The notes below the pieces were generated by a model. That model saw only the letters and a program-made list of their open reading frames with translations. It was not told where the DNA came from and made no database searches. Below are positions 1 to 64,000 of a stretch of DNA of 64,000 nt, piece after piece. A program made the translations under genes and the position numbers. The stretch is from Microthyrium microscopicum (lineage: Eukaryota; Ascomycota; Dothideomycetes; Microthyriales; Microthyriaceae): positions 2,243,345-2,307,344 of the forward strand of contig MU004237.1 in the NCBI GenBank assembly GCA_010405405.1, written 5' to 3'. How positions within the stretch are numbered: position 1 is the stretch's first letter; every line of letters starts with the position of its first letter.

Positions 1-1
1 G

Positions 2-133
2 ACGGCTGGTGTTTTGAATTTCCGCGATATTGTCAACATCCGTGGCACATATAATCTGGAAGATTGGGAGAAAGCGCTGGAATTGGCAGCAAACTCTGGC
101 AAGCTTGGTGAATTGGTCGTGTTCTCTCCGTAA
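2..133 (+). CDS. Zinc-type alcohol/polyol dehydrogenase, C-terminal fragment (5' end outside window)
   Basis: The first 43 codons of the window form an open frame ending in TAA at 131-133. The peptide contains FRDIVNIRGTYNLEDWEKAL, then a run ending GELVVFSP. This is the usual tail of medium-chain zinc dehydrogenases (threonine, sorbitol/xylitol or alcohol dehydrogenase type), where the last helix carries a YxLxDWxKAL pattern and the protein ends in a short LVV-x-P strand. Cofactor-binding and zinc-binding parts lie outside the window, so the substrate cannot be judged. The family call rests on these 43 residues only. Confidence 0.6.
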   Translation, partial: TAGVLNFRDIVNIRGTYNLEDWEKALELAANSGKLGELVVFSP

Positions 134-415
134 TAAGGATCATATAGGCATGTATACTCTGTATCTGAGAGGGTAAATACATAAATGTAGAAGCGAACCA
201 TAGGATGCTCTGAATGGATGCTTTGTGTGTCAATCATACAATAGTGAGGAGCGTAGTGAACAGGTGATCCGCTGGGCGCCCATGCATTTGAAGGTTGAAC
301 GCAGGGTGTCATCTAATAGCGTTATATATTTCTAGCTTGGTGAGGTGGATTCTTGGCATCATCAATTGCTCGTGGTGATAGAGATGATTGCTATGCTAAT
401 ATAGGCTGTGTATAT

Positions 416-2011
416 CTAAGAGTCGTACAGGTAGTCGACCTCATATTCCAGCCCTGGACCAAATACGACTACTTCCTTCTTGTCATTTTTACATATGGCC
501 GAGAAGTTTTCGGCGTGGATGGACACCGAAGCAGTAATCGCGTGGTTGCGAAGCATTGCACAGAACTGTTTCAATGCTTGTCGTTGTCTGACCTTTTCCT
601 CATCTCCATGAAGCCAGAGAAAGCTTCCCCTTCCACAGTCTTGGAAGCTAATTTTCAGCTGGAGGGTTTCAAGGTTGAAATGTTTGCGGATTAAAGCAAA
701 TAGTGATAGAACGCTCGGCCAATCCTCCTTGGTGAGAGTTTGCTTTAGAACAGATCTCTCGTGACATAGATACCTCGATGTCCCGGTGGTTCCTGGAAGG
801 CCGATAAAATTGAGATGGAGCTTTTTGATAGAATAAAGCCCCTGGGAAGGGATTGCACCAATTTCGTTACAGATATCCGCTGCGGAACCAGACGCTTCGA
901 ACGAATTTTGCCCGTAAAAGATATGAAGAGCCTCGTCTCTTGTTATTGTATTGACTGCGAAAAGTGGCGAAGTACGAAGAAGATTACACCTACAGCTGCT
1001 CGAGTATATAGGGTGAATGCTGTCGCAGAAACATAGACTTTGTGTAGGGAACCGCTGATGTATCATTCCTCCACAGTGTCCGCAGCAATTTTTGATATCT
1101 TGGATCCTTCCGCAAAGGGGTAGTGGGATGTTTTTGCCATTACAATCAGCAAGACCGGCATGTGATAGAATCTTTGCCCAGATTTCGGGGGGGATATAAC
1201 GCAATGATGGTGAGCTTGCAGCTCTTTGGTACGGTTTTGAAACTAAGGCGCGACCAGACGCGGAGAGGATATTTTTTATTATGGCAACATGCGCCGCGTC
1301 ACCGTTGTTAGCCATGGGTCCAAGGCTCCAGGGAATTCCTGAAACTAGATTGTAGCAGCTTTCGAAGACTTTGGTGAAATTGACTGAAAATCTTACTGCT
1401 CCAAGGGGTGGTAAAGAGACTGCAGCTACAGCTGCTAACAGTTCGTTCACTTCGTCCAAACTCTGCACAGCCGTAAAGGCGAAGGTAATTTCGACCTCAT
1501 TGTGGCGATTATGTGAGTGATTCGAGTGAAGGAGCTTCGAAAGTGTTGCGCAGGTCTCCTTGAAGGACGAGAGCCTGTCCTGGAAATCCCCTGGTTCACG
1601 GGACTGAGAGAATGTATCATTACTAAGCTCTATTTCTAGTATTCGTAGATAGCTCCAGACGATAGACGGCAAAGTCTTGATCGTATTTACAGTCTTCCAT
1701 GAGGCATGCATCCGAAATCTGTTCTCGCTGTAGAAGATCTGCAGTGTCTCCATGTACAGTGTTTTGCATGTAACGAGTAGCGCTCCTGGAAAGGAAACAT
1801 AGTCTGGCGCGTCAGGGTACTCTCTATATCCAGTCATGTCGTCGTAACTGGAAACCTCCGGACTGAAGTGGTAATTGTGCGACACTTCCAGGTTTATGCA
1901 TGCGAGCTTGAGGGGATATCCACGGACTAGGCCAGTAAGACGCAGTATGGACAATCGGAGTTCCTTGGGAAGGCCAAGCAGCCCAGCAAAGGGTGTGGGC
2001 AATGACATCAA
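416..2011 (-). CDS. F-box-like protein with two tandem F-box/DUF7730-type modules
   Basis: Single-exon 531-residue protein. It opens with an F-box-like helix (LLGLPKELRLSILRL, residues about 11-25), followed by the fungal pattern ALLVTCKTLYMETLQIFYSENRF (about residues 85-110). The same order recurs in the second half: LRYIPPEIWAKILSHAG (about 268-284), then NTITRDEALHIFYGQNSF (about 350-370). The protein therefore looks like an internally duplicated module. Between the two elements of the second copy lies a cysteine-rich insert (CGRIQDIKNCCGHCGG, later CFC and CRC) that could bind metal. The known role of such proteins, if any, is substrate recruitment in SCF-type ubiquitin ligases. The target is unknown. 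The start could be either of the two adjacent Met codons at 2011 and 2008. Confidence 0.75.
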   Translation of the reverse strand: MMSLPTPFAGLLGLPKELRLSILRLTGLVRGYPLKLACINLEVSHNYHFSPEVSSYDDMTGYREYPDAPDYVSFPGALLVTCKTLYMETLQIFYSENRFRMHASWKTVNTIKTLPSIVWSYLRILEIELSNDTFSQSREPGDFQDRLSSFKETCATLSKLLHSNHSHNRHNEVEITFAFTAVQSLDEVNELLAAVAAVSLPPLGAVRFSVNFTKVFESCYNLVSGIPWSLGPMANNGDAAHVAIIKNILSASGRALVSKPYQRAASSPSLRYIPPEIWAKILSHAGLADCNGKNIPLPLCGRIQDIKNCCGHCGGMIHQRFPTQSLCFCDSIHPIYSSSCRCNLLRTSPLFAVNTITRDEALHIFYGQNSFEASGSAADICNEIGAIPSQGLYSIKKLHLNFIGLPGTTGTSRYLCHERSVLKQTLTKEDWPSVLSLFALIRKHFNLETLQLKISFQDCGRGSFLWLHGDEEKVRQRQALKQFCAMLRNHAITASVSIHAENFSAICKNDKKEVVVFGPGLEYEVDYLYDS

Positions 2012-2725
2012 TGTTCAAGGTGCTGTGGTACCGTGTGGGAAACCACGAAATTTTCAAAATCGAGGTGCACGTAAGGTGATGGAGGGTCTTCCGGCGGATA
2101 TAGAAAGCGAATCGTCGGACGTGTTGATCTGAATTTGGAAGTTGCTGCGGTGCGGGAGGAGTAGTAATACAGGCCAGGGACTACCAGAGACAATGGCGCA
2201 GGATTTATAAATGGGCGGACACTGGAAACTTGGAAACTTTAAGGAAAATCGTACCATACTCCGTAGAGTCAGCTAAGCGTGGCGATGAACCATGGTAATA
2301 CCAGGACCTGGGTCAGGTAACCTCAGCCAGCGGATTCTTCTGGATTGGGTTGCGAGAGCACTGGACGACAATTACCAGCGTAATATTGTGGCAGACTCTG
2401 AACTTGCATGAACCGGTCAATTTGTTGGATCTAAAGTAGGTAAAGCAGCTCCGGCAGCCTTGTTGGAGTAGAACATACAGAGCGTCAAGATCTCAAGAAG
2501 AGCGGATAGACTCACAGGTGCAGCCGCAAAATGTTTGGAAAGCCAATTCAAATGTAGCTCGGACACCTTGTTTATTCATCCACACGAAGTTAGGCTGATC
2601 ATTATCCATACCTCTACCTGATGAAAAATCATCACAAACCAAAACGACACCCGCTATGCTATGATAACCGCTCAGTAGGCATGAGATTGAGAATTACTTA
2701 TGTTCATATGATTCGTAAGTTTGTT
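2012..2725. other. Intergenic region
   Basis: Holds the presumed 5' region of the F-box-like gene and the 3' region of the E2 gene. Short open frames here have no recognisable protein features. No repeat or RNA gene seen. Confidence 0.5.
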
Positions 2726-4069
2726 TCAGAGACGAAAAATGCCCAGTCTAGGGCCAGCTGTACGAGAGTTGGTGGTTATTGAACTTCCCAAAGTCGACGT
2801 GCGGCGATCGATTATGCTGTTTGGATCTCGACGGGATTGAGGTGGAAGGAAGTTTTCCCATTCGAGCCAAGGCATCTCGAAAGCTTCGTTGAATGGATCG
2901 TCTCTAGGTTCGTGAACTATTGGCGGTTCGAGTGGATTGATGAGGCGTGGGAGACTTTTGGCTGCGAATATGTTCTGGCGCATGAGGTGTTTCTGCATGA
3001 CTATTGGCGGTGTAAGTGAATTTGTACGTCGGCGTTTAGGCGGTGGCTCTGGGGCTTGAGTGATTGTGCTTGATATAGATGTAGAGATGTAAGAGGGATG
3101 TGTATGTGTGATGGTTGTGGTTTGAGTATTGTCAGATATGGTAGTTGTGGTGATAGATTGTCTTGAGTGTTGCGGATCAGGTGGAAGCATAGCATAGCGC
3201 TTGCGTGATAGTCTCTTGGAAGATTCGGAAGTGGGAGATTTGGACATGACTGGGATCGAATCAAGAGAAATGTCGATGTTGGAAACACCAAGACCATTGA
3301 CGGCGTAATCTTGGGCAGAGGTTGATTGATGAATAGAGGTTGTGAGAGCAGCGGGCGTATGTAACACACCCTCCATTGGATCTCCTTCTATTGATTGTCG
3401 AGTGTTTTCAGTTCCAGTCGTTGGCTGCTCATCTTCTACAATATCTCTTCTCTTCTTGCCACGGCCGATTACTTTTCCTGTAATCTCGCCTTGTTCTCCA
3501 ACTACGCGCTGCTTGGCTTCATCTACCGCAGCTTTTAGGGTCGGAGGCGTCAAGGCATACATTCTCGTCCACATGGCAGCTCGCTTTTCGAAATGTCCGT
3601 ACTCTTCTTCCATCAGCTTTCCTGCCTCACCATTCAATGCGCTGGCTGGATTCGGACAGACAAGTAAGCAACTGATAGTCACAAGAACATCGCGCAAGGT
3701 TAGTTCGGGTGTCCAATCGCGCTTCAAGGTGTCTACACAGACTGCGCCTGTGGTGGGATCAACGTTTGGGTGAAATATCTTGGTTCGAAAGGTAGCAGTT
3801 GGAGCTTTGGCGGGATATGCGCCCGGTTCCATGTGAAGTGTGAGGCGGAAGACACCAGAAGAATAAGGAGTATTATCTGGCCCAGCAAGGAGAACGGAAA
3901 GGACGGTCATATCGGAGGACTCATTCGAATTAGGCGGGAAGAGGTAGTTTGGAGGAAGTCCATGCTTGTGTAGATAGCCATGGTCATTGGCAAGCCGACG
4001 CATGGCTTTTGCCGCCTGTAGACGTGGTTAGAACCTTGCAGTATGGGTGAGGAGTGAATGGCTTACCAT
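2726..4069 (-). CDS. Ubiquitin-conjugating enzyme E2, UBE2S-like, with long C-terminal tail
   Basis: Proposed join: exon 1 is only the ATG (4069-4067), the intron is 4066-4016 (GTAAGC...TACAG, 51 bp), and exon 2 is 4015-2726. The product is 430 residues starting MAAKAMRRLANDHGYL. The UBC fold covers about residues 5-150, with the HPN motif (IFHPNVDPTTG) and the catalytic Cys in GAVCVDTLKRDW. The following LLVCPNPASALNGEAGKLM closely resembles UBE2S, the APC/C partner that extends K11-linked ubiquitin chains. Family knowledge: UBE2S needs a C-terminal Leu-Arg-rich tail to bind APC/C. Here about 270 low-complexity, Ser/Thr-rich residues follow and the protein ends GIFRL. If the ATG-only exon is wrong, translation would start at Met 4003, losing only five residues. 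It is divergently arranged with the TBCE gene. Confidence 0.85.
4016..4066 (-). other. Intron directly after the start codon of the E2 gene
   Basis: Reads ATG|GTAAGC...CTACAG|GCGGCAAAAGCCATGCGT on the minus strand. Splicing joins ATG to GCG GCA AAA GCC ATG in frame, giving the MAAKAMRRL start typical of UBC domains. Confidence 0.7.
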
Positions 4070-4437
4070 GGTGAGAGCAGGACGAGGAGGATCTACAAGA
4101 TAGGTATGCGACGCGAAGGTTTGGGATATGTGATGGTGGATCAATGTTGGTGTTGAGACTCAAATCAACATCCCAAAGAGGAAGTGTAATGGGCTTGGCG
4201 CGCGCCACCGAAAACAGAAAGCACGACGGTTGCCCCACGCGTTTGATGCCTACGCGACGCGTCGAACTTCCCATGTTTTCATTGGTTAAGATAGAAGCTC
4301 GATACAGCAGGTACAGCCGCAAGGCTGCTGCCTCTAACTTCAACTCTACAATTACCGTAGAAAACTCCAAATGTTCAACAACAGAAGTGTTTCATCTGAT
4401 TTCACAAATTTGTCTGGTTAATTTATATGAAGATGCC
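4070..4437. promoter_or_regulatory. Divergent promoter region between E2 and TBCE genes
   Basis: 368 bp separate the two start codons, so both promoters must lie here. It contains CG-rich palindromic pieces (ggcgcgcgcc near 4198 and acgcgtttgatgcctacgcgacgcgtc near 4237-4264). The two ACGCGT elements match the MluI cell-cycle box (MCB) consensus known from fungal G1/S promoters. Their use here is inference. Confidence 0.4.
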
Positions 4438-6395
4438 ATGTTTGTCGGAAAACGTCTTTCATACGAGCGCAACCTCTGTACGGTGAGGTACATTGGCCCT
4501 GTTGCTGGGACCAAAGGTGAATGGTTAGGCGTCGAATGGGATGATCCAACAAGAGGAAAACATTCTGGACAAGCTGGTGGTGTCAGGTATTTCAAGTGTA
4601 GGCGGAAACCTTCTATCATCTTTGCCCGAAGATGCCAATCAGTTTGTAGGTGCAAGCAACCATTCGACGGCAGGGTCTTTTCTTCGTCCCAATAGACCAA
4701 GCGACACACCAAGGACATTCATTGAAGCTCTGAATGCCAAATATGCAGCCATAATCGATCCATCCAGCAATGTTAGTGTCAGAATCAGTGGCAAAGAAGT
4801 TCAAGAAGTGGGCTTTGCAAAAATTAACCAGCAAATTTCCATTCTCAGCGAATTGCGAATTGTTCTAGTCGATGGACTTTCGGTATCGCAGCCTGTCGGC
4901 GAAGAAATACATGAACATTGGGCAGAGTATGCGAGTAGCGAAGAATTACAGCAAAACCCTGTATCTGCTCTGATCACCCAGACATGCCCAAGAATCACCG
5001 AATTAGACCTCAGTCGTAACTTGTTCCAAGGTTTTGATGAAGTAGCCTTGATTTGTCAAAGCTTACCGCGATTGACTGCGCTGAGACTTGAGTAAGACTA
5101 ACTTCTATTATGATTTAGTCATTTCTAACTGGATCTGTAGTGGAAATCGCTTTTCAGATCTATCATTTGTCACTGATCTGATAGCAGTTGCACAATCATC
5201 ATTTGGCAGAGTAGATACATTGAGCTTGGAGGAAACGCTTCTATCTTGCGAACAGGTCTTTATATGCTATGTTTCAAAGGGTATCAGTACTGACATATGC
5301 TAGATCATAGAAATCTGCCGATGCTTCAAGAAACTGGTGTCTTTGAATCTCAGTACCAATCAGCTGCGAAGCATCAATCGTTTTACAAATGGACGAGGCC
5401 TTCCGAATACCCTCACTTTTCTCAATCTTTCTGCCAATGTATTCACTGCAATATCAGACTTCCGGGCCCTGACAACTCTCACCAATTTGCAAGCTTTGTC
5501 AGTCAACCATGGCATGATTCGCAAAGTGATAGGTACTGAATCATCGGACTTCAAGTTCCCAACCTCTTTGTCTCGTTTGGAACTGGCGTACAATGAGATT
5601 GATTCGTGGTCCTTTGTCGACACATTACCTTCCGTGTTCCCTGGACTGCAGTCATTTCGAATATCACACAATCCACTATTCCAATCGCTCCAGACACTGG
5701 ATGGACGACCTATGAGTAATGAACGAGGATATATGCTGACTATAGCGCGAATGGGAAATTTGAAGGCTCTAAATTTCTCTAATGTTGGTTCATTTGTGGC
5801 ATTTCGAATCTTCAACTGACGAATACAGATTGCCGAGAAAGATCGCTTAGATGCTGAAGCCTACTATCTGGGACAGATCATCCAAGAAGTTCAGCTAAAC
5901 CCTAGCGACAAAGAGGCTGAAATTCTAGCAACACATCCTCGATATGCCGAACTCTGTGAAATATATGGAACACCAGATATTCGGAGACCAAAAGACAACA
6001 TCAATCCAAACTCCTTGGCTGCAAGTCTCATGACACTGCAAATCAGCTGTGAGGACGAACATGGCAAACCATGGCCAGTCAATCCAGCAAAACACGACTT
6101 CAAAATAGAGGTCCCAAAACGATTTTCCATCTACAGCGTGATAGGAGTTGTTAGCAAGCGGCTCGATGTTCTTGGGAATCAAGTTCAATTGTTTTGGAAA
6201 ACCGGCGAATGGCAATTCGCGCGTGACCGAAACGAAGTCAAAAGTCTACCATGGGATTCGGATGATAGCGACGACGAAGAAGAAAACGTGCAGCAAAGAG
6301 TGCTGGAAGAAGTGTTCTTGAAGCCATCGACCAGAAGCATTGGAAATCTTATCGATGGAACAAATATTCAAATTCGAGCCAAATGTCTGATTTGA
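4438..6395 (+). CDS. pac2: Tubulin-specific chaperone E (TBCE/Pac2)
   Basis: Five exons: 4438-4597, 4650-5091, 5141-5255, 5304-5783 and 5829-6395; 587 residues; introns of 52, 49, 48 and 45 bp. Phases agree at every junction. Domain order is that of TBCE. A CAP-Gly domain covers residues about 1-70 (VRYIGPVAG, GEWLGVEWDD, GKHSGQ, YFKC across intron 1, GSFLRPNRPSD). Leucine-rich repeats follow (TELDLSRNLF, ALRLDGNRFSDL, SLNLSTNQLRSI, FLNLSANVF, RLELAYNEI, KALNFSN). A C-terminal ubiquitin-like domain comes last (about 500-587). Family role: with TBCC, TBCD and TBCB it folds and dissociates alpha/beta-tubulin dimers in the cytosol. Length is close to fungal homologues. The start is the Met just before VGKRLSYE, where the CAP-Gly domain begins. 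S. pombe calls it alp21. Confidence 0.92.
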
Positions 6396-7372
6396 GGCTC
6401 TAAACACACCGCATCAGGATTGAAACCAACAACCATCACGATTTCTAGAGGACTTTTGATGTTTGACACGATCCTTTATCTCTTTTTGGTATTCTCTGAA
6501 AGATCAAAATGCTCCTCTCGTCATTTCGGCATTTCAACTTGAACGATAGAGGTGCATTTCGGACATAGCAGATTGCCACCCCTGAGGTGTTATACAGGTG
6601 CCATCAGGCTGGAGTTCCTTACGAGGATTTTCGCTCTCAGATGCCTTCTAACATTATGAGGTAGTGTTTTCTGGCTCTTTGCTGACTGGCAATCGGTCGG
6701 GGCGCATGATCTTGCTTCAAGGCGGTCAGCAAGCAGTGATCCGAACTGCTTGTCCACAGATCAACAAGGGCCTAGATAATGTCAAATTCTATAAGTATTC
6801 AGTATGCATTCACTGTTCGATCTAACCATCTGTGGATAGTAATGCAGAGCTGTCAAACTAATCTCGGTAGTCTCAAAACGCCAAACATTCACCCAACGAC
6901 CTCATCGAGCATGATAAACAAATCGGGATCCATGCGGTAACAACGTGGGCATCATGACTTCCTCAACCGTTAAAGTTTCAGGTCTACGCGCGAGTTCATT
7001 GCAGCTCTTCCAGTCATGCGGCCATGCGCTAAGGCCGATTTAGAGCTCATTTGGTGCGTGATGAAGCTGGCTTGTTACTGGGAGGCACATATTCAACCTC
7101 AGTCAGTTCACAAAGCAACCTCAATCGGCTCATTTTTTGGCCTTGAGCAGTTCGCCAGTCACCTCTCTCGAGGTCATGTCAGATCGATTTTTCACTGCTG
7201 CTAACCTCGAAGTTACTGGTCCTTCGCTACGAATTGTATATAATCTTTTGCTACTTGAGCCTTCCAATCTTCTTCTTCAACATTCAACCAACTATTATAC
7301 CAGCTCTTACATCTTCAGACTTCTCGATCAACATCGCAATTTTAGCTTCTTTGCCTTATTTCCAACCCCATC
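6396..7372. promoter_or_regulatory. Intergenic region with promoter of the GH5 gene
   Basis: A TATATAA element at 7237-7243 lies about 130 bp upstream of the GH5 start codon and is a plausible TATA box. No clear clustered CreA or XlnR sites were seen by eye. The short open frames carry no protein signature. Confidence 0.45.
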
Positions 7373-8585
7373 ATGCTCTTCACAACCATCTTTTTAGCCG
7401 GAGCTAGGTGCGCATACGCCCTACCAAATGCGCAATTACCACCCATCGCGTCGCCAATGGTACCAACAGCACCACCAGCGCCCGCTGCTGGGAAAGTCGC
7501 TTTTGCTGGGATGAACATCGCCGGCTTCGACTTTGGCATTGATACCATGGGGAATGCCAATCTCGCCAGTATATACGATGTTGCCTCAAAAGGCTCTGGC
7601 ATCATGCAAATGGCGCATTTCGTGAAGGACGATGGATTGAATGCCTTCCGTCTACCAGTTTCGTGGCAATACCTCGTTAACAACAACTTGGGTGGCCCAT
7701 TGAACCCCACAAATTTTGCCGCGTATGACAAGCTGGTCCAAGGATGCAAGGCCAGCGGAGCGAAAATGTGTATCGTGGATATGTAAGTCTAGACTGTTGA
7801 GTTATATATGACCATCGCTAACTAATATCAGACACAATTATGCCCGATACAACGGCAAAGTCATTGCTCAAGAGGCTGGTGGTCCAACGAACGAGCAGTA
7901 TACCAGCCTCTTGTCCCAGCTAGCCATGAAATACAAAGGGAACATGCAAGTAGCTTTTGATATCATGAACGAGCCACACGACCTTCCCAATTTCCAGACA
8001 TGGGTGGGAACTTGTCAAGCGGCCGTTACTGCCATTCGAAATGCCGGCGCTAAAAATGTGATACTGCTACCTGGAACGGACTATGCGTCTGCAACGACCT
8101 TTGCAATGAAGTCTGGCCCAGCTCTCTTGAGCGTGAAGAATCCCGATGGTAGCGCTGATGGGCTCATATTTAACGTTCATCAGTATCTGGACTGGAATAG
8201 CAGTGGGCAAAATGTCCAATGTGTCAAGAACAACATCGACTTAGCTTTTGCTCCCCTCGCTGCTTTCCTAAGACAAAATAGACGACAGGCGATGGTGACG
8301 GAGACTGGTGGGTCGGCAGACCCTTCCTGCCTGGCATTGCTCTGCCAACAGAATGACTTCATCAAGTAAGCTTTTTCATACTGCGATCAAACTGAGTACT
8401 AATATCTGTCTAGCCAGAATTCAGACGTTATAATCGGTGTCGTCTCCTGGGCCGCTGGAGGATTCGACCAGTCCTACGTATTGACCGAAACACCGATCGG
8501 AAACCCTGACGGCTCATGGACTGATCAACCGATCGTCCAGCAGTGTATCGTCCAGCGATTTCGGGGAGTCACAGGGCAGCCGTGA
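7373..8585 (+). CDS. Secreted GH5 endo-beta-1,4-glucanase (cellulase)
   Basis: Three exons: 7373-7782, 7832-8365 and 8414-8585 (introns 49 and 48 bp); 371 residues. The N-terminus MLFTTIFLAGARCAYA is a signal peptide, followed by a short Pro/Ala-rich stretch. The GH5 barrel shows AGMNIAGFDFG, DDGLNAFRLPVSWQYL, CIVDIHNYAR (the His is completed across intron 1), the acid/base Glu in AFDIMNEPHDL (about residue 183) and the nucleophile Glu in VTETGGS (about 293). A tryptophan-bearing VVSWAAGGF follows intron 2. This is the layout of Trichoderma Cel5A/EG2-type enzymes that cut internal cellulose bonds. No CBM1 module is present. All catalytic residues expected of the family are there, so it should be active outside the cell. 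Confidence 0.92.
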
Positions 8586-8932
8586 TGGTTCTACCAAGCG
8601 ATGATTTGATGATTGATAATTGAAGAACAACTGTATTTTTATATTTCGGGAGAGCACTTTATAATAGAGCAAATTACGAACCTACAACACTCTTGGATCC
8701 TCGTGTATCTGAAACAATTTGCTACGTATAATCCAGAAGGTATGACAGGTTTGACAAGTCTGCTGCATCTCCCATACTCCATTACCCGACAAATTCAGAT
8801 AAAATGAGAACACTGCAAGTAGCTAGATATAGAAGACCATACTAGGAACCAGCAATCTCACAAGAGTACAACGCCAAGCGCCATATTTAGACACAAAGGT
8901 AAACGAAGAGCCTCTCATTCTTATTTTGAATT
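8586..8932. other. Intergenic region between convergent genes
   Basis: Shared 3' flank of the GH5 gene and the F-box-like gene on the other strand. AT-rich; nothing else recognised. Confidence 0.5.
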
Positions 8933-9811
8933 TTACACCAGTTCAGGATTTGGTCGATTGTAGTCTGGGTCCATGTCATGTATGTAAAGCTCCTTGGTGC
9001 TGTAAGTCTTGGGTGTCCATCGAGCTTCGCCATTGATGTACTGGTAGCACGTAAGGATATCGCTAAGGCAGTCAAGCATACCAATATCACCGCTCATTCT
9101 AAGCATCAAACAGTCCTCCTCCTCGAGATTGTCGGCAGGATTGTCGCCATATTCGTGGAGCCGCCAATAGTGCTCTCCAAAAGAATAGTAAACCTCCACT
9201 TGCTTACAGCCATCCTTCCTAATTACGCACGACCTTTCGGTGTCGTTAATCCACCGGCTTGTTTCCGGGGTAGTCATTTCCTCCAAAATGCTGAGATGAC
9301 CGCACGACCATATCACTCCTATCAGTTCTTTGGTAAGAAGGTCACCAATATCACGTATGATGTGTTGTTTTGGCACGTCAGGCATGGTGAGATCGAGAGA
9401 ACCTTTGACCATAGGCCAGAATTTTGGCGGTACGTCCGCGAAACCGAGAACCTTCGCAAACTCGAGGACAAAAGTGTAATAGTCGCTACTGTGAACCTCG
9501 ATTGTCCAGTTAGGTTCTTTGATGATCCTGTCAAATAAACCTTCGGATTCCTGACGAATGGTTTTGCAAGTTACGAATAGTTTCTTAGCTTGTTCGATGA
9601 GTTGACCATACGACTCGGGACGAAGAGCACAGAGACCAACATCATCCTGCTTAGATAGATCATCTCGACATACGCGGAAGTAAGCTTCGTAAATCATCAT
9701 ACGAATTTTCCCGGAAGAGTAAGCAATTGTGGCGAGGTTCTCGTTGTGCGGTTGTTTGCAGACATATTTGTATCTCTCCGTAGCGGGGAACAAAAGGAAC
9801 AGATTTAGCAT
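8933..9811 (-). CDS. F-box/DUF7730-like protein, tandem paralogue 1
   Basis: Single-exon 292-residue protein. The segment KIRMMIYEAYF (about residues 36-46) sits where F-box-like fungal proteins have PxEIRxxIY, but the Leu-Pro entry is lost. It is followed by EQAKKLFVTCKTIRQESEGL and a beta-strand-like VKGSLDLTMPD. The gene directly upstream on the same strand (10057-10710) has the same elements in the same order (EQAKNLFLVCRQTYAESRSL; IRGSLTLHNAP), so the two arose by tandem duplication and diverged far. The start is uncertain because the first 30 residues (MLNLFLLFPATERYK) do not look like the paralogue. Function unknown. Confidence 0.6.
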   Translation of the reverse strand: MLNLFLLFPATERYKYVCKQPHNENLATIAYSSGKIRMMIYEAYFRVCRDDLSKQDDVGLCALRPESYGQLIEQAKKLFVTCKTIRQESEGLFDRIIKEPNWTIEVHSSDYYTFVLEFAKVLGFADVPPKFWPMVKGSLDLTMPDVPKQHIIRDIGDLLTKELIGVIWSCGHLSILEEMTTPETSRWINDTERSCVIRKDGCKQVEVYYSFGEHYWRLHEYGDNPADNLEEEDCLMLRMSGDIGMLDCLSDILTCYQYINGEARWTPKTYSTKELYIHDMDPDYNRPNPELV

Positions 9812-10056
9812 CGTTTTGTTGAGCGCGAAACCATGGTAGATGAAAGGTGAAGAAATAACGAGGCCATGGCCTTTAAATGATAAAAAGCCTTGAAATTTAA
9901 CTGATGGGTTTTGCTAAAGCTTATCGTCATCTGATTTGTCGACATGACCTACAAGAGGCGAGCACGGAAATGCAATCAACGCACTATTTGAAAGAATCCA
10001 ATCCTCACAGGAGGTAAACAGGTCATCTGCAGTGAGCATTTATTTGACTATCAATT

Positions 10057-10710
10057 TCATTCCCGAGTCTCTAGAGCGAGAATTTGGTTGAAACAGCGGA
10101 ATTCGACCAGATCCGTGAATTCAAGAAAGATATAGTCCCAAGGAATTATGTTGGAGGGTCTAATTTTGAACTCCATCCACGTATCATAGATCCCATTGTG
10201 AGCCATCTCAATGCTGTTAACAAATTCTCCTGGTTTCTCATCCCAAACTTCCGATGCATTTGATTCCATGTCCAGGCAGTCCAAAAAGCCTGTATCTCTA
10301 GCTATGATATCCATAAGCTCTTCGATTGGAAAAACAGGTTGCCTCCAAGGGGCATTGTGGAGAGTCAAGGAGCCTCGTATGTGGAGGCGCTTTGCGCGAA
10401 GGATAGGCCGGAGTGCTAACTGGAAAGTGTTCAAGTCCTCGAATTCTGAAAAGAATATCCAATGCCCAGAACGGATCATGCGACAGAATAGGCTTCTTGA
10501 CTCGGCGTATGTTTGACGACACACGAGGAATAAGTTTTTGGCTTGTTCAAAAGTGTCCAATATATCGTGAGCGTAAAGGTCATCCATAGCCATTTGCTCT
10601 TGCAAGCCCTCCGAATAGTATAAACCACATGAGTGGAGATAGTAGTTGAAAATGTGTAGTCGGATTTCAGCAGGCAGGCTTAGGAGGGTTGTTCGAGAAC
10701 GAGACTCCAT
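10057..10710 (-). CDS. F-box-like protein, tandem paralogue 2
   Basis: 217 residues from the Met at 10710, chosen because MESRSRTTLLSLPAEIRLHIF puts the F-box-like LPAEIR motif at residues about 10-20. The same frame is open to a Met at 10863, but the added 51 residues are Ser/Asn/Gln-rich and read like 5' leader. The family pattern continues with FEQAKNLFLVCRQTYAESRSLF and IRGSLTLHNAP. An acidic C-terminal part follows. Paired with the neighbour at 8933-9811. A role in SCF-type ubiquitin ligation is only possible, not shown. Confidence 0.65.
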   Translation of the reverse strand: MESRSRTTLLSLPAEIRLHIFNYYLHSCGLYYSEGLQEQMAMDDLYAHDILDTFEQAKNLFLVCRQTYAESRSLFCRMIRSGHWIFFSEFEDLNTFQLALRPILRAKRLHIRGSLTLHNAPWRQPVFPIEELMDIIARDTGFLDCLDMESNASEVWDEKPGEFVNSIEMAHNGIYDTWMEFKIRPSNIIPWDYIFLEFTDLVEFRCFNQILALETRE

Positions 10711-11177
10711 CTTGATGAGAGACGAGTGTTGATAGTTCTGTTGACGCTTGCGCGGGAAAAGAGGAATGTCGTCAAAGGACAGCAGATTGAGATGGTAATT
10801 TGATAAACTTTGTAGAGAAATGGAAAGGGATGTTGTTAAGTTTTTAGGGGAAGAAGGAAGCATTGGAAGGAAATGCCACGGTTGACAAAGAAGGGTTAGC
10901 GGCTGTCTGGTACTTAATCAATATCTTCCCTCTTCGGTCCCTGCTTCACCATCATGACATTATCGTATGGATATCCGGGCTCTCGAGGGACAAATTAAGT
11001 GAGCCGAACGACTACCCTAACTCCCATCGTCCCTCAAGAGCCAGGTCATTGCGAGCTGACAAACAATCAAGTTTCATTCGCAGTGGGTCTTATGGTTCAA
11101 TACATTCTTCAAACCTCGACTCACATCGTCCAGCCATTATATATCGACAAATACCCGCAGGTGTGTAGAGAGCATCT
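10711..11177. other. Intergenic region
   Basis: 5' flank of the F-box-like gene (10057-10710) and 3' flank of the choice-of-anchor-B gene. No supported feature. Confidence 0.45.
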
Positions 11178-13024
11178 CTATTCATCATCGTCAGCATTTC
11201 CCAGCAGCTCACCAAGCGCACTCTGGAAAGCCTCTGGTCCCCATGATGAGCCTTTTGCTCCTCCATATCCCTTCGGAACTTGCTGAACAGCAGGTTGCCC
11301 AAGTGCTGGCTCAGCCATTATTGGTTTCCATCCAGCGGGCTTAGGGCCCAGCTTGAAGTCTGGTGGTGCAACTGAATCCGCGCGTGGGCTATACTTGAGC
11401 ACATAGGCACCTCGCTCAATTGTGTTGACAAGCACGAAACCGCTTGGGTATTTGGCATAGCTACTCCATGATCCGACGAAGCGTGGTACTCCACCAAGGT
11501 TTTCGTAGTCATCTTCTGGGTAGATGTCGAAGAATCCTAGTTCCTTGACACTGTTGCCGGTGGGGTCGGTCGGGATAGAGCTGATGTTCAAGATGCTGAA
11601 ACCCGCTCCGTAGTTGCTTTGGAAGGATTTGCCGTCGTGGACGTATTGGTTGTGATCGATGGTGGCTCGCTTGCCTTTGTAGTAACCAGTTTGTTTTGGT
11701 TTTGCGAGGCTGGCGATGTTCCAGATATATGTGACAGGGCGGCCATCTTTGGCAAGGCCCTTCTTCTCAACCTCGTCGTACTCATCGTCGAGCAAAAGAT
11801 ATTCCTGGTTGTTGGGATCAAGAACCCAACCTTGGTGGGTATAAGCTGCTCCCTCATAGCTTGTCTTGGAAATGATTGTTGGCTTGACCTTGTCTGTTAC
11901 ATCGTAGCTAAAACCTGTCAGCATATATTTTCAAGTTGACCGGCGATCATACATGGTAAGTGTGTCCTCGTTGTATCCGTAGCAGATCTCACGTCCAACG
12001 TATTGCTTGTCTGGGCCTCTGTACACGAGACATTGCGCATCATGAACGTAACCATCTTGGCCAGCGCATCCAGGTCCCGTGGGGAGAGCTGGGTTTGTCA
12101 TGTTGATGAAGATAATTCCACCTCTGCATTTGTGGGTTCGTGGGACAGCGCCAACTGAGTATGCCATTTGGCTCTCCTCGTTGATGACAACGTTATGGGT
12201 GCTTCCCTCTGGCAAGCCCGTGAAATGTCCAGTGAGGTCCTTCTTGTTGTCAAACTTGACTGGCTTGGTAGGATCGACTGTGAGCAACTACATCCCGATT
12301 TAGCGTTGATCATGAAATTTTTCTGTTGCTGCGCGCGCTCACCTTCTTCATATCGAAGATTTGGATACCATGACCGGTAGCCTCACTTCCAATGAGCATG
12401 TAGTCTTTGTATCCCCGTACTTCTCGCCATATCGAAGGAACAGAATATGCTGGTAGTCGGCCAAGGTAGACCAATTTACCCTCCTTGGTGATCTCTGCAA
12501 AGGCACATCCATCAATCTGGGCAATGGCAGCGAACTCTCGTCCTTCAGGTGATGTCCAACCCCAGGATGACGATCCTTGGCCTGCTGTGCTGCCGAGAGA
12601 TGCGTGGGATTTGAAGTTGTATAAATCAATCTGGAACAAATGGTTAGTGGTTGTCGTTTTCCTTGAGAGATGTTTACTCACGTTGCCACAGAGAAAACTG
12701 TATAAGGGCTCATTGGGTAGCGCAACTGCTCTTCCGTCTTTGCATTGGACAAGGTTATCAATGTCAGGATATTTCGCTGCTTCATAACGACCCATTTCCT
12801 TCTGCTCGGCCCAGTGTTCCTATATCTTGTTAGCCGCAGGATCCAATGTGACTCGCCACTAATCTGAGCAGTTATATACTAACCTGCTTCCTCATCATGA
12901 TACGGTCCATCATGATACCACTGTCATAGAGCTCAGCTCCTGATTTCTCGTCCTTGGCCAATTCTTTGCCAAAAGCGCCCTGCGCCATGGCCGCAGCCAA
13001 ACTGAAAGCTGACAGAAGCTGCAT
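11178..13024 (-). CDS. Secreted choice-of-anchor-B / LVIVD beta-propeller protein
   Basis: Five exons on the minus strand: 13024-12884, 12819-12682, 12630-12343, 12287-11953 and 11907-11178 (introns 64, 51, 55 and 45 bp); 543 residues. The last junction must use the TTTTAG acceptor, because the CTGACAG just upstream would place a stop in frame; it yields DTLTIYDVTDKVKP. A signal peptide (MQLLSAFSLAAAMAQG) starts the protein. Repeated propeller-like strands follow: QIDLYNFKSHAS, GIQIFDMKK, THNVVINEESQMAYSVG, GIIFINMTNP, LTIYDVTDK, YIWNIASLAKP, FSILNISSIP, FFDIYPEDD. Bacterial and fungal relatives are annotated choice-of-anchor B or LVIVD-repeat extracellular proteins; their activity is not established. 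The C-terminus is acidic (GNADDDE) with no membrane anchor. Confidence 0.8.
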
Positions 13025-13800
13025 AATGAAACTGATGACTTAGTGAGAGTGATGGAGAGGTCAAGCCAGCCGACAGCAGTAACATGCGGTCTTGCGACTC
13101 ATTATATGAAGAGGGCACTTATTTGGCACCAACCGCTTATCCGATATGCTTTACAATTGCCCCATGGGACCGCGTTATCGTTCAATTTAATATCCGTAAC
13201 GCTTGGGTCTCGAAGCTTGATCGCGTTTACACTCGACGCATGTACCCACGCATGTACACAAGTATATGTTACCTTGTCTGATAAGAGACCTAGTCTATCA
13301 CAATTCATTGGCCAGATCTATAGGTTTTGCTGGGTAAATACCATGAAGATAGGTACCTAGATTGCTGCTCGCTTGATTCTTGAATATAAGAGCTCTCGTG
13401 ACCAACTCCATTGACGGCTCACTGCTGAGGAGGACATGGCTATCTTAAGACATGGGTGTCTAAAGTGGATTGATATAGGTGAAGTTCGCCCGGAAATAGA
13501 TTGGCAGTAAGGGTTTGGCGATTGACCTCTCGAAAGGCACGATATAAAATGCTTGAATTCCCCGAATTGCCGATCTCATGTGTTGGTAGCCTGTAAAGCC
13601 TGTAAGCATTGTTATATGATCAACAGTTGACTTCATAGGCTATCTGAAGCTCTAAACTATTCTGAGTTGGACAATTGCACCAGCTCACGTAACAAAATTG
13701 GTTGAAATCAAGTCGATCCAAGAAAGGAATATCCTGTCTCCCATCAAGGCTCAAAAAATAATCCAAACGGATCGGAAAGGCGGTTAGGCAAACAAATATT
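13025..13800. other. Intergenic region upstream of the choice-of-anchor-B gene
   Basis: Presumed promoter of the gene at 11178-13024. Base composition is ordinary up to the transposon boundary at 13801. Nothing else recognised. Confidence 0.45.
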
Positions 13801-13802
13801 TA

Positions 13803-13833
13803 CAGTGCTTAGGCAAAAGTCTCCGCGGATCAC
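13803..13833 (+). repeat. Left terminal inverted repeat of the Tc1/mariner relic
   Basis: About 30 bp pairing with 15142-15171, with a small mismatch/indel block (TTAGG versus TGCG) and an extra G after CCGCG. Preceded by the TA target site. Confidence 0.85.
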
Positions 13834-15141
13834 AGATCCACCACCCAACCAAAAATCAACCCCCAATCTTGTAACTCAAATTACTAGGCCATTTTGGCTT
13901 AGATTTTCACAAGGATTGCAGATTATTAAAGCTCATAACTTGGCCTATTTAGGAAGTATTTTAGATTTTATTTTGGTTATAGTTTAGTATTTAGTATGCT
14001 AACCTTTAGCTTTAATTACCGCTTTAAGACGACGAGGCATACTCTTAATTATAGAGTTAATAAAACTATCTAGAATCGCGTCCTAAGCTTTTAAAATATA
14101 TTTTTCTAGAATCTATAGGTTATGCTCGTTCTTTTTGTCTATTTTAATTAGCTCTAGAAATATCTTATAAAGCACTTCTTTAAGCTTTACCTAGATATAT
14201 TCTATAGAGTTTAAATCTAGTAAATAAAGAAGCTAATCTATAGTCTAAATTCTATAATCTATTAGCTACGCGTAGATAATTCTTACTATATAAATTTATA
14301 TATTATTCTACTAAAAAAGCTTTCTAGGTTAATATATATTTTATAAGGTATTTTTAAGGTAAAGGATATAAGATTTAGTAGTATAGCTATTACGTTTAGC
14401 CTCTAGATCTTATAATATTATAATTAATTCTAAGCGCTTTTTATAAAGGTTAATTATTTTAAAAACTATTAACAATAATTATTTCCCCTTTAGAAAAGTC
14501 TAAATTATTTCTTTATCCTATTTTTAGTATAGAGTTCTAAATACCTATTCTTATTTTTAGCCCTTTATTTGCTTAACTAAATACTTATTAAAGAACTAAA
14601 TATTAGCCTAATCTAGAGCTATATAGTATTAGTAATCTAGGGCAAATTATAAGTATTTATTAGCTACTTCCTTTATTAAGGTAGGTCGTCTTTAGGCACG
14701 CTATTTAGAAATGTTAAATACGTCTAAAATATGTCTTATAGTATTATAACTCTATAATAGCTATAAACGCGTTTTAAGCTATTAGTAGGTAACCTTAGGA
14801 TACCTATAGACCTCTTAAATTATATAGTAGACCTAGCAGTTATTCTATAATTAGGGACGACTAGATCTTTTATTATAATAATTGAATTTATTATTAGTTT
14901 TAGCGTTAGCAAGAATATACCATATTAAAGAGTTAGGGACGTTAAAACTAATAGTGATTTTAGTAGGCGTTGTTCTGCTAAGAGAAGCTCTAATAATTAA
15001 GCCCTTTTAGTAGGGTATAAATTAAGTATTAGGGACTCTCTTATTAAATATTTGTTTTAAAGGAGTACGAATTAGAGGCATAGTAGTTATTTAAAGAAGA
15101 AGATAATATTTTTAGAGACGCGTTTTAGATGGCGCGGGTGC

Positions 15142-15171
15142 ACGGATCGCGGAGACTTTTGCGCAGCACTG
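15142..15171 (-). repeat. Right terminal inverted repeat of the Tc1/mariner relic
   Basis: Reverse complement matches the left end over about 30 bp. Followed directly by TA at 15172-15173. Confidence 0.85.
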
Positions 15172-15270
15172 TATACTGTAGTTCTATTCTCAAAACCAGT
15201 ATCAACAGAAATCCATATCTCCATTGAAACGCCTAGCATACCATAATCGAGCACAAGTTTTCCTCCCCAA

Positions 15271-16772
15271 TCAACCAGATGTTGTCGTAGCCTCAACAAT
15301 ATCATCACCCGCCTCATCACCATCCTCCTTCACACTAAACTTCCACGTCCTATGCGTCTCCGGCTCATTCATCATCCCCGCCAAATCCACCGTCAAATCG
15401 TGATCTGCTCCGTAGAGAATCGTCAACGCCTCCACCGCTTGCCCAGCATACTTGATTGTATTATATCTATCGCCAATCACACTGTATGCATATGCAGCTG
15501 CTTCAAATGCGGTCGCAATTGGCGCATGTAATCGCTCTTGCTTGTATAAATCGATGAGTAGTTCGGCCATTTTTGTGCGGTCGGGCTGGGGTGTTGTCCA
15601 GTCGTTGAGTTTCTCTTTTATGCTGTGGATTTGTGCGATGCGGTTGTCGGAGGCGGCGATGTGGTCGGCGGGTTGCCGGCAGATGGAGCAGGAGCAGGCG
15701 AAACCCCAGGATACCATTGTTGCGGCTTGTCGTTCTTGGTAGGGCGTTTCGCCGTCAGTGTCTGCGTGGTGTTAGTGGATTGATTTGGGGAGTTGTGGGA
15801 GAATGAACTTACAGTTGATGAGGATTTCTTCGTTGGGCATGATTTCTCTGATTGCGTGGACGTATTGTGTCATTGTCATTGGGTCGAAGTAGTAATGCGC
15901 GCTTTTCCCAAGGTTAGATCTCCGTCTCGTGGAAGGCAGTTCAGAAGCACTTACTTTGGTCGACAATCATGGTTAAACCTCGAAATGCGCGGCAGCAAAT
16001 TGTTGTGCATATCCTGATCGGTATAATAAGCTCCAAACGCATTCGTTCGCATCAAATCGTCCACGAAATCTCCACCATGAGCTCCATGTAGTGCCAGTAA
16101 CTCATCTCTAGCTTCCTTCGGCAACATGTAAACCCCATGCCAATGCATAGGTAAACGATCCCTCTCCTCCACAACTCCAAACATTCCACGATCATAGATC
16201 CAAGTTGGAGTCTCTTGCATAATTCTTTCTCCCCTAGACAGACTGCGATTCGCAACCAAACCAATGCCTTTCATTGGAAAGACATGTGGTACATAAGGAG
16301 GAGGTCCAAATGCGCCATTAATCAAGTCGTTCATACCAGCAATTGACGAAGGTTTCGCGAACGCGGGTACTTTGAGGATTGTCTCTATGACTCGCGGCGA
16401 AGTAACTAATACGATACCGCGACCATCTGCGAAGTTCGCGTTGGCATATGTGCAGAATGTTTGTGTGTTTACGCCCATCGCGTTATTTGGTTCGGTATCG
16501 ATACACATGGGTCGTTGGGTCCATGCTGACCAGTCTCCTTTGTATGGATACCAGTTTCGAGGAGCGGCGCATACTGCGGTCGTATCGAACAGGTCGGCTG
16601 GTGTTGTGTCTTGTACTGTGCCATCGAGTGCGAAACCAAAGGTTGTTACATCGAAATCGGCTGAAGCGAATGTTGCTAGACCTAGCAGTAGTATGTTCCT
16701 GAATGAAGATGCGAATGTCGTCGTCCGGGACGTCCTGGTGGATTGTAGGCTCGGTGCCATTGTGTCTGTCAA
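15271..16772 (-). CDS. SET-domain protein (SMYD-like) with N-terminal signal peptide
   Basis: Three exons: 16772-15955, 15901-15813 and 15761-15271 (introns 53 and 51 bp); 465 residues. A hydrophobic segment, NILLLGLATFASA, follows a short charged start and looks like a secretion signal or anchor. Residues about 40-140 are a Cys/Trp-containing region of unknown fold. The SET domain begins at MKGIGLVANRSLSRGERI (about 167). It carries RFNHDCRPN (about 268, completed across intron 1, the N-H-x-C-x-P-N signature), EEILINYTDGETPYQER (across intron 2) and a post-SET CSCSICRQ. Family knowledge: these are SAM-dependent lysine methyltransferases, usually nuclear or cytosolic. The signal peptide suggests another compartment. 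The gene ends 100 bp from the Tc1 relic. An alternative start at MAPSL is four residues in. Confidence 0.85.
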
Positions 16773-17787
16773 TCGTGATCAATCGTGGTATAGTAAATGA
16801 GCTTCATACACCCATTGAGTGCAGAATGAAGGAAACAACTCAGTATGTAAAAGAATACAAGCTACTCAAAGCTTTCGTTTCAACCGAAATTTCCATTTTT
16901 GACGTTACTTGGCAGGAGGTTTGATGCAAATTGACATATACCAGGTAGAATATGCACGTCAATAGCTGACCGTAGGGAAGCACATTACATGACCGTAGGG
17001 AAGCGAATTGCATGACCGTAATCATCTGTCATGACCAAACATTGAAACATTTGAAACCCATGTTCCCGTATTAAAGAGCCAATGATGGAGCCATACAGGA
17101 AATAAGTTTCTAGGCTTCTCAGGGTTGATGCTAAAGAAGGCCATGGTGTTGTGGGGCTCGAGTGGTGAAAGTGGTTCAACCCTAGAGTGATTTAATATCA
17201 TGATTGAGCTGCTCGAGGCTCTAGATGATCCGCACAGGGCTGGATGGCAAGGAACCCGTCTGGGGTTATTGGACACAGTTGCCATATGTTCCAAGCTTTC
17301 TTCGCGAACGCCAGTGCATCTACAAGTCCATTCGATTTCCTGAAGCGGGTCAATGATAGTGACGAAAATATGATCCATGAATCAAGCATTGGGAATGAGG
17401 GAAGAAGATATGTATTATGACATAGGAAACTTGATATCTGCAATTTAGTTATTCCAGTATAAACCGCTCCACCATTTCACCCTTTGTATGATGCAACCAA
17501 TAGTCGTAGATATTACGCAGCCCAAAATATAAACAAAAATGTAAACAAAAATGAAGCGACAGTGGGGTATAGAGTTCAATCTTGTGTCGATGAAAATGGG
17601 ACGAACAAGCCCAAACAAATAAGAAAGGAAAAACAAGAAAAGCGAGAAAGGATATGAACACATTCTCTTTGGGTGTTGGGTGTACAGAAACGACAACAAC
17701 GCAAGCAGGGGGTATATCAGATCAATATCAACAGCAGCATATTCAACAGCGGCATATTTAGCACACTCGATTCATGTACACTCACAC
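16773..17787. other. Intergenic region upstream of the SET gene and downstream of the PAM2 gene
   Basis: Contains a short 23-bp tandem repeat at 16967-17020 and nothing else recognised. Open frames here show no protein signature. Confidence 0.45.
16967..17020. repeat. 23-bp tandem repeat, about 2.3 copies
   Basis: TGACCGTAGGGAAG followed by nine bases, twice (16967-16989 and 16990-17012), then the first eight bases of a third copy (17013-17020). The units differ at a few positions in the 9-bp part (cacattaca, cgaattgca). Confidence 0.85.
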
Positions 17788-20700
17788 TCACGACTCAATG
17801 GACCGACCAAATGGAGGCAGCCGTCTTGGAGTGCCATCCACTGTACTGTCCTCGTCATCGTAGAAATCATCAGCACTGAAGCGACCTGTTTCTGCATCTT
17901 CGTCGTAGCCTCCACGTTGCAATAGTGGCGGTGTACGTGGAGGAACACCTCGAAGTGCTTCACCAAGAGATGACGGTCCAGCTGACGAGGACTTGGCCTT
18001 TTCTGCTTGTCGACTAGACATTGATCGGCCAACAACAGCCTGGGATGAAGCTGAAGCTGCACTATCGCGTCGTAGTTCCACGGTATTTGGTGGCTCTGGC
18101 GTTCTTCTCATGTGGGAGGCTGGGGGTGTCATCAATCCCGAGAGGAAGGAAGATGTAGAATTCGGACTGCGTTTGGCAGGGGTGCCACGCCAATCATTGA
18201 GCACTCGTCCTAGTTGCGCAACTCTTGGTGATGCATAGCTTTGGAGGTTGGCAGCGAGGTTACTCGACATGGCAGAAAGTGGCTGAGCATTTCCAGTGCC
18301 TTGATGGCGCTCCTTCTCGTGCATCTCCATCTGAAGACTGGTACGAATGCGAATTGCGGCATTCTGAACAGACTCGCGGTCAAAGTCCTCACGCCCAAGG
18401 AGGTTGATCAGGTCAGAGAGATCATCGACACGAACGCCGAGCAGTTCTCGGAGCCAGCCAATTTCGACATCACGACCTTTGAGAGCTTCGGGGTCAACTT
18501 CACCGACCTGTTGTTCGAGTGCTTCAATGCGAGCTTCGCGCTCTTGTAATTGATCTTGTAGAACATCAATTGACTCTCGCAGCGCCTTTGCCGAAGCACC
18601 TCCTAGATTACCGAACATGGATGGCATGGATGGTAGAACAGCTGCAGGAGATCTTGTTGATTGCGCAGCTTGAGCAGCAGCTTGGGCGGCAGTCTTGGTG
18701 ACTTCGAGCTTTTGATTGAGATGATGTACCTTGTCTTCAAGGAGCTCAATCTTGTTGCTGGCCAAGTTGAGTTGATCTGCGAAATAAGCTTCGGATCGTT
18801 CCTTGTCTTCATAAGCTTGCTCAAGAGATCGTTGACTTTGTTGCTCCATGTCTGCTTGACGCGAAGCATGAGCTTCTCGGAGGAAAGTCTCGGATTGGTT
18901 CTTGTTTTCTATAACATGATCCAGATCGCGACGATGCTGTCTTCGAAGTTCCTCAAGACGTTCTTCAAAGACTTGTCGCTGATCATGAAGAGCGGAAGTT
19001 TTGCCTTCGATCACTTCACGAATGGCATCTCTCTTTGAATCAGCCTCTTGCTCAATGATGAGTTCTTCCTTGGCTCGAGCTGCATCCGCTTCCATCTTTG
19101 CACTTTCCAGATCGACTCGAAGGCGGTTAAGTTCGTCTTCAAGGCCAGCACGAACAATGTTGGCGTGGTTATTTGCTGCATCGATATCCGCTTGCATGAG
19201 AAGACGAGTACGTTGAACTTCGGTTCGAGCCGAGTCACGAGCTTCTTGCCATTCGCGGGCATATTTTTCAGCTGTCTTTTCGTGCTCAGAACTTTCACTT
19301 CGCCATTGGTCAACCTGCTGCTCGAGTTTAGAATTTTCCTTTTGCAGATGCTCGAGGGTGATTGCTGCTTTTTGAGCTTCACGCTCTTTGGAAAGGAGGT
19401 CCTCGACATCTCCTTGTAGCCTATTCTTTTCATGCTGGACATGCTCCAACAAGGCACGCAATTTGGTGTTTTCTTTCATATTTTCGCGTTCTGAGACTTC
19501 CAATCTGTTCATTTCTTGTTCGAAGCGTTCACGAGTGCGAGCTTCTGCTTGAGCCTGCGACTTGATAATTTCGTAACGAGTGCGATGCTCAGCATCCATG
19601 CGTTGCCACTTTGCGCGCTCATCAGCAAGTTTTCCAGTTGCAGAGGCAGTGTCAGCTTGCAATTTGTCCAGACGATCGCGCATAGTTTCGCGAATCCGGA
19701 TAGCTTCCTCGGCTTGGATTTTGAGAGTTCCACTAGCAGCTGCAAGTCTTTCTTTTTCACGGCTAGCATTGTCCATGTCCGCCCGCCACTTGTCGTGAGA
19801 AATGCGGTATTCGTCCAGTGTGGCCTTGAGGGCGACGTTCGTTTCTGATAGTGAAGTGACCTTTACTTGTAGATCAGCACTTGCAGACTCGGCCATTGCG
19901 ACGCGTTGGTCGGCATCTCTGGATTTGTCTTCGAATACGCGCATATGGTCTCCATCATCGCTTGCTGAAGCACGAAGTAATTCCAACTCCTCTTCAGCAA
20001 GTTTGAGTAATCTCTGGCTTTCTGCTTCTTTACGCTCTGCATATTTTCTGGCCTCCGCTTCCTCGGCGATCTTGGCATGAGCTTCAGAATTGCGTTGCAA
20101 AAGTTCTGAAAGAATTGGGTTCTCGTCTTGCATTAAGGTTCGGCTAGATTCTGTTGTAAGAGTTTGACTAGCAACCGCAGATTCTACAGCTGCCTTGATA
20201 TCTTCAAGCTGAGGAAGATTGCTTATATCATATTCTAGTTTGCGACCCATGAGGACGCCTTCCACAGCACGTTGAACATCTTCCGCGGAGAGAATTTGGG
20301 CCGTCGGTACTTGGAAGGCGGATCTCATCTCTTGGACTGCAGCCAGAATCGATGCAGTGGCAACTGTGTCCGATGTGGGTTCGACTACTGGGCGATAAGT
20401 AGCGAGTGCTTCTTGAATGATCAATCTCATCTTTTCATTCTTGCGGTCCCTAACTGGAGAGCGTGACCAAGCGCGTGAGCTATACTCAGGTTCGATTTCA
20501 TCATCCTCATCATCGGCATCGCTGTCCATCGTGGCTCGAGATCTTAAATTGCGGCCAGGTCGTGAAGACGAAATGGTTGACATGGCAGATTCGATAGCCT
20601 TGAGCTGTCTTTCGAGCGGACCAAGACGTTTGCTTAGACTTGAATTGATAACGGAAGAGACATGAGCATCTAGGAACGGTCCACGGGCACGGATTTGTTC

Positions 20701-23700
20701 TTCTTCTCCAGATGAAAAGTCATCCCAGTCGCTGATCGGTACCGTTGGCCCTTCGTTTAATTGGCGAACAGGTGATTCGTAACCAATTGCACCACGACCA
20801 TCACTAAATGGATCTTGAGTTACTGATGCAGAATCCAAGTCTAGGTGGTTTGCAGAGAGTAGGCCACGACGAGGGCTTGGACTTGGAGCATCGCTACGAA
20901 GATTGGCAGGAAGATGTGGTTGAAGAAGTTGCATAGTTGGCATGTCTGTAGGACTCGTTTCTGGCCAAGAATGAGCATCTCGCTCCACGTCAGCTTCTGA
21001 GTTTGACTGGTTGATATGCTGCATAACAGCGTCAATCTCATTGAAGTCTGGCTGTTCCATATCGTCATAGTATCGGACGGATGATGGAAGCTTGTTGGGC
21101 GGCGAAGAAAAGGTCCCTTCCAGGCTCGGAATTTGAAAATCGGCATCAAGACCAGATCTTGATGCGACTGCACTGGATGGTGGCGAGATGAGCTGCTCTG
21201 ATATATTCTGAGCTCGGTCATCTTCATCGGACAAAAACTTGGGGGTAAGCTGAATGCTGTCATCGACATTTTGTTGAACGACAGGAGTATCCGGAGCGCG
21301 AACCGGAGAAATCGGAACAGCAGGAGAAGCATCAAGATGAATCGGTGAATGCTGTGCAGATTCAACTCCATTTGACCTAGGCAAAGAAGACGTTCTGGCG
21401 GGGAAACCGCCTTCAGGTTCCACTGGTAACGGAGAACTTGGAAACAATGGGCTTTCATCGCCGGCGAAAGTTGGCGTAGGCTGAACAAAGGCCTTGCTCG
21501 GAACAATTTCGATTTCCGAGTCAACATGGAGCGGTGCAGTAGGCTCGGAATCTAAGACAGGATTGACTAACGACGCTGGTAGTGGATCTGGATTTGGAAT
21601 GGCAAAGAGAGGAACGTCATCACCATCAGCATCAACCTTGCGCATTCTTTTGGCATTTCCTGCTGCGAGTCGCCCATCTTTGTCAAATATCTCTTCCTCG
21701 GTATCAGTCTTGGCAGAAGGAGGAACGATTGGAACAGCCTTGGACTTCTTGACAGGTTTAGAGAATTCAGTGAAATCAACTCCAGAGAACAGGCGTCCAG
21801 GGGCATCAGAGCTGGAAGTATTAACGCTGCCAAAGGACTTGTCCGGCTCGAAAGCAGGTACGGCAGGATTAAAAACTGGTGCGGTTGGCTTGAGTATTGG
21901 TGCTTTGGAAGCAAAGCTGAACTCTGACTTTGACAAATCTACGCCACCACCAAACCCACCAGCGGTTGGACTGAATTCCGGGGCATTGAGATTGAAAAGA
22001 GTCTTGGTTGGCGTTCCAATAGATCCGGAGCCGATAGAATGTGAGAGTACACTTGACTTTGCTGAAACTATAGAACGAGGAACAAAGTCTTTGACCTTCT
22101 CTGGGTGAAATGCGAAAGCTGAGGCATTGAAGATTGAAGGGTTGAATACAGCAGCAGGATTAGCCCCAGGATTGAACTCTCTTGCAGTAACATTGAGACC
22201 AGAAATCGATGCTTTGGATGAGTGCTGCTTCGCATGCTTGGGCTCAGAGGTTTGTGCCTTGCGCATGAAAGTTGGGTCGTTGTCCCATGGATTTGAGGCC
22301 GTGAAGATGCCCTTGTTCGATGCCATGGTTGGGGGACTACTCATACCGTGTTCGCTTGGATTTGTGTCAATGTCAGAGCTGGCCAGATCAAGGTCGTTGT
22401 AGTTCAATCCATAAGTTCGTCCGACTATAGCAGGAGGCTCCTGGGGTTGTACCTTCTCCACGACTGCCGCTTCTTCTTCTTCTTCCAAAGTGGCGGGTTG
22501 CTCTTGCAACTTCTCCATCATCTTGGGCGACTCCTTCTCCTTTGTCATTACATCCTCAATAACAGCAGGGGCATTTCTCCGCCATTCAGGAACTGCTTTC
22601 GGTGTGGATTCGCGCTCTTCCACTTCAGAGGAGCCCTCTATCGGCGACTTGACATCTTCAACCTTTTGCAAACTTGGCTCGGCCTTTTTGTCCAAACTAA
22701 AGCTACTCTTATGAATGCTTTCTTCCAATTTGGCACTGATATTATGTCGGTGACCAGGTCGAGGATTGAACATCTCTGGCGGAACAGATCGGGTAGCTGG
22801 TACCGGATCCTCCTCAGCTTCAACTTCCAAGACTTCGGCTAGAGTAGAAGCCGGTCTAATAGGCAGTAATTGTTGTTGACGAACCAGTTGTTGTTGCTTT
22901 TGGTGCTGCAATTGGGCAACCAATTCATTTCTCTGTGGAAATTGGAAAGGAGATGTTGAATCAGCCATTGGGTTGAAAGGCGAAATAGGAGATCGCATGT
23001 CTACTGCCCCGCTTGAAACGAGAGGAGAATTACTTGACAATGGAGCATTTTGCATACCAAAAGGTTGTGGTGACCAAGCATTGAAACCCTGTGGACTGAT
23101 GGCTTGTTGGGGGATCATAGGAGGCGATGTAAACATTGATTGTCGATGCATATGCATGCTTTGTCGTGGATTACCCATTGAGGATATGGGCGAAGCAATG
23201 GACCTAGTTGATGTATGATTGGAAGAACCGGGTACAAAACCCATTGGGAAAACATTTCCTCCTGGACCCATCCGTTGACTACCAGCAGATGAGGTTGGAA
23301 GAGGTGGAGAGAATGGAAGACCGGAAAATTGTGACGAGGCTCGTCGAGATAAAGAAGGTTCTGGTGGGTCATCTCCTAAACTGACACCTAGTGCTCTTAA
23401 TTTTGCTTCCTTGAGTTCCCTAACATGATCTTGCCATAGCCTGGGGTTTGGAATTTGAATGCGAGCTTTTCCACTGAATTCTTGAGCTTCGGTCCTGTAA
23501 TCACCCACATCCGGATACACATCACGGTTTTGAGCATAAACAGCTGCCGGTGATTGCTCTTGTTCTGCCGATTGACTCCAGTGTCCGAATCCACGAACGT
23601 CGTATCCTTGATCTTGAAATCTCTTGAGGCGTTCTGCGATTTCTTGTGCGCTCAATGGATACGGCGCTTGACCATCGCCTCCTCTTGGTGGATCCACGGG

Positions 23701-24678
23701 AAGCGCGACCCAGCATGCCTTTCCTTTATGAGTCAATCTCTTCCTAGTCCGTAGTTGTTGCAAACCACCTGCCGAGAGTGTACGTTCGACATTGGGAGAA
23801 GGTGACGGGAGATTGAAATCGAATTGAGCCTGAGAGTGACTTGGAGGTTCGATATGATCCCTGGCAGGTGTCCCACTTGGAGTTGGCTTGCTCATTGGCG
23901 ATGACGCGTATTTAGAAGACTCCATTGCTGAATTTTGAGAGAACAATTGCGGTGGAGTAATATCTTCTTGGCGCAAAGTGCGATTACGCGAGTGTGAACG
24001 ATGCCCGCTAACCTTGCGATTTTGTCCCAACTCTTTTCCTACCAATTTCCCCAGTCGTTGAGAACTAGCTTCCAGATCTTGACCAGTCTTATGATCAGGT
24101 GTACGTTGAACCTTGGAAAAAGACGACAACAAATTCCTTGCTGGAAATTGAGCCGCAATACGCTCTTCAATAGACGGTGCCGAGCCTCGAGGAGTGACTT
24201 GTGAAGGACTCCAACCGGTAGGAGTTGTAGGGCGCGTGGGTGTAACCTCGTACGTACGTTCAAACCTCGACGGGATCAAATGCGACAAGCCGAAAGCGAT
24301 CTGCGGAGACTCTTCCTCGTTTTCGTCCAAACTCAGAGTACTAGAAGCGCGACGATTGGCCCTTTGGTTCGAATGCCTACCCGCTGGTACAACAGACTCG
24401 GGGTAAGGAGATCCCCAACTCGCAGTATAAAAAGTCGCGTCGGATGCGGATTGATGACCCAATGGTGTACGAGGGGTGAAAGGAAGCCTTGGAGGAGCAG
24501 GCAGAGGTGCTATCTCTGGACTGTCTGGACCAAGGGTATCGGTTTCGGAAAGGTTCCCGTATGAATTGTCGTTGTGTGGTGACGATGGTGAATGAAGCTG
24601 ATCGTCAGGCTGATTGATGGTAGCTGAAGCTAGCGTCGGTGGAGACGAAGGCGCCCCAGTTAAGCTACTCGCGGGCAT
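17788..24678 (-). CDS. Giant multi-PAM2 coiled-coil protein, Upa2-like mRNP scaffold candidate
   Basis: Single-exon 2296-residue protein. The N-terminal third is disordered (Ser/Pro/Gln-rich), with one conserved-looking block at about 305-435 (KACWVALPVDPP, GYDVRGFGHWSQ, NPRLWQDHVRELKEAKLRALG). Four PAM2-like motifs cluster at about 826-937: LNVTAREFNP, FNASAFAFHP, FNLNAPEFSP and LKPTAPVFNP, fitting the consensus xLNxxAxxFxP that binds the MLLE domain of poly(A)-binding protein. A long coiled coil spans about 1510-2005, then a second short coil and an EIGWLRELLG motif near 2070, then a Ser/Pro-rich tail. Several N-terminal PAM2 copies, a C-terminal dimerising coil and a GW motif match Ustilago Upa2, which scaffolds mRNPs on moving endosomes. 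Orthology is inferred from architecture only; a cytoskeletal or septal coiled-coil protein is the alternative. Confidence 0.8.
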   Translation of the reverse strand: MPASSLTGAPSSPPTLASATINQPDDQLHSPSSPHNDNSYGNLSETDTLGPDSPEIAPLPAPPRLPFTPRTPLGHQSASDATFYTASWGSPYPESVVPAGRHSNQRANRRASSTLSLDENEEESPQIAFGLSHLIPSRFERTYEVTPTRPTTPTGWSPSQVTPRGSAPSIEERIAAQFPARNLLSSFSKVQRTPDHKTGQDLEASSQRLGKLVGKELGQNRKVSGHRSHSRNRTLRQEDITPPQLFSQNSAMESSKYASSPMSKPTPSGTPARDHIEPPSHSQAQFDFNLPSPSPNVERTLSAGGLQQLRTRKRLTHKGKACWVALPVDPPRGGDGQAPYPLSAQEIAERLKRFQDQGYDVRGFGHWSQSAEQEQSPAAVYAQNRDVYPDVGDYRTEAQEFSGKARIQIPNPRLWQDHVRELKEAKLRALGVSLGDDPPEPSLSRRASSQFSGLPFSPPLPTSSAGSQRMGPGGNVFPMGFVPGSSNHTSTRSIASPISSMGNPRQSMHMHRQSMFTSPPMIPQQAISPQGFNAWSPQPFGMQNAPLSSNSPLVSSGAVDMRSPISPFNPMADSTSPFQFPQRNELVAQLQHQKQQQLVRQQQLLPIRPASTLAEVLEVEAEEDPVPATRSVPPEMFNPRPGHRHNISAKLEESIHKSSFSLDKKAEPSLQKVEDVKSPIEGSSEVEERESTPKAVPEWRRNAPAVIEDVMTKEKESPKMMEKLQEQPATLEEEEEAAVVEKVQPQEPPAIVGRTYGLNYNDLDLASSDIDTNPSEHGMSSPPTMASNKGIFTASNPWDNDPTFMRKAQTSEPKHAKQHSSKASISGLNVTAREFNPGANPAAVFNPSIFNASAFAFHPEKVKDFVPRSIVSAKSSVLSHSIGSGSIGTPTKTLFNLNAPEFSPTAGGFGGGVDLSKSEFSFASKAPILKPTAPVFNPAVPAFEPDKSFGSVNTSSSDAPGRLFSGVDFTEFSKPVKKSKAVPIVPPSAKTDTEEEIFDKDGRLAAGNAKRMRKVDADGDDVPLFAIPNPDPLPASLVNPVLDSEPTAPLHVDSEIEIVPSKAFVQPTPTFAGDESPLFPSSPLPVEPEGGFPARTSSLPRSNGVESAQHSPIHLDASPAVPISPVRAPDTPVVQQNVDDSIQLTPKFLSDEDDRAQNISEQLISPPSSAVASRSGLDADFQIPSLEGTFSSPPNKLPSSVRYYDDMEQPDFNEIDAVMQHINQSNSEADVERDAHSWPETSPTDMPTMQLLQPHLPANLRSDAPSPSPRRGLLSANHLDLDSASVTQDPFSDGRGAIGYESPVRQLNEGPTVPISDWDDFSSGEEEQIRARGPFLDAHVSSVINSSLSKRLGPLERQLKAIESAMSTISSSRPGRNLRSRATMDSDADDEDDEIEPEYSSRAWSRSPVRDRKNEKMRLIIQEALATYRPVVEPTSDTVATASILAAVQEMRSAFQVPTAQILSAEDVQRAVEGVLMGRKLEYDISNLPQLEDIKAAVESAVASQTLTTESSRTLMQDENPILSELLQRNSEAHAKIAEEAEARKYAERKEAESQRLLKLAEEELELLRASASDDGDHMRVFEDKSRDADQRVAMAESASADLQVKVTSLSETNVALKATLDEYRISHDKWRADMDNASREKERLAAASGTLKIQAEEAIRIRETMRDRLDKLQADTASATGKLADERAKWQRMDAEHRTRYEIIKSQAQAEARTRERFEQEMNRLEVSERENMKENTKLRALLEHVQHEKNRLQGDVEDLLSKEREAQKAAITLEHLQKENSKLEQQVDQWRSESSEHEKTAEKYAREWQEARDSARTEVQRTRLLMQADIDAANNHANIVRAGLEDELNRLRVDLESAKMEADAARAKEELIIEQEADSKRDAIREVIEGKTSALHDQRQVFEERLEELRRQHRRDLDHVIENKNQSETFLREAHASRQADMEQQSQRSLEQAYEDKERSEAYFADQLNLASNKIELLEDKVHHLNQKLEVTKTAAQAAAQAAQSTRSPAAVLPSMPSMFGNLGGASAKALRESIDVLQDQLQEREARIEALEQQVGEVDPEALKGRDVEIGWLRELLGVRVDDLSDLINLLGREDFDRESVQNAAIRIRTSLQMEMHEKERHQGTGNAQPLSAMSSNLAANLQSYASPRVAQLGRVLNDWRGTPAKRSPNSTSSFLSGLMTPPASHMRRTPEPPNTVELRRDSAASASSQAVVGRSMSSRQAEKAKSSSAGPSSLGEALRGVPPRTPPLLQRGGYDEDAETGRFSADDFYDDEDSTVDGTPRRLPPFGRSIES

Positions 24679-25540
24679 TCATCAATATCAACGTGTCTTT
24701 TTTTATGTATTTGTATTTTTTGACTCGATATATGACCGTAAATGTAGTGGTGTCGCGCAAACGGCTGTTGGTGATTGACGTGGAAGGGAGCCGCGGGAGA
24801 AATTATGTGACGACACGGTCAAGGGTATTATGAACAGACAGGAAAGAAAAAAGGGTGACGCAAAGGAAGGACTTTTGAGTTAGATCATAATAGACAGAAA
24901 AGGCGACGATAGATACATTGGAGAAAAGACTCTTGTGCACCTAAAGCGGATGTATGATTTTTTTGGAGTATGTTTTGGGTGGTGGAAGGAGAAGCTCTTC
25001 AACAGGGGAAGAGTGAAAGAGTAGAGCGCGCTGAGAAGGAGGTGAGGTTGCAGAAAGCAGGTGCGTTGGCACACAAGGAAAGAGCGACCCAAGCACGGAT
25101 CTCTCCCGCAAAATTTGAGCCACTACTGCCTGATTTGGTCAAGCCTGAGGCACTTCGACGGCCACTGCCCAAAGAGAAAGGAGCATCCCAGCTCACGGCA
25201 GGAACGCGTCAAAAGCATGACTAACGCGTTACCCCTGCATCAGGCCTTGCTTCTTTAGGCTTAAATTACTTTCCTATCGAATTGAATTGTCTGGAGGTCT
25301 GGCTTGCTTGCTTCTCATCAAATTACTGACAGTATTTCTTCCCTGCCGAGCATGCCTCCAAGTCTCGGCCAATCGTGCTCATTTACACTCGATATCGACG
25401 TCAAATCTGATGGCAAATAATATATGACCATGCCCTGTCAATAAAACACTCTTTAATGAACCAAAATCGGCCAGATAAGAGCTTGGAAGTAATATGGTTG
25501 GAGGCCTTATCCATGAACTAGGGGGTTCGTCATCGTCAAA
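24679..25540. promoter_or_regulatory. Divergent promoter region between the PAM2 gene and NPR3
   Basis: 862 bp between two divergent start codons. The only open frames are short ones without motifs. Start-proximal parts are T-rich, as is common in fungal leaders. Confidence 0.4.
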
Positions 25541-28111
25541 ATGCCCTTTACCAACCAGCCATTACCATCAAGCCCGTCTCTCGTAGCCATTTTGCTTGTG
25601 ACCAAAGGTAGAACTGGTCCTCGCCTGGTCTATCATTATCCTCCAAATCCTTCAATAGCATCGTCTGGATCTAGCAGGAATCCAGCATGGTACGGCACTC
25701 CAGGTACCTCAAGCGATTTATCAGATACCTCTGATTCCGACGCAAGTTCCGATAGTGATAGTGGACATGTTGGCGATGATGGAAGCAGTAGAGCTGGTAG
25801 CCGAAGCAGCGGCGGTCGCGGGAGTAGTCGTAGAGATACCGGCTCGGGAAGAAGTGGGAGGACAAGAAATACTGGCCCAGGCGGATCGATCCAGGATGTC
25901 GATGAGGATATGCCCGATCGATCCAAAAACCACATACGGGAAAGAGATGGCCAGAGAGAACAGATGAGGAAAGACAGCTTATCAGAACCGAATCGACAAG
26001 ATGGACACGATGGACCTGAATGGCAGCGAGTTTTGGGCTTCAGTGCGGAAGGCTTAGGGAAACTGCTTGCACCTGCCAGATCTTTCAATAAGCGTAGATT
26101 TGAACTCGGAATTGATCAACTGGTGTTTTTAGGCGCTCCAAGATTCATACGAGATGATGGACTTTGGAAAAAGAAGAGACGCCAAAAGAGGAAAAACCAT
26201 TCCAAAGACACTAGCAATGTCCAGTCTGACAATGAGCTTAGCAAAGAAGTAAGCAGACATGGCTCAATTTCATCGGTGGTTGAACCGAAACCAGGCCCAG
26301 AGGTCGTGTATGATGATGTTATCTATGGACCAGCATACGGCCATGGATTGGGTTCTGACCCATCAGATGTTGGGTCCGAATCAAAGAGCACATCGACGAA
26401 TGGCGTTGGTTCTGAACCAGAGCTTACCATGTTCAATGTTGTATTTGTCTTGAATCCATCAGCTCTGGAGTATCATGATAGAGTTGATGAAATGTATGAC
26501 AATGTCGTCAAGAAGTTTGCAAAGGCATTGAAATTTGCTCAGTCATACAACAACTATATACATGGCGAGTCAAGAGCTATTTGGGCCATGAAAGAAAAAG
26601 CAAAGGAAAATCATACACCAATGTCGAGTCTGTGGTCAACCATAGCTCAGAATTCGTCTTTAGCTAGAGCAATCATGGTCACCTATGACACGATATGTGA
26701 CGACGGCATCGCTCATGTCAATCTAGGTCGGGATTTTGATACTTCTTTCCAGCTACCTCAACCAGTTTCAGTCTCTTCTGTTGGTACTCCAAACGAGGCT
26801 CAAATGCCAGGCTTATGGCTTACAACTGCAACACCATGGGAAGACGATGAAACTGATTCACTTTTAAGTCCCCATTGTGCGCTTTTGCTTCTCGAGGATG
26901 ATGACGTTCTACTTGAAGAAGTACAAAAAGATGCGAAAGAGTTATCAGCACCACTGGCGCATTTCATTAGAAACTTGACGCCAGAAAAATCTCTCTTGAA
27001 AGTGGCGGCAAAATCTCAACTTACTACCAAAGATGCGCAACATCTCGCCAGGCACTTGATATACTGGCGTAGAGCAAGGGCAATTCCACCCTTGAGAGAA
27101 CGAGACACTTACATCGTATCACCCAATGCCAACATGAGAAATCTAAAAGAGGCAATACCTAATTTCGCAGCTCATTTTCCTCTACTTCCATCACTCCCAA
27201 CAATTCTCCAACAACTCTCCGGTATTCCACGGCCATGGTCTCACTTCTTCCCTAGTCGGGACCACAGAGACAAGTATATGATCGTTCTTGCATGGCTTAT
27301 GCGGCACGGTTGGGTCACCCAGCTCCGAACATTTGGCTGGATCAGGGTCAGTCCCTCGGTCAAATTGGCTGTAGCCACACGTCTGGATCTCGAGCGAAGA
27401 AATCCTCGCTCCACAACCCGAAGCATTGGAAGTTCGGGCTCGCCATACATCAACAGCACGTACGATCTCGATGCATCAATCTCCACCATTCGCGCTCCCT
27501 CACTATCACCATTCCGGCCCTCTGCGCCATCAAACAATGCGTCGCCCATGCTAAGTAGCACTTCTGCTCATGATCACGCCGACGATACAGCCAGTGTCCA
27601 CAGCGATCGCACAGCTATCACAGTCGTCCCACCATTCTCACCCCTCTCCCGTCCTCATAACGGTCCACCACTTCCACGCACTACGCCATTGACTCCGTTG
27701 GCCATCGCGTCACACACCAACGGCTCTGGTAGCGACCACGAATACTCGCCGACGGCAGCATATCGCTCAAGTCCCATTTCACGACCTACCTCAGCGGCAT
27801 CAGCAACAGAGACAAGTAGCACTGGCCTCGAATCCGCTACACATGTACGAGATGTGTACAGCACTTCCATCATCCATAGCCCACAGGGCGCTTCTGCAGT
27901 AGAGTTGAAATGGATTGAGTATATCGGTTCTAGCTTTAGTGAGGAAGATAGTGAAGCGAAGGAGCTTTGGCCGACATTGCTGAAATACTTTGATGGGAAA
28001 CATGCTTTTGAGGAGATATATGTGAGAGAGGGGTTGAAGAAGAGAAAAGTTGCGGCTGTTTTGGGTCGTTTGGCGAGCGCTGGATTGCTGGTTAGTGTTA
28101 AGCATTGGTGA
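25541..28111 (+). CDS. npr3: Npr3, nitrogen permease regulator 3 (GATOR1/SEACIT subunit)
   Basis: Single-exon 856-residue protein. It starts with the longin-type strand-helix SLVAILLVTKGRTGPRLVYHYPP (about 13-35). An acidic/Ser-rich insert (about 45-150) interrupts the domain, as in fungal Npr3. The core resumes with VLGFSAEGLGKLLAP and LGIDQLVFLGAPRF (about 165-205), then TMFNVVFVLNP (about 297) and a helical region with RAIMVTYDTICDDGIAHVNLG. The C-terminal part has a Ser/Pro-rich linker (about 630-770) and ends in a winged-helix-like LWPTLLKYFDGKHAFEEIYVREGL...VLGRLASAGLLVSV. Family role: with Npr2 and Iml1 it forms the GAP complex that turns off TORC1 at the vacuole when amino acids run short. 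Confidence 0.93.
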   Translation: MPFTNQPLPSSPSLVAILLVTKGRTGPRLVYHYPPNPSIASSGSSRNPAWYGTPGTSSDLSDTSDSDASSDSDSGHVGDDGSSRAGSRSSGGRGSSRRDTGSGRSGRTRNTGPGGSIQDVDEDMPDRSKNHIRERDGQREQMRKDSLSEPNRQDGHDGPEWQRVLGFSAEGLGKLLAPARSFNKRRFELGIDQLVFLGAPRFIRDDGLWKKKRRQKRKNHSKDTSNVQSDNELSKEVSRHGSISSVVEPKPGPEVVYDDVIYGPAYGHGLGSDPSDVGSESKSTSTNGVGSEPELTMFNVVFVLNPSALEYHDRVDEMYDNVVKKFAKALKFAQSYNNYIHGESRAIWAMKEKAKENHTPMSSLWSTIAQNSSLARAIMVTYDTICDDGIAHVNLGRDFDTSFQLPQPVSVSSVGTPNEAQMPGLWLTTATPWEDDETDSLLSPHCALLLLEDDDVLLEEVQKDAKELSAPLAHFIRNLTPEKSLLKVAAKSQLTTKDAQHLARHLIYWRRARAIPPLRERDTYIVSPNANMRNLKEAIPNFAAHFPLLPSLPTILQQLSGIPRPWSHFFPSRDHRDKYMIVLAWLMRHGWVTQLRTFGWIRVSPSVKLAVATRLDLERRNPRSTTRSIGSSGSPYINSTYDLDASISTIRAPSLSPFRPSAPSNNASPMLSSTSAHDHADDTASVHSDRTAITVVPPFSPLSRPHNGPPLPRTTPLTPLAIASHTNGSGSDHEYSPTAAYRSSPISRPTSAASATETSSTGLESATHVRDVYSTSIIHSPQGASAVELKWIEYIGSSFSEEDSEAKELWPTLLKYFDGKHAFEEIYVREGLKKRKVAAVLGRLASAGLLVSVKHW

Positions 28112-28554
28112 TCATGAATCCAACGATCCACGACATCAAAAAATCTCTCGATATCGAGACTTGTAGGAGTCCGTATTTGCACTTTGTTGGATCCATTGCT
28201 CAATAGTTGCATTGCCGATGTGAAGTAGCAATGCTTGAAGCAAAGCTCTGCTCCCCAGTCCGCATATCACAGATCCTTCCCCGCGTCTACAGCTGCGATA
28301 ATGTCTAATCCACTCAAACTTGTCCATATCAAGACAATTTAACCGGAGTTCAATGCAGCAGTTTTTGTTTAATAGTAGCTCCATCCCAGCTCCTTCTGAC
28401 GATTCCGTGTCCAGTCACTGGCTATCTTCGGATTCCGGAACACCTAGCGTGACTCACGTTGTTGTTTTTGTGCAACATATAAGGCCATCTTCGCCGTCTT
28501 TTCTATAATACAAACTACTGGAATACATCAGGTGTTCTGTAAATCTTAGAAAAT
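28112..28554. other. Intergenic region
   Basis: NPR3 3' flank and promoter of the PNPOx-fold gene. Nothing specific recognised. Confidence 0.45.
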
Positions 28555-29614
28555 ATGGCATCAGATGGCTATCCTTCTCATCCTAGAGCCACGGGCAATC
28601 GTTTAAAGGCGCGAAGTAAGTGGACCGATAAGATATTGATCGACTTATGGAAATTGATCACTAACTATCTCGCAGCTAAGTACGACTACGATACTGTATG
28701 TTTTCAATTTTCTGTTACGACAAGTCGACTACGGAAGCATCAATGAAGCCTGTGCCTTGGTATTGTCGTTATCCAAGCGGAGATGCCTTCGCTATCATCT
28801 TATAGTTACTACAAGTCTGGAACTGAAAGAGAAACAGGTCCACCACCTCATCGACACAACACCAATCCTCCACGTCTCCTTCCCACCAAACGGCGACGAC
28901 CCATTCCCAGCGACTCTCCCCATGCTAGGATGCACAGGCCCAGACACCTTCGACGCTGCCTCTGAACAAGCCCGTCTATCCGAACCAGACCACTCTGCAC
29001 CTGGATCCTTCCCCACAGGCGACGAGAAGAAAACACTTCCGTCCCTCCCAGATGGACCCCGCTGTATCTATCTCCACGGCCACAGTGCATCCAGACTCTT
29101 CCAAGTGTCAAAAGGAAACAAGTTGCCCGTTACCATAGCAGCCAGCAGTATGCAAGGGATCGTCTTAGCACTTACACCATTCCATAACTCATGCAACTAC
29201 TCCTCCGCCATCGTCCACGGCTACGCTAGCCTTTTGGACGATGAGATCGAGAGAAACTATGCGTTGACGAGAATTACGGACAATTTGCTTCCTGAGCGCT
29301 GGGATAATAGTCGGGTTCCACCGACCAAGGCTGAACTTACTACGACGGGAGTTATCAAGGTGGAGATTGAATCTGCTAGTGCGAAGGTGCGAGTTGGTGG
29401 GCCGGGTGATGATAGAGCGGATTTGAAGAATGAGGAGTTGGTGGGGAGAGTTTGGACGGGTGTTGTTCCTTGTTGGACGCAGTATGGGACTCCGGTGCCG
29501 AGTTCTTATAATAAGGTGCCTACTGTGCCTGGGTACATTTCTTCGTTTGTTAAGGAGGAGAATGATACTGGAAAGGCTGTGAGCGTGGATGCGATACAGA
29601 AATCATCTAAGTAG
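28555..29614 (+). CDS. PNPOx-fold flavin-nucleotide-binding family protein
   Basis: Proposed exons: 28555-28615, 28676-28695 (20 bp) and 28838-29614; introns 60 and 142 bp; 285 residues. Splicing gives a continuous start (YPSHPRATGNRLKARTKYDYDT, then VHHLIDTTPILHVSFPP), which matches the usual opening of fungal pyridoxamine 5'-phosphate oxidase-like proteins. Unspliced frames break this block. The fold continues with LPMLGCTG, CIYLHGHSASRL, VTIAASSMQGIVLA and YSSAIVHGYASLLDDEIERNYALTRITDNLLPERW. Family knowledge: FMN- or heme-binding split-barrel proteins of mostly unknown substrate. This is not the true vitamin B6 enzyme, whose C-terminal RLS motif I do not see. The tiny middle exon and long second intron are the least certain parts. 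Confidence 0.8.
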
Positions 29615-30835
29615 AAGGATAGAATTCGTATGATCTCGCAGTTCGCAACATTCCACTTGTTGTATCACTGGCCATCTCTGATGACGATATGCTGAAATTT
29701 GCCAGATGGTGTTGATGAAATTCCAAGTCCTTCGAGGGCATCCGTAAACAGACGCATGACCTTGAGAGCATCAAACTTCAACTACCTCCTTCAAGAATTG
29801 AGATCTGGTATCGAATCTGCAAGGGCAAATCTGTTCAGGAACATCTCATCCATCAGTCCTCCACAAGCTCAGGGCCGACGATCTTCTCTGCGTGCCTCGA
29901 TGACGATCAATTCTTTTTCTCCAAATAGAAAATTCCCACCATTGGGGTTACGCCCTGACTTCTTGCAGTAGGAGCTTGCCGTGAACTGCAAGTCCATGGT
30001 TTAGTTCGAGCATACCCTGGTGGTGGTGAAACGAAACATGCTTGGGCTGGTTCTAACTTCTTGTCTGCCCTCTTATTATTGTCTTCATAGATGAGACGAA
30101 AAATGCTACATGCGATTGGTTATTTTCCTCGCAGTTCTGTCCGGACTGGTTTGGTAGATATTTTAATACTTCAATCTATTGTTTGTCCTTGTCAGTTTAA
30201 CTTGGCATACCTGTCTATAAAAACATATTTACTTTGATTATTACAACAATAAAGCTTGATTGTTCTCTTTCGAAGTAAACGGGCAACTAGAAATTACGCG
30301 AGGAACTGTGGTCTAACAACGTAAGAGGCATGTAAATCCATAAATCTCTGTAGGTTTCTCGATCTTGTTACAGAGTTCCTACAGAATTGAAGATCAGCAC
30401 AAGCGCAGATGCAAGTAACACAAATGCATAACATTCAATATCGATAATACTTGAACCTGTCTTAAGCCCTCCAACTATCCATGCCAAGAATAGTTAGTCG
30501 AGCTGGAAATACTCAGCGCTCAGTCCAGTTGTTTATCCCATGTACATGTTTCTCTCCCATTGTGCAACACTATCCACCACCATGAGATTATCAGACCAAT
30601 CTCTATGCCCCACCGGTACGTGCTGTATAGAGAGGCCGTTGCCTTACTCCTCACTACCGACTATGTTTGGATCTATGTCTTCTCGTTATAGTATCTTATA
30701 ACATATGTCTTTCGTCCCTAGCTAGCTTGACCGTCGTTTACCAATCCTGTTTGCAGTATCCATATACTGAGCTAGTTGACTCTGGCGCTTCACTCGCTCC
30801 TCGCGCCTGGCTCATGACATTATCACTCTGGCGGA
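29615..30835. other. Intergenic region upstream of the ferric reductase gene
   Basis: 1.2 kb. A 90-codon open frame at 29699-29971 (Ser/Arg-rich, no motif) is left uncalled. The stretch next to 30836 has no acceptor site that would add an in-frame upstream exon to the reductase. Nothing else recognised. Confidence 0.4.
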
Positions 30836-33096
30836 ATGGATGGCTTCTCTCAATATGCCAACCTGTCCGGCAACCCACTATGGGACCTTTCGGAAAACGA
30901 CCCACGATGTATCAACGTCTCTTGCCTGGCCTACATCCTAGGATATCTAGACGATCAGGATCGCTATTCCAATGACAACTATCCACTATACGCCTACTGG
31001 ACAACATACTTCTACTGTGCGACTGTAGCACTCTTCGCCATCGTCTATGTCAACAGAAGACTTCGTGATGGAGGAGCTGGATCACGATTCAAGGAACAAG
31101 CAAAAGCATATTGGAGAATGTGGATTTATCGAAGAATAACAGGGAAGCTTGGAGAACAGATGGATATGTCGCTTGGTCAACTAACAATCTTTATCATTGC
31201 GACAATCTTCATCCTGGTCTTACCTTTTGCTCAGGGATACTTTTTACGGGCCTATTTCAGATTTGGATCGCCTCCGTTATCAGTACGATGTGCTATGCTT
31301 ATTTCTGGACTTTTGCCTATTTGTATCGCTTTGGCTGGAAAAGTCAATATTGTCAGTTGTTTGACTGGTATATCATATGCCAAGTTGAACGTTTGGCATC
31401 GATATATCGCTCTCATGATTTATATTTTGACTATAATACATCTTGTAAGTTCATGAATAAGCTTAGTTCATGAATAAGCTTAGTTCATGAATAAGCTTGA
31501 ATGTATTCCACTGACGATTCCAGGTTCCTCATGTTATTGCTCCAATTCGAGAAGGTGGAGATATTGAGTTTAAAGACTTGCTCCAAGAAGGCAGAAGAGA
31601 GGTATGTCCATCCAAAATAACTCCCATATATTCATTCCTGAAGACTCACCTTGATAGCGATCTGGAATAATTCTCGAAGTCTCCTTTACGCTGATGCTAG
31701 CCACATCATTCCCATATTTCCGGAATAGATTTTATGAAGCCTTCAAGTTTCTACATGTGTTCTTTGCAGTTGCCTTTTTCGCTTTTCTGACGTGGCATGT
31801 TACTGGAGAATACTTGACTGTAAGTATATTCTCAGGAAGCAGTTTCAATTCTAACAGTCTTCAGCCTGATTTCCTCTGGGCTTCGGTGGCCATTTTGATT
31901 GGCAACTTCATAGCCAGAGCAGTCTATCGCAATAGAACAACAACTTCATTTAATGAATTCGTTCAAGGCTACCCGACATCACTGGAAATCTTACCAGGCA
32001 AAATGACCAGAATTGTTGTTCAATGCCCAAACAAACTTCGTTGGAGACCAGGTCAACATTGCTACATATCAATTCCTGGAATTTCTAAACTACAATCCCA
32101 TCCATTCACAATCGTCTCGCTATCAACACCTTATCTTTCAGCCGGCCCAAACGACCTCGTCATTCTAATGCGAGCTTATTCTGGTTTTACAAAAGCTGTT
32201 GCCGATTTGGCCAAAACTCCCGCTCTAAATATAACAAACCAACCTCCCAAACCCAGCATGCCTAACACTCCAAGTCATTCTTACTCATCCAGCTTTCCTG
32301 GCACTCCTAATCAGTCTTACTCACCTAGCTTCCCCGGCACGCCAGATACCTCGTTGACTATAGCTCCAAGTTTCAATCTACCTGTCGAGCTAACCATGGC
32401 CACTCGTGCCTGGATAGACGGCCCATATGGCGATTTCCATCCAGCTCTCGAACGACAATACCATGGCATCACCCTAGTCGGAGGAGGGTCCGGAATAACA
32501 GCTGGCCTACCTTGGCTGGTTTACATTGCCTCGCGTATGCGAACCGCCGCTCACGGACTTAAAGGCTTACATGGCGAGAAACTGTGTAAAACGCGCACTC
32601 TTCATCTGATCTGGAGTATACGAGATCTAGACTGGATCCGATGGGCAGACAGAGAGCTCACCGAAGCATTACGGGACGTTATGATAGCCAACACGCAGCC
32701 ACAACGAAACGCAGATGGCGAGAAAGGTCGAGCTTTCAAGCTTCAGATATCACTTTTTGTGACGAAAAGTCCAACAAAGGCGGAGATGAAGACTGCGGTG
32801 ATAGATCTATATCTGAGAGCAGGAGTAGATATATATAATCCTCACGCGAGGGTTGAGATACGCACTGGACGACCGAATTATGCGGGACTGTTGCCGAATA
32901 TGCTGGATAGGAAGCGGAATATGATTCTGAGTAAGTCCAACCTCAGGCATATCGAAAGAAAGACTAACAGAGAATAGCTTGTGGACCAGTCAGTCAGAAA
33001 ATTGATCTTGCAAACTCGGTGGCTCAATTACAGTCTATGGTCATACAAGATCAGGCTATGGAGATATCACTTCATTCGGAAACATTTGGGTGGTAA
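30836..33096 (+). CDS. Ferric/cupric reductase transmembrane protein (FRE family)
   Basis: Five exons: 30836-31444, 31524-31601, 31658-31819, 31865-32930 and 32978-33096; introns 79, 56, 45 and 47 bp; 677 residues. Several hydrophobic segments form the ferric-reductase core. The bis-heme histidines lie in NVWHRYIALMIYILTIIHLVPHV and KFLHVFFAVAFFAFLTWHVTGEY. The FAD site is HPFTIVSLS and the NADPH site is VGGGSGITAGLPWL. The last exon gives the expected TCGP and the terminal ETFGW. Family role: it moves electrons from NADPH across the plasma membrane to reduce Fe(III) or Cu(II) before uptake. An insert in the NADPH half contains a near repeat (SYSSSFPGTPNQ / SYSPSFPGTPDT). No signal peptide precedes the first Met, which is unusual for the group, and no upstream exon can be joined in frame. 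Confidence 0.9.
31448..31498. repeat. Three perfect 17-bp tandem repeats inside the first intron of the ferric reductase gene
   Basis: AGTTCATGAATAAGCTT occurs three times without change at 31448-31464, 31465-31481 and 31482-31498. The first copy begins within the donor site (GTAAGTTCATG). The repeats make this intron 79 bp, longer than its neighbours. Confidence 0.95.
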
Positions 33097-33737
33097 ATTC
33101 TCTCCTATTCGAAATCTTCATCACAAGGAATTGTGCACGCTCTGTTCGTCTGAGTGTGAATTCTGGGCTGGAGTCGGCTATTTTGATTTGATTTATTCGT
33201 GTAAATATACCCCTTAGAAGCGATTTACTTGGAATTCAACTATTTCATAAAACTAAAAGCTTGATTGTAACCGACGTCCAATTCAGGGTCAAGAAGTTTG
33301 TTGGGAAGATACAGTCTATGAAACGCAAGTAAACGAAACATGTATTGATTCATCGACACTAGAGCAAAATCACTGAGCGGCTTGGAGCCTGGTGCAGATC
33401 TATATGGGTATTGCCCTGGCGTAAGTCGCTGATTTTATCTTCCGACATTCCGTTCTATCTCGATTACAGCCCGACTCCAACAATAAGGTCGACTACTTGC
33501 ATTGTAAAGCTCGAGTTCGAGTAGTTGACTATTGTTTTGTCTCGATAATCGTAATCCCAATAAGTTCCCAAACTGCTTCACAATACGATTGCTAGCTTTG
33601 GAAGACGTCATGTATGATCAGCGCCTAACTTCGAAGAAAACTCGTCGAACATGGCTCTTGAGTAATGGCGCAGATAAGATGTAGGCTTGGTTGAAGCATA
33701 TGATACTTTTCTAGTCAGATAAGGTCTGGCTAGAATA
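33097..33737. other. Intergenic region between convergent genes
   Basis: Shared 3' region of the ferric reductase and transhydrogenase genes. Nothing recognised. Confidence 0.5.
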
Positions 33738-36700
33738 CTAAACAAGCATCTTTGCTTTCTGTTTGTCGTCTAGACATCTCTTGATAGCTATGAAGCGTTA
33801 GCAAATGTCTCAATCCAACTGACGGTCCATTCTTACCTTCGCAAGTCGTTCTTGCGTCACCGAAAAGCATTTTCGTGTTTTGCATGAAGAACATGGGATT
33901 CGGTACGTCCGCTATTTTGGAGTTAGTAAACCATCTCTTGAACTTTGTGCTCACTTACCATATCCACTGCTCATTCCTCTCTTCATTACTATAACCTGTT
34001 TGCTCTTCCATGCCTTCAAGACAGGCATGCCAGCAATAGCGCTTCCCTTCTCCAAAGCTGCAGGATTGACAGTGTCGTTGGCTCCAATGACAAGAGTCAA
34101 ATCCGTGTCGGCGAAATCGTCATTGATCTCGTCCATTTCGTGGACGATATCGTATTCAACTCCAGCTTCAGCCAATAGTACGTTACATTGACCTGGCATA
34201 CGACCTGCGACTGGATGAATTGCGAATCGAACGTTGATACCACGGCTGCGTAGCATGGTAACAATGTCCGAGAGTGCGTATTGGGCTTTGGCAACAGCCA
34301 TACCATAGCCAACGACAATAATAACTGATTCGGCATCTCCTAGAGCATCTGATACTTCTTCTACTGAAGTCGGTATAACTTTGCCTTCCACTGCAGGTCC
34401 AGTAACTTGTGTTGTTTCTCCAATGCCTCCAAATAGGACGTTCGTTAGAGAACGGTTCATGGCAACGCACATGATGTAGGAAAGAATGGAGCCACTGACG
34501 CCTATAAGAGACCCGACTGTTGTTAGAAGAGGGTTATCGAGCATGAGACCTTCAGCGAGGAGTGCAAATCCAGAGTAGGCGTTCAAAACTGTAATGACGA
34601 CGGGCATATCTGCTCCACCAATTGCTGAAGTGGTGGTAAATCCTTTGAGAAAGCTCAAAGTTGCACTTGCTGATAATGCAAGGGCAGCAATCATTGGTGA
34701 GCCCGGTGCTAGTGTGAGAAAAGCGCCCAGTGTACCAACATTAGCGGCAAGCATACCACTATTGATAAGATGTCGACCTGGTAGTCGCAGTGGCTTCGAA
34801 GACATTCGACCTGCGAGTTTGGCAAAAGCTACAATAGAGCCTGTGAATGTGATACCTCCAATGACGACTCCCAGGTATCCAGTAACCATGTGAAGGGTTG
34901 AAATATCTTGAATGTGCATCATTATGCTTCCGACACTGGTCAAAACTGCTGCTAGACCGACGACCGAATGCAATGCCGCAACAGTTTGTGGTAGGTCCGT
35001 TGGGGAAATTCTTCGACCAATAACCATTCCGATTATACTTCCAATTGCGGCAACGCCACCGAATTGAGCCAACACTTCAGGTGAGAACCCGACAGCTGCC
35101 AGAGAAGCCAAAATACCAGAGCCAACTCCTAGGATTCCTAGGAGATTACCTTGTCGCGCGGTATTCTGAGCAGCCAGGCCGGATATAGAAGATATGCATA
35201 GAACACTGCTAATCAAATAACCTGCTTGAACAAGACCTGCCATGCCAGTACTTGCTGCTGCAATAAATCCACCGCCAAAAACGAGTCCGGGAATTGCGTA
35301 TAGCCATGGATACTCTGGAGGATCCGTTGGTCTTTTGAACATGTCAAGCATTCTCTTTGTAATGACAAAACCTCCTGTAATGTTGACGAATGCCAATAGA
35401 GCGGAGACTGCGCCGAATGCCTGAGGAATTGTTTCTGGTAGATATCCACCGCCCATGATAAAGAAACCCCCAATACCAACCATACCAGAGATTGCATTTG
35501 TCACACTCATTAGTGGAGAATGTAAAGCTGGTGAGACTCCCCAGACAACACGATATCCAATCAATCCAGCGAGACCTGTAGTAAACAAGTTGCTCATGAA
35601 TATTGGTCCGGTAATCTTTCCAAGTGCAACTAAAGTTCCCATACCAGCAGTAACGGTAGTGACTTCACGAACTTTTCGTTGCCATGGTGTCAGTGCTACT
35701 ACTTCTTCGACTTGCTCTATAACAGGCTGGACTGCAGGCCGTGGAGGAAGTGCAGGTCGAGGAGCAGGTGGTAGTATTTCTCCTTTATGAGTAACGATAG
35801 AGCCTCTGACAACTTCATCTTCCAAGTCGACTCCAAATTGTTTCTCTCCAAATTGAATTGATAAGAAGAATTTGGTGATGTTGTTGGAATACAAATTTGA
35901 AGCTTGAGCGGGAAGTCTACTTGGTAGATCGGTATATCCAATGACTGTCACTCCATTCTGTATGGCGATTTCTCCTGGAACGGTAAATTCGCAGTTGCCA
36001 CCGGATTCTGCTGCAAGATCAACAATGACAGATCCAGGTTTCATGGCATTGACCATGTCTTTGGTGATCAGTTTTGGTGCAGGCTTGCCAGGAATCATTG
36101 CTGTAGTGATGACTATGTCGACGTCCTTGCATTGGGCCATGAATAATTTCATTTCCGCGTCAATGAATTCTTTTGACATTTCTTTACTGTATCCACCACT
36201 TGCTGCACCTTCTTCTTTGATTTCGACTTCGAGAAACTCAGCTCCAAGACTTTGAACCTGTTCGCGTGCAGCTGATCTAGTATCAAAACCGCGAACAATT
36301 GCACCAAGTCTTCTAGCCGTGGATATTGCGCTTAGTCTGCAGACTGTTAGTGATATATGTTAGAGCCCTTCGATCCAGTGGCACTCACCCTGCAACACCT
36401 GCACCAATAACAAGAACCTTTGATGGGGGTATCTTTCCAGCAGCGGTAGTTTGACCAGTAATGAATCGACCAAAGTGATTGGAAGCTTCAAGTACTGCCT
36501 TGTATCCAGCAATATTCGCCATTGAACTCAAAGCATCAAAAGTCTGAGCTCTAGAGATACGAGGGATCTTTTCCATGGCAAATGTTGTCGCATGACGACC
36601 GGCAAGAGCCTGAACAAGATCCTTATTTTGATCTGCATTCACAAAGGAAATGACGACAGCTTCATCTTTCAGACCGGCAACTTCATTGTTGTCCTTTGCA

Positions 36701-37203
36701 ATACTTGGTGGTCGAACTTTGAGAACAACATCGCTTTCTGACCAGACAGTACCGGATTTTACCACTTTGGCACCAGCATTTTGGTAGGAAGTATCAGAGA
36801 ATTGTGCATAATCTCCAGCACCTTCTTCAATCAAAATGGTTCCGATCCCGTTCTTAACCAGTAGAGCCACATTTTGAGGCGTAAGAGCTACACGTCGTTC
36901 TTGAGGATATGTTTCCTTTGGTACTCCCACGGTTATCCCTGTATACGGGGCTGTTGATAGTTGACGTCTGTTGTGTAGCCGGGAAGATACAGGTACAGTC
37001 CAGGATTGTAATGATTGGGGTCGCCTTGTTTGGGACCCAATAATTTTCGGTCCATGACAGCGAGAGTCCACACAGCCAGTCGATCCGGAGAAATTTCTTT
37101 TGATTCGTTGTAGATGGGACAAGCTTCCTTTGGTGGACGATCCAATGGACTTGAGATTCCCGAAAAGGATAAGAGACGTTCGCCTCACTCCAATGATATC
37201 CAT
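33738..37203 (-). CDS. NAD(P) transhydrogenase, proton-translocating, mitochondrial
   Basis: Four exons: 37203-36389, 36336-33959, 33911-33837 and 33787-33738 (introns 52, 47 and 49 bp); 1105 residues. The start [11 protein letters not shown] gives an Arg/Ser-rich presequence typical of mitochondrial import; the frame is also open to a Met at 37257. Domain I (AlaDh/PNT-like, NAD site) starts at [18 protein letters not shown] (about 105) and has [13 protein letters not shown] across intron 1. Domain II is a long run of membrane helices (about 560-900). Domain III binds NADP(H): [42 protein letters not shown]. Two small 3' exons supply the needed end ([24 protein letters not shown]). Family role: proton-driven hydride transfer from NADH to NADP+ in the inner membrane, feeding NADPH for redox defence. 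Confidence 0.95.
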
Positions 37204-37960
37204 CTTGAGTATCGTTTCATTTGCAGTGGGCCGGGGAAACGCGGGTGAGTCTGACAATCAGATTGGCTGGACTATGCTCCGATAGATCCCTTGCCTTGGA
37301 TCCGACGTATGACAGGACTTGAAAAGGCGATAGACGCGCCGTCAATGTCTCCGATTCGAGAAGCGAACGCGTGGTGGAGTCGGAGGCTGAAATTGGTATC
37401 AACCTGCGGCTACATGTGTGAGTGTGCGATGGAGGTTGACTTTCAAGTCAAAACAAAAGGACACCTCGGCGGTTGAAATCACACGACTCGCACTATTGTG
37501 TCAAAAATCCATAGTCATGACCATAATTTGTTGCTTTGTGGTCTGGAGGCTGATTCGCTGGTTGTGCGGGGAATACGGGTCCATCATTGATCCATGTGAC
37601 GGTTAACGGCAATTCTATTCCGTTCTCTACGGTATCTAGTTCATATACAAATTTAGACTCATATTTCAACATAAATCATTGATCTTCCCATTTGGTACTT
37701 TGAACAATTCTATGGCTTCGAAGTCTCATCCGCAGAAATAGCAAATAGCTTAAAACGTGGACATGTCGGCTGGTAGCATAAGAGTAATGTGCTAACCTTT
37801 AATTCTTGTATGAAAGGTGGGGTATTCCTTGAGGCTCTGCTGATACATCATTCTACTGTTTACTTACCATTACCGTGAGTGATATTGCCAAACAAAGAAA
37901 TAGGAGGCATAATTGTGGTAGCGAAGAGCGTATAACAGTCACCATTCGAGGCGACTAGAA
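37204..37960. other. Intergenic region between divergent genes
   Basis: Promoter side of the transhydrogenase and of the NACHT-partner fragment gene. No motif worth calling. Confidence 0.4.
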
Positions 37961-38338
37961 ATGAATTCAGTGTCAATTGCATCCGCGACCGTTGGAGTTA
38001 GTGCTACAGCGCTGAAGATCACAAAGGCTCTCAATGACTTTCGGTCCAAATATCGTCAACCGAGTATGACCGTCAGTGCTATTTGCTCAGAGTCGGCCAT
38101 TATCAATGCATCGCTTTCACAAGTTCAGAGTTTAATCTTTCGGGAAGGTGATGCTTTTGTGAGGAAACTGGAAGAGCGCCAAGGTCTGTGTACAACATTT
38201 GATATCGCTTTAACTGGATGCGAACTTCTATTCTCATCCTTGGAAGAAGAAATATCGGATCTGCGAGCAGCCTTAAGCGCAGATGGACCATGGACTGGAA
38301 ACACAGACCGAAAGCCGCTTGCAATGAAGAGACCATGA
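37961..38338 (+). CDS. Orphan NACHT/STAND-type N-terminal domain protein
   Basis: 125 residues. MNSVSIASATVGVSATALKITKALNDF, then SMTVSAICSESAIINASLSQVQSLI, then CTTFDIALTGCELLFSSLEEEISDL, follow the four-helix pattern found at the start of many fungal NACHT, ankyrin or other STAND-type proteins. No NTPase or repeat domain follows. The frame ends soon after the helical domain with a low-complexity DGPWTGNTDRKP run. It could be a small stand-alone domain gene or the surviving front end of a larger gene. Family function (heterokaryon incompatibility or innate-type signalling) is known only for some full-length relatives. Confidence 0.6.
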   Translation: MNSVSIASATVGVSATALKITKALNDFRSKYRQPSMTVSAICSESAIINASLSQVQSLIFREGDAFVRKLEERQGLCTTFDIALTGCELLFSSLEEEISDLRAALSADGPWTGNTDRKPLAMKRP

Positions 38339-38485
38339 CAAGTCGATATGGCTAAGTGTTCGTTGAGGCAAGCTGACCATTAACTCTTAAATCTGCCACT
38401 ATACTTGATCAGGAGGATCGCAGTCGATGACTGCCAGCGATGATGCTCCTAAGATAGTGAAGCCAAGTCGCATCTCTAGAATTTT

Positions 38486-39356
38486 CTATTCGCACATCTT
38501 TCCGTCCTTGTGAACATGATATGTACATCGGCCTGATGTTGCACTCCAAATAGGGTCTGGCTTTCCCTTGTTCTCAAGATAAATCTTGTTGAGCAATGCC
38601 TCCTTTCCTTTAGCGACAGCCCACCAAAACTCGCTGAGATCTGCGCAAGACTCTATATCATGATCTTGTCCATCATTGTACGTCGTGCCTACGGTTCCAT
38701 GAATGCATTTGAACAGAAGAAGTCGAATCAATTGAGAGTCCTTCGGGAGGTTCTTGTGGGCCAGTGCGACCAATGATATTGGAAATCCGGCGGGATTGGT
38801 GAGGTAGTCGATAGCTGCGTTATGAAGAGTCTCGTCCTGTAGAAAGTCGGCAAGCTTGAGTAGTCCAACCAAGACTCTACGCTCCTCATGAACTGTGATG
38901 TCTGCCGATTCTAGTAGCTGGGTGAAAAGTTTGCCCGTGTAAAGAAACTCAACATACAAAGTGAAGATCTTTGAGTCACAGTCTGGAAGTTTGACCTGGT
39001 TCTCGACGTTTTCTTTGAAGTTTGCGCCAGCGCGTAACATTGCTTGGAAAAAGCCAGAGCTTGACCGCAGAGTTTCAGTGTGTACCATAAAAACATCCTA
39101 GAAACGGTGAGTATCTATGATATTGGGAGCTTGAATTCTGTACAGAAAACGTACTTCTTTCATTCCAACAAGGACTTTGGTGATTGAGGCTGTAATATTT
39201 GGTCGTTGTGAGGTAGGCCGTCGTATGGCATGAGGTTGCGTACCGCTCAGATGGGCCTGAACAGCTGCGCTGGGAGTTGAGGTTGATATGCTTCTAATCG
39301 CACACATGAGATATAAGCCATGATTTCGAGAATATGGGCTCAACTTACGGTGCCAT
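38486..39356 (-). CDS. BTB/POZ domain protein
   Basis: Three exons: 39356-39349 (8 bp, ATG GCA CC), 39293-39155 and 39097-38486; introns 55 and 57 bp; 252 residues. After a Ser/Thr/Pro-rich start the BTB domain runs from ITASITKVLVGMKEDVFMVHTETLRSSSGFF (about residues 36-66, across intron 2) through LPDCDSKIFTLYVEFLYTGKL to LLKLADFLQDETLHNAAIDYL (about 140). These are the usual BTB strands and helices for fungal single-domain BTB proteins. The rest (GKGKEALL-type helices, then SATSGRCTYHVHKDGKMCE) is unassigned. The family mediates dimerisation and often links to Cul3 ligases; no partner domain is seen here. If the 8-bp exon is wrong, the frame offers a Met at 39343. Confidence 0.75.
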
Positions 39357-39772
39357 TTTGATGATTTTTGACCAAAAACTTGGTATTTTTGTGTTGCCGG
39401 GGCAAGCTTTGAGAGAACAGCAGGTGACAGATGAAGTTTTGGATTTTGCGCGTTGAGTGTTTTTATTCCATGGTGGAGAAAGAGCTAAATGGGAGTCGTG
39501 CCTGCCAATTCATAATGTTGAATTGGAAAGCACGACCATCTAACAAACCGGTTGACAATATATAGGTCGCTCCCATCGGGTGCCGTCTCTACCATCGCAC
39601 TACAAGACAAGCATGTCTCTAAATTTATCGTAATTCATATTCTACGGTTATGTCAACGCACTCAATGGCAAATGAAGTAGTCGATGACAAACCGGAGCTG
39701 ATGGAGAGCGCCATTTATTAGTCTTGAGGATGATAGGCTACTCGCTAGCGTTAAGATTTGAAGATTTTTGAA
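39357..39772. other. Intergenic region
   Basis: Presumed promoter of the BTB gene and 3' flank of the methyltransferase gene. Nothing else seen. Confidence 0.45.
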
Positions 39773-40702
39773 TCATACAGTCTTTTTGGCTTCTTTTGCT
39801 AATCCAGCCCGAGGGGAGTTTGGCGCTTGACTCGTAGGTTTGCTAGCCGTAACCATAACGTATCGTGTCCATCCTTTCTTCACTGCGGGATAGCCTTCTG
39901 CTCCAGCCATTGTGTTGACGAATCGCTTCTGTAGACCAAGAAGTTTGACGACCAAGTAAGGCACGAGGGCGACGACGTAGAACAACCAGAGCATGGGCAT
40001 GATGTTCTTCGAAAGATCCCGTGTCTCAACATTGCTAAAGCCAGCTTCTTTCAGCAAGTCTTCCAGTACACCTGGTTCAAACATGTCAAAAGAAGGCATC
40101 GCGGAGTAGTCGTTTACGTCGCGAAGTTTTTGTGCTGCGTCTTTTGGTATTGAACTCGTTGGCGGATGATCGTATGAGAGCAGAACGAGTCGCTTCCCTG
40201 GTGCAAGAACTCTGTACATTTCCTTGAGCACTACCAGCGGCTCAGGGGCGTGTAACAAGGACTCCACCATGTAAGCACCATCAAACTCGCCATCGCCGAA
40301 TCTGCTTAGATCATGGAAATCTCCTTGTCGAAGCTGTATCCGGTCGTCCAACCCCGTTCCAGGTATTCTTCTTTGCCCCTTTTGTATATGTCGTTCAACA
40401 AGATCTACGCCTTGAACTTTCAATCCTCGTTTCGCGAGACGCATTGCCACAACTCCGACACCACATCCTGCATCAAGTATGTTTGCGTCTTTTTCTGCCT
40501 GTAACGCGTCGAACACCTTGTCCTCCATCCGCCGTAAAGATTTGCCGATGGGAAAGGCCGACGACTTCTCATTATCATAATATCCGAAATGACGTGCGTC
40601 TGAAAGGAATAAGCGGTATCCGATTCTCGATTCTAGGGTGGCATAGTAATCCGTAACTCCAGTAAGCTTTCGCGCCGAGATCTGGGGATTCGACTGAGAC
40701 AT
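39773..40702 (-). CDS. SAM-dependent class I methyltransferase, sterol/tocopherol-methyltransferase-like
   Basis: Single-exon 309-residue protein from MSQSNPQISARK at 40702; a Met 15 codons upstream is less likely. Motifs: SDARHFGYYDNE near 36-47, motif I ILDAGCGVGVVAMRLAKRG (about 75-93), VQGVDLVERHIQKGQ, RQGDFHDLSRFGDGEFDGAYMVESLLHAPEP (motifs II-III), then KEMYRVLAPGKRLVLLSYD and a C-terminal hydrophobic helix (LWLFYVVALVPYLVVKLLGL, about 240) that could hold it to a membrane. The pattern is that of methyltransferases acting on lipids, polyketides or prenyl compounds. Neighbours are not biosynthetic genes, so the substrate is unknown. Confidence 0.8.
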   Translation of the reverse strand: MSQSNPQISARKLTGVTDYYATLESRIGYRLFLSDARHFGYYDNEKSSAFPIGKSLRRMEDKVFDALQAEKDANILDAGCGVGVVAMRLAKRGLKVQGVDLVERHIQKGQRRIPGTGLDDRIQLRQGDFHDLSRFGDGEFDGAYMVESLLHAPEPLVVLKEMYRVLAPGKRLVLLSYDHPPTSSIPKDAAQKLRDVNDYSAMPSFDMFEPGVLEDLLKEAGFSNVETRDLSKNIMPMLWLFYVVALVPYLVVKLLGLQKRFVNTMAGAEGYPAVKKGWTRYVMVTASKPTSQAPNSPRAGLAKEAKKTV

Positions 40703-41547
40703 AACTGCGAGGGGTATAAAGCAAGAGGACACGAAAGTATGAAACAAAAGCTTGAAAGAGAAAAGAACCAGGCGCTTGAGGATGCTACAGAGCAGGGAGT
40801 TGGTAAGGTAAATTCAAGAGAAGTAGTTGTAGCCAGCCACTGCCAAGTGACAGGGCGCTTGCGCAAACGCCGAGACCCTTGTAAACGTCAACAACTCCTT
40901 TTCCTCCTTCATCTCTTGGCGTCTCTACTCCATCTACCAACTACATCACCTGTTGCATACTATTGATTCGCGGTCGTCGCTTGCAAGAGAGCTCAACTCA
41001 TTAGAGGCAAAACCCTTCTTACTAATTGCTAGTACTTGCTCGATGCTTGTGACAGATATTCCTGCTTGAGGTATGAATCTTGCTTCACGGCCCGCTGGAT
41101 CGTCCCGTCGCTGGTCTAGTGCTTCTCCATGGCTCTAGTGCGACAAAACAGAGCAGCCTTTCGATCTCTCACGTTGATGACATGCAATTCATCAACTGAG
41201 ACGTAGGAAGCTCAGAGAGCAAGGGAAGAGATATTCGCATGGCTCCTATGGAGTCTTTTCTCAACCTAAGCGCCCGCTGAAACGCCTCCTCTGATTACTG
41301 TATGTATTATGATCAGTCGGCGGTCTTCCTGGTCTTCAGCAGCCAGTACCGTTTCATTATCAATAACCCGACTTCGAGAAAATACCCCTGTGAATTTGCG
41401 GCACAGCAAAGCCATACGAGTCCTTTATACTGACTTCAAATCCTTAATGTAAAGTGAGAATGCGCCTAACAAGCTACTTCGCCTGCTCGGCACCACCAAC
41501 TGCTATTATATTCTTGGCTTCAGGGCCTCCCCGCATTGCTTTAGCTC
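40703..41547. other. Intergenic region between divergent genes
   Basis: 845 bp of shared 5' sequence for the methyltransferase and the membrane protein. No feature recognised. Confidence 0.4.
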
Positions 41548-43098
41548 ATGTTTGCTTTCATAGTGCTCATTCTTTTCCTTTTCCAATGCTATCCCTCCTT
41601 CGCAGCTCCGACAGCCTACCTCGCTTCCGAATATATCATAGTCAGAGATGCTAACAATCAGACCGCGGTAACGACGGCCAAGAGAGGATGGGTTGGTCTC
41701 TTCTAAGACGAAATGAACCCTACTGACACTAGACAGGTGTCATCTCCAAACGAAAGAGGAACAATAGATATAATATGGAGTTCTCTCATTACAATGTTCC
41801 TCTGTTCATGGTCACTACTTTGCCTCAACGTGCCTGCTCCCAAGCACTCGATCCTTTCTCGGCTTCATCTACGACTATGGCTCACAGCATTATGCTTCTT
41901 GGGCCCGGAATTTACCTTGGTCATGGCTCTAGGTCAATACGCCTCCGCTCGGCAGTCCGTGATTGATTTTGCCAATGCCAAAGCTGGAGATTGGACTATG
42001 AATCATGCCTTTTACGCCAATATGGGAGGCTTCATGTTGCACACCCCGGACTTTGCTCCGTTTCCGGTTGACGCCAAACAACTCCTATTCCTTATAAAGG
42101 GAGGCTTTGTCGAACTTCCAAAGCTCCAAAAGCGTGCCATTGCCGACAAGAACAAAGTGGACGGAATGCTTCGCCTGATCACCCTACTGCAGGTTCTCTG
42201 GTTCACAATAAATGTCATCGGCCGAATTGCGACACGCCTTACGGTCACATGTCTCGAACTCACGACTGCTGCCTTCATCATCTGCGCTGTGGGTACAAGT
42301 TACTGCTGGCTCCACAAACCGGCCGATGTTGAGGTTCCTGAGGACATATACTCCTCTCATTCAATCGTTGAGATTGAAAAAGCCGCCTGGGAAGCAGCAA
42401 AGTCGGATCCTACCATAGATCCAAATGTCTCTCGAGAGATTCAGACTCGTACGCCGCTTGACTTTCTGAGTCGAAAAGAATGGGCATGGTCAAAATACTG
42501 GACTAATTGGATCAACATCCTAAGAAACATGAAAATTGTCTTCGCACCAAAGCAATTTCCAGTTGACCGATTCGAAAACACTGTCTTTTTGCCTCTGCCG
42601 AAGTCTCTATATACCATTTGGAGTCTCATCGCACTTGCATACAGCTCCATATTTGTCGCAGCTTGGAATTTCGAGTTTCCGACGCCAATTGAGCGAACTC
42701 TCTGGCATATCGCGACTCTTGGTCTCCTAGTTAGCGCTGTCGCTTACTGGGTTATCACACATTTTGCTTATGATGCCTGGCCATCAATAAGATCTTGGCT
42801 GAGCTCCCACTTACCAGAGATGTCTTCCAGAATTCAGAAGAAAAGAGAAGCTAGTATCAACACACGACTTGGTCGAAAATTACATAAGCTGGCGGACATG
42901 CTAAGGAACAATTCGCCTAATAAGGATCCTGCTCTGACTATTCCCTTGAAGGCCATTCTGCCAATATATGTCCTTGGTGTACTGTACTGTACTTCAAGGA
43001 CTTACATCCTTCTCGCAGACATCGTTGAGCTAAGGTCTTTACCAGCAGATGCTTTTGAACAGGTTGACTGGAGTGTATTTGTACCGCATTTTCATTGA
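41548..43098 (+). CDS. Fungal multi-spanning membrane protein with signal peptide
   Basis: Two exons, 41548-41691 and 41737-43098, with a 45-bp intron (GTTGGT...GACAG); 501 residues. Exon 1 encodes a signal peptide (MFAFIVLILFLFQCYPSFA) and a short lumenal part. The junction restores GWVSSPNERGTIDIIWSSL, the highly typical start of a large fungal membrane-protein family, followed by TMFLCSWSLLCLNVPAP. Further hydrophobic segments are at about residues 90-110, 195-245, 340-395 and 465-485, with WTMNHAFYANMGGF between them. Relatives occur as large species-specific sets in filamentous ascomycetes and have no known activity. Without exon 1, an internal Met at 41713 would start inside the intron and lose the signal. 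Confidence 0.8.
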
Positions 43099-43298
43099 TA
43101 TTTGCCTGCCTAGGCCTCACTTCTTTCTTTCAATTGTTTTCGGCGTTGGCGGCTGCATAATACCCCAAGGCAATGGTCTCGATCGAATATCCAGTTTAAA
43201 TTTTCCGCGATTGATCTATTGACATGTACTTATATACATGATAATGAGTTTCTAAGTGTGCCTCCCAGCAATGAAACAACATCGTGTAACAAATATCT

Positions 43299-44740
43299 TC
43301 ACTGAGCGTACATCCACTTCTCAAATTCTCCCTCATTCAGATCCTTTGGTATCATTGCTTTCGTCGATTTGGATTTTTTTGAGTGTAGACCGAAGGCCAT
43401 ATGGCTCGCCGGTCGCATGGAATAGCGCTTCATCTTCTGCGTCTCTGGACTATCTTCGCCTTCACAAATGACTCTCGCTTCGTATGCTTTCTGGGCAAAG
43501 ATGCTTGCTCTTGCCTCATCACAATTGGCAACGCTGACCTGAAAAGCATCGTAGTAAACCCGAGCATTGAGTACCACCGCTGCGTCGCTGAATTCCTCTT
43601 CCAGTAATTGAACCATATCCTTGCACGCTTTCAAACATTCGGTTCTCTTACCACGTGTGCTAGCGAGCACCATAATATTGCCGTCAAGGCGTTCGATTGT
43701 TTGACGACGCCGATCGCTGGCTTCAAGCAAGGAAGGTGGGAACAGGCATGTGCGACATTTGCACTGGAAACCAAATGAAGCCTTCAATGATGTTTGGCGA
43801 GCACTAAACGTGCTTCCGTCGTTGTATGAGATAGTAATTTCCTCTCCAGCTTCGATATCACGGATAGCGTGGATTGTCTCATGCTCCATCTCACCATTCC
43901 AGTTGTTGTGAGCATTTGGAATGCAGCTACTATTGATGAGCGACGCTATTGGATACACACAGCCCAGTGCTGACCCAGAGCCACAAGGCAGAGCATTTGT
44001 TCTGAAGATTCCGCCAAAGGGTCTCTTACCGGGGAAGTTGTTATGTAGTGACAGGAATTGACGTTGGTTTGCTTTTGTCATTGCCTTCAGCATACTACCA
44101 AGAAATGCTTCCAGGTCATCCAGCGGCATGGGTCCCGCTCGTAGGAGAGGTTTTTCGCACAAGATTCGAGTGCCTCGAGGAATGACAGAATGGGCAATGA
44201 GGCTCCTGCCTTTCCCTGGAATTTTTCTGATCTCAAAAAGAGAGGATGCGAGGTCTGCCAAAGTAGGATCGCTTCCATCCTTAGGCTCGATGATACCAGC
44301 ATTGGGCTCTTGGTCTGGCTGCTAAATTCTTAGCCTGTAGTGATGTGAATGTTAATGTGACATACCTCTTCATACGATTTGAACGAGATCCAGACAACGT
44401 CCCAGCCGTAATGGCCGCGTATCTCAGCACTTTCGGACCATCTCCACACACGATGACCAAAACGCACTTCTGCAAGTATAGTGATATCTGCGAGGTACTT
44501 TTCGACGTTTCCACACTGGGAGCCCGAGACATTCGCGCTGAACCGTAGGAATTTGTGACCTTCGAAAGGAAGTCTAGGTCGTTCTCCAACCTCGAAAATG
44601 ATGTAATTCTCTTTGACTTTGACGATTTTGTCATGCTTGTATTGTTCTTTGATGAGGTCAATGAAACGTCTCCAATTCTCTCTGTCTGTAGCGCCCTTGG
44701 ACAGCGGAGGAACCATATCGAAACCCTTATCGACACCCAT
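43299..44740 (-). CDS. SET-domain protein with fungal N-terminal MGVxxGFDMVP module
   Basis: Two exons, 44740-44366 and 44321-43299, with a 44-bp intron using the TTTAG|CAG acceptor; 465 residues. Residues 1-125 (MGVDKGFDMVPPLSKGATD, then LPFEGHKFLRFSANVSG) match a domain seen in many fungal SET proteins. A linker leads to the SET domain: FEIRKIPGKGRSLIAHSVIPRGTRIL (about 155-180), TNALPCGSG, CVYPIASLINSSCIPNAHNNW (about 245-265), IRDIEAGEEITISYNDG, and post-SET FGFQCKCRTC. The usual NHSCxPN signature reads NSSCIPN, with His replaced by Ser, which may weaken cofactor binding. A helical C-terminal region follows (about 310-465). Not close to the other SET protein in this window. The start could be the Met at 44746, two codons upstream. 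Confidence 0.83.
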
Positions 44741-45355
44741 TATCAACTAAGGAACCAATAACTATGATAAACTTGTTGGAATTGTTGAAGGAGACGGGTA
44801 AAAGTATTTTTTATCAAGAGATACAGTGCTTGTGGGCAGCATACACCGCTATTTTCTTTCGGTTACACAACAACTTGCCATTATACAGAAAGGGGATGAT
44901 GCAGTTAACAGCGGCTACCCGCTTGAATACCGTCTGTCCAGCGTAGACATCATTTCATAGGTCTTATGTGATATCTGGCGCTCTTGTGTCTAACGTATAT
45001 ACGACTCTATAGTGATTAGCTATCATTTTTCATACGAAACCATCAAATTCGGCAGTTGGCGTGCTATAGTTTTGATATGGCTGGCTATGGTTGTCAAGGT
45101 ATGTGAGCATGAATGGTTTAATCAGACAATATCCTGCTATCTAGAGCGCCAAAATGTAGCAGTTGATGTGGATCAGAGGTAGAGCTTTCTAAACCACTCC
45201 AAGACATACGTCTCTCGTCTTGAATGCGAATCGAGGCTATATGCAAGTGTATGCAGCTGGTCGGTAGAATGAATGGCGCACTCCCTTCAACTACGATCGG
45301 AGCGAGCAATCTATTTTATAGACTGCTGAGGCTCTTCGATTAGGAAGCCCCGATT
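44741..45355. other. Intergenic region
   Basis: Upstream of the SET gene and downstream of the Ap4A phosphorylase-like gene. Nothing recognised. Confidence 0.45.
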
Positions 45356-46278
45356 TTATGCTGGAAAAGCGAGCTCTTTCAAGTGGCCTGTCATCCCCAA
45401 CTCGTCCCAACTTGCTCTCTCTTCCTCCGAGCTGACCCATACCATCCCCATCATCCCCATCGCATTTGCCGGAGTGTCCTCCGTCAATGCTTTCCTCCTA
45501 GGTACAAAACACAGCCAGTCACTTGTAAAGATGACATTGTGCGCAGTGACCTGTCCAATCGTTTCTCCCACCTTCTGTATCATCTTCTGATATATCGAAT
45601 GTATCTCCTTTGCTGGTCGCCCCGCGATTCCGAGTACAAGACAATAAAAAGGCACATTTAGACTCGAAGGAGGTTTAATGAATTCTAGGGTAGCCTGCAG
45701 TCGTTCTTTCATATCTTCGTTGTCTGGGAACAGTAAAAATTCCGATTCGAGCGGCTTTTCTATTATCTGAATATGCCGATATGGTTGAGAAGAACCAGAC
45801 TCGACTCCGCAGTTGTAGAACGCTACATGGGGAGCATTCCTTTCCAGACGTGGCAATACGTCCCATGCGGCCATAAAATCGCTCAGCTCAAGTGGTTCTG
45901 CTTGTGGTGCATATTTTCGTGGATGGAGAAGCATCTGCGGTCTTAATGCACAAAACTTGTTCAGCTGAAGGATATGGGTGTTGTTTACGTCGTCCTCGAT
46001 GATAAAGTCTTTCTCGGGTTTGCCAAATGGGTCTGGTTTTGCGGCATGGCTGTCACTGGTGTCATTTCCTGGCATTGGCTTTTGTTCGAATGCTTTGATC
46101 AATCGGAATTGGAACTTTGTGTTGTCAGTTTAGAAGCATGTAACAATTGTACGAAAGAGGGACAGACGGTATATCCGTCATGAGTGACATATTCGGGCTC
46201 AGTGGGGTTATAGAACAGGCGCTCGGCGGCAGCAAGTTCTTCAAAGCGTTTCAGACACCTAGCCGAAAGAGACGTCAT
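45356..46278 (-). CDS. ATP adenylyltransferase / diadenosine tetraphosphate phosphorylase (Apa1/2-like)
   Basis: Two exons, 46278-46168 and 46114-45356, with a 53-bp intron; 289 residues. I chose the GTCTGT donor because it gives DGYTFQFRLIKAF, the usual FQxR opening, and the alternative GTACAA donor would leave an intron of only 36 bp. The family pattern follows: KPDPFGKPEKDFII, HILQLNKFCALRPQMLLHPRKYAPQ (about 85-110), LPRLERNAPHVAFYNCGVESGSSQPYRHIQIIEKP (HIT-like catalytic region) and, in the C-terminal domain, AHNVIFTSDWLCFVPRR and MGMMGMVWVSSEEE. Role in the family: phosphorolysis of Ap4A to ATP plus ADP in the cytosol. The N-terminus is short compared with yeast Apa1. Confidence 0.87.
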
Positions 46279-46817
46279 ATTGAAAGAGTAGTTGAAAAGT
46301 TGTGCAAGGAGAGAGATTGGAATGCGATGGAAGTACCAAAGATGTAAATAGAACCTCCTGGATTCTCGACACGTCATTGGTGAGACAGCCCACTCACATT
46401 GAACTGAGCTTGTGAGCTGTTCTGACTACTAGGTACTAGTAGGTAAATTTAAATTCAAGGATTTGGCATTTCGTTAGAAATTAGATATCAAGTTTATGAT
46501 GATTACCTTATTAGTAGCTCCCAAACGTTGTAATTTGCGTCCGTGTCGTTACCTACAATGTGACGATACCTACAATGTGACGATAGTCCTTGTAAAGTTG
46601 TAAGAAGTGTACTAATGGTACTCTAGTACTCTATATCATCGTAACCATGGTTTGGTATATCCAGTCGTCCATAAGATTAAAGCTTTAGTTACCAAACGCC
46701 AGCCAGGCTGCCACTCACGTAATATCAAGCTGCCAACCTTGCCTCTAAATGTCGTCCACCTCCCAAACTCCTACAGCAACTCCATCCAAAATCTACTAAT
46801 ACATAGAGATTCTAGCC
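46279..46817. other. Intergenic region between divergent genes
   Basis: Holds a 17-bp direct repeat at 46550-46583. No other feature seen. Confidence 0.45.
46550..46583. repeat. 17-bp tandem repeat, two copies
   Basis: TACCTACAATGTGACGA occurs twice back to back (46550-46566 and 46567-46583) without change. Confidence 0.9.
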
Positions 46818-48275
46818 ATGGCGTTGCCCAATCCTGCCATACCAGACGACCAACCTTTCCAAGACGAGTCTATGGATTTTACCTTTGACAGCTTGACTGA
46901 AGATCTGGGCCAGGTTGAAATCTCTCCACCAGCTTCACTCCAAATTTTTGAAGAACTACCTGAGTCCTACGATCCTCGCATACACTGGCTAGATGGCCAC
47001 TCACCACCCCACCCATACTTTGACAGGGCCGAAGAGATCCATTCCATCGTGAGCGAAATAAAAAATCGCCTGCTCTTCCATATTCTCCAGGGCTGCAAAC
47101 TGCTTCTCCAGCGCGCCAACTGCCACGGCCTCCTGGAACAATTCGACTCCAACGCACATGTCTGGAAGGCTGTAGTTTCTGCACAAAAGTACTGCAACAA
47201 TTATCTCGCTACCCGTGCTGAATGCCGCGAGACTTACCTCCCAGCGTTGAAGGCCAATCCGAAGCTCTTTAGCACCATTGCTACCTTCCTTTCCATGGAC
47301 CGTAATGCGCTGCGCGCAATCAACTATGGCTTTCACCAATACGCTTCAGACCCAGAGATGACCGTCGAATATGCCAGCGAGTTCGTTGCGCCACGTAGAA
47401 TCGTCGCCCTGGGACCGAACCATGTCGCCGTACGACACAAAGATTTCAACAAGGACGCGACACAAATACTGGGCTATCTCGGGGCTCTATGGAATCTGCG
47501 TGATCTAGCGAACATGGCCACCGCGGCGCTGGCCCCGGAGATATATGGATCGAAAATGTTTCCTCACATGTCCAGACTACCACCTCAGCTTGCAGCATTG
47601 ATCAGAATCCCGGCATCTCGGCCCGCAACAGCTGATAGCCCGAGACAAATTCCATACGCAGATGGCCAAATCTTCAACGAACTGCTGCCACCATTATTCA
47701 GAGACGAATTGGCATTGGTTCAGCGAGGCGAAGAAACGCACACGTACGAGTCCTTGACGATCGACATGGCGGAAGACCTGGCTGAATACTTGCTTGCTCG
47801 AGGTTTGATAGAACATAAGACAACGGGCGCCGTACTGGAACTGGATGAACCGATTCCCACACATCATCTCGCAATCTTGGTACAGAACATATCATACACA
47901 CTACCGGCCATCGAGATGGAGCAACGTGTATTCACGCGAGGAGGATATCGTGATAATGGAACAGATGAGATGGAAACTTTGTCGATAGAGGAACGTATTG
48001 AGTTTCTGGCAGCTTCGCGGAAGTGGAAGTATGAAGAGATATCCGGTACCATCAGACTTCGTGCTCAGAGATTGGCATATCGAATGATAGCTGAGGAGAA
48101 GCTGAAGACGTGTCAGCAGGCATCTAATATGGGCGAGGCGGCTGTGCTCAGAATGATCATTGATGCACTGGAGTATGCGAACTGGGAAGCGGTGGTACAG
48201 AACACTGGCGAGGCCATGAATCTGTGGAAGATCATCGGTGATTTGATCGGCAACAATGAATTGCGGTCAGAATGA
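46818..48275 (+). CDS. Hypothetical protein, mostly helical
   Basis: Single-exon 485-residue protein that I do not recognise. An acidic start (about 1-45, PFQDESMDFTFDSLTEDL) leads to helical segments. AEEIHSIVSEIKNRLLFHILQGCKLLL is at about 71-97, with two Cys around 90-103. Then come NALRAINYGFHQYASDPEMTVEYASEFV (about 158-190) and a region around LGYLGALWNLRDLANMATAALAPEIYG. The C-terminal third has EERIEFLAASRKWKYEEISGTIRLRAQRLAYRM. No signal peptide, membrane segment or catalytic motif is visible. Codon use is ordinary and the frame is long and uninterrupted, so it is very probably a real gene. Confidence 0.7.
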   Translation: MALPNPAIPDDQPFQDESMDFTFDSLTEDLGQVEISPPASLQIFEELPESYDPRIHWLDGHSPPHPYFDRAEEIHSIVSEIKNRLLFHILQGCKLLLQRANCHGLLEQFDSNAHVWKAVVSAQKYCNNYLATRAECRETYLPALKANPKLFSTIATFLSMDRNALRAINYGFHQYASDPEMTVEYASEFVAPRRIVALGPNHVAVRHKDFNKDATQILGYLGALWNLRDLANMATAALAPEIYGSKMFPHMSRLPPQLAALIRIPASRPATADSPRQIPYADGQIFNELLPPLFRDELALVQRGEETHTYESLTIDMAEDLAEYLLARGLIEHKTTGAVLELDEPIPTHHLAILVQNISYTLPAIEMEQRVFTRGGYRDNGTDEMETLSIEERIEFLAASRKWKYEEISGTIRLRAQRLAYRMIAEEKLKTCQQASNMGEAAVLRMIIDALEYANWEAVVQNTGEAMNLWKIIGDLIGNNELRSE

Positions 48276-49281
48276 ATCTCGACGATCGTGGTCCGTGGAA
48301 TTGGGAACAGTAAATATTGCAATAAGAAGTCAAGATACACCATTACAGTGTTTCGTGACACATTGTATCAGACATAGATAAAGAGAAATACTCAATCGAG
48401 AGAGTATGAAGAATTTTCAATCCAAGGAACCATTGATAGTGTCTAAGGGATATCATTTCAGCAACTTCTTGTTGTCTTGGAAGAGCTTGAAGTTCGTGAG
48501 TCTCCTCTTTTCCAGATGTTGCCATTCAATAAGAGTATTTCTGTCTTGCCTCCTCGTTTCCAGCTTCAAGTCGGCAATTGCAACTGGTTGGTACAGCGAA
48601 TATCTGCTCGATCGAGCAATCATCCTTGTTTTAGGCGTCAGAAGTCGAGCTTAATAGGTGTCAGTCGAAGATTTCTTCTCAAGATGATGACATGAAGATC
48701 AAGGAGTAAGACAAGAGGGTACAGATCAAGACGAGGCAGTGAAATGTAGTAGCGATGCAAACGAAGAATGTGATAAAATGGCGCTCAATCAACGAGCAAA
48801 ATAACTGGCGAGCCCCGCCAGCTTCGATGGCTGCCACCGGCGCTACTAAGCAAGAGGTGCTATATTTTCCATCAGATTCGATAAATTGTGCCAGTGTGAG
48901 CGCCCTTGACAGTAAAAAAAGCACTCGATACCAGAGCGTGGTGTGTGGGATCCATCCAAGTTGATGGGCGCAGGCCGGTTCTTATAATGCAATAATGGTG
49001 TTCATTATAGGCGAACCTATCGCACCAGAACTCGTTCACCACCAAGGGTTTGGAGAGAGGAGGTTGAATCGTACCTCCTCCTTGAATCCCTCCTGCTCAG
49101 TTCTTGGGACCAGTTCCTTCACCCGTCCATCTACCTCTCCATTCAGCCCACCTATTTGAAGTTGCCACTGAGCAAAACCAAACTCTCGCTCCTTCAACCT
49201 TCTCCATCTTGCGCATCCATCAAGTTCATCTATCAATCACCATCGCGACAATCGCCTTGATTCCATCAAATATCATAAATT
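48276..49281. other. Intergenic region upstream of the C2H2 gene
   Basis: 1.0 kb; pyrimidine-rich from about 49075 to 49281, consistent with a 5' leader. No other feature recognised. Confidence 0.4.
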
Positions 49282-50646
49282 ATGTCGTCTCCACCAGAAT
49301 CTCCCCTGTCCGATATCTCCTCCGAGGAACTCCCGGAAGACATCCCACAATCCGCCCGCTCCATTTCCATCTCACCATTCCCCGAAAGCCGCCCTGTAAA
49401 GCGTCAGCGCGTGAGTGCAGGAGGTAGCAACGCCCATCGACGGCAATCCGCAATGCAATCTCATCCTACTGCCTTTGCAGACCATGCCGATGATGCCTCT
49501 GTCATGGTCGCTGGTGTGCCTAGTGACGTGGACATATCCTCAGATACGGAAGGCAGTGTGCCAGGCTCCATCCATAACCTACATCTTGGTACACTAGACG
49601 AGGACGACGACAAGGCTGCTGCAGGAGGAAAGGAACAAATCAGCCATTGCCGATGGGAAGGATGTGAAGCTGGCGATCAAGGAAACATGGACCTCTTGGT
49701 CAAACATCTACACGATGAACACATTCATGCGCGTCAAAAGAAGTACTCCTGTGAATGGATTGATTGCCCTCGCAAAGGAATTGCACATGCCAGTGGTTAT
49801 GCTCTACGTGCTCATATGAGAAGTCATACTAGAGAAAAGCCATTCTATTGCACTCTACCTGGCAAGTTTCTTCCTTATTAGACGGGAACTTTTGCTAATT
49901 GAACGTCAGAATGCGACCGATCATTCACAAGATCCGATGCTCTCGCCAAGCACATGCGAACAGTCCACGAGACTGAAGCTCTCCGTCCATCCGATCCTGT
50001 CCCTAAACATCATTCCTCAAACCCCCAGAATAAATCCCAGCGTCTACGACTTACATTCAACAAATGGTCCGCAGGGTCAAACAATGGTAAAGATGATGAC
50101 GCCATGACTGCCTCATCGAAGCAAAAGGAGTCACCACTTTCGCCAACCATACCCACGATCGAAGACATAGACTATGAAAAAAACAACGCAACTTTCACCC
50201 GTGATCCTGCTACCGGTGAATGGATCCCCCACTTCCCTGACGACATTAGCTTCTCTGAGAAAGACCTTGCCTTGGGACCTGCCAAGCTCTACCAAAAGCT
50301 CAAATACCAGTACCAATGGGCCTGCGAAGAGCAAGACGAGCTCACCCAGCAGATCGAGGCCGCCGAGAAAGTCCGCAAAGCCGAATGGATGGCCAAAGAA
50401 CTTGTCCTACAAGACGTGATCGACATCGAAAAAGCTATTGTACCTGACGACGATGATATGACCATCACTAAGACCGAGGAGGACATGGACATTGATGCCG
50501 ATCTTGATGAGGAGCGAGAGATGAGCATGGATCCCGACGAAGACGACGACCAAACCCATCTCGATGATTCAGTAGTCGGTCTCCCGCCGTTGCCGTATGG
50601 TAGCCCAGCTCAGACTTGGTCTGCTCCCGTAGCGCAAGAAGGATAG
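49282..50646 (+). CDS. C2H2 zinc-finger protein, INO80-subunit Iec1-like
   Basis: Exons 49282-49861 and 49910-50646; 438 residues up to the first UAG. The 48-bp intron is GC-AG (G|GCAAGT...CGTCAG) and joins TLP to ECDRSFTRSDALAKHM in phase. The N-terminus is Ser/Pro-rich and acidic. The finger region covers about 120-215: CRWEGCEAGDQGNMDLLVKHLHDEH, CEWIDCPRKG...HMRSH and YCTLPECDRSFTRSDALAKHMRTVH, i.e. two or three GLI/YY1-like C2H2 fingers. Then come a helical segment (KLYQKLKYQYQWACEEQDEL) and an acidic run (DPDEDDDQTH). The layout resembles S. pombe Iec1, a YY1-like subunit of the INO80 remodeller; this link is inference. The same frame stays open downstream apart from two UAG codons, so this end may not be the real one. 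Confidence 0.75.
49862..49909 (+). other. GC-AG intron in the zinc-finger gene
   Basis: Starts GCAAGT, otherwise a perfect donor, and ends GTCAG. A TGCTAAT box, a good branch-point match, lies about 14 bp before the end. It contains an in-frame stop, and removing it completes a C2H2 finger exactly (Cys pair before and after the junction). Confidence 0.85.
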
Positions 50647-51111
50647 CATAATTCTACGCGCGGGAATGACCGAGCTCAGGCTTCTCCAGTTCCACCGGCG
50701 CGTGGAACTACTCCAGTGACTTTTTTGGATCCCAATTCTACCTATGCGGTTGTGGACGGCAAGAGACTGACTAGAATGCATCTTCAATACCGGCCTAAGC
50801 AGTAGAACTTCGATAATGGCCAGCGCATCCATCTAATGCCACTGCAGTCGATGGCACAGATCGCTGGCGATGCTGTCCCGACCTCGAATTCAGAACTTCG
50901 TTCAAGCACGAAATTGACCGTTTCCACCGGGAAATCTGGACAAGAATTCGAAGAATTGAAGGATGATCACAAGATCAAGGGCAGAAAAAAGCCGCCGGCC
51001 ACGGCTGAGGCGCTTGAAAATAAGAAAAGAGCAAACAGGGAGAGAATGAAAAATAATTATTGGAACAAACGTGGTTGGTTTCGAAACCCATTGACAGGCA
51101 TATGGGAATAA
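50647..51111 (+). CDS. In-frame continuation of the zinc-finger gene past two UAG codons
   Basis: After TAG at 50644-50646 the same frame runs on, interrupted only by TAG at 50803-50805, to TAA at 51109-51111. The translated stretches look coding: PVTFLDPNSTYAVVDGKRLT (about 50704-50780) between the stops. After the second comes a basic, Lys/Arg-rich end with KKRANRERMKNNYWNKRGW, closing in GIWE. The first UAG could be removed by an in-frame 51-bp intron (50629-50679, weak donor GTAGCG, acceptor CTCAG); no convincing intron removes the second. Both UAGs could derive from CAG by one C-to-T change each. Either a recently broken 3' part, a misread base, or regulated readthrough/editing. Listed apart because translation is unproven. 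Confidence 0.45.
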
Positions 51112-51344
51112 TGATAGCATGTCATGGCAGCCAGCGTAGTCTTTGGGAAATATCGTCACTTCTAGTCCCTAAGTCAATACTTTTGTGGGACTGAAAGAAG
51201 AACATCCGATAGCTTTCAATGATTACTTTATTCCTATATCGCAATATCCAGTGCCCACCTCTATACAAACATCTACTTTTCCCCTACTGCTGGCCATGGC
51301 CATTGCACCCCATACCAATACCCTCTCCTACAGCCACGATGTAC

Positions 51345-51969
51345 CTATGTCTCCTTCAATCCCTCTGCCCGTCCCTTCTTGTCTCCAAACGGAAACTTGC
51401 TCGTCCGTTTATCCTTGCCCGTTCGCTTGCTGATATGTCCCACATCACCACCGAACATGACCGCCCACATGCCCAGCGCGAACAAGTTGCCACTGCCAAT
51501 CAAGCCCAGCATAAACATCGTTCCGCGACTATCAGCATACGCCGTGTACGCAAGGAATGCAGAGCCAAAGTGGAACATGGTGGTGATGATAGTTATTGGT
51601 GAAGCATACGGGTTCACCGGCGTCTCGGTGCGGGTGTTGACGGGTAGGACGCCGGAGAGGAAGAGAGCGGTGACTGAGAGACTGAGGAGGGAAAGCGCGA
51701 GGGCGCGGGCAAGGTAGAGGGAGAGATCTAGATTGTTAGTTAGGAGGTTGATGGAGGAGTTGTGAGAGGTTTGGAGCGTACCGGAAGTTGCATCTTCATG
51801 GTGGGTGAAGAGTGGGAGTAGGACGGTTGGTGTAAATAGTAATGGGAGTGCTTGGATGGCAAGCCAGCCGCTGGTGGCTAGCGAGTAGAAGGTGAACCCC
51901 TGTCATTGTTAGTGATGGAGACCTATGAGATGGAAGCTAGAAGCTGGAGGTACTTACGTCCATGTCCAT
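51345..51969 (-). CDS. Small multi-spanning membrane protein
   Basis: Three exons: 51969-51958 (12 bp, MDMD), 51899-51782 and 51727-51345; introns 58 and 54 bp with GTAAGT and GTACGC donors; 170 residues. Four hydrophobic segments are visible: GWLAIQALPLLFTPTVLLPLF (about 14-34), LARALALSLLSLSVTALFLSG (about 50-70), TIITTMFHFGSAFLAYTAYA (about 86-105) and FMLGLIGSGNLFALGMWAVMF (about 111-131). A basic tail (KRTGKDKRTSK) follows, probably cytosolic. Similar small four-helix proteins are common in ascomycetes without assigned function. The tiny first exon is supported by the strong donor and clean phase, and no other Met lies near the first helix. Confidence 0.75.
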
Positions 51970-52698
51970 GGTGAGAGCTTAAAGAGACTAGAGGAAGCTT
52001 AAGGGTGATGGTTTAGATGGTCAATTGATGAATTCGGACTTGTGCGGATGAGGTGGTGCTTTGAGAAAGGGTAGAGAAAGTGGTACGAATGGTGTTTGCA
52101 TGGGAGAGAGGCTGGAAGGAGGGTGGATCTTGTATCCAGGGATTATGTCATACATCGCCAGATGCTTGGCACGGCCCTATTTTGGCGTTGGGAAAGACTG
52201 TTCCTTGCGGGTGAAATGGGCAAATTGACAAGCCAATAATATGATCTTAAGCGTAGCCTAAATGATCATTGTGAACCAGTCTGGTACACTAAATAATCCT
52301 GGTGCATATCATTAATATTATATAGCATGGGGAGCTGCTTGGCTGTTCCTGATCGATTCGAAAGAGATCTGTGACTCCACCAATCACAGGCCTCAGCCTT
52401 GCCACCCTCAGCCTTATCAGCTCAGACGAGCTTCTTGCTCATCTACAATTGATCAATCGGCCAATAATTATGTACTATGCAAACAAATTTGATGGCAAAG
52501 TTGAACTGCGCATGTTGGTGTGTAAGTGTGCTTTATAATATTGCTTTCTTGACACAACAGTCAGAGCTAAAGGTGATTTTCAGCAGATGTATTAAACAAA
52601 CTCCTGTATCTGAGCCTCATGCTCTCCATAACCCGCAATGCAATCGACCACAATGGTCTCTTAGATTCATCTAATTTACTCCTGTGTCTTTATTGCAC
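51970..52698. other. Intergenic region
   Basis: 5' flank of the small membrane protein gene and 3' flank of the CAP gene. No feature recognised. Confidence 0.45.
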
Positions 52699-53160
52699 TC
52701 AAAAAGAAGCGAATTCTTGAACCCAATAAGTCCCTTCAGCTGCATTCGCCGCTGCGACTCCAGTCTGAGAATAGCCACAATTCAGAATGTTGGCCTTGTG
52801 CTCAGGACTCTTCATCCAGGCGTTGAACGCCGCTGCTGCGTCACCCCCTAGATAAATGTTTTCTCCAGCAGTCTTCCAGATATAACCCGTGGCGCTAATT
52901 CGGTCCGTAAAGCCACTGCCATCCGATCCCTGATGACTGAAGAAGTGATTCGTAGCCATGTCGTTTGCCTCACGCGCGGCGGCAGATGTAAGACGGCTGT
53001 CTGGGGTCAGGGTCTGGCATCCGGCCTTTTGACGTTCGCCGTTGATGAGGAAGATGACTCCGTTGGTGTCTTGACGTCGTTGAAGCTCGGCAGCTGATTC
53101 GACGGGAGTAGCTGTGGCTATAGTTGCGAGGGCTGAGAAGATTACTGTGGATAAAAGCAT
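52699..53160 (-). CDS. Secreted CAP/SCP (PR-1-like) protein
   Basis: 153 residues from the Met at 53160, which starts a clean signal peptide (MLLSTVIFSALATIATATP); the frame is open 18 codons further up but without a signal. A dibasic site (ELQRRQDT, about 30) may be a Kex2 cleavage point. The CAP domain shows VIFLINGERQKAGCQTL, LTSAAAREANDMATNHFFSHQGSDGSGF (first His), GENIYLGG (Glu) and WMKSPEHKANILNCGYSQTGVA (Glu-His). All four cavity residues of the family are therefore present. Two cysteines (about 48 and 127) may pair. Fungal relatives (yeast Pry proteins) bind sterols and fatty acids outside the cell; some act in host interaction. Confidence 0.9.
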   Translation of the reverse strand: MLLSTVIFSALATIATATPVESAAELQRRQDTNGVIFLINGERQKAGCQTLTPDSRLTSAAAREANDMATNHFFSHQGSDGSGFTDRISATGYIWKTAGENIYLGGDAAAAFNAWMKSPEHKANILNCGYSQTGVAAANAAEGTYWVQEFASF

Positions 53161-54288
53161 TTTCCTTATGGTTGATGATGTATGGAGGTAAATTTGACGT
53201 ATGTAGGATGCCACAAGTAAGACGGTGTATAGGGAGCTGATGACAGGTTAATGACCTTGTAAAAAGGTTGCGTATCCCTCTTTAAAGTTCTGTAAAACGA
53301 GATTGACTTTATACTTCTCGAAAATTCCCAAAACATTCGAAAATCACAGTCCGCCATTGCACGTGTGTCGAATGGGCATCCTGTTCGATGAATACCGACA
53401 GCTGAAGTCGCATGCACCATGACTTGTAATCCCACATTTCGTAGGCTCAGGAAGTTGATCAAATCCTTCATGTCTTGGTGTTTAGCCCATCAATACGCCA
53501 GTAAACAACTGAATCTGTACAATGGGGTCTCCGGTCCGAGCGCATCTCTTTGACCGTTGAAAAAAACGGAACGACCCGCGAGATCTACATAACTTGATAT
53601 GTGATTTGGGAAGGTGTGATCTGTAGGAAGGATCCAAATCTTCATTGGATTCGCCAAAGCCGAAAGGAGCCAGAGCAATTGTTGGTAATTTCAGTTTCTG
53701 AATACAAATCAGAAACTTGGCATTGGAGATAATCCTTCTTGTGAAGAATGGAATCACCCCGAAAACAGAGTGCGAAATTGGACAAAATTGTGCTACCAGA
53801 TTACTTCGATTTAGCTTTAGTCTATTCGAGTGTCTTGTGCCTGTATGTTCTTGAACGCTGAATTCATAACTCAATACGAGGTGGATTATTGCCTAAATCC
53901 TTTGCGCGTCGGATCGTACATAAGATGAAGTCTGATTGGCTTCAGTCGTACATCTCCAACAACACTAAGCTTTTTCGTTAGCACCTGGTTCTGAAGTACA
54001 CTTGGCTTCCCTCTAATATGAGATCTGGACGTGGCGCCCCTTGTAAAAAAGGTACAGCCATAGGTTAGGAACTTGAGAGTATACAGTTGGGCGTAATGAA
54101 AGTTTGCGATACTCAAGATAAAAACCAAATATGAGCATAAGGAGGAGATTGAACAACAGATCTAGGAACGGGTGTCAATTGGACAATTAATGCCCTCGCC
54201 TCTAATATCTGATTAACAGCTGTTGGAAAACACAGTTCAGCAAATCCAATCATATTCAGGTACATTCGCAAGTGATTACAACGTTTAA
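53161..54288. other. Intergenic region
   Basis: 1.1 kb between two genes on the minus strand. A 130-codon open frame at 53482-53874 (minus) has no motif and uncertain coding character and is left uncalled. Confidence 0.4.
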
Positions 54289-55375
54289 TCATACTTTCAT
54301 GGCATCCAGAGTTGCACGAACACCAGCAAAATCAAGCTCAGTCATTGTCTCGTCCCACAAGCGCTGAATAGCCACTTCACCCTCGGGTATATACAAGAAA
54401 GAAGCAAAGCTAGGAGGAATGTAAGCGAAATTCTGAGTTGGGATGAAGAAGCACTTACGGATGAGCTTCCCAGCTCATGAGAAAACATCCATGTGACTCT
54501 TTGCCCTTTGTCACGACTGCATCAATGTAGCATGATGCGCCATCTTTCACACTCCTGCCGGCAAGAGCTCCAAAGATCTTCATGCCAACCTTGGCAACGC
54601 CCTGAGCATCGCGATGGAGATCGGTTCCACCAACCCAAGCTGGATCAGCAAGGTTGACAATGACATCGTCGGCTGAGACGTAGTCGACCAGCCTCCAGAG
54701 AAACATCTGCACCAGTACCTTGGAAGTCATGTATACTTCACGCGGGTCATAGGTTTTAGAGTCATCGAAGGATGGAAGCAATGGATTTGCATTCCTGTTT
54801 GGGAATTTCGCAGCTAGAGTCAAGGCAGCGCTGATAATGGTAAGATGTGAAGGCTCGCCGTTGACTGCGCGCCTCGCCTTCAGGACTGGAAGCAGAAGTA
54901 TGGCCAGAAGAACAGTCGAGAGGTAATTAACTTGTATTGTCTCTTCGTGTCCGGTGGCTTTGACAGTATCAAAGCCAGCAGTGCCAATGACACCTGCATT
55001 GAGTATGGCAATGTCGACGCGCCATGACTGGCTGTCAACGCGACTCGCGAATGCCTGAATAGAATCATAGGAGCTCATGTCCAGTTCCCAGACCTCGACT
55101 TCGGCTTTGGGATATAGTTGGCGCAGCTTTGTCGCGGCAGATTCGCCCTTTTCCAGAGACCGTACTGCCAGTATGATATGCGATAGGCTTAGACCTAGAA
55201 GCTGAATTGCTGCTTCATACCCAAGTCCCGTATTGGCTCCAGTGATAATGGCCGTCTTGCCTGCTAGGCTTGTGGTGGGAGCTGGCCATTGTGGTTTGGC
55301 ACGGAATTGATTGTTGATGAAGATGGGCAAATAAGACGAGGCTGTTGACGGAGGTAGGTCCTTTGAGCCGACCAT
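54289..55375 (-). CDS. Short-chain dehydrogenase/reductase
   Basis: Two exons, 55375-54459 and 54409-54289, with a 49-bp intron; 345 residues. After a short leader the Rossmann fold begins with KTAIITGANTGLGYEAA (TGxxxGxG, about 41-57). It continues with IILAVRSLEKGE (Arg after the second strand favours NADPH), VWELDMSSYDSI, DIAILNAGVIG (NAG motif) and VNYLSTVLLAILLLP. The catalytic part is less regular: IISAALTLAAKF for the Ser, and YMTSKVLVQMF for the YxxxK pair (about 224). Exon 2 gives the tail PFASFLYIPEGEVAIQRLW. The relatives are retinol dehydrogenase/WW-domain oxidoreductase-like fungal SDRs often found in secondary-metabolite clusters; no cluster backbone lies nearby. Substrate unknown. 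Confidence 0.88.
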
Positions 55376-55881
55376 GATGAGTGCAATGCACAATTGTTGT
55401 TTCTGGGCAAAATTGAAAATGAGATCATAAGTTTGGCGCCATTCTAGAAGTCGAGGAAGCGAGCTTTATACTCACGAAAGAAGCAGTTGCGTGCTTAGAG
55501 TTGGTTAGCAGAACATTGGAGCATCTGCATCACTCAAAAGTTTGGACATTATATTCCATTTGAGGAATAGCTCAAGAAGTTGGAGATGCGTACAGGGATT
55601 AAGATCTGAACCATGCCTAAAAGAGTTTACAATATCAGACTGCATGGGCCCCAGAGCGATCAAATGTGGAGATCGGACCTACGGCTAGACTTGCCGCAAT
55701 TGCTGTAGAATAGGAGGCGCTTCTGCGCGGTCCAACTCCAGTCTACTTTGCACTTCGTCTTTACTACTCTGAATGCAATCGGGCCACTTGGAAGGCGCTT
55801 CAGCTTGTCTAAGGCGATTGCGAAACCCGTTCCGTTGCTGAATTCTGGATGCAGAATGCAGATGCCGGGAGGCTTCACACT
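55376..55881. promoter_or_regulatory. Divergent promoter region between SDR and regulator genes
   Basis: 506 bp between the two start codons. No motif recognised with confidence. Confidence 0.35.
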
Positions 55882-57588
55882 ATGGCTGCTGCGGCCGCCC
55901 AACGGCCAGGTGAGCAATCATCCAGCATAACCATCCAGACAGAGCATCATCTCATATGGATCCTTCATTGGAGTAGCAGAACTACAATTTCTCGTGTCCA
56001 CGGGTGTAGAGAAGCCCAATGAGAACTTGCGCAAATTCATCCGAAGCCACGTCATGCTTGGAAAGAACAAGGGAAAGAAGCGACCCATTGGCAAAAAGAC
56101 AAAGGATACGACGAACCATGAATCCTCTTCCAAGTCTGAGGGGCCGCGTACAGCTCGTTCAGGCACGTTGGTTCCTGATGTAGTACTCCAACAGCATTTG
56201 ATCCCATCAACCACTGATTCTCGTCAGCTTACGGTACCTGCGAAATTCGGATGGGATCTGGCTCCAATAACTTTCCCCGACGCAGTGGAAGCTGGGACCG
56301 TCGATATATTTCTGAAATGTAAGATCATCAATTCTTTTTCCTACTACGCGTAAGTGGCTTATACTATCAGTCTCGTCTATCGCTAAACAACTCCTCTTTC
56401 CCCTGGAGTCGTGTGTGTTTTTCGAAAATAAAGCCAAAAGCTGGATAGCACCACTGACTTTTGATGCTGTTTTCATGCATACCATGATATTTATGTCACG
56501 TTCCTACTTTGATTTCCACATCTCTGGCAGATCCACCGCTATCAGCAAGGGAATATTACATCACTTCACAAGGGCGCTCAGGCTTCTAAGGGAGAGATTG
56601 TCTGGTAGTGACGACCAAGCCATGCTTTCAGATAGTAACATGGCTGCCATCATGGCCTTGAGCAGTCATGCTCTTTTGATCGGGGACGTCAAATCAGCAA
56701 AGAACCACCTTGAAGGACTACACAAAATAGTTTGTATACGAGGTGGCCTATCCAGCTTCTTACTCAACCCAAAGCTTTTAATTGACATCATGAGGTACAA
56801 CTTCCTATGTCAAAAAGCTATTGCATCATCTAAACAATACTGACCGGTGTAGATGCGATATTGGCATGGTACTTCACCATGGCTTCGATCCCATATTTTC
56901 CAAGGACAACGAATTCTTGATGCAGTACCCAAACCTCACACAGCTTCTGGAGTTACATGAGCCTTCAAACTCGGCTCTTCAACGCGAGAACGATGAGCTT
57001 CTCGATGGCCTGGACACTGAATTATGTCATGCCTGGGGAGCAATATCCGAGTTCTGCTCAGTGATTAACTTTGTCGCCGGATCCAAGCAGTACATAAGCT
57101 TGAATATATATCTGGAAACCATGGCATCGGTGATGTACCGTCTCTTGAGTATGTCCTTTGACTCTGGCTCTGTCAATGAAGCAGTCCGCCTTGGTCTACT
57201 CGCGTTTGCTTCCAGCGTGTTCCTTCAGTGGAAATCATTGGGGCTATCTTATGCGCACCTCACCCATGAGTTCAAAAGCTGCCTGGTCAGACTAGCGCTC
57301 TCTCAACCACCTTCGCGGCTTTACCTCTGGCTCTTGATGGTGGGAACTGTTTCGGTCCTGAATCCTGTTGATAATGCATGGTTGAAACCATTGCTGGCTG
57401 CCAATTTGGCCTCTTTGGAACTCACCTCCTGGCAAGAGATGCAGCCAATGCTGAGCTCCTTGCTATGGATCAATAAGATACACGACAGTCCCGCGAGGAC
57501 CGTATTTGATTCTATCATATTTTACAGTGGAAGCGCAAGTATCCAAAAACAAGATGTTCCCGTCGATATAGAATATCAAAGCTTCTAG
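55882..57588 (+). CDS. Fungal transcription-factor-like protein (DUF3468/Fungal_trans_2 type) without zinc cluster
   Basis: Four exons: 55882-55909 (28 bp), 55977-56318, 56371-56794 and 56853-57588; introns 67, 52 and 58 bp; 509 residues. Exon 1 gives MAAAAAQRP and joins AELQFLVSTGVEKPNENLRKFIRSHVM, the usual opening of this family (FV..G..K....RK.IRSHVM), followed by a basic stretch (GKNKGKKRPIGKKTK). The large helical domain has AKSWIAPLTFDAVFMHTMIF, ALRLLRERLSG, NMAAIMALSSHALLIGDVKSAKNHLEGLHKIV and, in exon 4, WGAISEFCSVIN and LETMASVMYRLLSM. No Zn2Cys6 motif is present, as in many members. Its role as a regulator is inferred from relatives. It sits between an SDR and a lipase, which it may or may not control. 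Confidence 0.8.
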
Positions 57589-58283
57589 CGATAGGGGGTC
57601 CGTCATGAATCAACAAAATTGTTCTTTGCTCCACTGAAGAAGTTGATGCAAACAATTGGCAGGCACAACTTGTTCATATCTTGTCGCCTCTGTGGCTCAA
57701 GAGTTCAATCGCGAAAAGGTGGAGTTTTGATACCAGCAAAAAGGACATTTTGAAGCGCTAGGCCCAAGCTACTGGATTTTGTGGCTTAAAGTATATTAAC
57801 CGCGATATCCATTCAACCAATGAGCTTGGGTCTATCAACTTTTATACCAGCGCTTAAACATATTGTATGATTCCACTTGCTCTGTTGACTGAGAATTTCC
57901 ACAAGAGAAATTGCCAGTATCGAAGATTCGACAACTCCGGGAAGCCCAAAGGTTTGTCGAATCAAAGATGCAGGTGGAAACCATACAAAATGGAAACTAG
58001 CCAGTTAACTGCCAAGAGTGTGTTCCACAGCCTGGTGAGGAGAACCTTGAAGCTATTCTAGCCCATGAATCTCGCGGAGCATGTGCCAAATAGAGCTCTA
58101 GGTCGAGATTCGAGAAGTAGATTTTGTTGGTTGAAGAAAGTGGATCGCGGAATGAAGCGAGCATGGAAAGGATCAAAGGAAATCAGGAATAAATGGAGGC
58201 AGGTACCTGTCTTTAAGAAGTTGACGACTACTGCCGACATCATTCCGTGGTATCGCATCCTGTTCTGTGTGCTGGCTTTCAAG
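57589..58283. other. Intergenic region upstream of the lipase gene
   Basis: Contains only short unassigned frames. The lipase frame is open upstream of its start to 58065, but the added residues are basic and precede the signal peptide, so they are read as leader. Confidence 0.4.
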
Positions 58284-59777
58284 ATGTATGCCTCTAGTAG
58301 TATTCGATGTTTGTTTGGCTGGCTTCTCATCATCACAACTTTTGCTATAGCATTGGCCGCACCAGCACCACAGGCAACGACAAACATCGCTACACCCACC
58401 GGGAATGTTGATCTCTATCAACAATGGATAAGTTCATTAATTGATGTCCAACCTACAGCAACTCCAACTTCGGTTGCTGGTTAGTTTTTCATGTTTTGTG
58501 GACACGCAGAATTTATTGTGACACAAACTGACGTCAATATAGAAGCCGAAGCTCTCCTTGACGGCATTATCACCAGCAGTCCCAGCGGGGTTGAATCGTT
58601 GTTCAACAAAACACTGCAACTGAAACAGTCTGGTCTATTTACGGGCGACTTTACGGACCTTGCGAGCCGTGCTGCAGAGGGAAACAGCCTCGTCATAGGA
58701 ACAAACCCGGCTCCAAGCAGCGTGGTATATCCTCAAAAGTCTAGTACGGACGCACCATATTCTGCTTCCGAAGCATCGTTGCGATCTGCAGTTAAAATAC
58801 CGACATCTTTTACCTTTGGTCAGAAGCCTCCAGTCATTTTAGTTCCAGGGACGGCTTCTACTGGATATATCGCCTTCGTTGGAAACTACCTCAAGTTACT
58901 GACGGGACAATCATATGCCGATCCAGTGTGGTTAGATGTTCCAAACTATCTTCTCGGAGATGCCCAAGTCAACGCTGTAAGTTTCGAGCTCTTTAGATGT
59001 TTTCAAATGTATTAATAACGTGTAGGAATATGTGGCCTATGCAATCAACTACATCAGCTCTATTTCCAATAACCAGAACGTGTCTGTCATTGCGTGGTCA
59101 CAAGGGAATCTCAACACCCAATGGGCTCTTAAATACTGGCCTTCTACGCGCGGAATAGTCAGCGACTTTATCAGCATGTCGGCGGATTTTCACGGCACAA
59201 CAGAAGCATATCTCATCTGTCTGAGTGCGCCAGAGCTTGGGTGTACACCATCTGTCATACAACAAGAGTACGAATCTCTGTATGTCAATGCTCTACGCCG
59301 AAACGGAGGCGATTCGGCTTATGTGCCAACGACTTCGATATACAGTGCCACTGACGATATCGTGCAACCCCAGTCTGGTACTGGAGCGAGTGCTTTCTTA
59401 CAAGACGGAAGGAATTTTGGCGTGACGAATGCTGAACTGCAAACCATTTGTCCAGGACAACCCGCTGGAGGCGTAGTCAGCCACGGAGATGTACTGATAA
59501 ACGCTCTGGCGTATGCACTGGCGGTGGACGCTTTGACTCATGATGGACCAGGCAGTCTTTCGAGAATCGATCTGCCTACTGTATGTGCTCAGCCAATTGC
59601 GCCAGGTCTCGATTTGAATGATTTTCTCCTCAATGAGAGTAAGTTGACACCCGAATACTGGTTTTCAGTCACTAACTCAGAACAGGTACATCGATATTTG
59701 CTCTCTTGGCAATCAGCGAATATAATCCAAAGGTTGCTGTAGAGCCACCACTCAAGTCTTATGCTCTTCTTAATTGA
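58284..59777 (+). CDS. Secreted lipase, Candida antarctica lipase B-like
   Basis: Four exons: 58284-58479, 58543-58976, 59026-59638 and 59686-59777 (introns 63, 49 and 47 bp); 444 residues. The start at MYASSSIRCLFGWLLIITTFAIALA gives a signal peptide; the frame is open 73 codons upstream but those residues are highly basic. The alpha/beta-hydrolase core matches CALB: oxyanion region PPVILVPGTASTG, NYISSISNNQNVSVIAWSQGNLNTQW (nucleophile Ser in WSQG, about 235), YSATDDIVQPQSG (Asp, about 319) and VVSHGDVL (His, about 362). The last exon encodes STSIFALLAISEYNPKVAVEPPLKSY. Family enzymes hydrolyse esters and triglycerides outside the cell with little interfacial activation. All catalytic residues are present. 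Confidence 0.92.
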
Positions 59778-61962
59778 ACCGTCAAGAAATTTTGAACATT
59801 TATCAAGAGCTTTGTTCGCATTGATATCTGACTCCTGCCATAATGACCTGTCTGACGTTTCCTTTCGCACGTGGATGTCCTCCTCTGATTACCAATATCC
59901 TGAACTAAATAGAGGACAACATCCACTCTTAATGACCAATACGGCAGTCAAACTCATCTCCAGGAGTGGCTAGAAAAAGGCCTTGATATCCCACCAGGTA
60001 CTCTTCTCGCATTCTAGTTACCATGGCATCAAATTATACCTGAGTGAGGGCACTACGGCATAAACTCAGTGGACAACAATAAATACTAACTTCTTGTAGA
60101 TCAAACTGATCTAGAATAAAGGAGTGCACCATAGGGATCCTAATGTTATGAGCCCCGTCTCTTCTGTTACTCCAGTGACGGTTTATACAATCATTGATTC
60201 TATACGATGCAGTTTTGACAGGAGAAACTTATCATACGAAGTAAGAGCTATACAGTAGCGAATATCAACGAGTCGATTGATAGCGCCTTACGTTTATGTA
60301 AACCGTTGCAAACTATTGAGGTTATCTGCAGCTTCGTTATAGCTGTCAGTCAAAGGATGCACGCTTTTGAGCTCCTCTCGTATGCCCTGACGGAATTGAC
60401 GGTTTAGAACATCCAGAAGTTGACGGGTGGTGTTTATTGGAACTTGCCCCCAGCTTTGGATCTCCCACTTCAGACGCGAGTGAATCGTCAAGTACTTGGG
60501 AACGAGCGTGGTAGGGGAAGTTCCAAGACGTATAATAGCAATGCCCTATGTTTATACCGGATGAGATGAACCCGCTCGATTGATTCGATGACGGAAAGGA
60601 TAGAAACGGTCTTATTGGTACGACGCATGAAACATTTCTGGCTAGTAATGACAAACCTCGGATCTGTTAATATTTTCAGGTACCTACTAGTAGTATAGGA
60701 GGGAGGAGAAAGAAGAATAAACAACCCCAACTGTTTGAATCCGATCATTTACAACCAGTTGATAGGACGATATTTGGGCTTGAGCGCAAAATCCAAGAAA
60801 CAGATTCCGTTTTCTGATATCTCCGCCCTTTGGTTTCGCGTTACGTTTGGCACGAACTGGACTGATGTGAGCCGACCTGTACAGATCAAAAGATTTCCTT
60901 TACATGACTATATTTAGCCTTGCAAGAGAAGAGAATGTTCGGTTGTTGAAGAACGATGCTGATAGTACATTGGCTCTGTAAGGACGAATTTTCTGGGACA
61001 TGCACCAGTCTTATAATCAAAAAGATGGTTTGACATGACAAGCAAAATCTGATGCAATTGATAGCAAGCCTTTTCGCGTTAGTAACCCTTACATAGCACT
61101 AAAGCCGATTGCAACGGGGATACAGATCTCTGTGGTTCTGTGGAGCACAATGGATCTGCACGGCTCGTTGAGCCTCACGACCCACAACCTCACCTCATCA
61201 CCATCAAGCGAGAATATTCGAGCACAGCGCATGCTGCAGGCCGCGGTCAAATACTACATCTTCAGACTTCACATGTTCCCAAGATACACCAAGAATTATC
61301 TCATAGACAAGCGCAAGTGCCTGGTGGGGCACAAGGAGCGTTACAGTACTGCGCGAGGAGCTGCACCAAAAGCTTCTCATCATGAACCGTTTCAGGTCGC
61401 GGCTCTCCTACCACCCGCCAGTGAACGGAGCCAAGACAATCCGAGACAGATAAAAAAGGCTTGTCTGATCTTGGCATCAAACCCGTGCTAGCATTGAGCT
61501 GGTTGCTCCACCAAAGGTCGACCCGGATGGTGGTTTGTTTTAGTCCATTCGAGTCGCAACTGCACATAGCTTGAACACATGTCTGGCCCTGCCCAAGAAC
61601 AAGCGGGGGCTGTGCAAAAGAATCGAACGGAACATTGGGATGAACTTGTTGCCGACTTGCCCTGAGCCATCGTTTTTGTTGTTGCAACCTGCTCATATGG
61701 TCACTCGATTGGGAGGCGTTCTGCTGTTTGTTGGCTTGTTCTGGTGGATGAAACGGTGCAAAGGGCTGTCCTATTCCCTCTTGACCCCGTTCTTTGGTGG
61801 GCGGAATGTCGCAATTCTGAGAGCGCTGAAAAGAATGCGGGCTCCCGGCTTGGGAGTTGCCATTTTTGACACCAGTATTATCTTCCTTTGAGAAAAAGGT
61901 CTTGGCTATTAATACCTTGTGCGCATACAATCTCGTGGCTGCTGGGTAGGCATACATTCAAG
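59778..61962. other. Gene-free stretch of about 2.2 kb
   Basis: No gene supported. A 218-codon minus-strand frame (61301-61957) and overlapping plus-strand frames at 61132-61891 lie in a less AT-rich part. They have no motif, signal or family resemblance, and both strands are open to similar extents. Confidence 0.4.
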
Positions 61963-63350
61963 ATGCGATCGATATCAAGGTCAGCCTTGTTGGCGCTACC
62001 AACTTTAATTACACCAATACTGGCGCAAACAGTAACGGGTCAACTGGGAAATGCTATAGAGAGCGACAAGAACCCTGCCGGAGCAGCATATGTCGCCGTA
62101 CTGAAATTTGGAGAAATTCAAGGCCGGATCATTGCGACGAATGCGCAAGATAAGGGAACAGAATTCTCAGTCTGGTTCTCAAAATTGCCTGCATCAGGTG
62201 GACCATTCCGTAAGCCTTACATCCAGATATGTCAAATCATACACTGACAGCCCAAAGCATATCACATTCACGTCGACCCAGTACCAGCTTCCAACAACTG
62301 TACTCAAACTCTAGGACATCTGGATCCGTTCATTCGCGGCGAAATGCCGCCCTGCGAACCAGATCGACCAGAGACCTGCCAAGTGGGCGATCTGGCTGGC
62401 AAGCACGGCAAAATCACACCCACTGGTCCAACTCTCGCATTCCAGGCAAGGTACGTTCTCCATTCTCAACCACTCCCATCTTATCCAACCACTGACACTT
62501 AATCTCCAGCTATACCGACCCCTATGTCTCCATGAGCCCAGGTGTCGGCGCCTTCTTCGGCAACCGCAGCTTCGTCATCCACTACGCCAACACCACGCGC
62601 ATCACCTGCGCAAACTTCATCTCCGCTGATGCCGCCCTCGCTGCCCAGCCCGGCGGCACATGGCCATGGCCAGTTCCACCCGGAATTCCTGGCGCTGGAG
62701 CAGGAGCCGGAGCCGGAGCCGGAGCAGGAATGCCTCCCGGTATGCCTATGCCTGGAGCTCCAGTACCCTCCGGTATTCCTGGAGTAGCTCCCGGCGCTCC
62801 AGTTCCCTCCGGTATTCCTGGAGTAGTTCCCGGCGCCCCGGGCGCTTCCGGTATGCCCGGGCTACCTGGCGGATTTCCCGGCGCTCCTGGCGCCTCAGGT
62901 ATGCCCGGTCTTCCCGGCGGATTCCCCGGCGCGGGAGGTGCTGGCTTCCCTGGTATGCCCGGTATTGGCGGTGGGGGTATGCCAGTGCCCACTGAGCTGC
63001 CTGGCATCGCAGCAGGCCCAGGTTCAGGTCGAGGCGGTCGTGGAGGCGGCAAAGGCAGGCCAGGCAGGAACGGCGCTGTGAACACGACAGATGTGACAAA
63101 TACCACCGATACGGCTACGAGTGATGTGCCCAATCCGATTGCCGGCAACGATGCACCGGATCTACTACCGGGCGAGTCAGCGAGGGCGCCACCAGCCAGT
63201 CCAGCAGCAACTGCAGTACCGGCGACAGTGAGCGCACCGGCTGGTAAAGACCAGGCGGTGGTGAGCAAGAAGAAGCCAAGTTCAGCAGGCAGGATAGAAT
63301 TGAGTGTGAGCATTCTTGGAGGGGTAGCCATGATTGCTGCATTGTTATGA
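61963..63350 (+). CDS. GPI-anchored Cu-only superoxide dismutase-like protein with collagen-like tail
   Basis: Three exons: 61963-62209, 62258-62450 and 62510-63350 (introns 48 and 59 bp); 426 residues. Signal peptide MRSISRSALLALPTLITPILA. The SOD domain (about 22-235) has GGPFPYHIHVDPVP (His-x-His, across intron 1), NCTQTLGHLDPF, CQVGDLAGKHGKI and FGNRSFVIHYANTTRITCANF, the pattern of fungal extracellular Cu-only SODs (SOD4/5/6 type). It is followed by a Gly/Pro/Ala/Met-rich tail (about 245-340) with GAGAGAGAG and repeated PVPSGIPG and GASGMPGLPGGFPGA units, a Thr/Asn/Pro stretch, and a hydrophobic end (VSILGGVAMIAALL) fit for GPI attachment. Role in the family: detoxifying superoxide at the cell surface. 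The tail length and collagen-like repeats are unusual. Confidence 0.88.
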
Positions 63351-63720
63351 TGGTGAAATTGAGGCCAGGAAAATCATGAAGAGACGACAGGTTTGATGGA
63401 TTCATTTCGGTGGCGCAAAACATTATTCTCACGATCCTTATACGCGTAGCCTCTCCTTTAGCACAGCATACTTCACCCTATAATGGTAGCGAAGGGTGGA
63501 CAAAGTGTATTTAATACCATAACAGACAGAGTAGGAAAGGAACATGTAATTCTAGTTGGGAAAGTTTCCTGTATTTTATTAGCTCTAAAATTTGACTTGC
63601 AACATACCACTATCTTCAAATCGTTATTGAAAGCTTGATTATATGGTGATGTCCCATTCAATGCGTGAACGCTATGCAACGCTAATAGGGACCGAAAATC
63701 TTTATCGTACATGTATCTGG
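63351..63720. other. Intergenic region
   Basis: Shared 3' region of the SOD-like gene and the partial gene at the right edge. No feature recognised. Confidence 0.45.
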
Positions 63721-64000
63721 CTACATTGGGCCAGGACTGAACTCATCACTACCTCGCGGGGGAGGTATACGACGTCTTCGAGGCATCTCTCGAAATCTGG
63801 AATGGTCTGAAGGCTTTTCCCACTCTTTCAATACCTCTTCTTCGATCTTGTCGCCGACCGTGATGACTAGAATCGTCTCGCCAAACGTTGCTGCGATGGA
63901 GCGAGCGCCGACTCGTGCCATTACTCCGTGGTCTGGCATGAATAAATCGCCATCTTGTGGTGACAGCGACTTGGTCTCCTCAGGCGTAGTAGGTGAGACT
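63721..64000 (-). CDS. Unknown protein, C-terminal fragment (5' end outside window)
   Basis: The minus-strand frame is open from the window edge to TAG at 63721. The visible 92-odd residues read SPTTPEETKSLSPQDGDLFM, then HGVMARVGARSIAATFGETILVITVGDKIEEEVLKEW, then a basic, Pro/Arg-rich end (MPRRRRIPPPRG). The VGARSIAATFGETILVITVG part looks like paired beta strands and is well-formed coding sequence. I do not recognise the family. Confidence 0.5.
   Translation of the reverse strand, partial: VSPTTPEETKSLSPQDGDLFMPDHGVMARVGARSIAATFGETILVITVGDKIEEEVLKEWEKPSDHSRFREMPRRRRIPPPRGSDEFSPGPM

Follow-up and report, generated by a model that had tools for sequence, protein, structure and literature searches.

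A probable PxdA orthologue in Microthyrium microscopicum with a cluster of four canonical PAM2 motifs

On the minus strand of a 64,000-nt stretch of Microthyrium microscopicum DNA (hereafter, the window), we identified a gene at 17788..24678 that encodes a 2296-residue protein with four PAM2 motifs in its N-terminal arm and a long, probably coiled-coil region in its C-terminal part. The protein is very probably an orthologue of PxdA, a judgment drawn from the reading frame and from architecture rather than from alignment. As a working model, we favor the reading that this PxdA orthologue of a filamentous ascomycete is a two-ended endosome adaptor, in which the C-terminal coiled coil would serve peroxisome hitchhiking and the PAM2 arm would hold Pab1 mRNPs.

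The gene and its surroundings

The frame comprises 2296 codons, starts with ATG, and has no internal stops. Its GC content by codon position is 0.61/0.47/0.40, and a simple scan revealed no intron-like elements within it. The encoded protein matched no Pfam family at E values up to 10 and, searched as a whole, no PDB sequence at E values up to 1. Viral contigs were scanned three times, with the full-length protein, its N-terminal block, and its distal helix block as queries, and yielded no relative, and a scan of prokaryote contigs returned a single locus, in a large bacterial ORF that looks like a relaxase/helicase. We rejected this locus as a chance match because it rests on one shared octapeptide that was itself a search pattern. 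Just upstream, a five-codon ORF (ATG AAT GCC CGC GAG TAG; 24665-24682, minus strand) overlaps the start codon of the long frame, an arrangement that suggests leaky scanning or translational control of the latter.

The divergent neighbor of the gene encodes NPR3/NPRL3, a GATOR1 subunit (25541-28111, plus strand), with the two start codons 863 bases apart, and this adjacency might serve to mark PxdA loci by synteny. Upon a Pfam search of 20 other frames of the window, 11 matched at E values up to 0.001, all to ordinary gene families, and Rfam yielded no matches over the 64,000 nt. Pfam placed a DUF7730 protein at 419-2014, a protein with a ubiquitin-conjugating-enzyme domain at 2729-4027, and a SET-domain protein at 43302-44321 (all on the minus strand). 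A gene for NAD(P) transhydrogenase (AlaDh_PNT and PNTB; 33954-37257, minus strand) is apparently interrupted by a short intron near 36335-36388.

PAM2 motifs in the N-terminal arm

The N-terminal arm (residues about 1-1520; 20119..24678, minus strand) is proline-rich and, as judged from its composition, probably disordered. Proline makes up 12.2% of residues 1-1320, whereas residues 1321-1520 are intermediate, with 4.5% proline and low-confidence helices, one of which is 45 residues long. The two arm stretches that we tested for a heptad signal (residues 100-580 and 700-1180) had none. The arm also contains a tryptophan-containing block (residues 298-439; 23362..23787, minus strand), which surrounds a block at residues 305-435 that had been singled out in the preliminary description of this DNA. 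No Pfam domain was found in residues 298-439, and an AlphaFold2 model of residues 291-443 was uninformative (mean pLDDT of 38.6).

The four PAM2 motifs, all encoded on the minus strand, are LNVTAREFNP (residues 828-837; 22168..22197), FNASAFAFHP (residues 850-859; 22102..22131), FNLNAPEFSP (residues 895-904; 21967..21996), and LKPTAPVFNP (residues 929-938; 21865..21894). They were located by motif search and evaluated against shuffled sequences and with a PDB profile. The published PAM2 consensus is xxLNxxAxEFxP (PMC9249222). Compared to its core, LNxxAxEFxP, an asparagine stands at the second position in three of the four motifs, and AxxFxP is present in all four.

We quantified the significance of this cluster by shuffling the whole protein (20,000 times), residues 1-1320 (20,000 times), and the local 201 residues (100,000 times), with expressions that were composed after the motifs had been seen, yet were modeled on the published consensus. 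The relaxed expression [LFIMV]xxxAxxFxP matched four times, against shuffle means of 0.12 (whole protein), 0.11 (residues 1-1320), and 0.05 (local 201 residues); four matches were reached by a single one of the whole-protein shuffles and by none of the shuffles of residues 1-1320. For the strict expression [LFIMV]NxxAxxFxP, the three observed matches were never attained in any of the three sets (whole-protein mean of 0.004, 0/20,000). The bare core AxxFxP occurred five times, a count that was attained by 4/20,000 shuffles of the whole protein, 8/20,000 of residues 1-1320, and 0/100,000 of the local residues. Among the 589 stop-to-stop frames of at least 50 residues in the window, the relaxed match was confined to the frame described here. 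The PAM2 motifs are thus well beyond chance, and the earlier claim of a 2296-residue frame with four PAM2-like motifs in about 110 residues is confirmed, with an exact span of 111 residues.

A profile built from four 16-residue PAM2 peptides was searched against 177,635 distinct PDB sequences (chains of at least 20 residues). At E values up to 10, it retrieved only two matches, both of them PAM2 peptides: superPAM2 (8smo_B, E = 6.3e-5) and PAIP2 (1jgn_B, E = 0.083). A single 22-residue PAM2 peptide retrieved no PAM2 chain from the PDB, but only two RNA polymerase II CTD sequences (E = 2.3 and 2.4), so a single motif is too short for such a search. Further PAM2 chains exist in the PDB, for example that of PAIP1, and these were absent from the matches of the four-peptide profile. 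Together with the failure of the single peptide, this means that the PDB profile test has good specificity but limited sensitivity.

The region is also rich in FxP tripeptides, as 7 of the 12 in the protein fall within residues 828-950 (123 residues), and 7 FxP per 110 residues was not reached in any of 20,000 shuffles of residues 1-1520. This richness lends some plausibility to the notion that the motifs are look-alikes, which arose in a disordered region rich in Pro and Phe through low-complexity drift or simply by chance; this notion overlaps with the other alternatives below and is compatible with a PxdA orthologue. We consider it extremely improbable, because none of the 100,000 shuffles of the same 201 residues reached four relaxed matches, and because six viral capsid proteins (E = 0.95 to 2.4) and no PAM2 chains were retrieved when a control profile was built from four of the protein's eight remaining FxP sites. 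Three additional FxP sites, at residues 845, 865, and 943 (22138-22146, 22078-22086, and 21844-21852, minus strand), lie among or just after the four motifs and are perhaps PAM2 copies that are weak or have decayed.

In Ustilago Upa1, two kinds of motif are distinguished: PAM2, with FxP, binds Pab1, whereas PAM2L, which has an acidic run, an FVYP core, and FxxP spacing, binds to Rrm4 but not to Pab1 (PMC9249222, PMC4466420); the Rrm4-type core is given as three acidic residues followed by FVYP (PMC4466420). All four motifs described here are of the FxP type, as in Pab1-binding PAM2. A PAM2L core was found nowhere in the 2296 residues: F.YP does not occur, and none of the ten FxxP sites has such a core. 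This agrees with the reported lack of Rrm4 in ascomycetes (PMC7550108). By their sequence, the motifs are canonical Pab1-type PAM2 and not Rrm4-type PAM2L, and the predicted partner is accordingly Pab1, rather than an Rrm4-like protein. The affinities cited for PAM2-MLLE pairs range from 0.2 to 40 uM in KD (PMC9249222).

The C-terminal helical region and the PxdA layout

The main helical region spans residues 1521-2002 (18673..20118, minus strand), as judged from composition, a heptad test, and an AlphaFold2 model. It contains 0.2% proline and 46% charged or Gln residues, and its heptad hydrophobic power lies ~5 SD above that of shuffled sequences (0/2000 as high). A distal helical module, supported by the heptad test and the AlphaFold2 model, follows at residues 2028-2125 (18304..18597, minus strand), contains GRDVEIGWLRELLGVRVDDLSDLI, and has a heptad power ~3 SD above shuffles (10/2000 as high). 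In both regions, however, the power at a period of 3.6 residues nearly equals that at the heptad period (0.323 versus 0.339 for residues 1521-2002, and 0.516 versus 0.531 for residues 2028-2125), and the test therefore cannot separate a coiled coil from another amphipathic helix. Single 42-residue windows along the protein passed the 99% threshold in just 9% and 14% of cases in the two regions. Single-sequence AlphaFold2 modeled long helices over the C-terminal region with low to moderate confidence (mean pLDDT of 59.2), including distal helices at residues 2028-2058, 2067-2095, and 2101-2125, with the helical stretches totaling ~550 residues. Residues 1521-2002 are predicted to be helical and probably form a coiled coil. 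The coiled coil of about 500 residues that had been proposed earlier holds as regards helix, heptad periodicity, and a nearly proline-free stretch, and is weakened by the nearly equal strength of the 3.6-residue period.

This layout closely resembles that of PxdA from Aspergillus nidulans, a protein of 2236 residues described with an uncharacterized N-terminus (1-1465), coiled coils CC1-3 (1466-2115), and a conserved stretch within CC3 (2033-2058) (PMC9882315). Of 33 fungal species searched, every one of the 15 Pezizomycotina was reported to have a putative PxdA homologue, whereas no other clade had any (PMC9882315). When compared by described layout with PxdA (A. nidulans AN1156; A. fumigatus Afu1g11450), the present protein is similar in length (2296 versus 2236 residues), in its arm (about 1-1520 versus 1-1465, the position of the "uncharacterized N-terminus"), and in its coiled region (1521-2125 versus 1466-2115). 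The distal module is placed like CC3, and its separate helix at residues 2067-2095 lies in a place similar to that of the conserved stretch at 2033-2058, by position only. A PxdA point mutant, R2044P, is said to exist and was not used as evidence here. The absence of a recognized domain is shared as well, as the N-terminal extension of PxdA homologues is described as having no discernible conserved domain (PMC9882315). One mismatch concerns the extent of the coiled coil, which totals 167-307 residues by prediction in PxdA homologues (PMC9882315) versus the ~550 helical residues here, two figures that come from different methods and are not directly comparable.

A further likeness is provided by a 2026 preprint, which mentions in a single sentence "PAM2L motifs" in the PxdA N-terminus (PMC12991151). 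The term differs from what we find, namely canonical FxP-type PAM2 and no PAM2L core; if it is meant literally, then either the present protein differs from PxdA in this respect or the partner is a different one. The sentence also bears on the possibility that the gene encodes a different large coiled-coil scaffold of Pezizomycotina that is not PxdA and yet carries PAM2 motifs. Since the homology to PxdA is architectural and coiled-coil layouts are easily shared, such a scaffold has to be weighed, but we regard it as decidedly unlikely, given that length, boundaries, and the place of the distal helix all agree with PxdA and that PAM2-like motifs were independently reported in PxdA (PMC12991151).

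Upa2, Pab1, and a possible endosome adaptor

The preliminary description had read the protein as an analogue or distant orthologue of Ustilago maydis Upa2, for which four Pab1-binding PAM2 motifs in a dimerizing scaffold are described (PMC12852828, PMC9249222). A true distant orthologue of Upa2 that was kept in ascomycetes would account for a long and largely disordered protein that has four PAM2 motifs and probably a coiled coil, in keeping with the four PAM2 motifs and the dimerization described for Upa2 (PMC9249222). Set apart by description, the two proteins nevertheless differ. The C-terminal GWW of Upa2, which is named as crucial for endosomal binding (PMC9249222), has no occurrence anywhere in the 2296 residues. 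The late GW motif noted earlier, EIGWLRELL (residues 2072-2080; 18439..18465, minus strand), is indeed present, but by motif search and AlphaFold2 model it lies inside the predicted helix 2067-2095, 216 residues before the protein end, and is not the C-terminal GWW of Upa2. Furthermore, Upa2 and Rrm4 are stated to be missing in ascomycetes in a paper that cites another for this point (PMC7550108), and the distal helix suits the place of the CC3 stretch of PxdA. We thus judge orthology to Upa2 to be very improbable, while an Upa2-like way of working is reasonable in view of the multiple PAM2 motifs, their Pab1 type, and the probable coiled coil.

Upa1 of U. maydis is likewise an endosomal adaptor that bears PAM2 (PMC4466420), but it has ankyrin repeats, FYVE, RING, and two PAM2L motifs (PMC9249222, PMC4466420). 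None of these features was found in the 2296-residue protein.

Ataxin-2/Pbp1, PAN3, eRF3, LARP4, and GW182 belong to families that are expected to have characteristic domains, and they differ in this from the present protein, which matched no Pfam family. Their likeness to it lies in the consensus LNxxAxEFxP (PMC9249222).

In the two-ended adaptor that we favor, the C-terminal coiled-coil region would carry peroxisome hitchhiking on early endosomes, as is reported for A. nidulans PxdA. This C-terminal region of PxdA is, we assume, also the part that itself docks on the endosome. The four PAM2 motifs of the arm, which appears disordered by sequence, would bind the MLLE domain of Pab1, and dimerization would provide as many as eight low-affinity sites, whose avidity would be enough to keep poly(A) mRNPs attached to endosomes as they move. 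The protein would thereby perform the Pab1-binding share of the job of Upa2 without being Upa2.

Two published observations speak to the two ends of this model: PxdA is located on early endosomes and is required for peroxisome hitchhiking via its coiled coil in A. nidulans (PMC9882315), and, in Sordaria, GUL1 and Pab1 are described to co-shuttle in a manner similar to Rab5-positive endosomes (PMC7550108). A two-ended adaptor fits such a Pab1/GUL1 shuttle in fungi from which Upa2 and Rrm4 are reported missing. Caution on mRNP carriage is warranted, since Upa1 and Upa2 could dispense with their PAM2 motifs in reported Ustilago tests (PMC9249222, PMC4466420).

A PxdA orthologue could also use PAM2-Pab1 binding for a purpose other than transport, such as ribosome recruitment for local translation, stress-granule partitioning, or regulation of its own mRNA. 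PAM2 motifs do serve varied roles, including translation termination, silencing, and mRNA control (PMC12852828, PMC9249222), and deletion of pxdA is reported to alter secondary metabolism as well as the expression of genes that respond to red light (PMC12991151). With PxdA residing on early endosomes (PMC9882315) and Pab1 moving like endosomes in a related fungus (PMC7550108), transport is the simplest reading, and we hold a non-transport use to be unlikely. Going beyond the two-ended adaptor, PxdA may be the missing endosome-to-mRNP adaptor of Pezizomycotina, one that captures Pab1 directly through its canonical PAM2 motifs and thus bypasses Rrm4, unites the hitchhiking of peroxisomes with that of mRNA in a single protein, and takes the place of both Upa1 and Upa2 in ascomycetes. 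We put this forward tentatively, as a conjecture that may well prove wrong.

PxdA is a known kind of protein, and PAM2-like motifs in it are already in print; what is added here is the motif type, canonical PAM2, and the prediction of a partner. The preliminary description had proposed that the protein would place multi-PAM2 hyphal mRNA transport outside basidiomycetes, and the novelty of this is partly pre-empted by the mention of PAM2-like motifs in PxdA (PMC12991151). The literature that we searched, mostly without subscription papers and thus weak evidence of absence, contained neither a Pab1-binding test of PxdA nor a statement that its motifs are canonical PAM2.

The distinction between FxP and FxxP matters, as it predicts which partner the arm would hold, Pab1 and not an Rrm4-like protein. 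A PAM2-bearing PxdA could moreover help explain the changes in light response and secondary metabolism upon loss of PxdA (PMC12991151). As to the link between mRNPs and endosomes in ascomycetes, the passages on Sordaria shuttling name none (PMC7550108), and a protein of the PxdA type that bears four PAM2 motifs of the Pab1 kind would provide a concrete, testable candidate for it.
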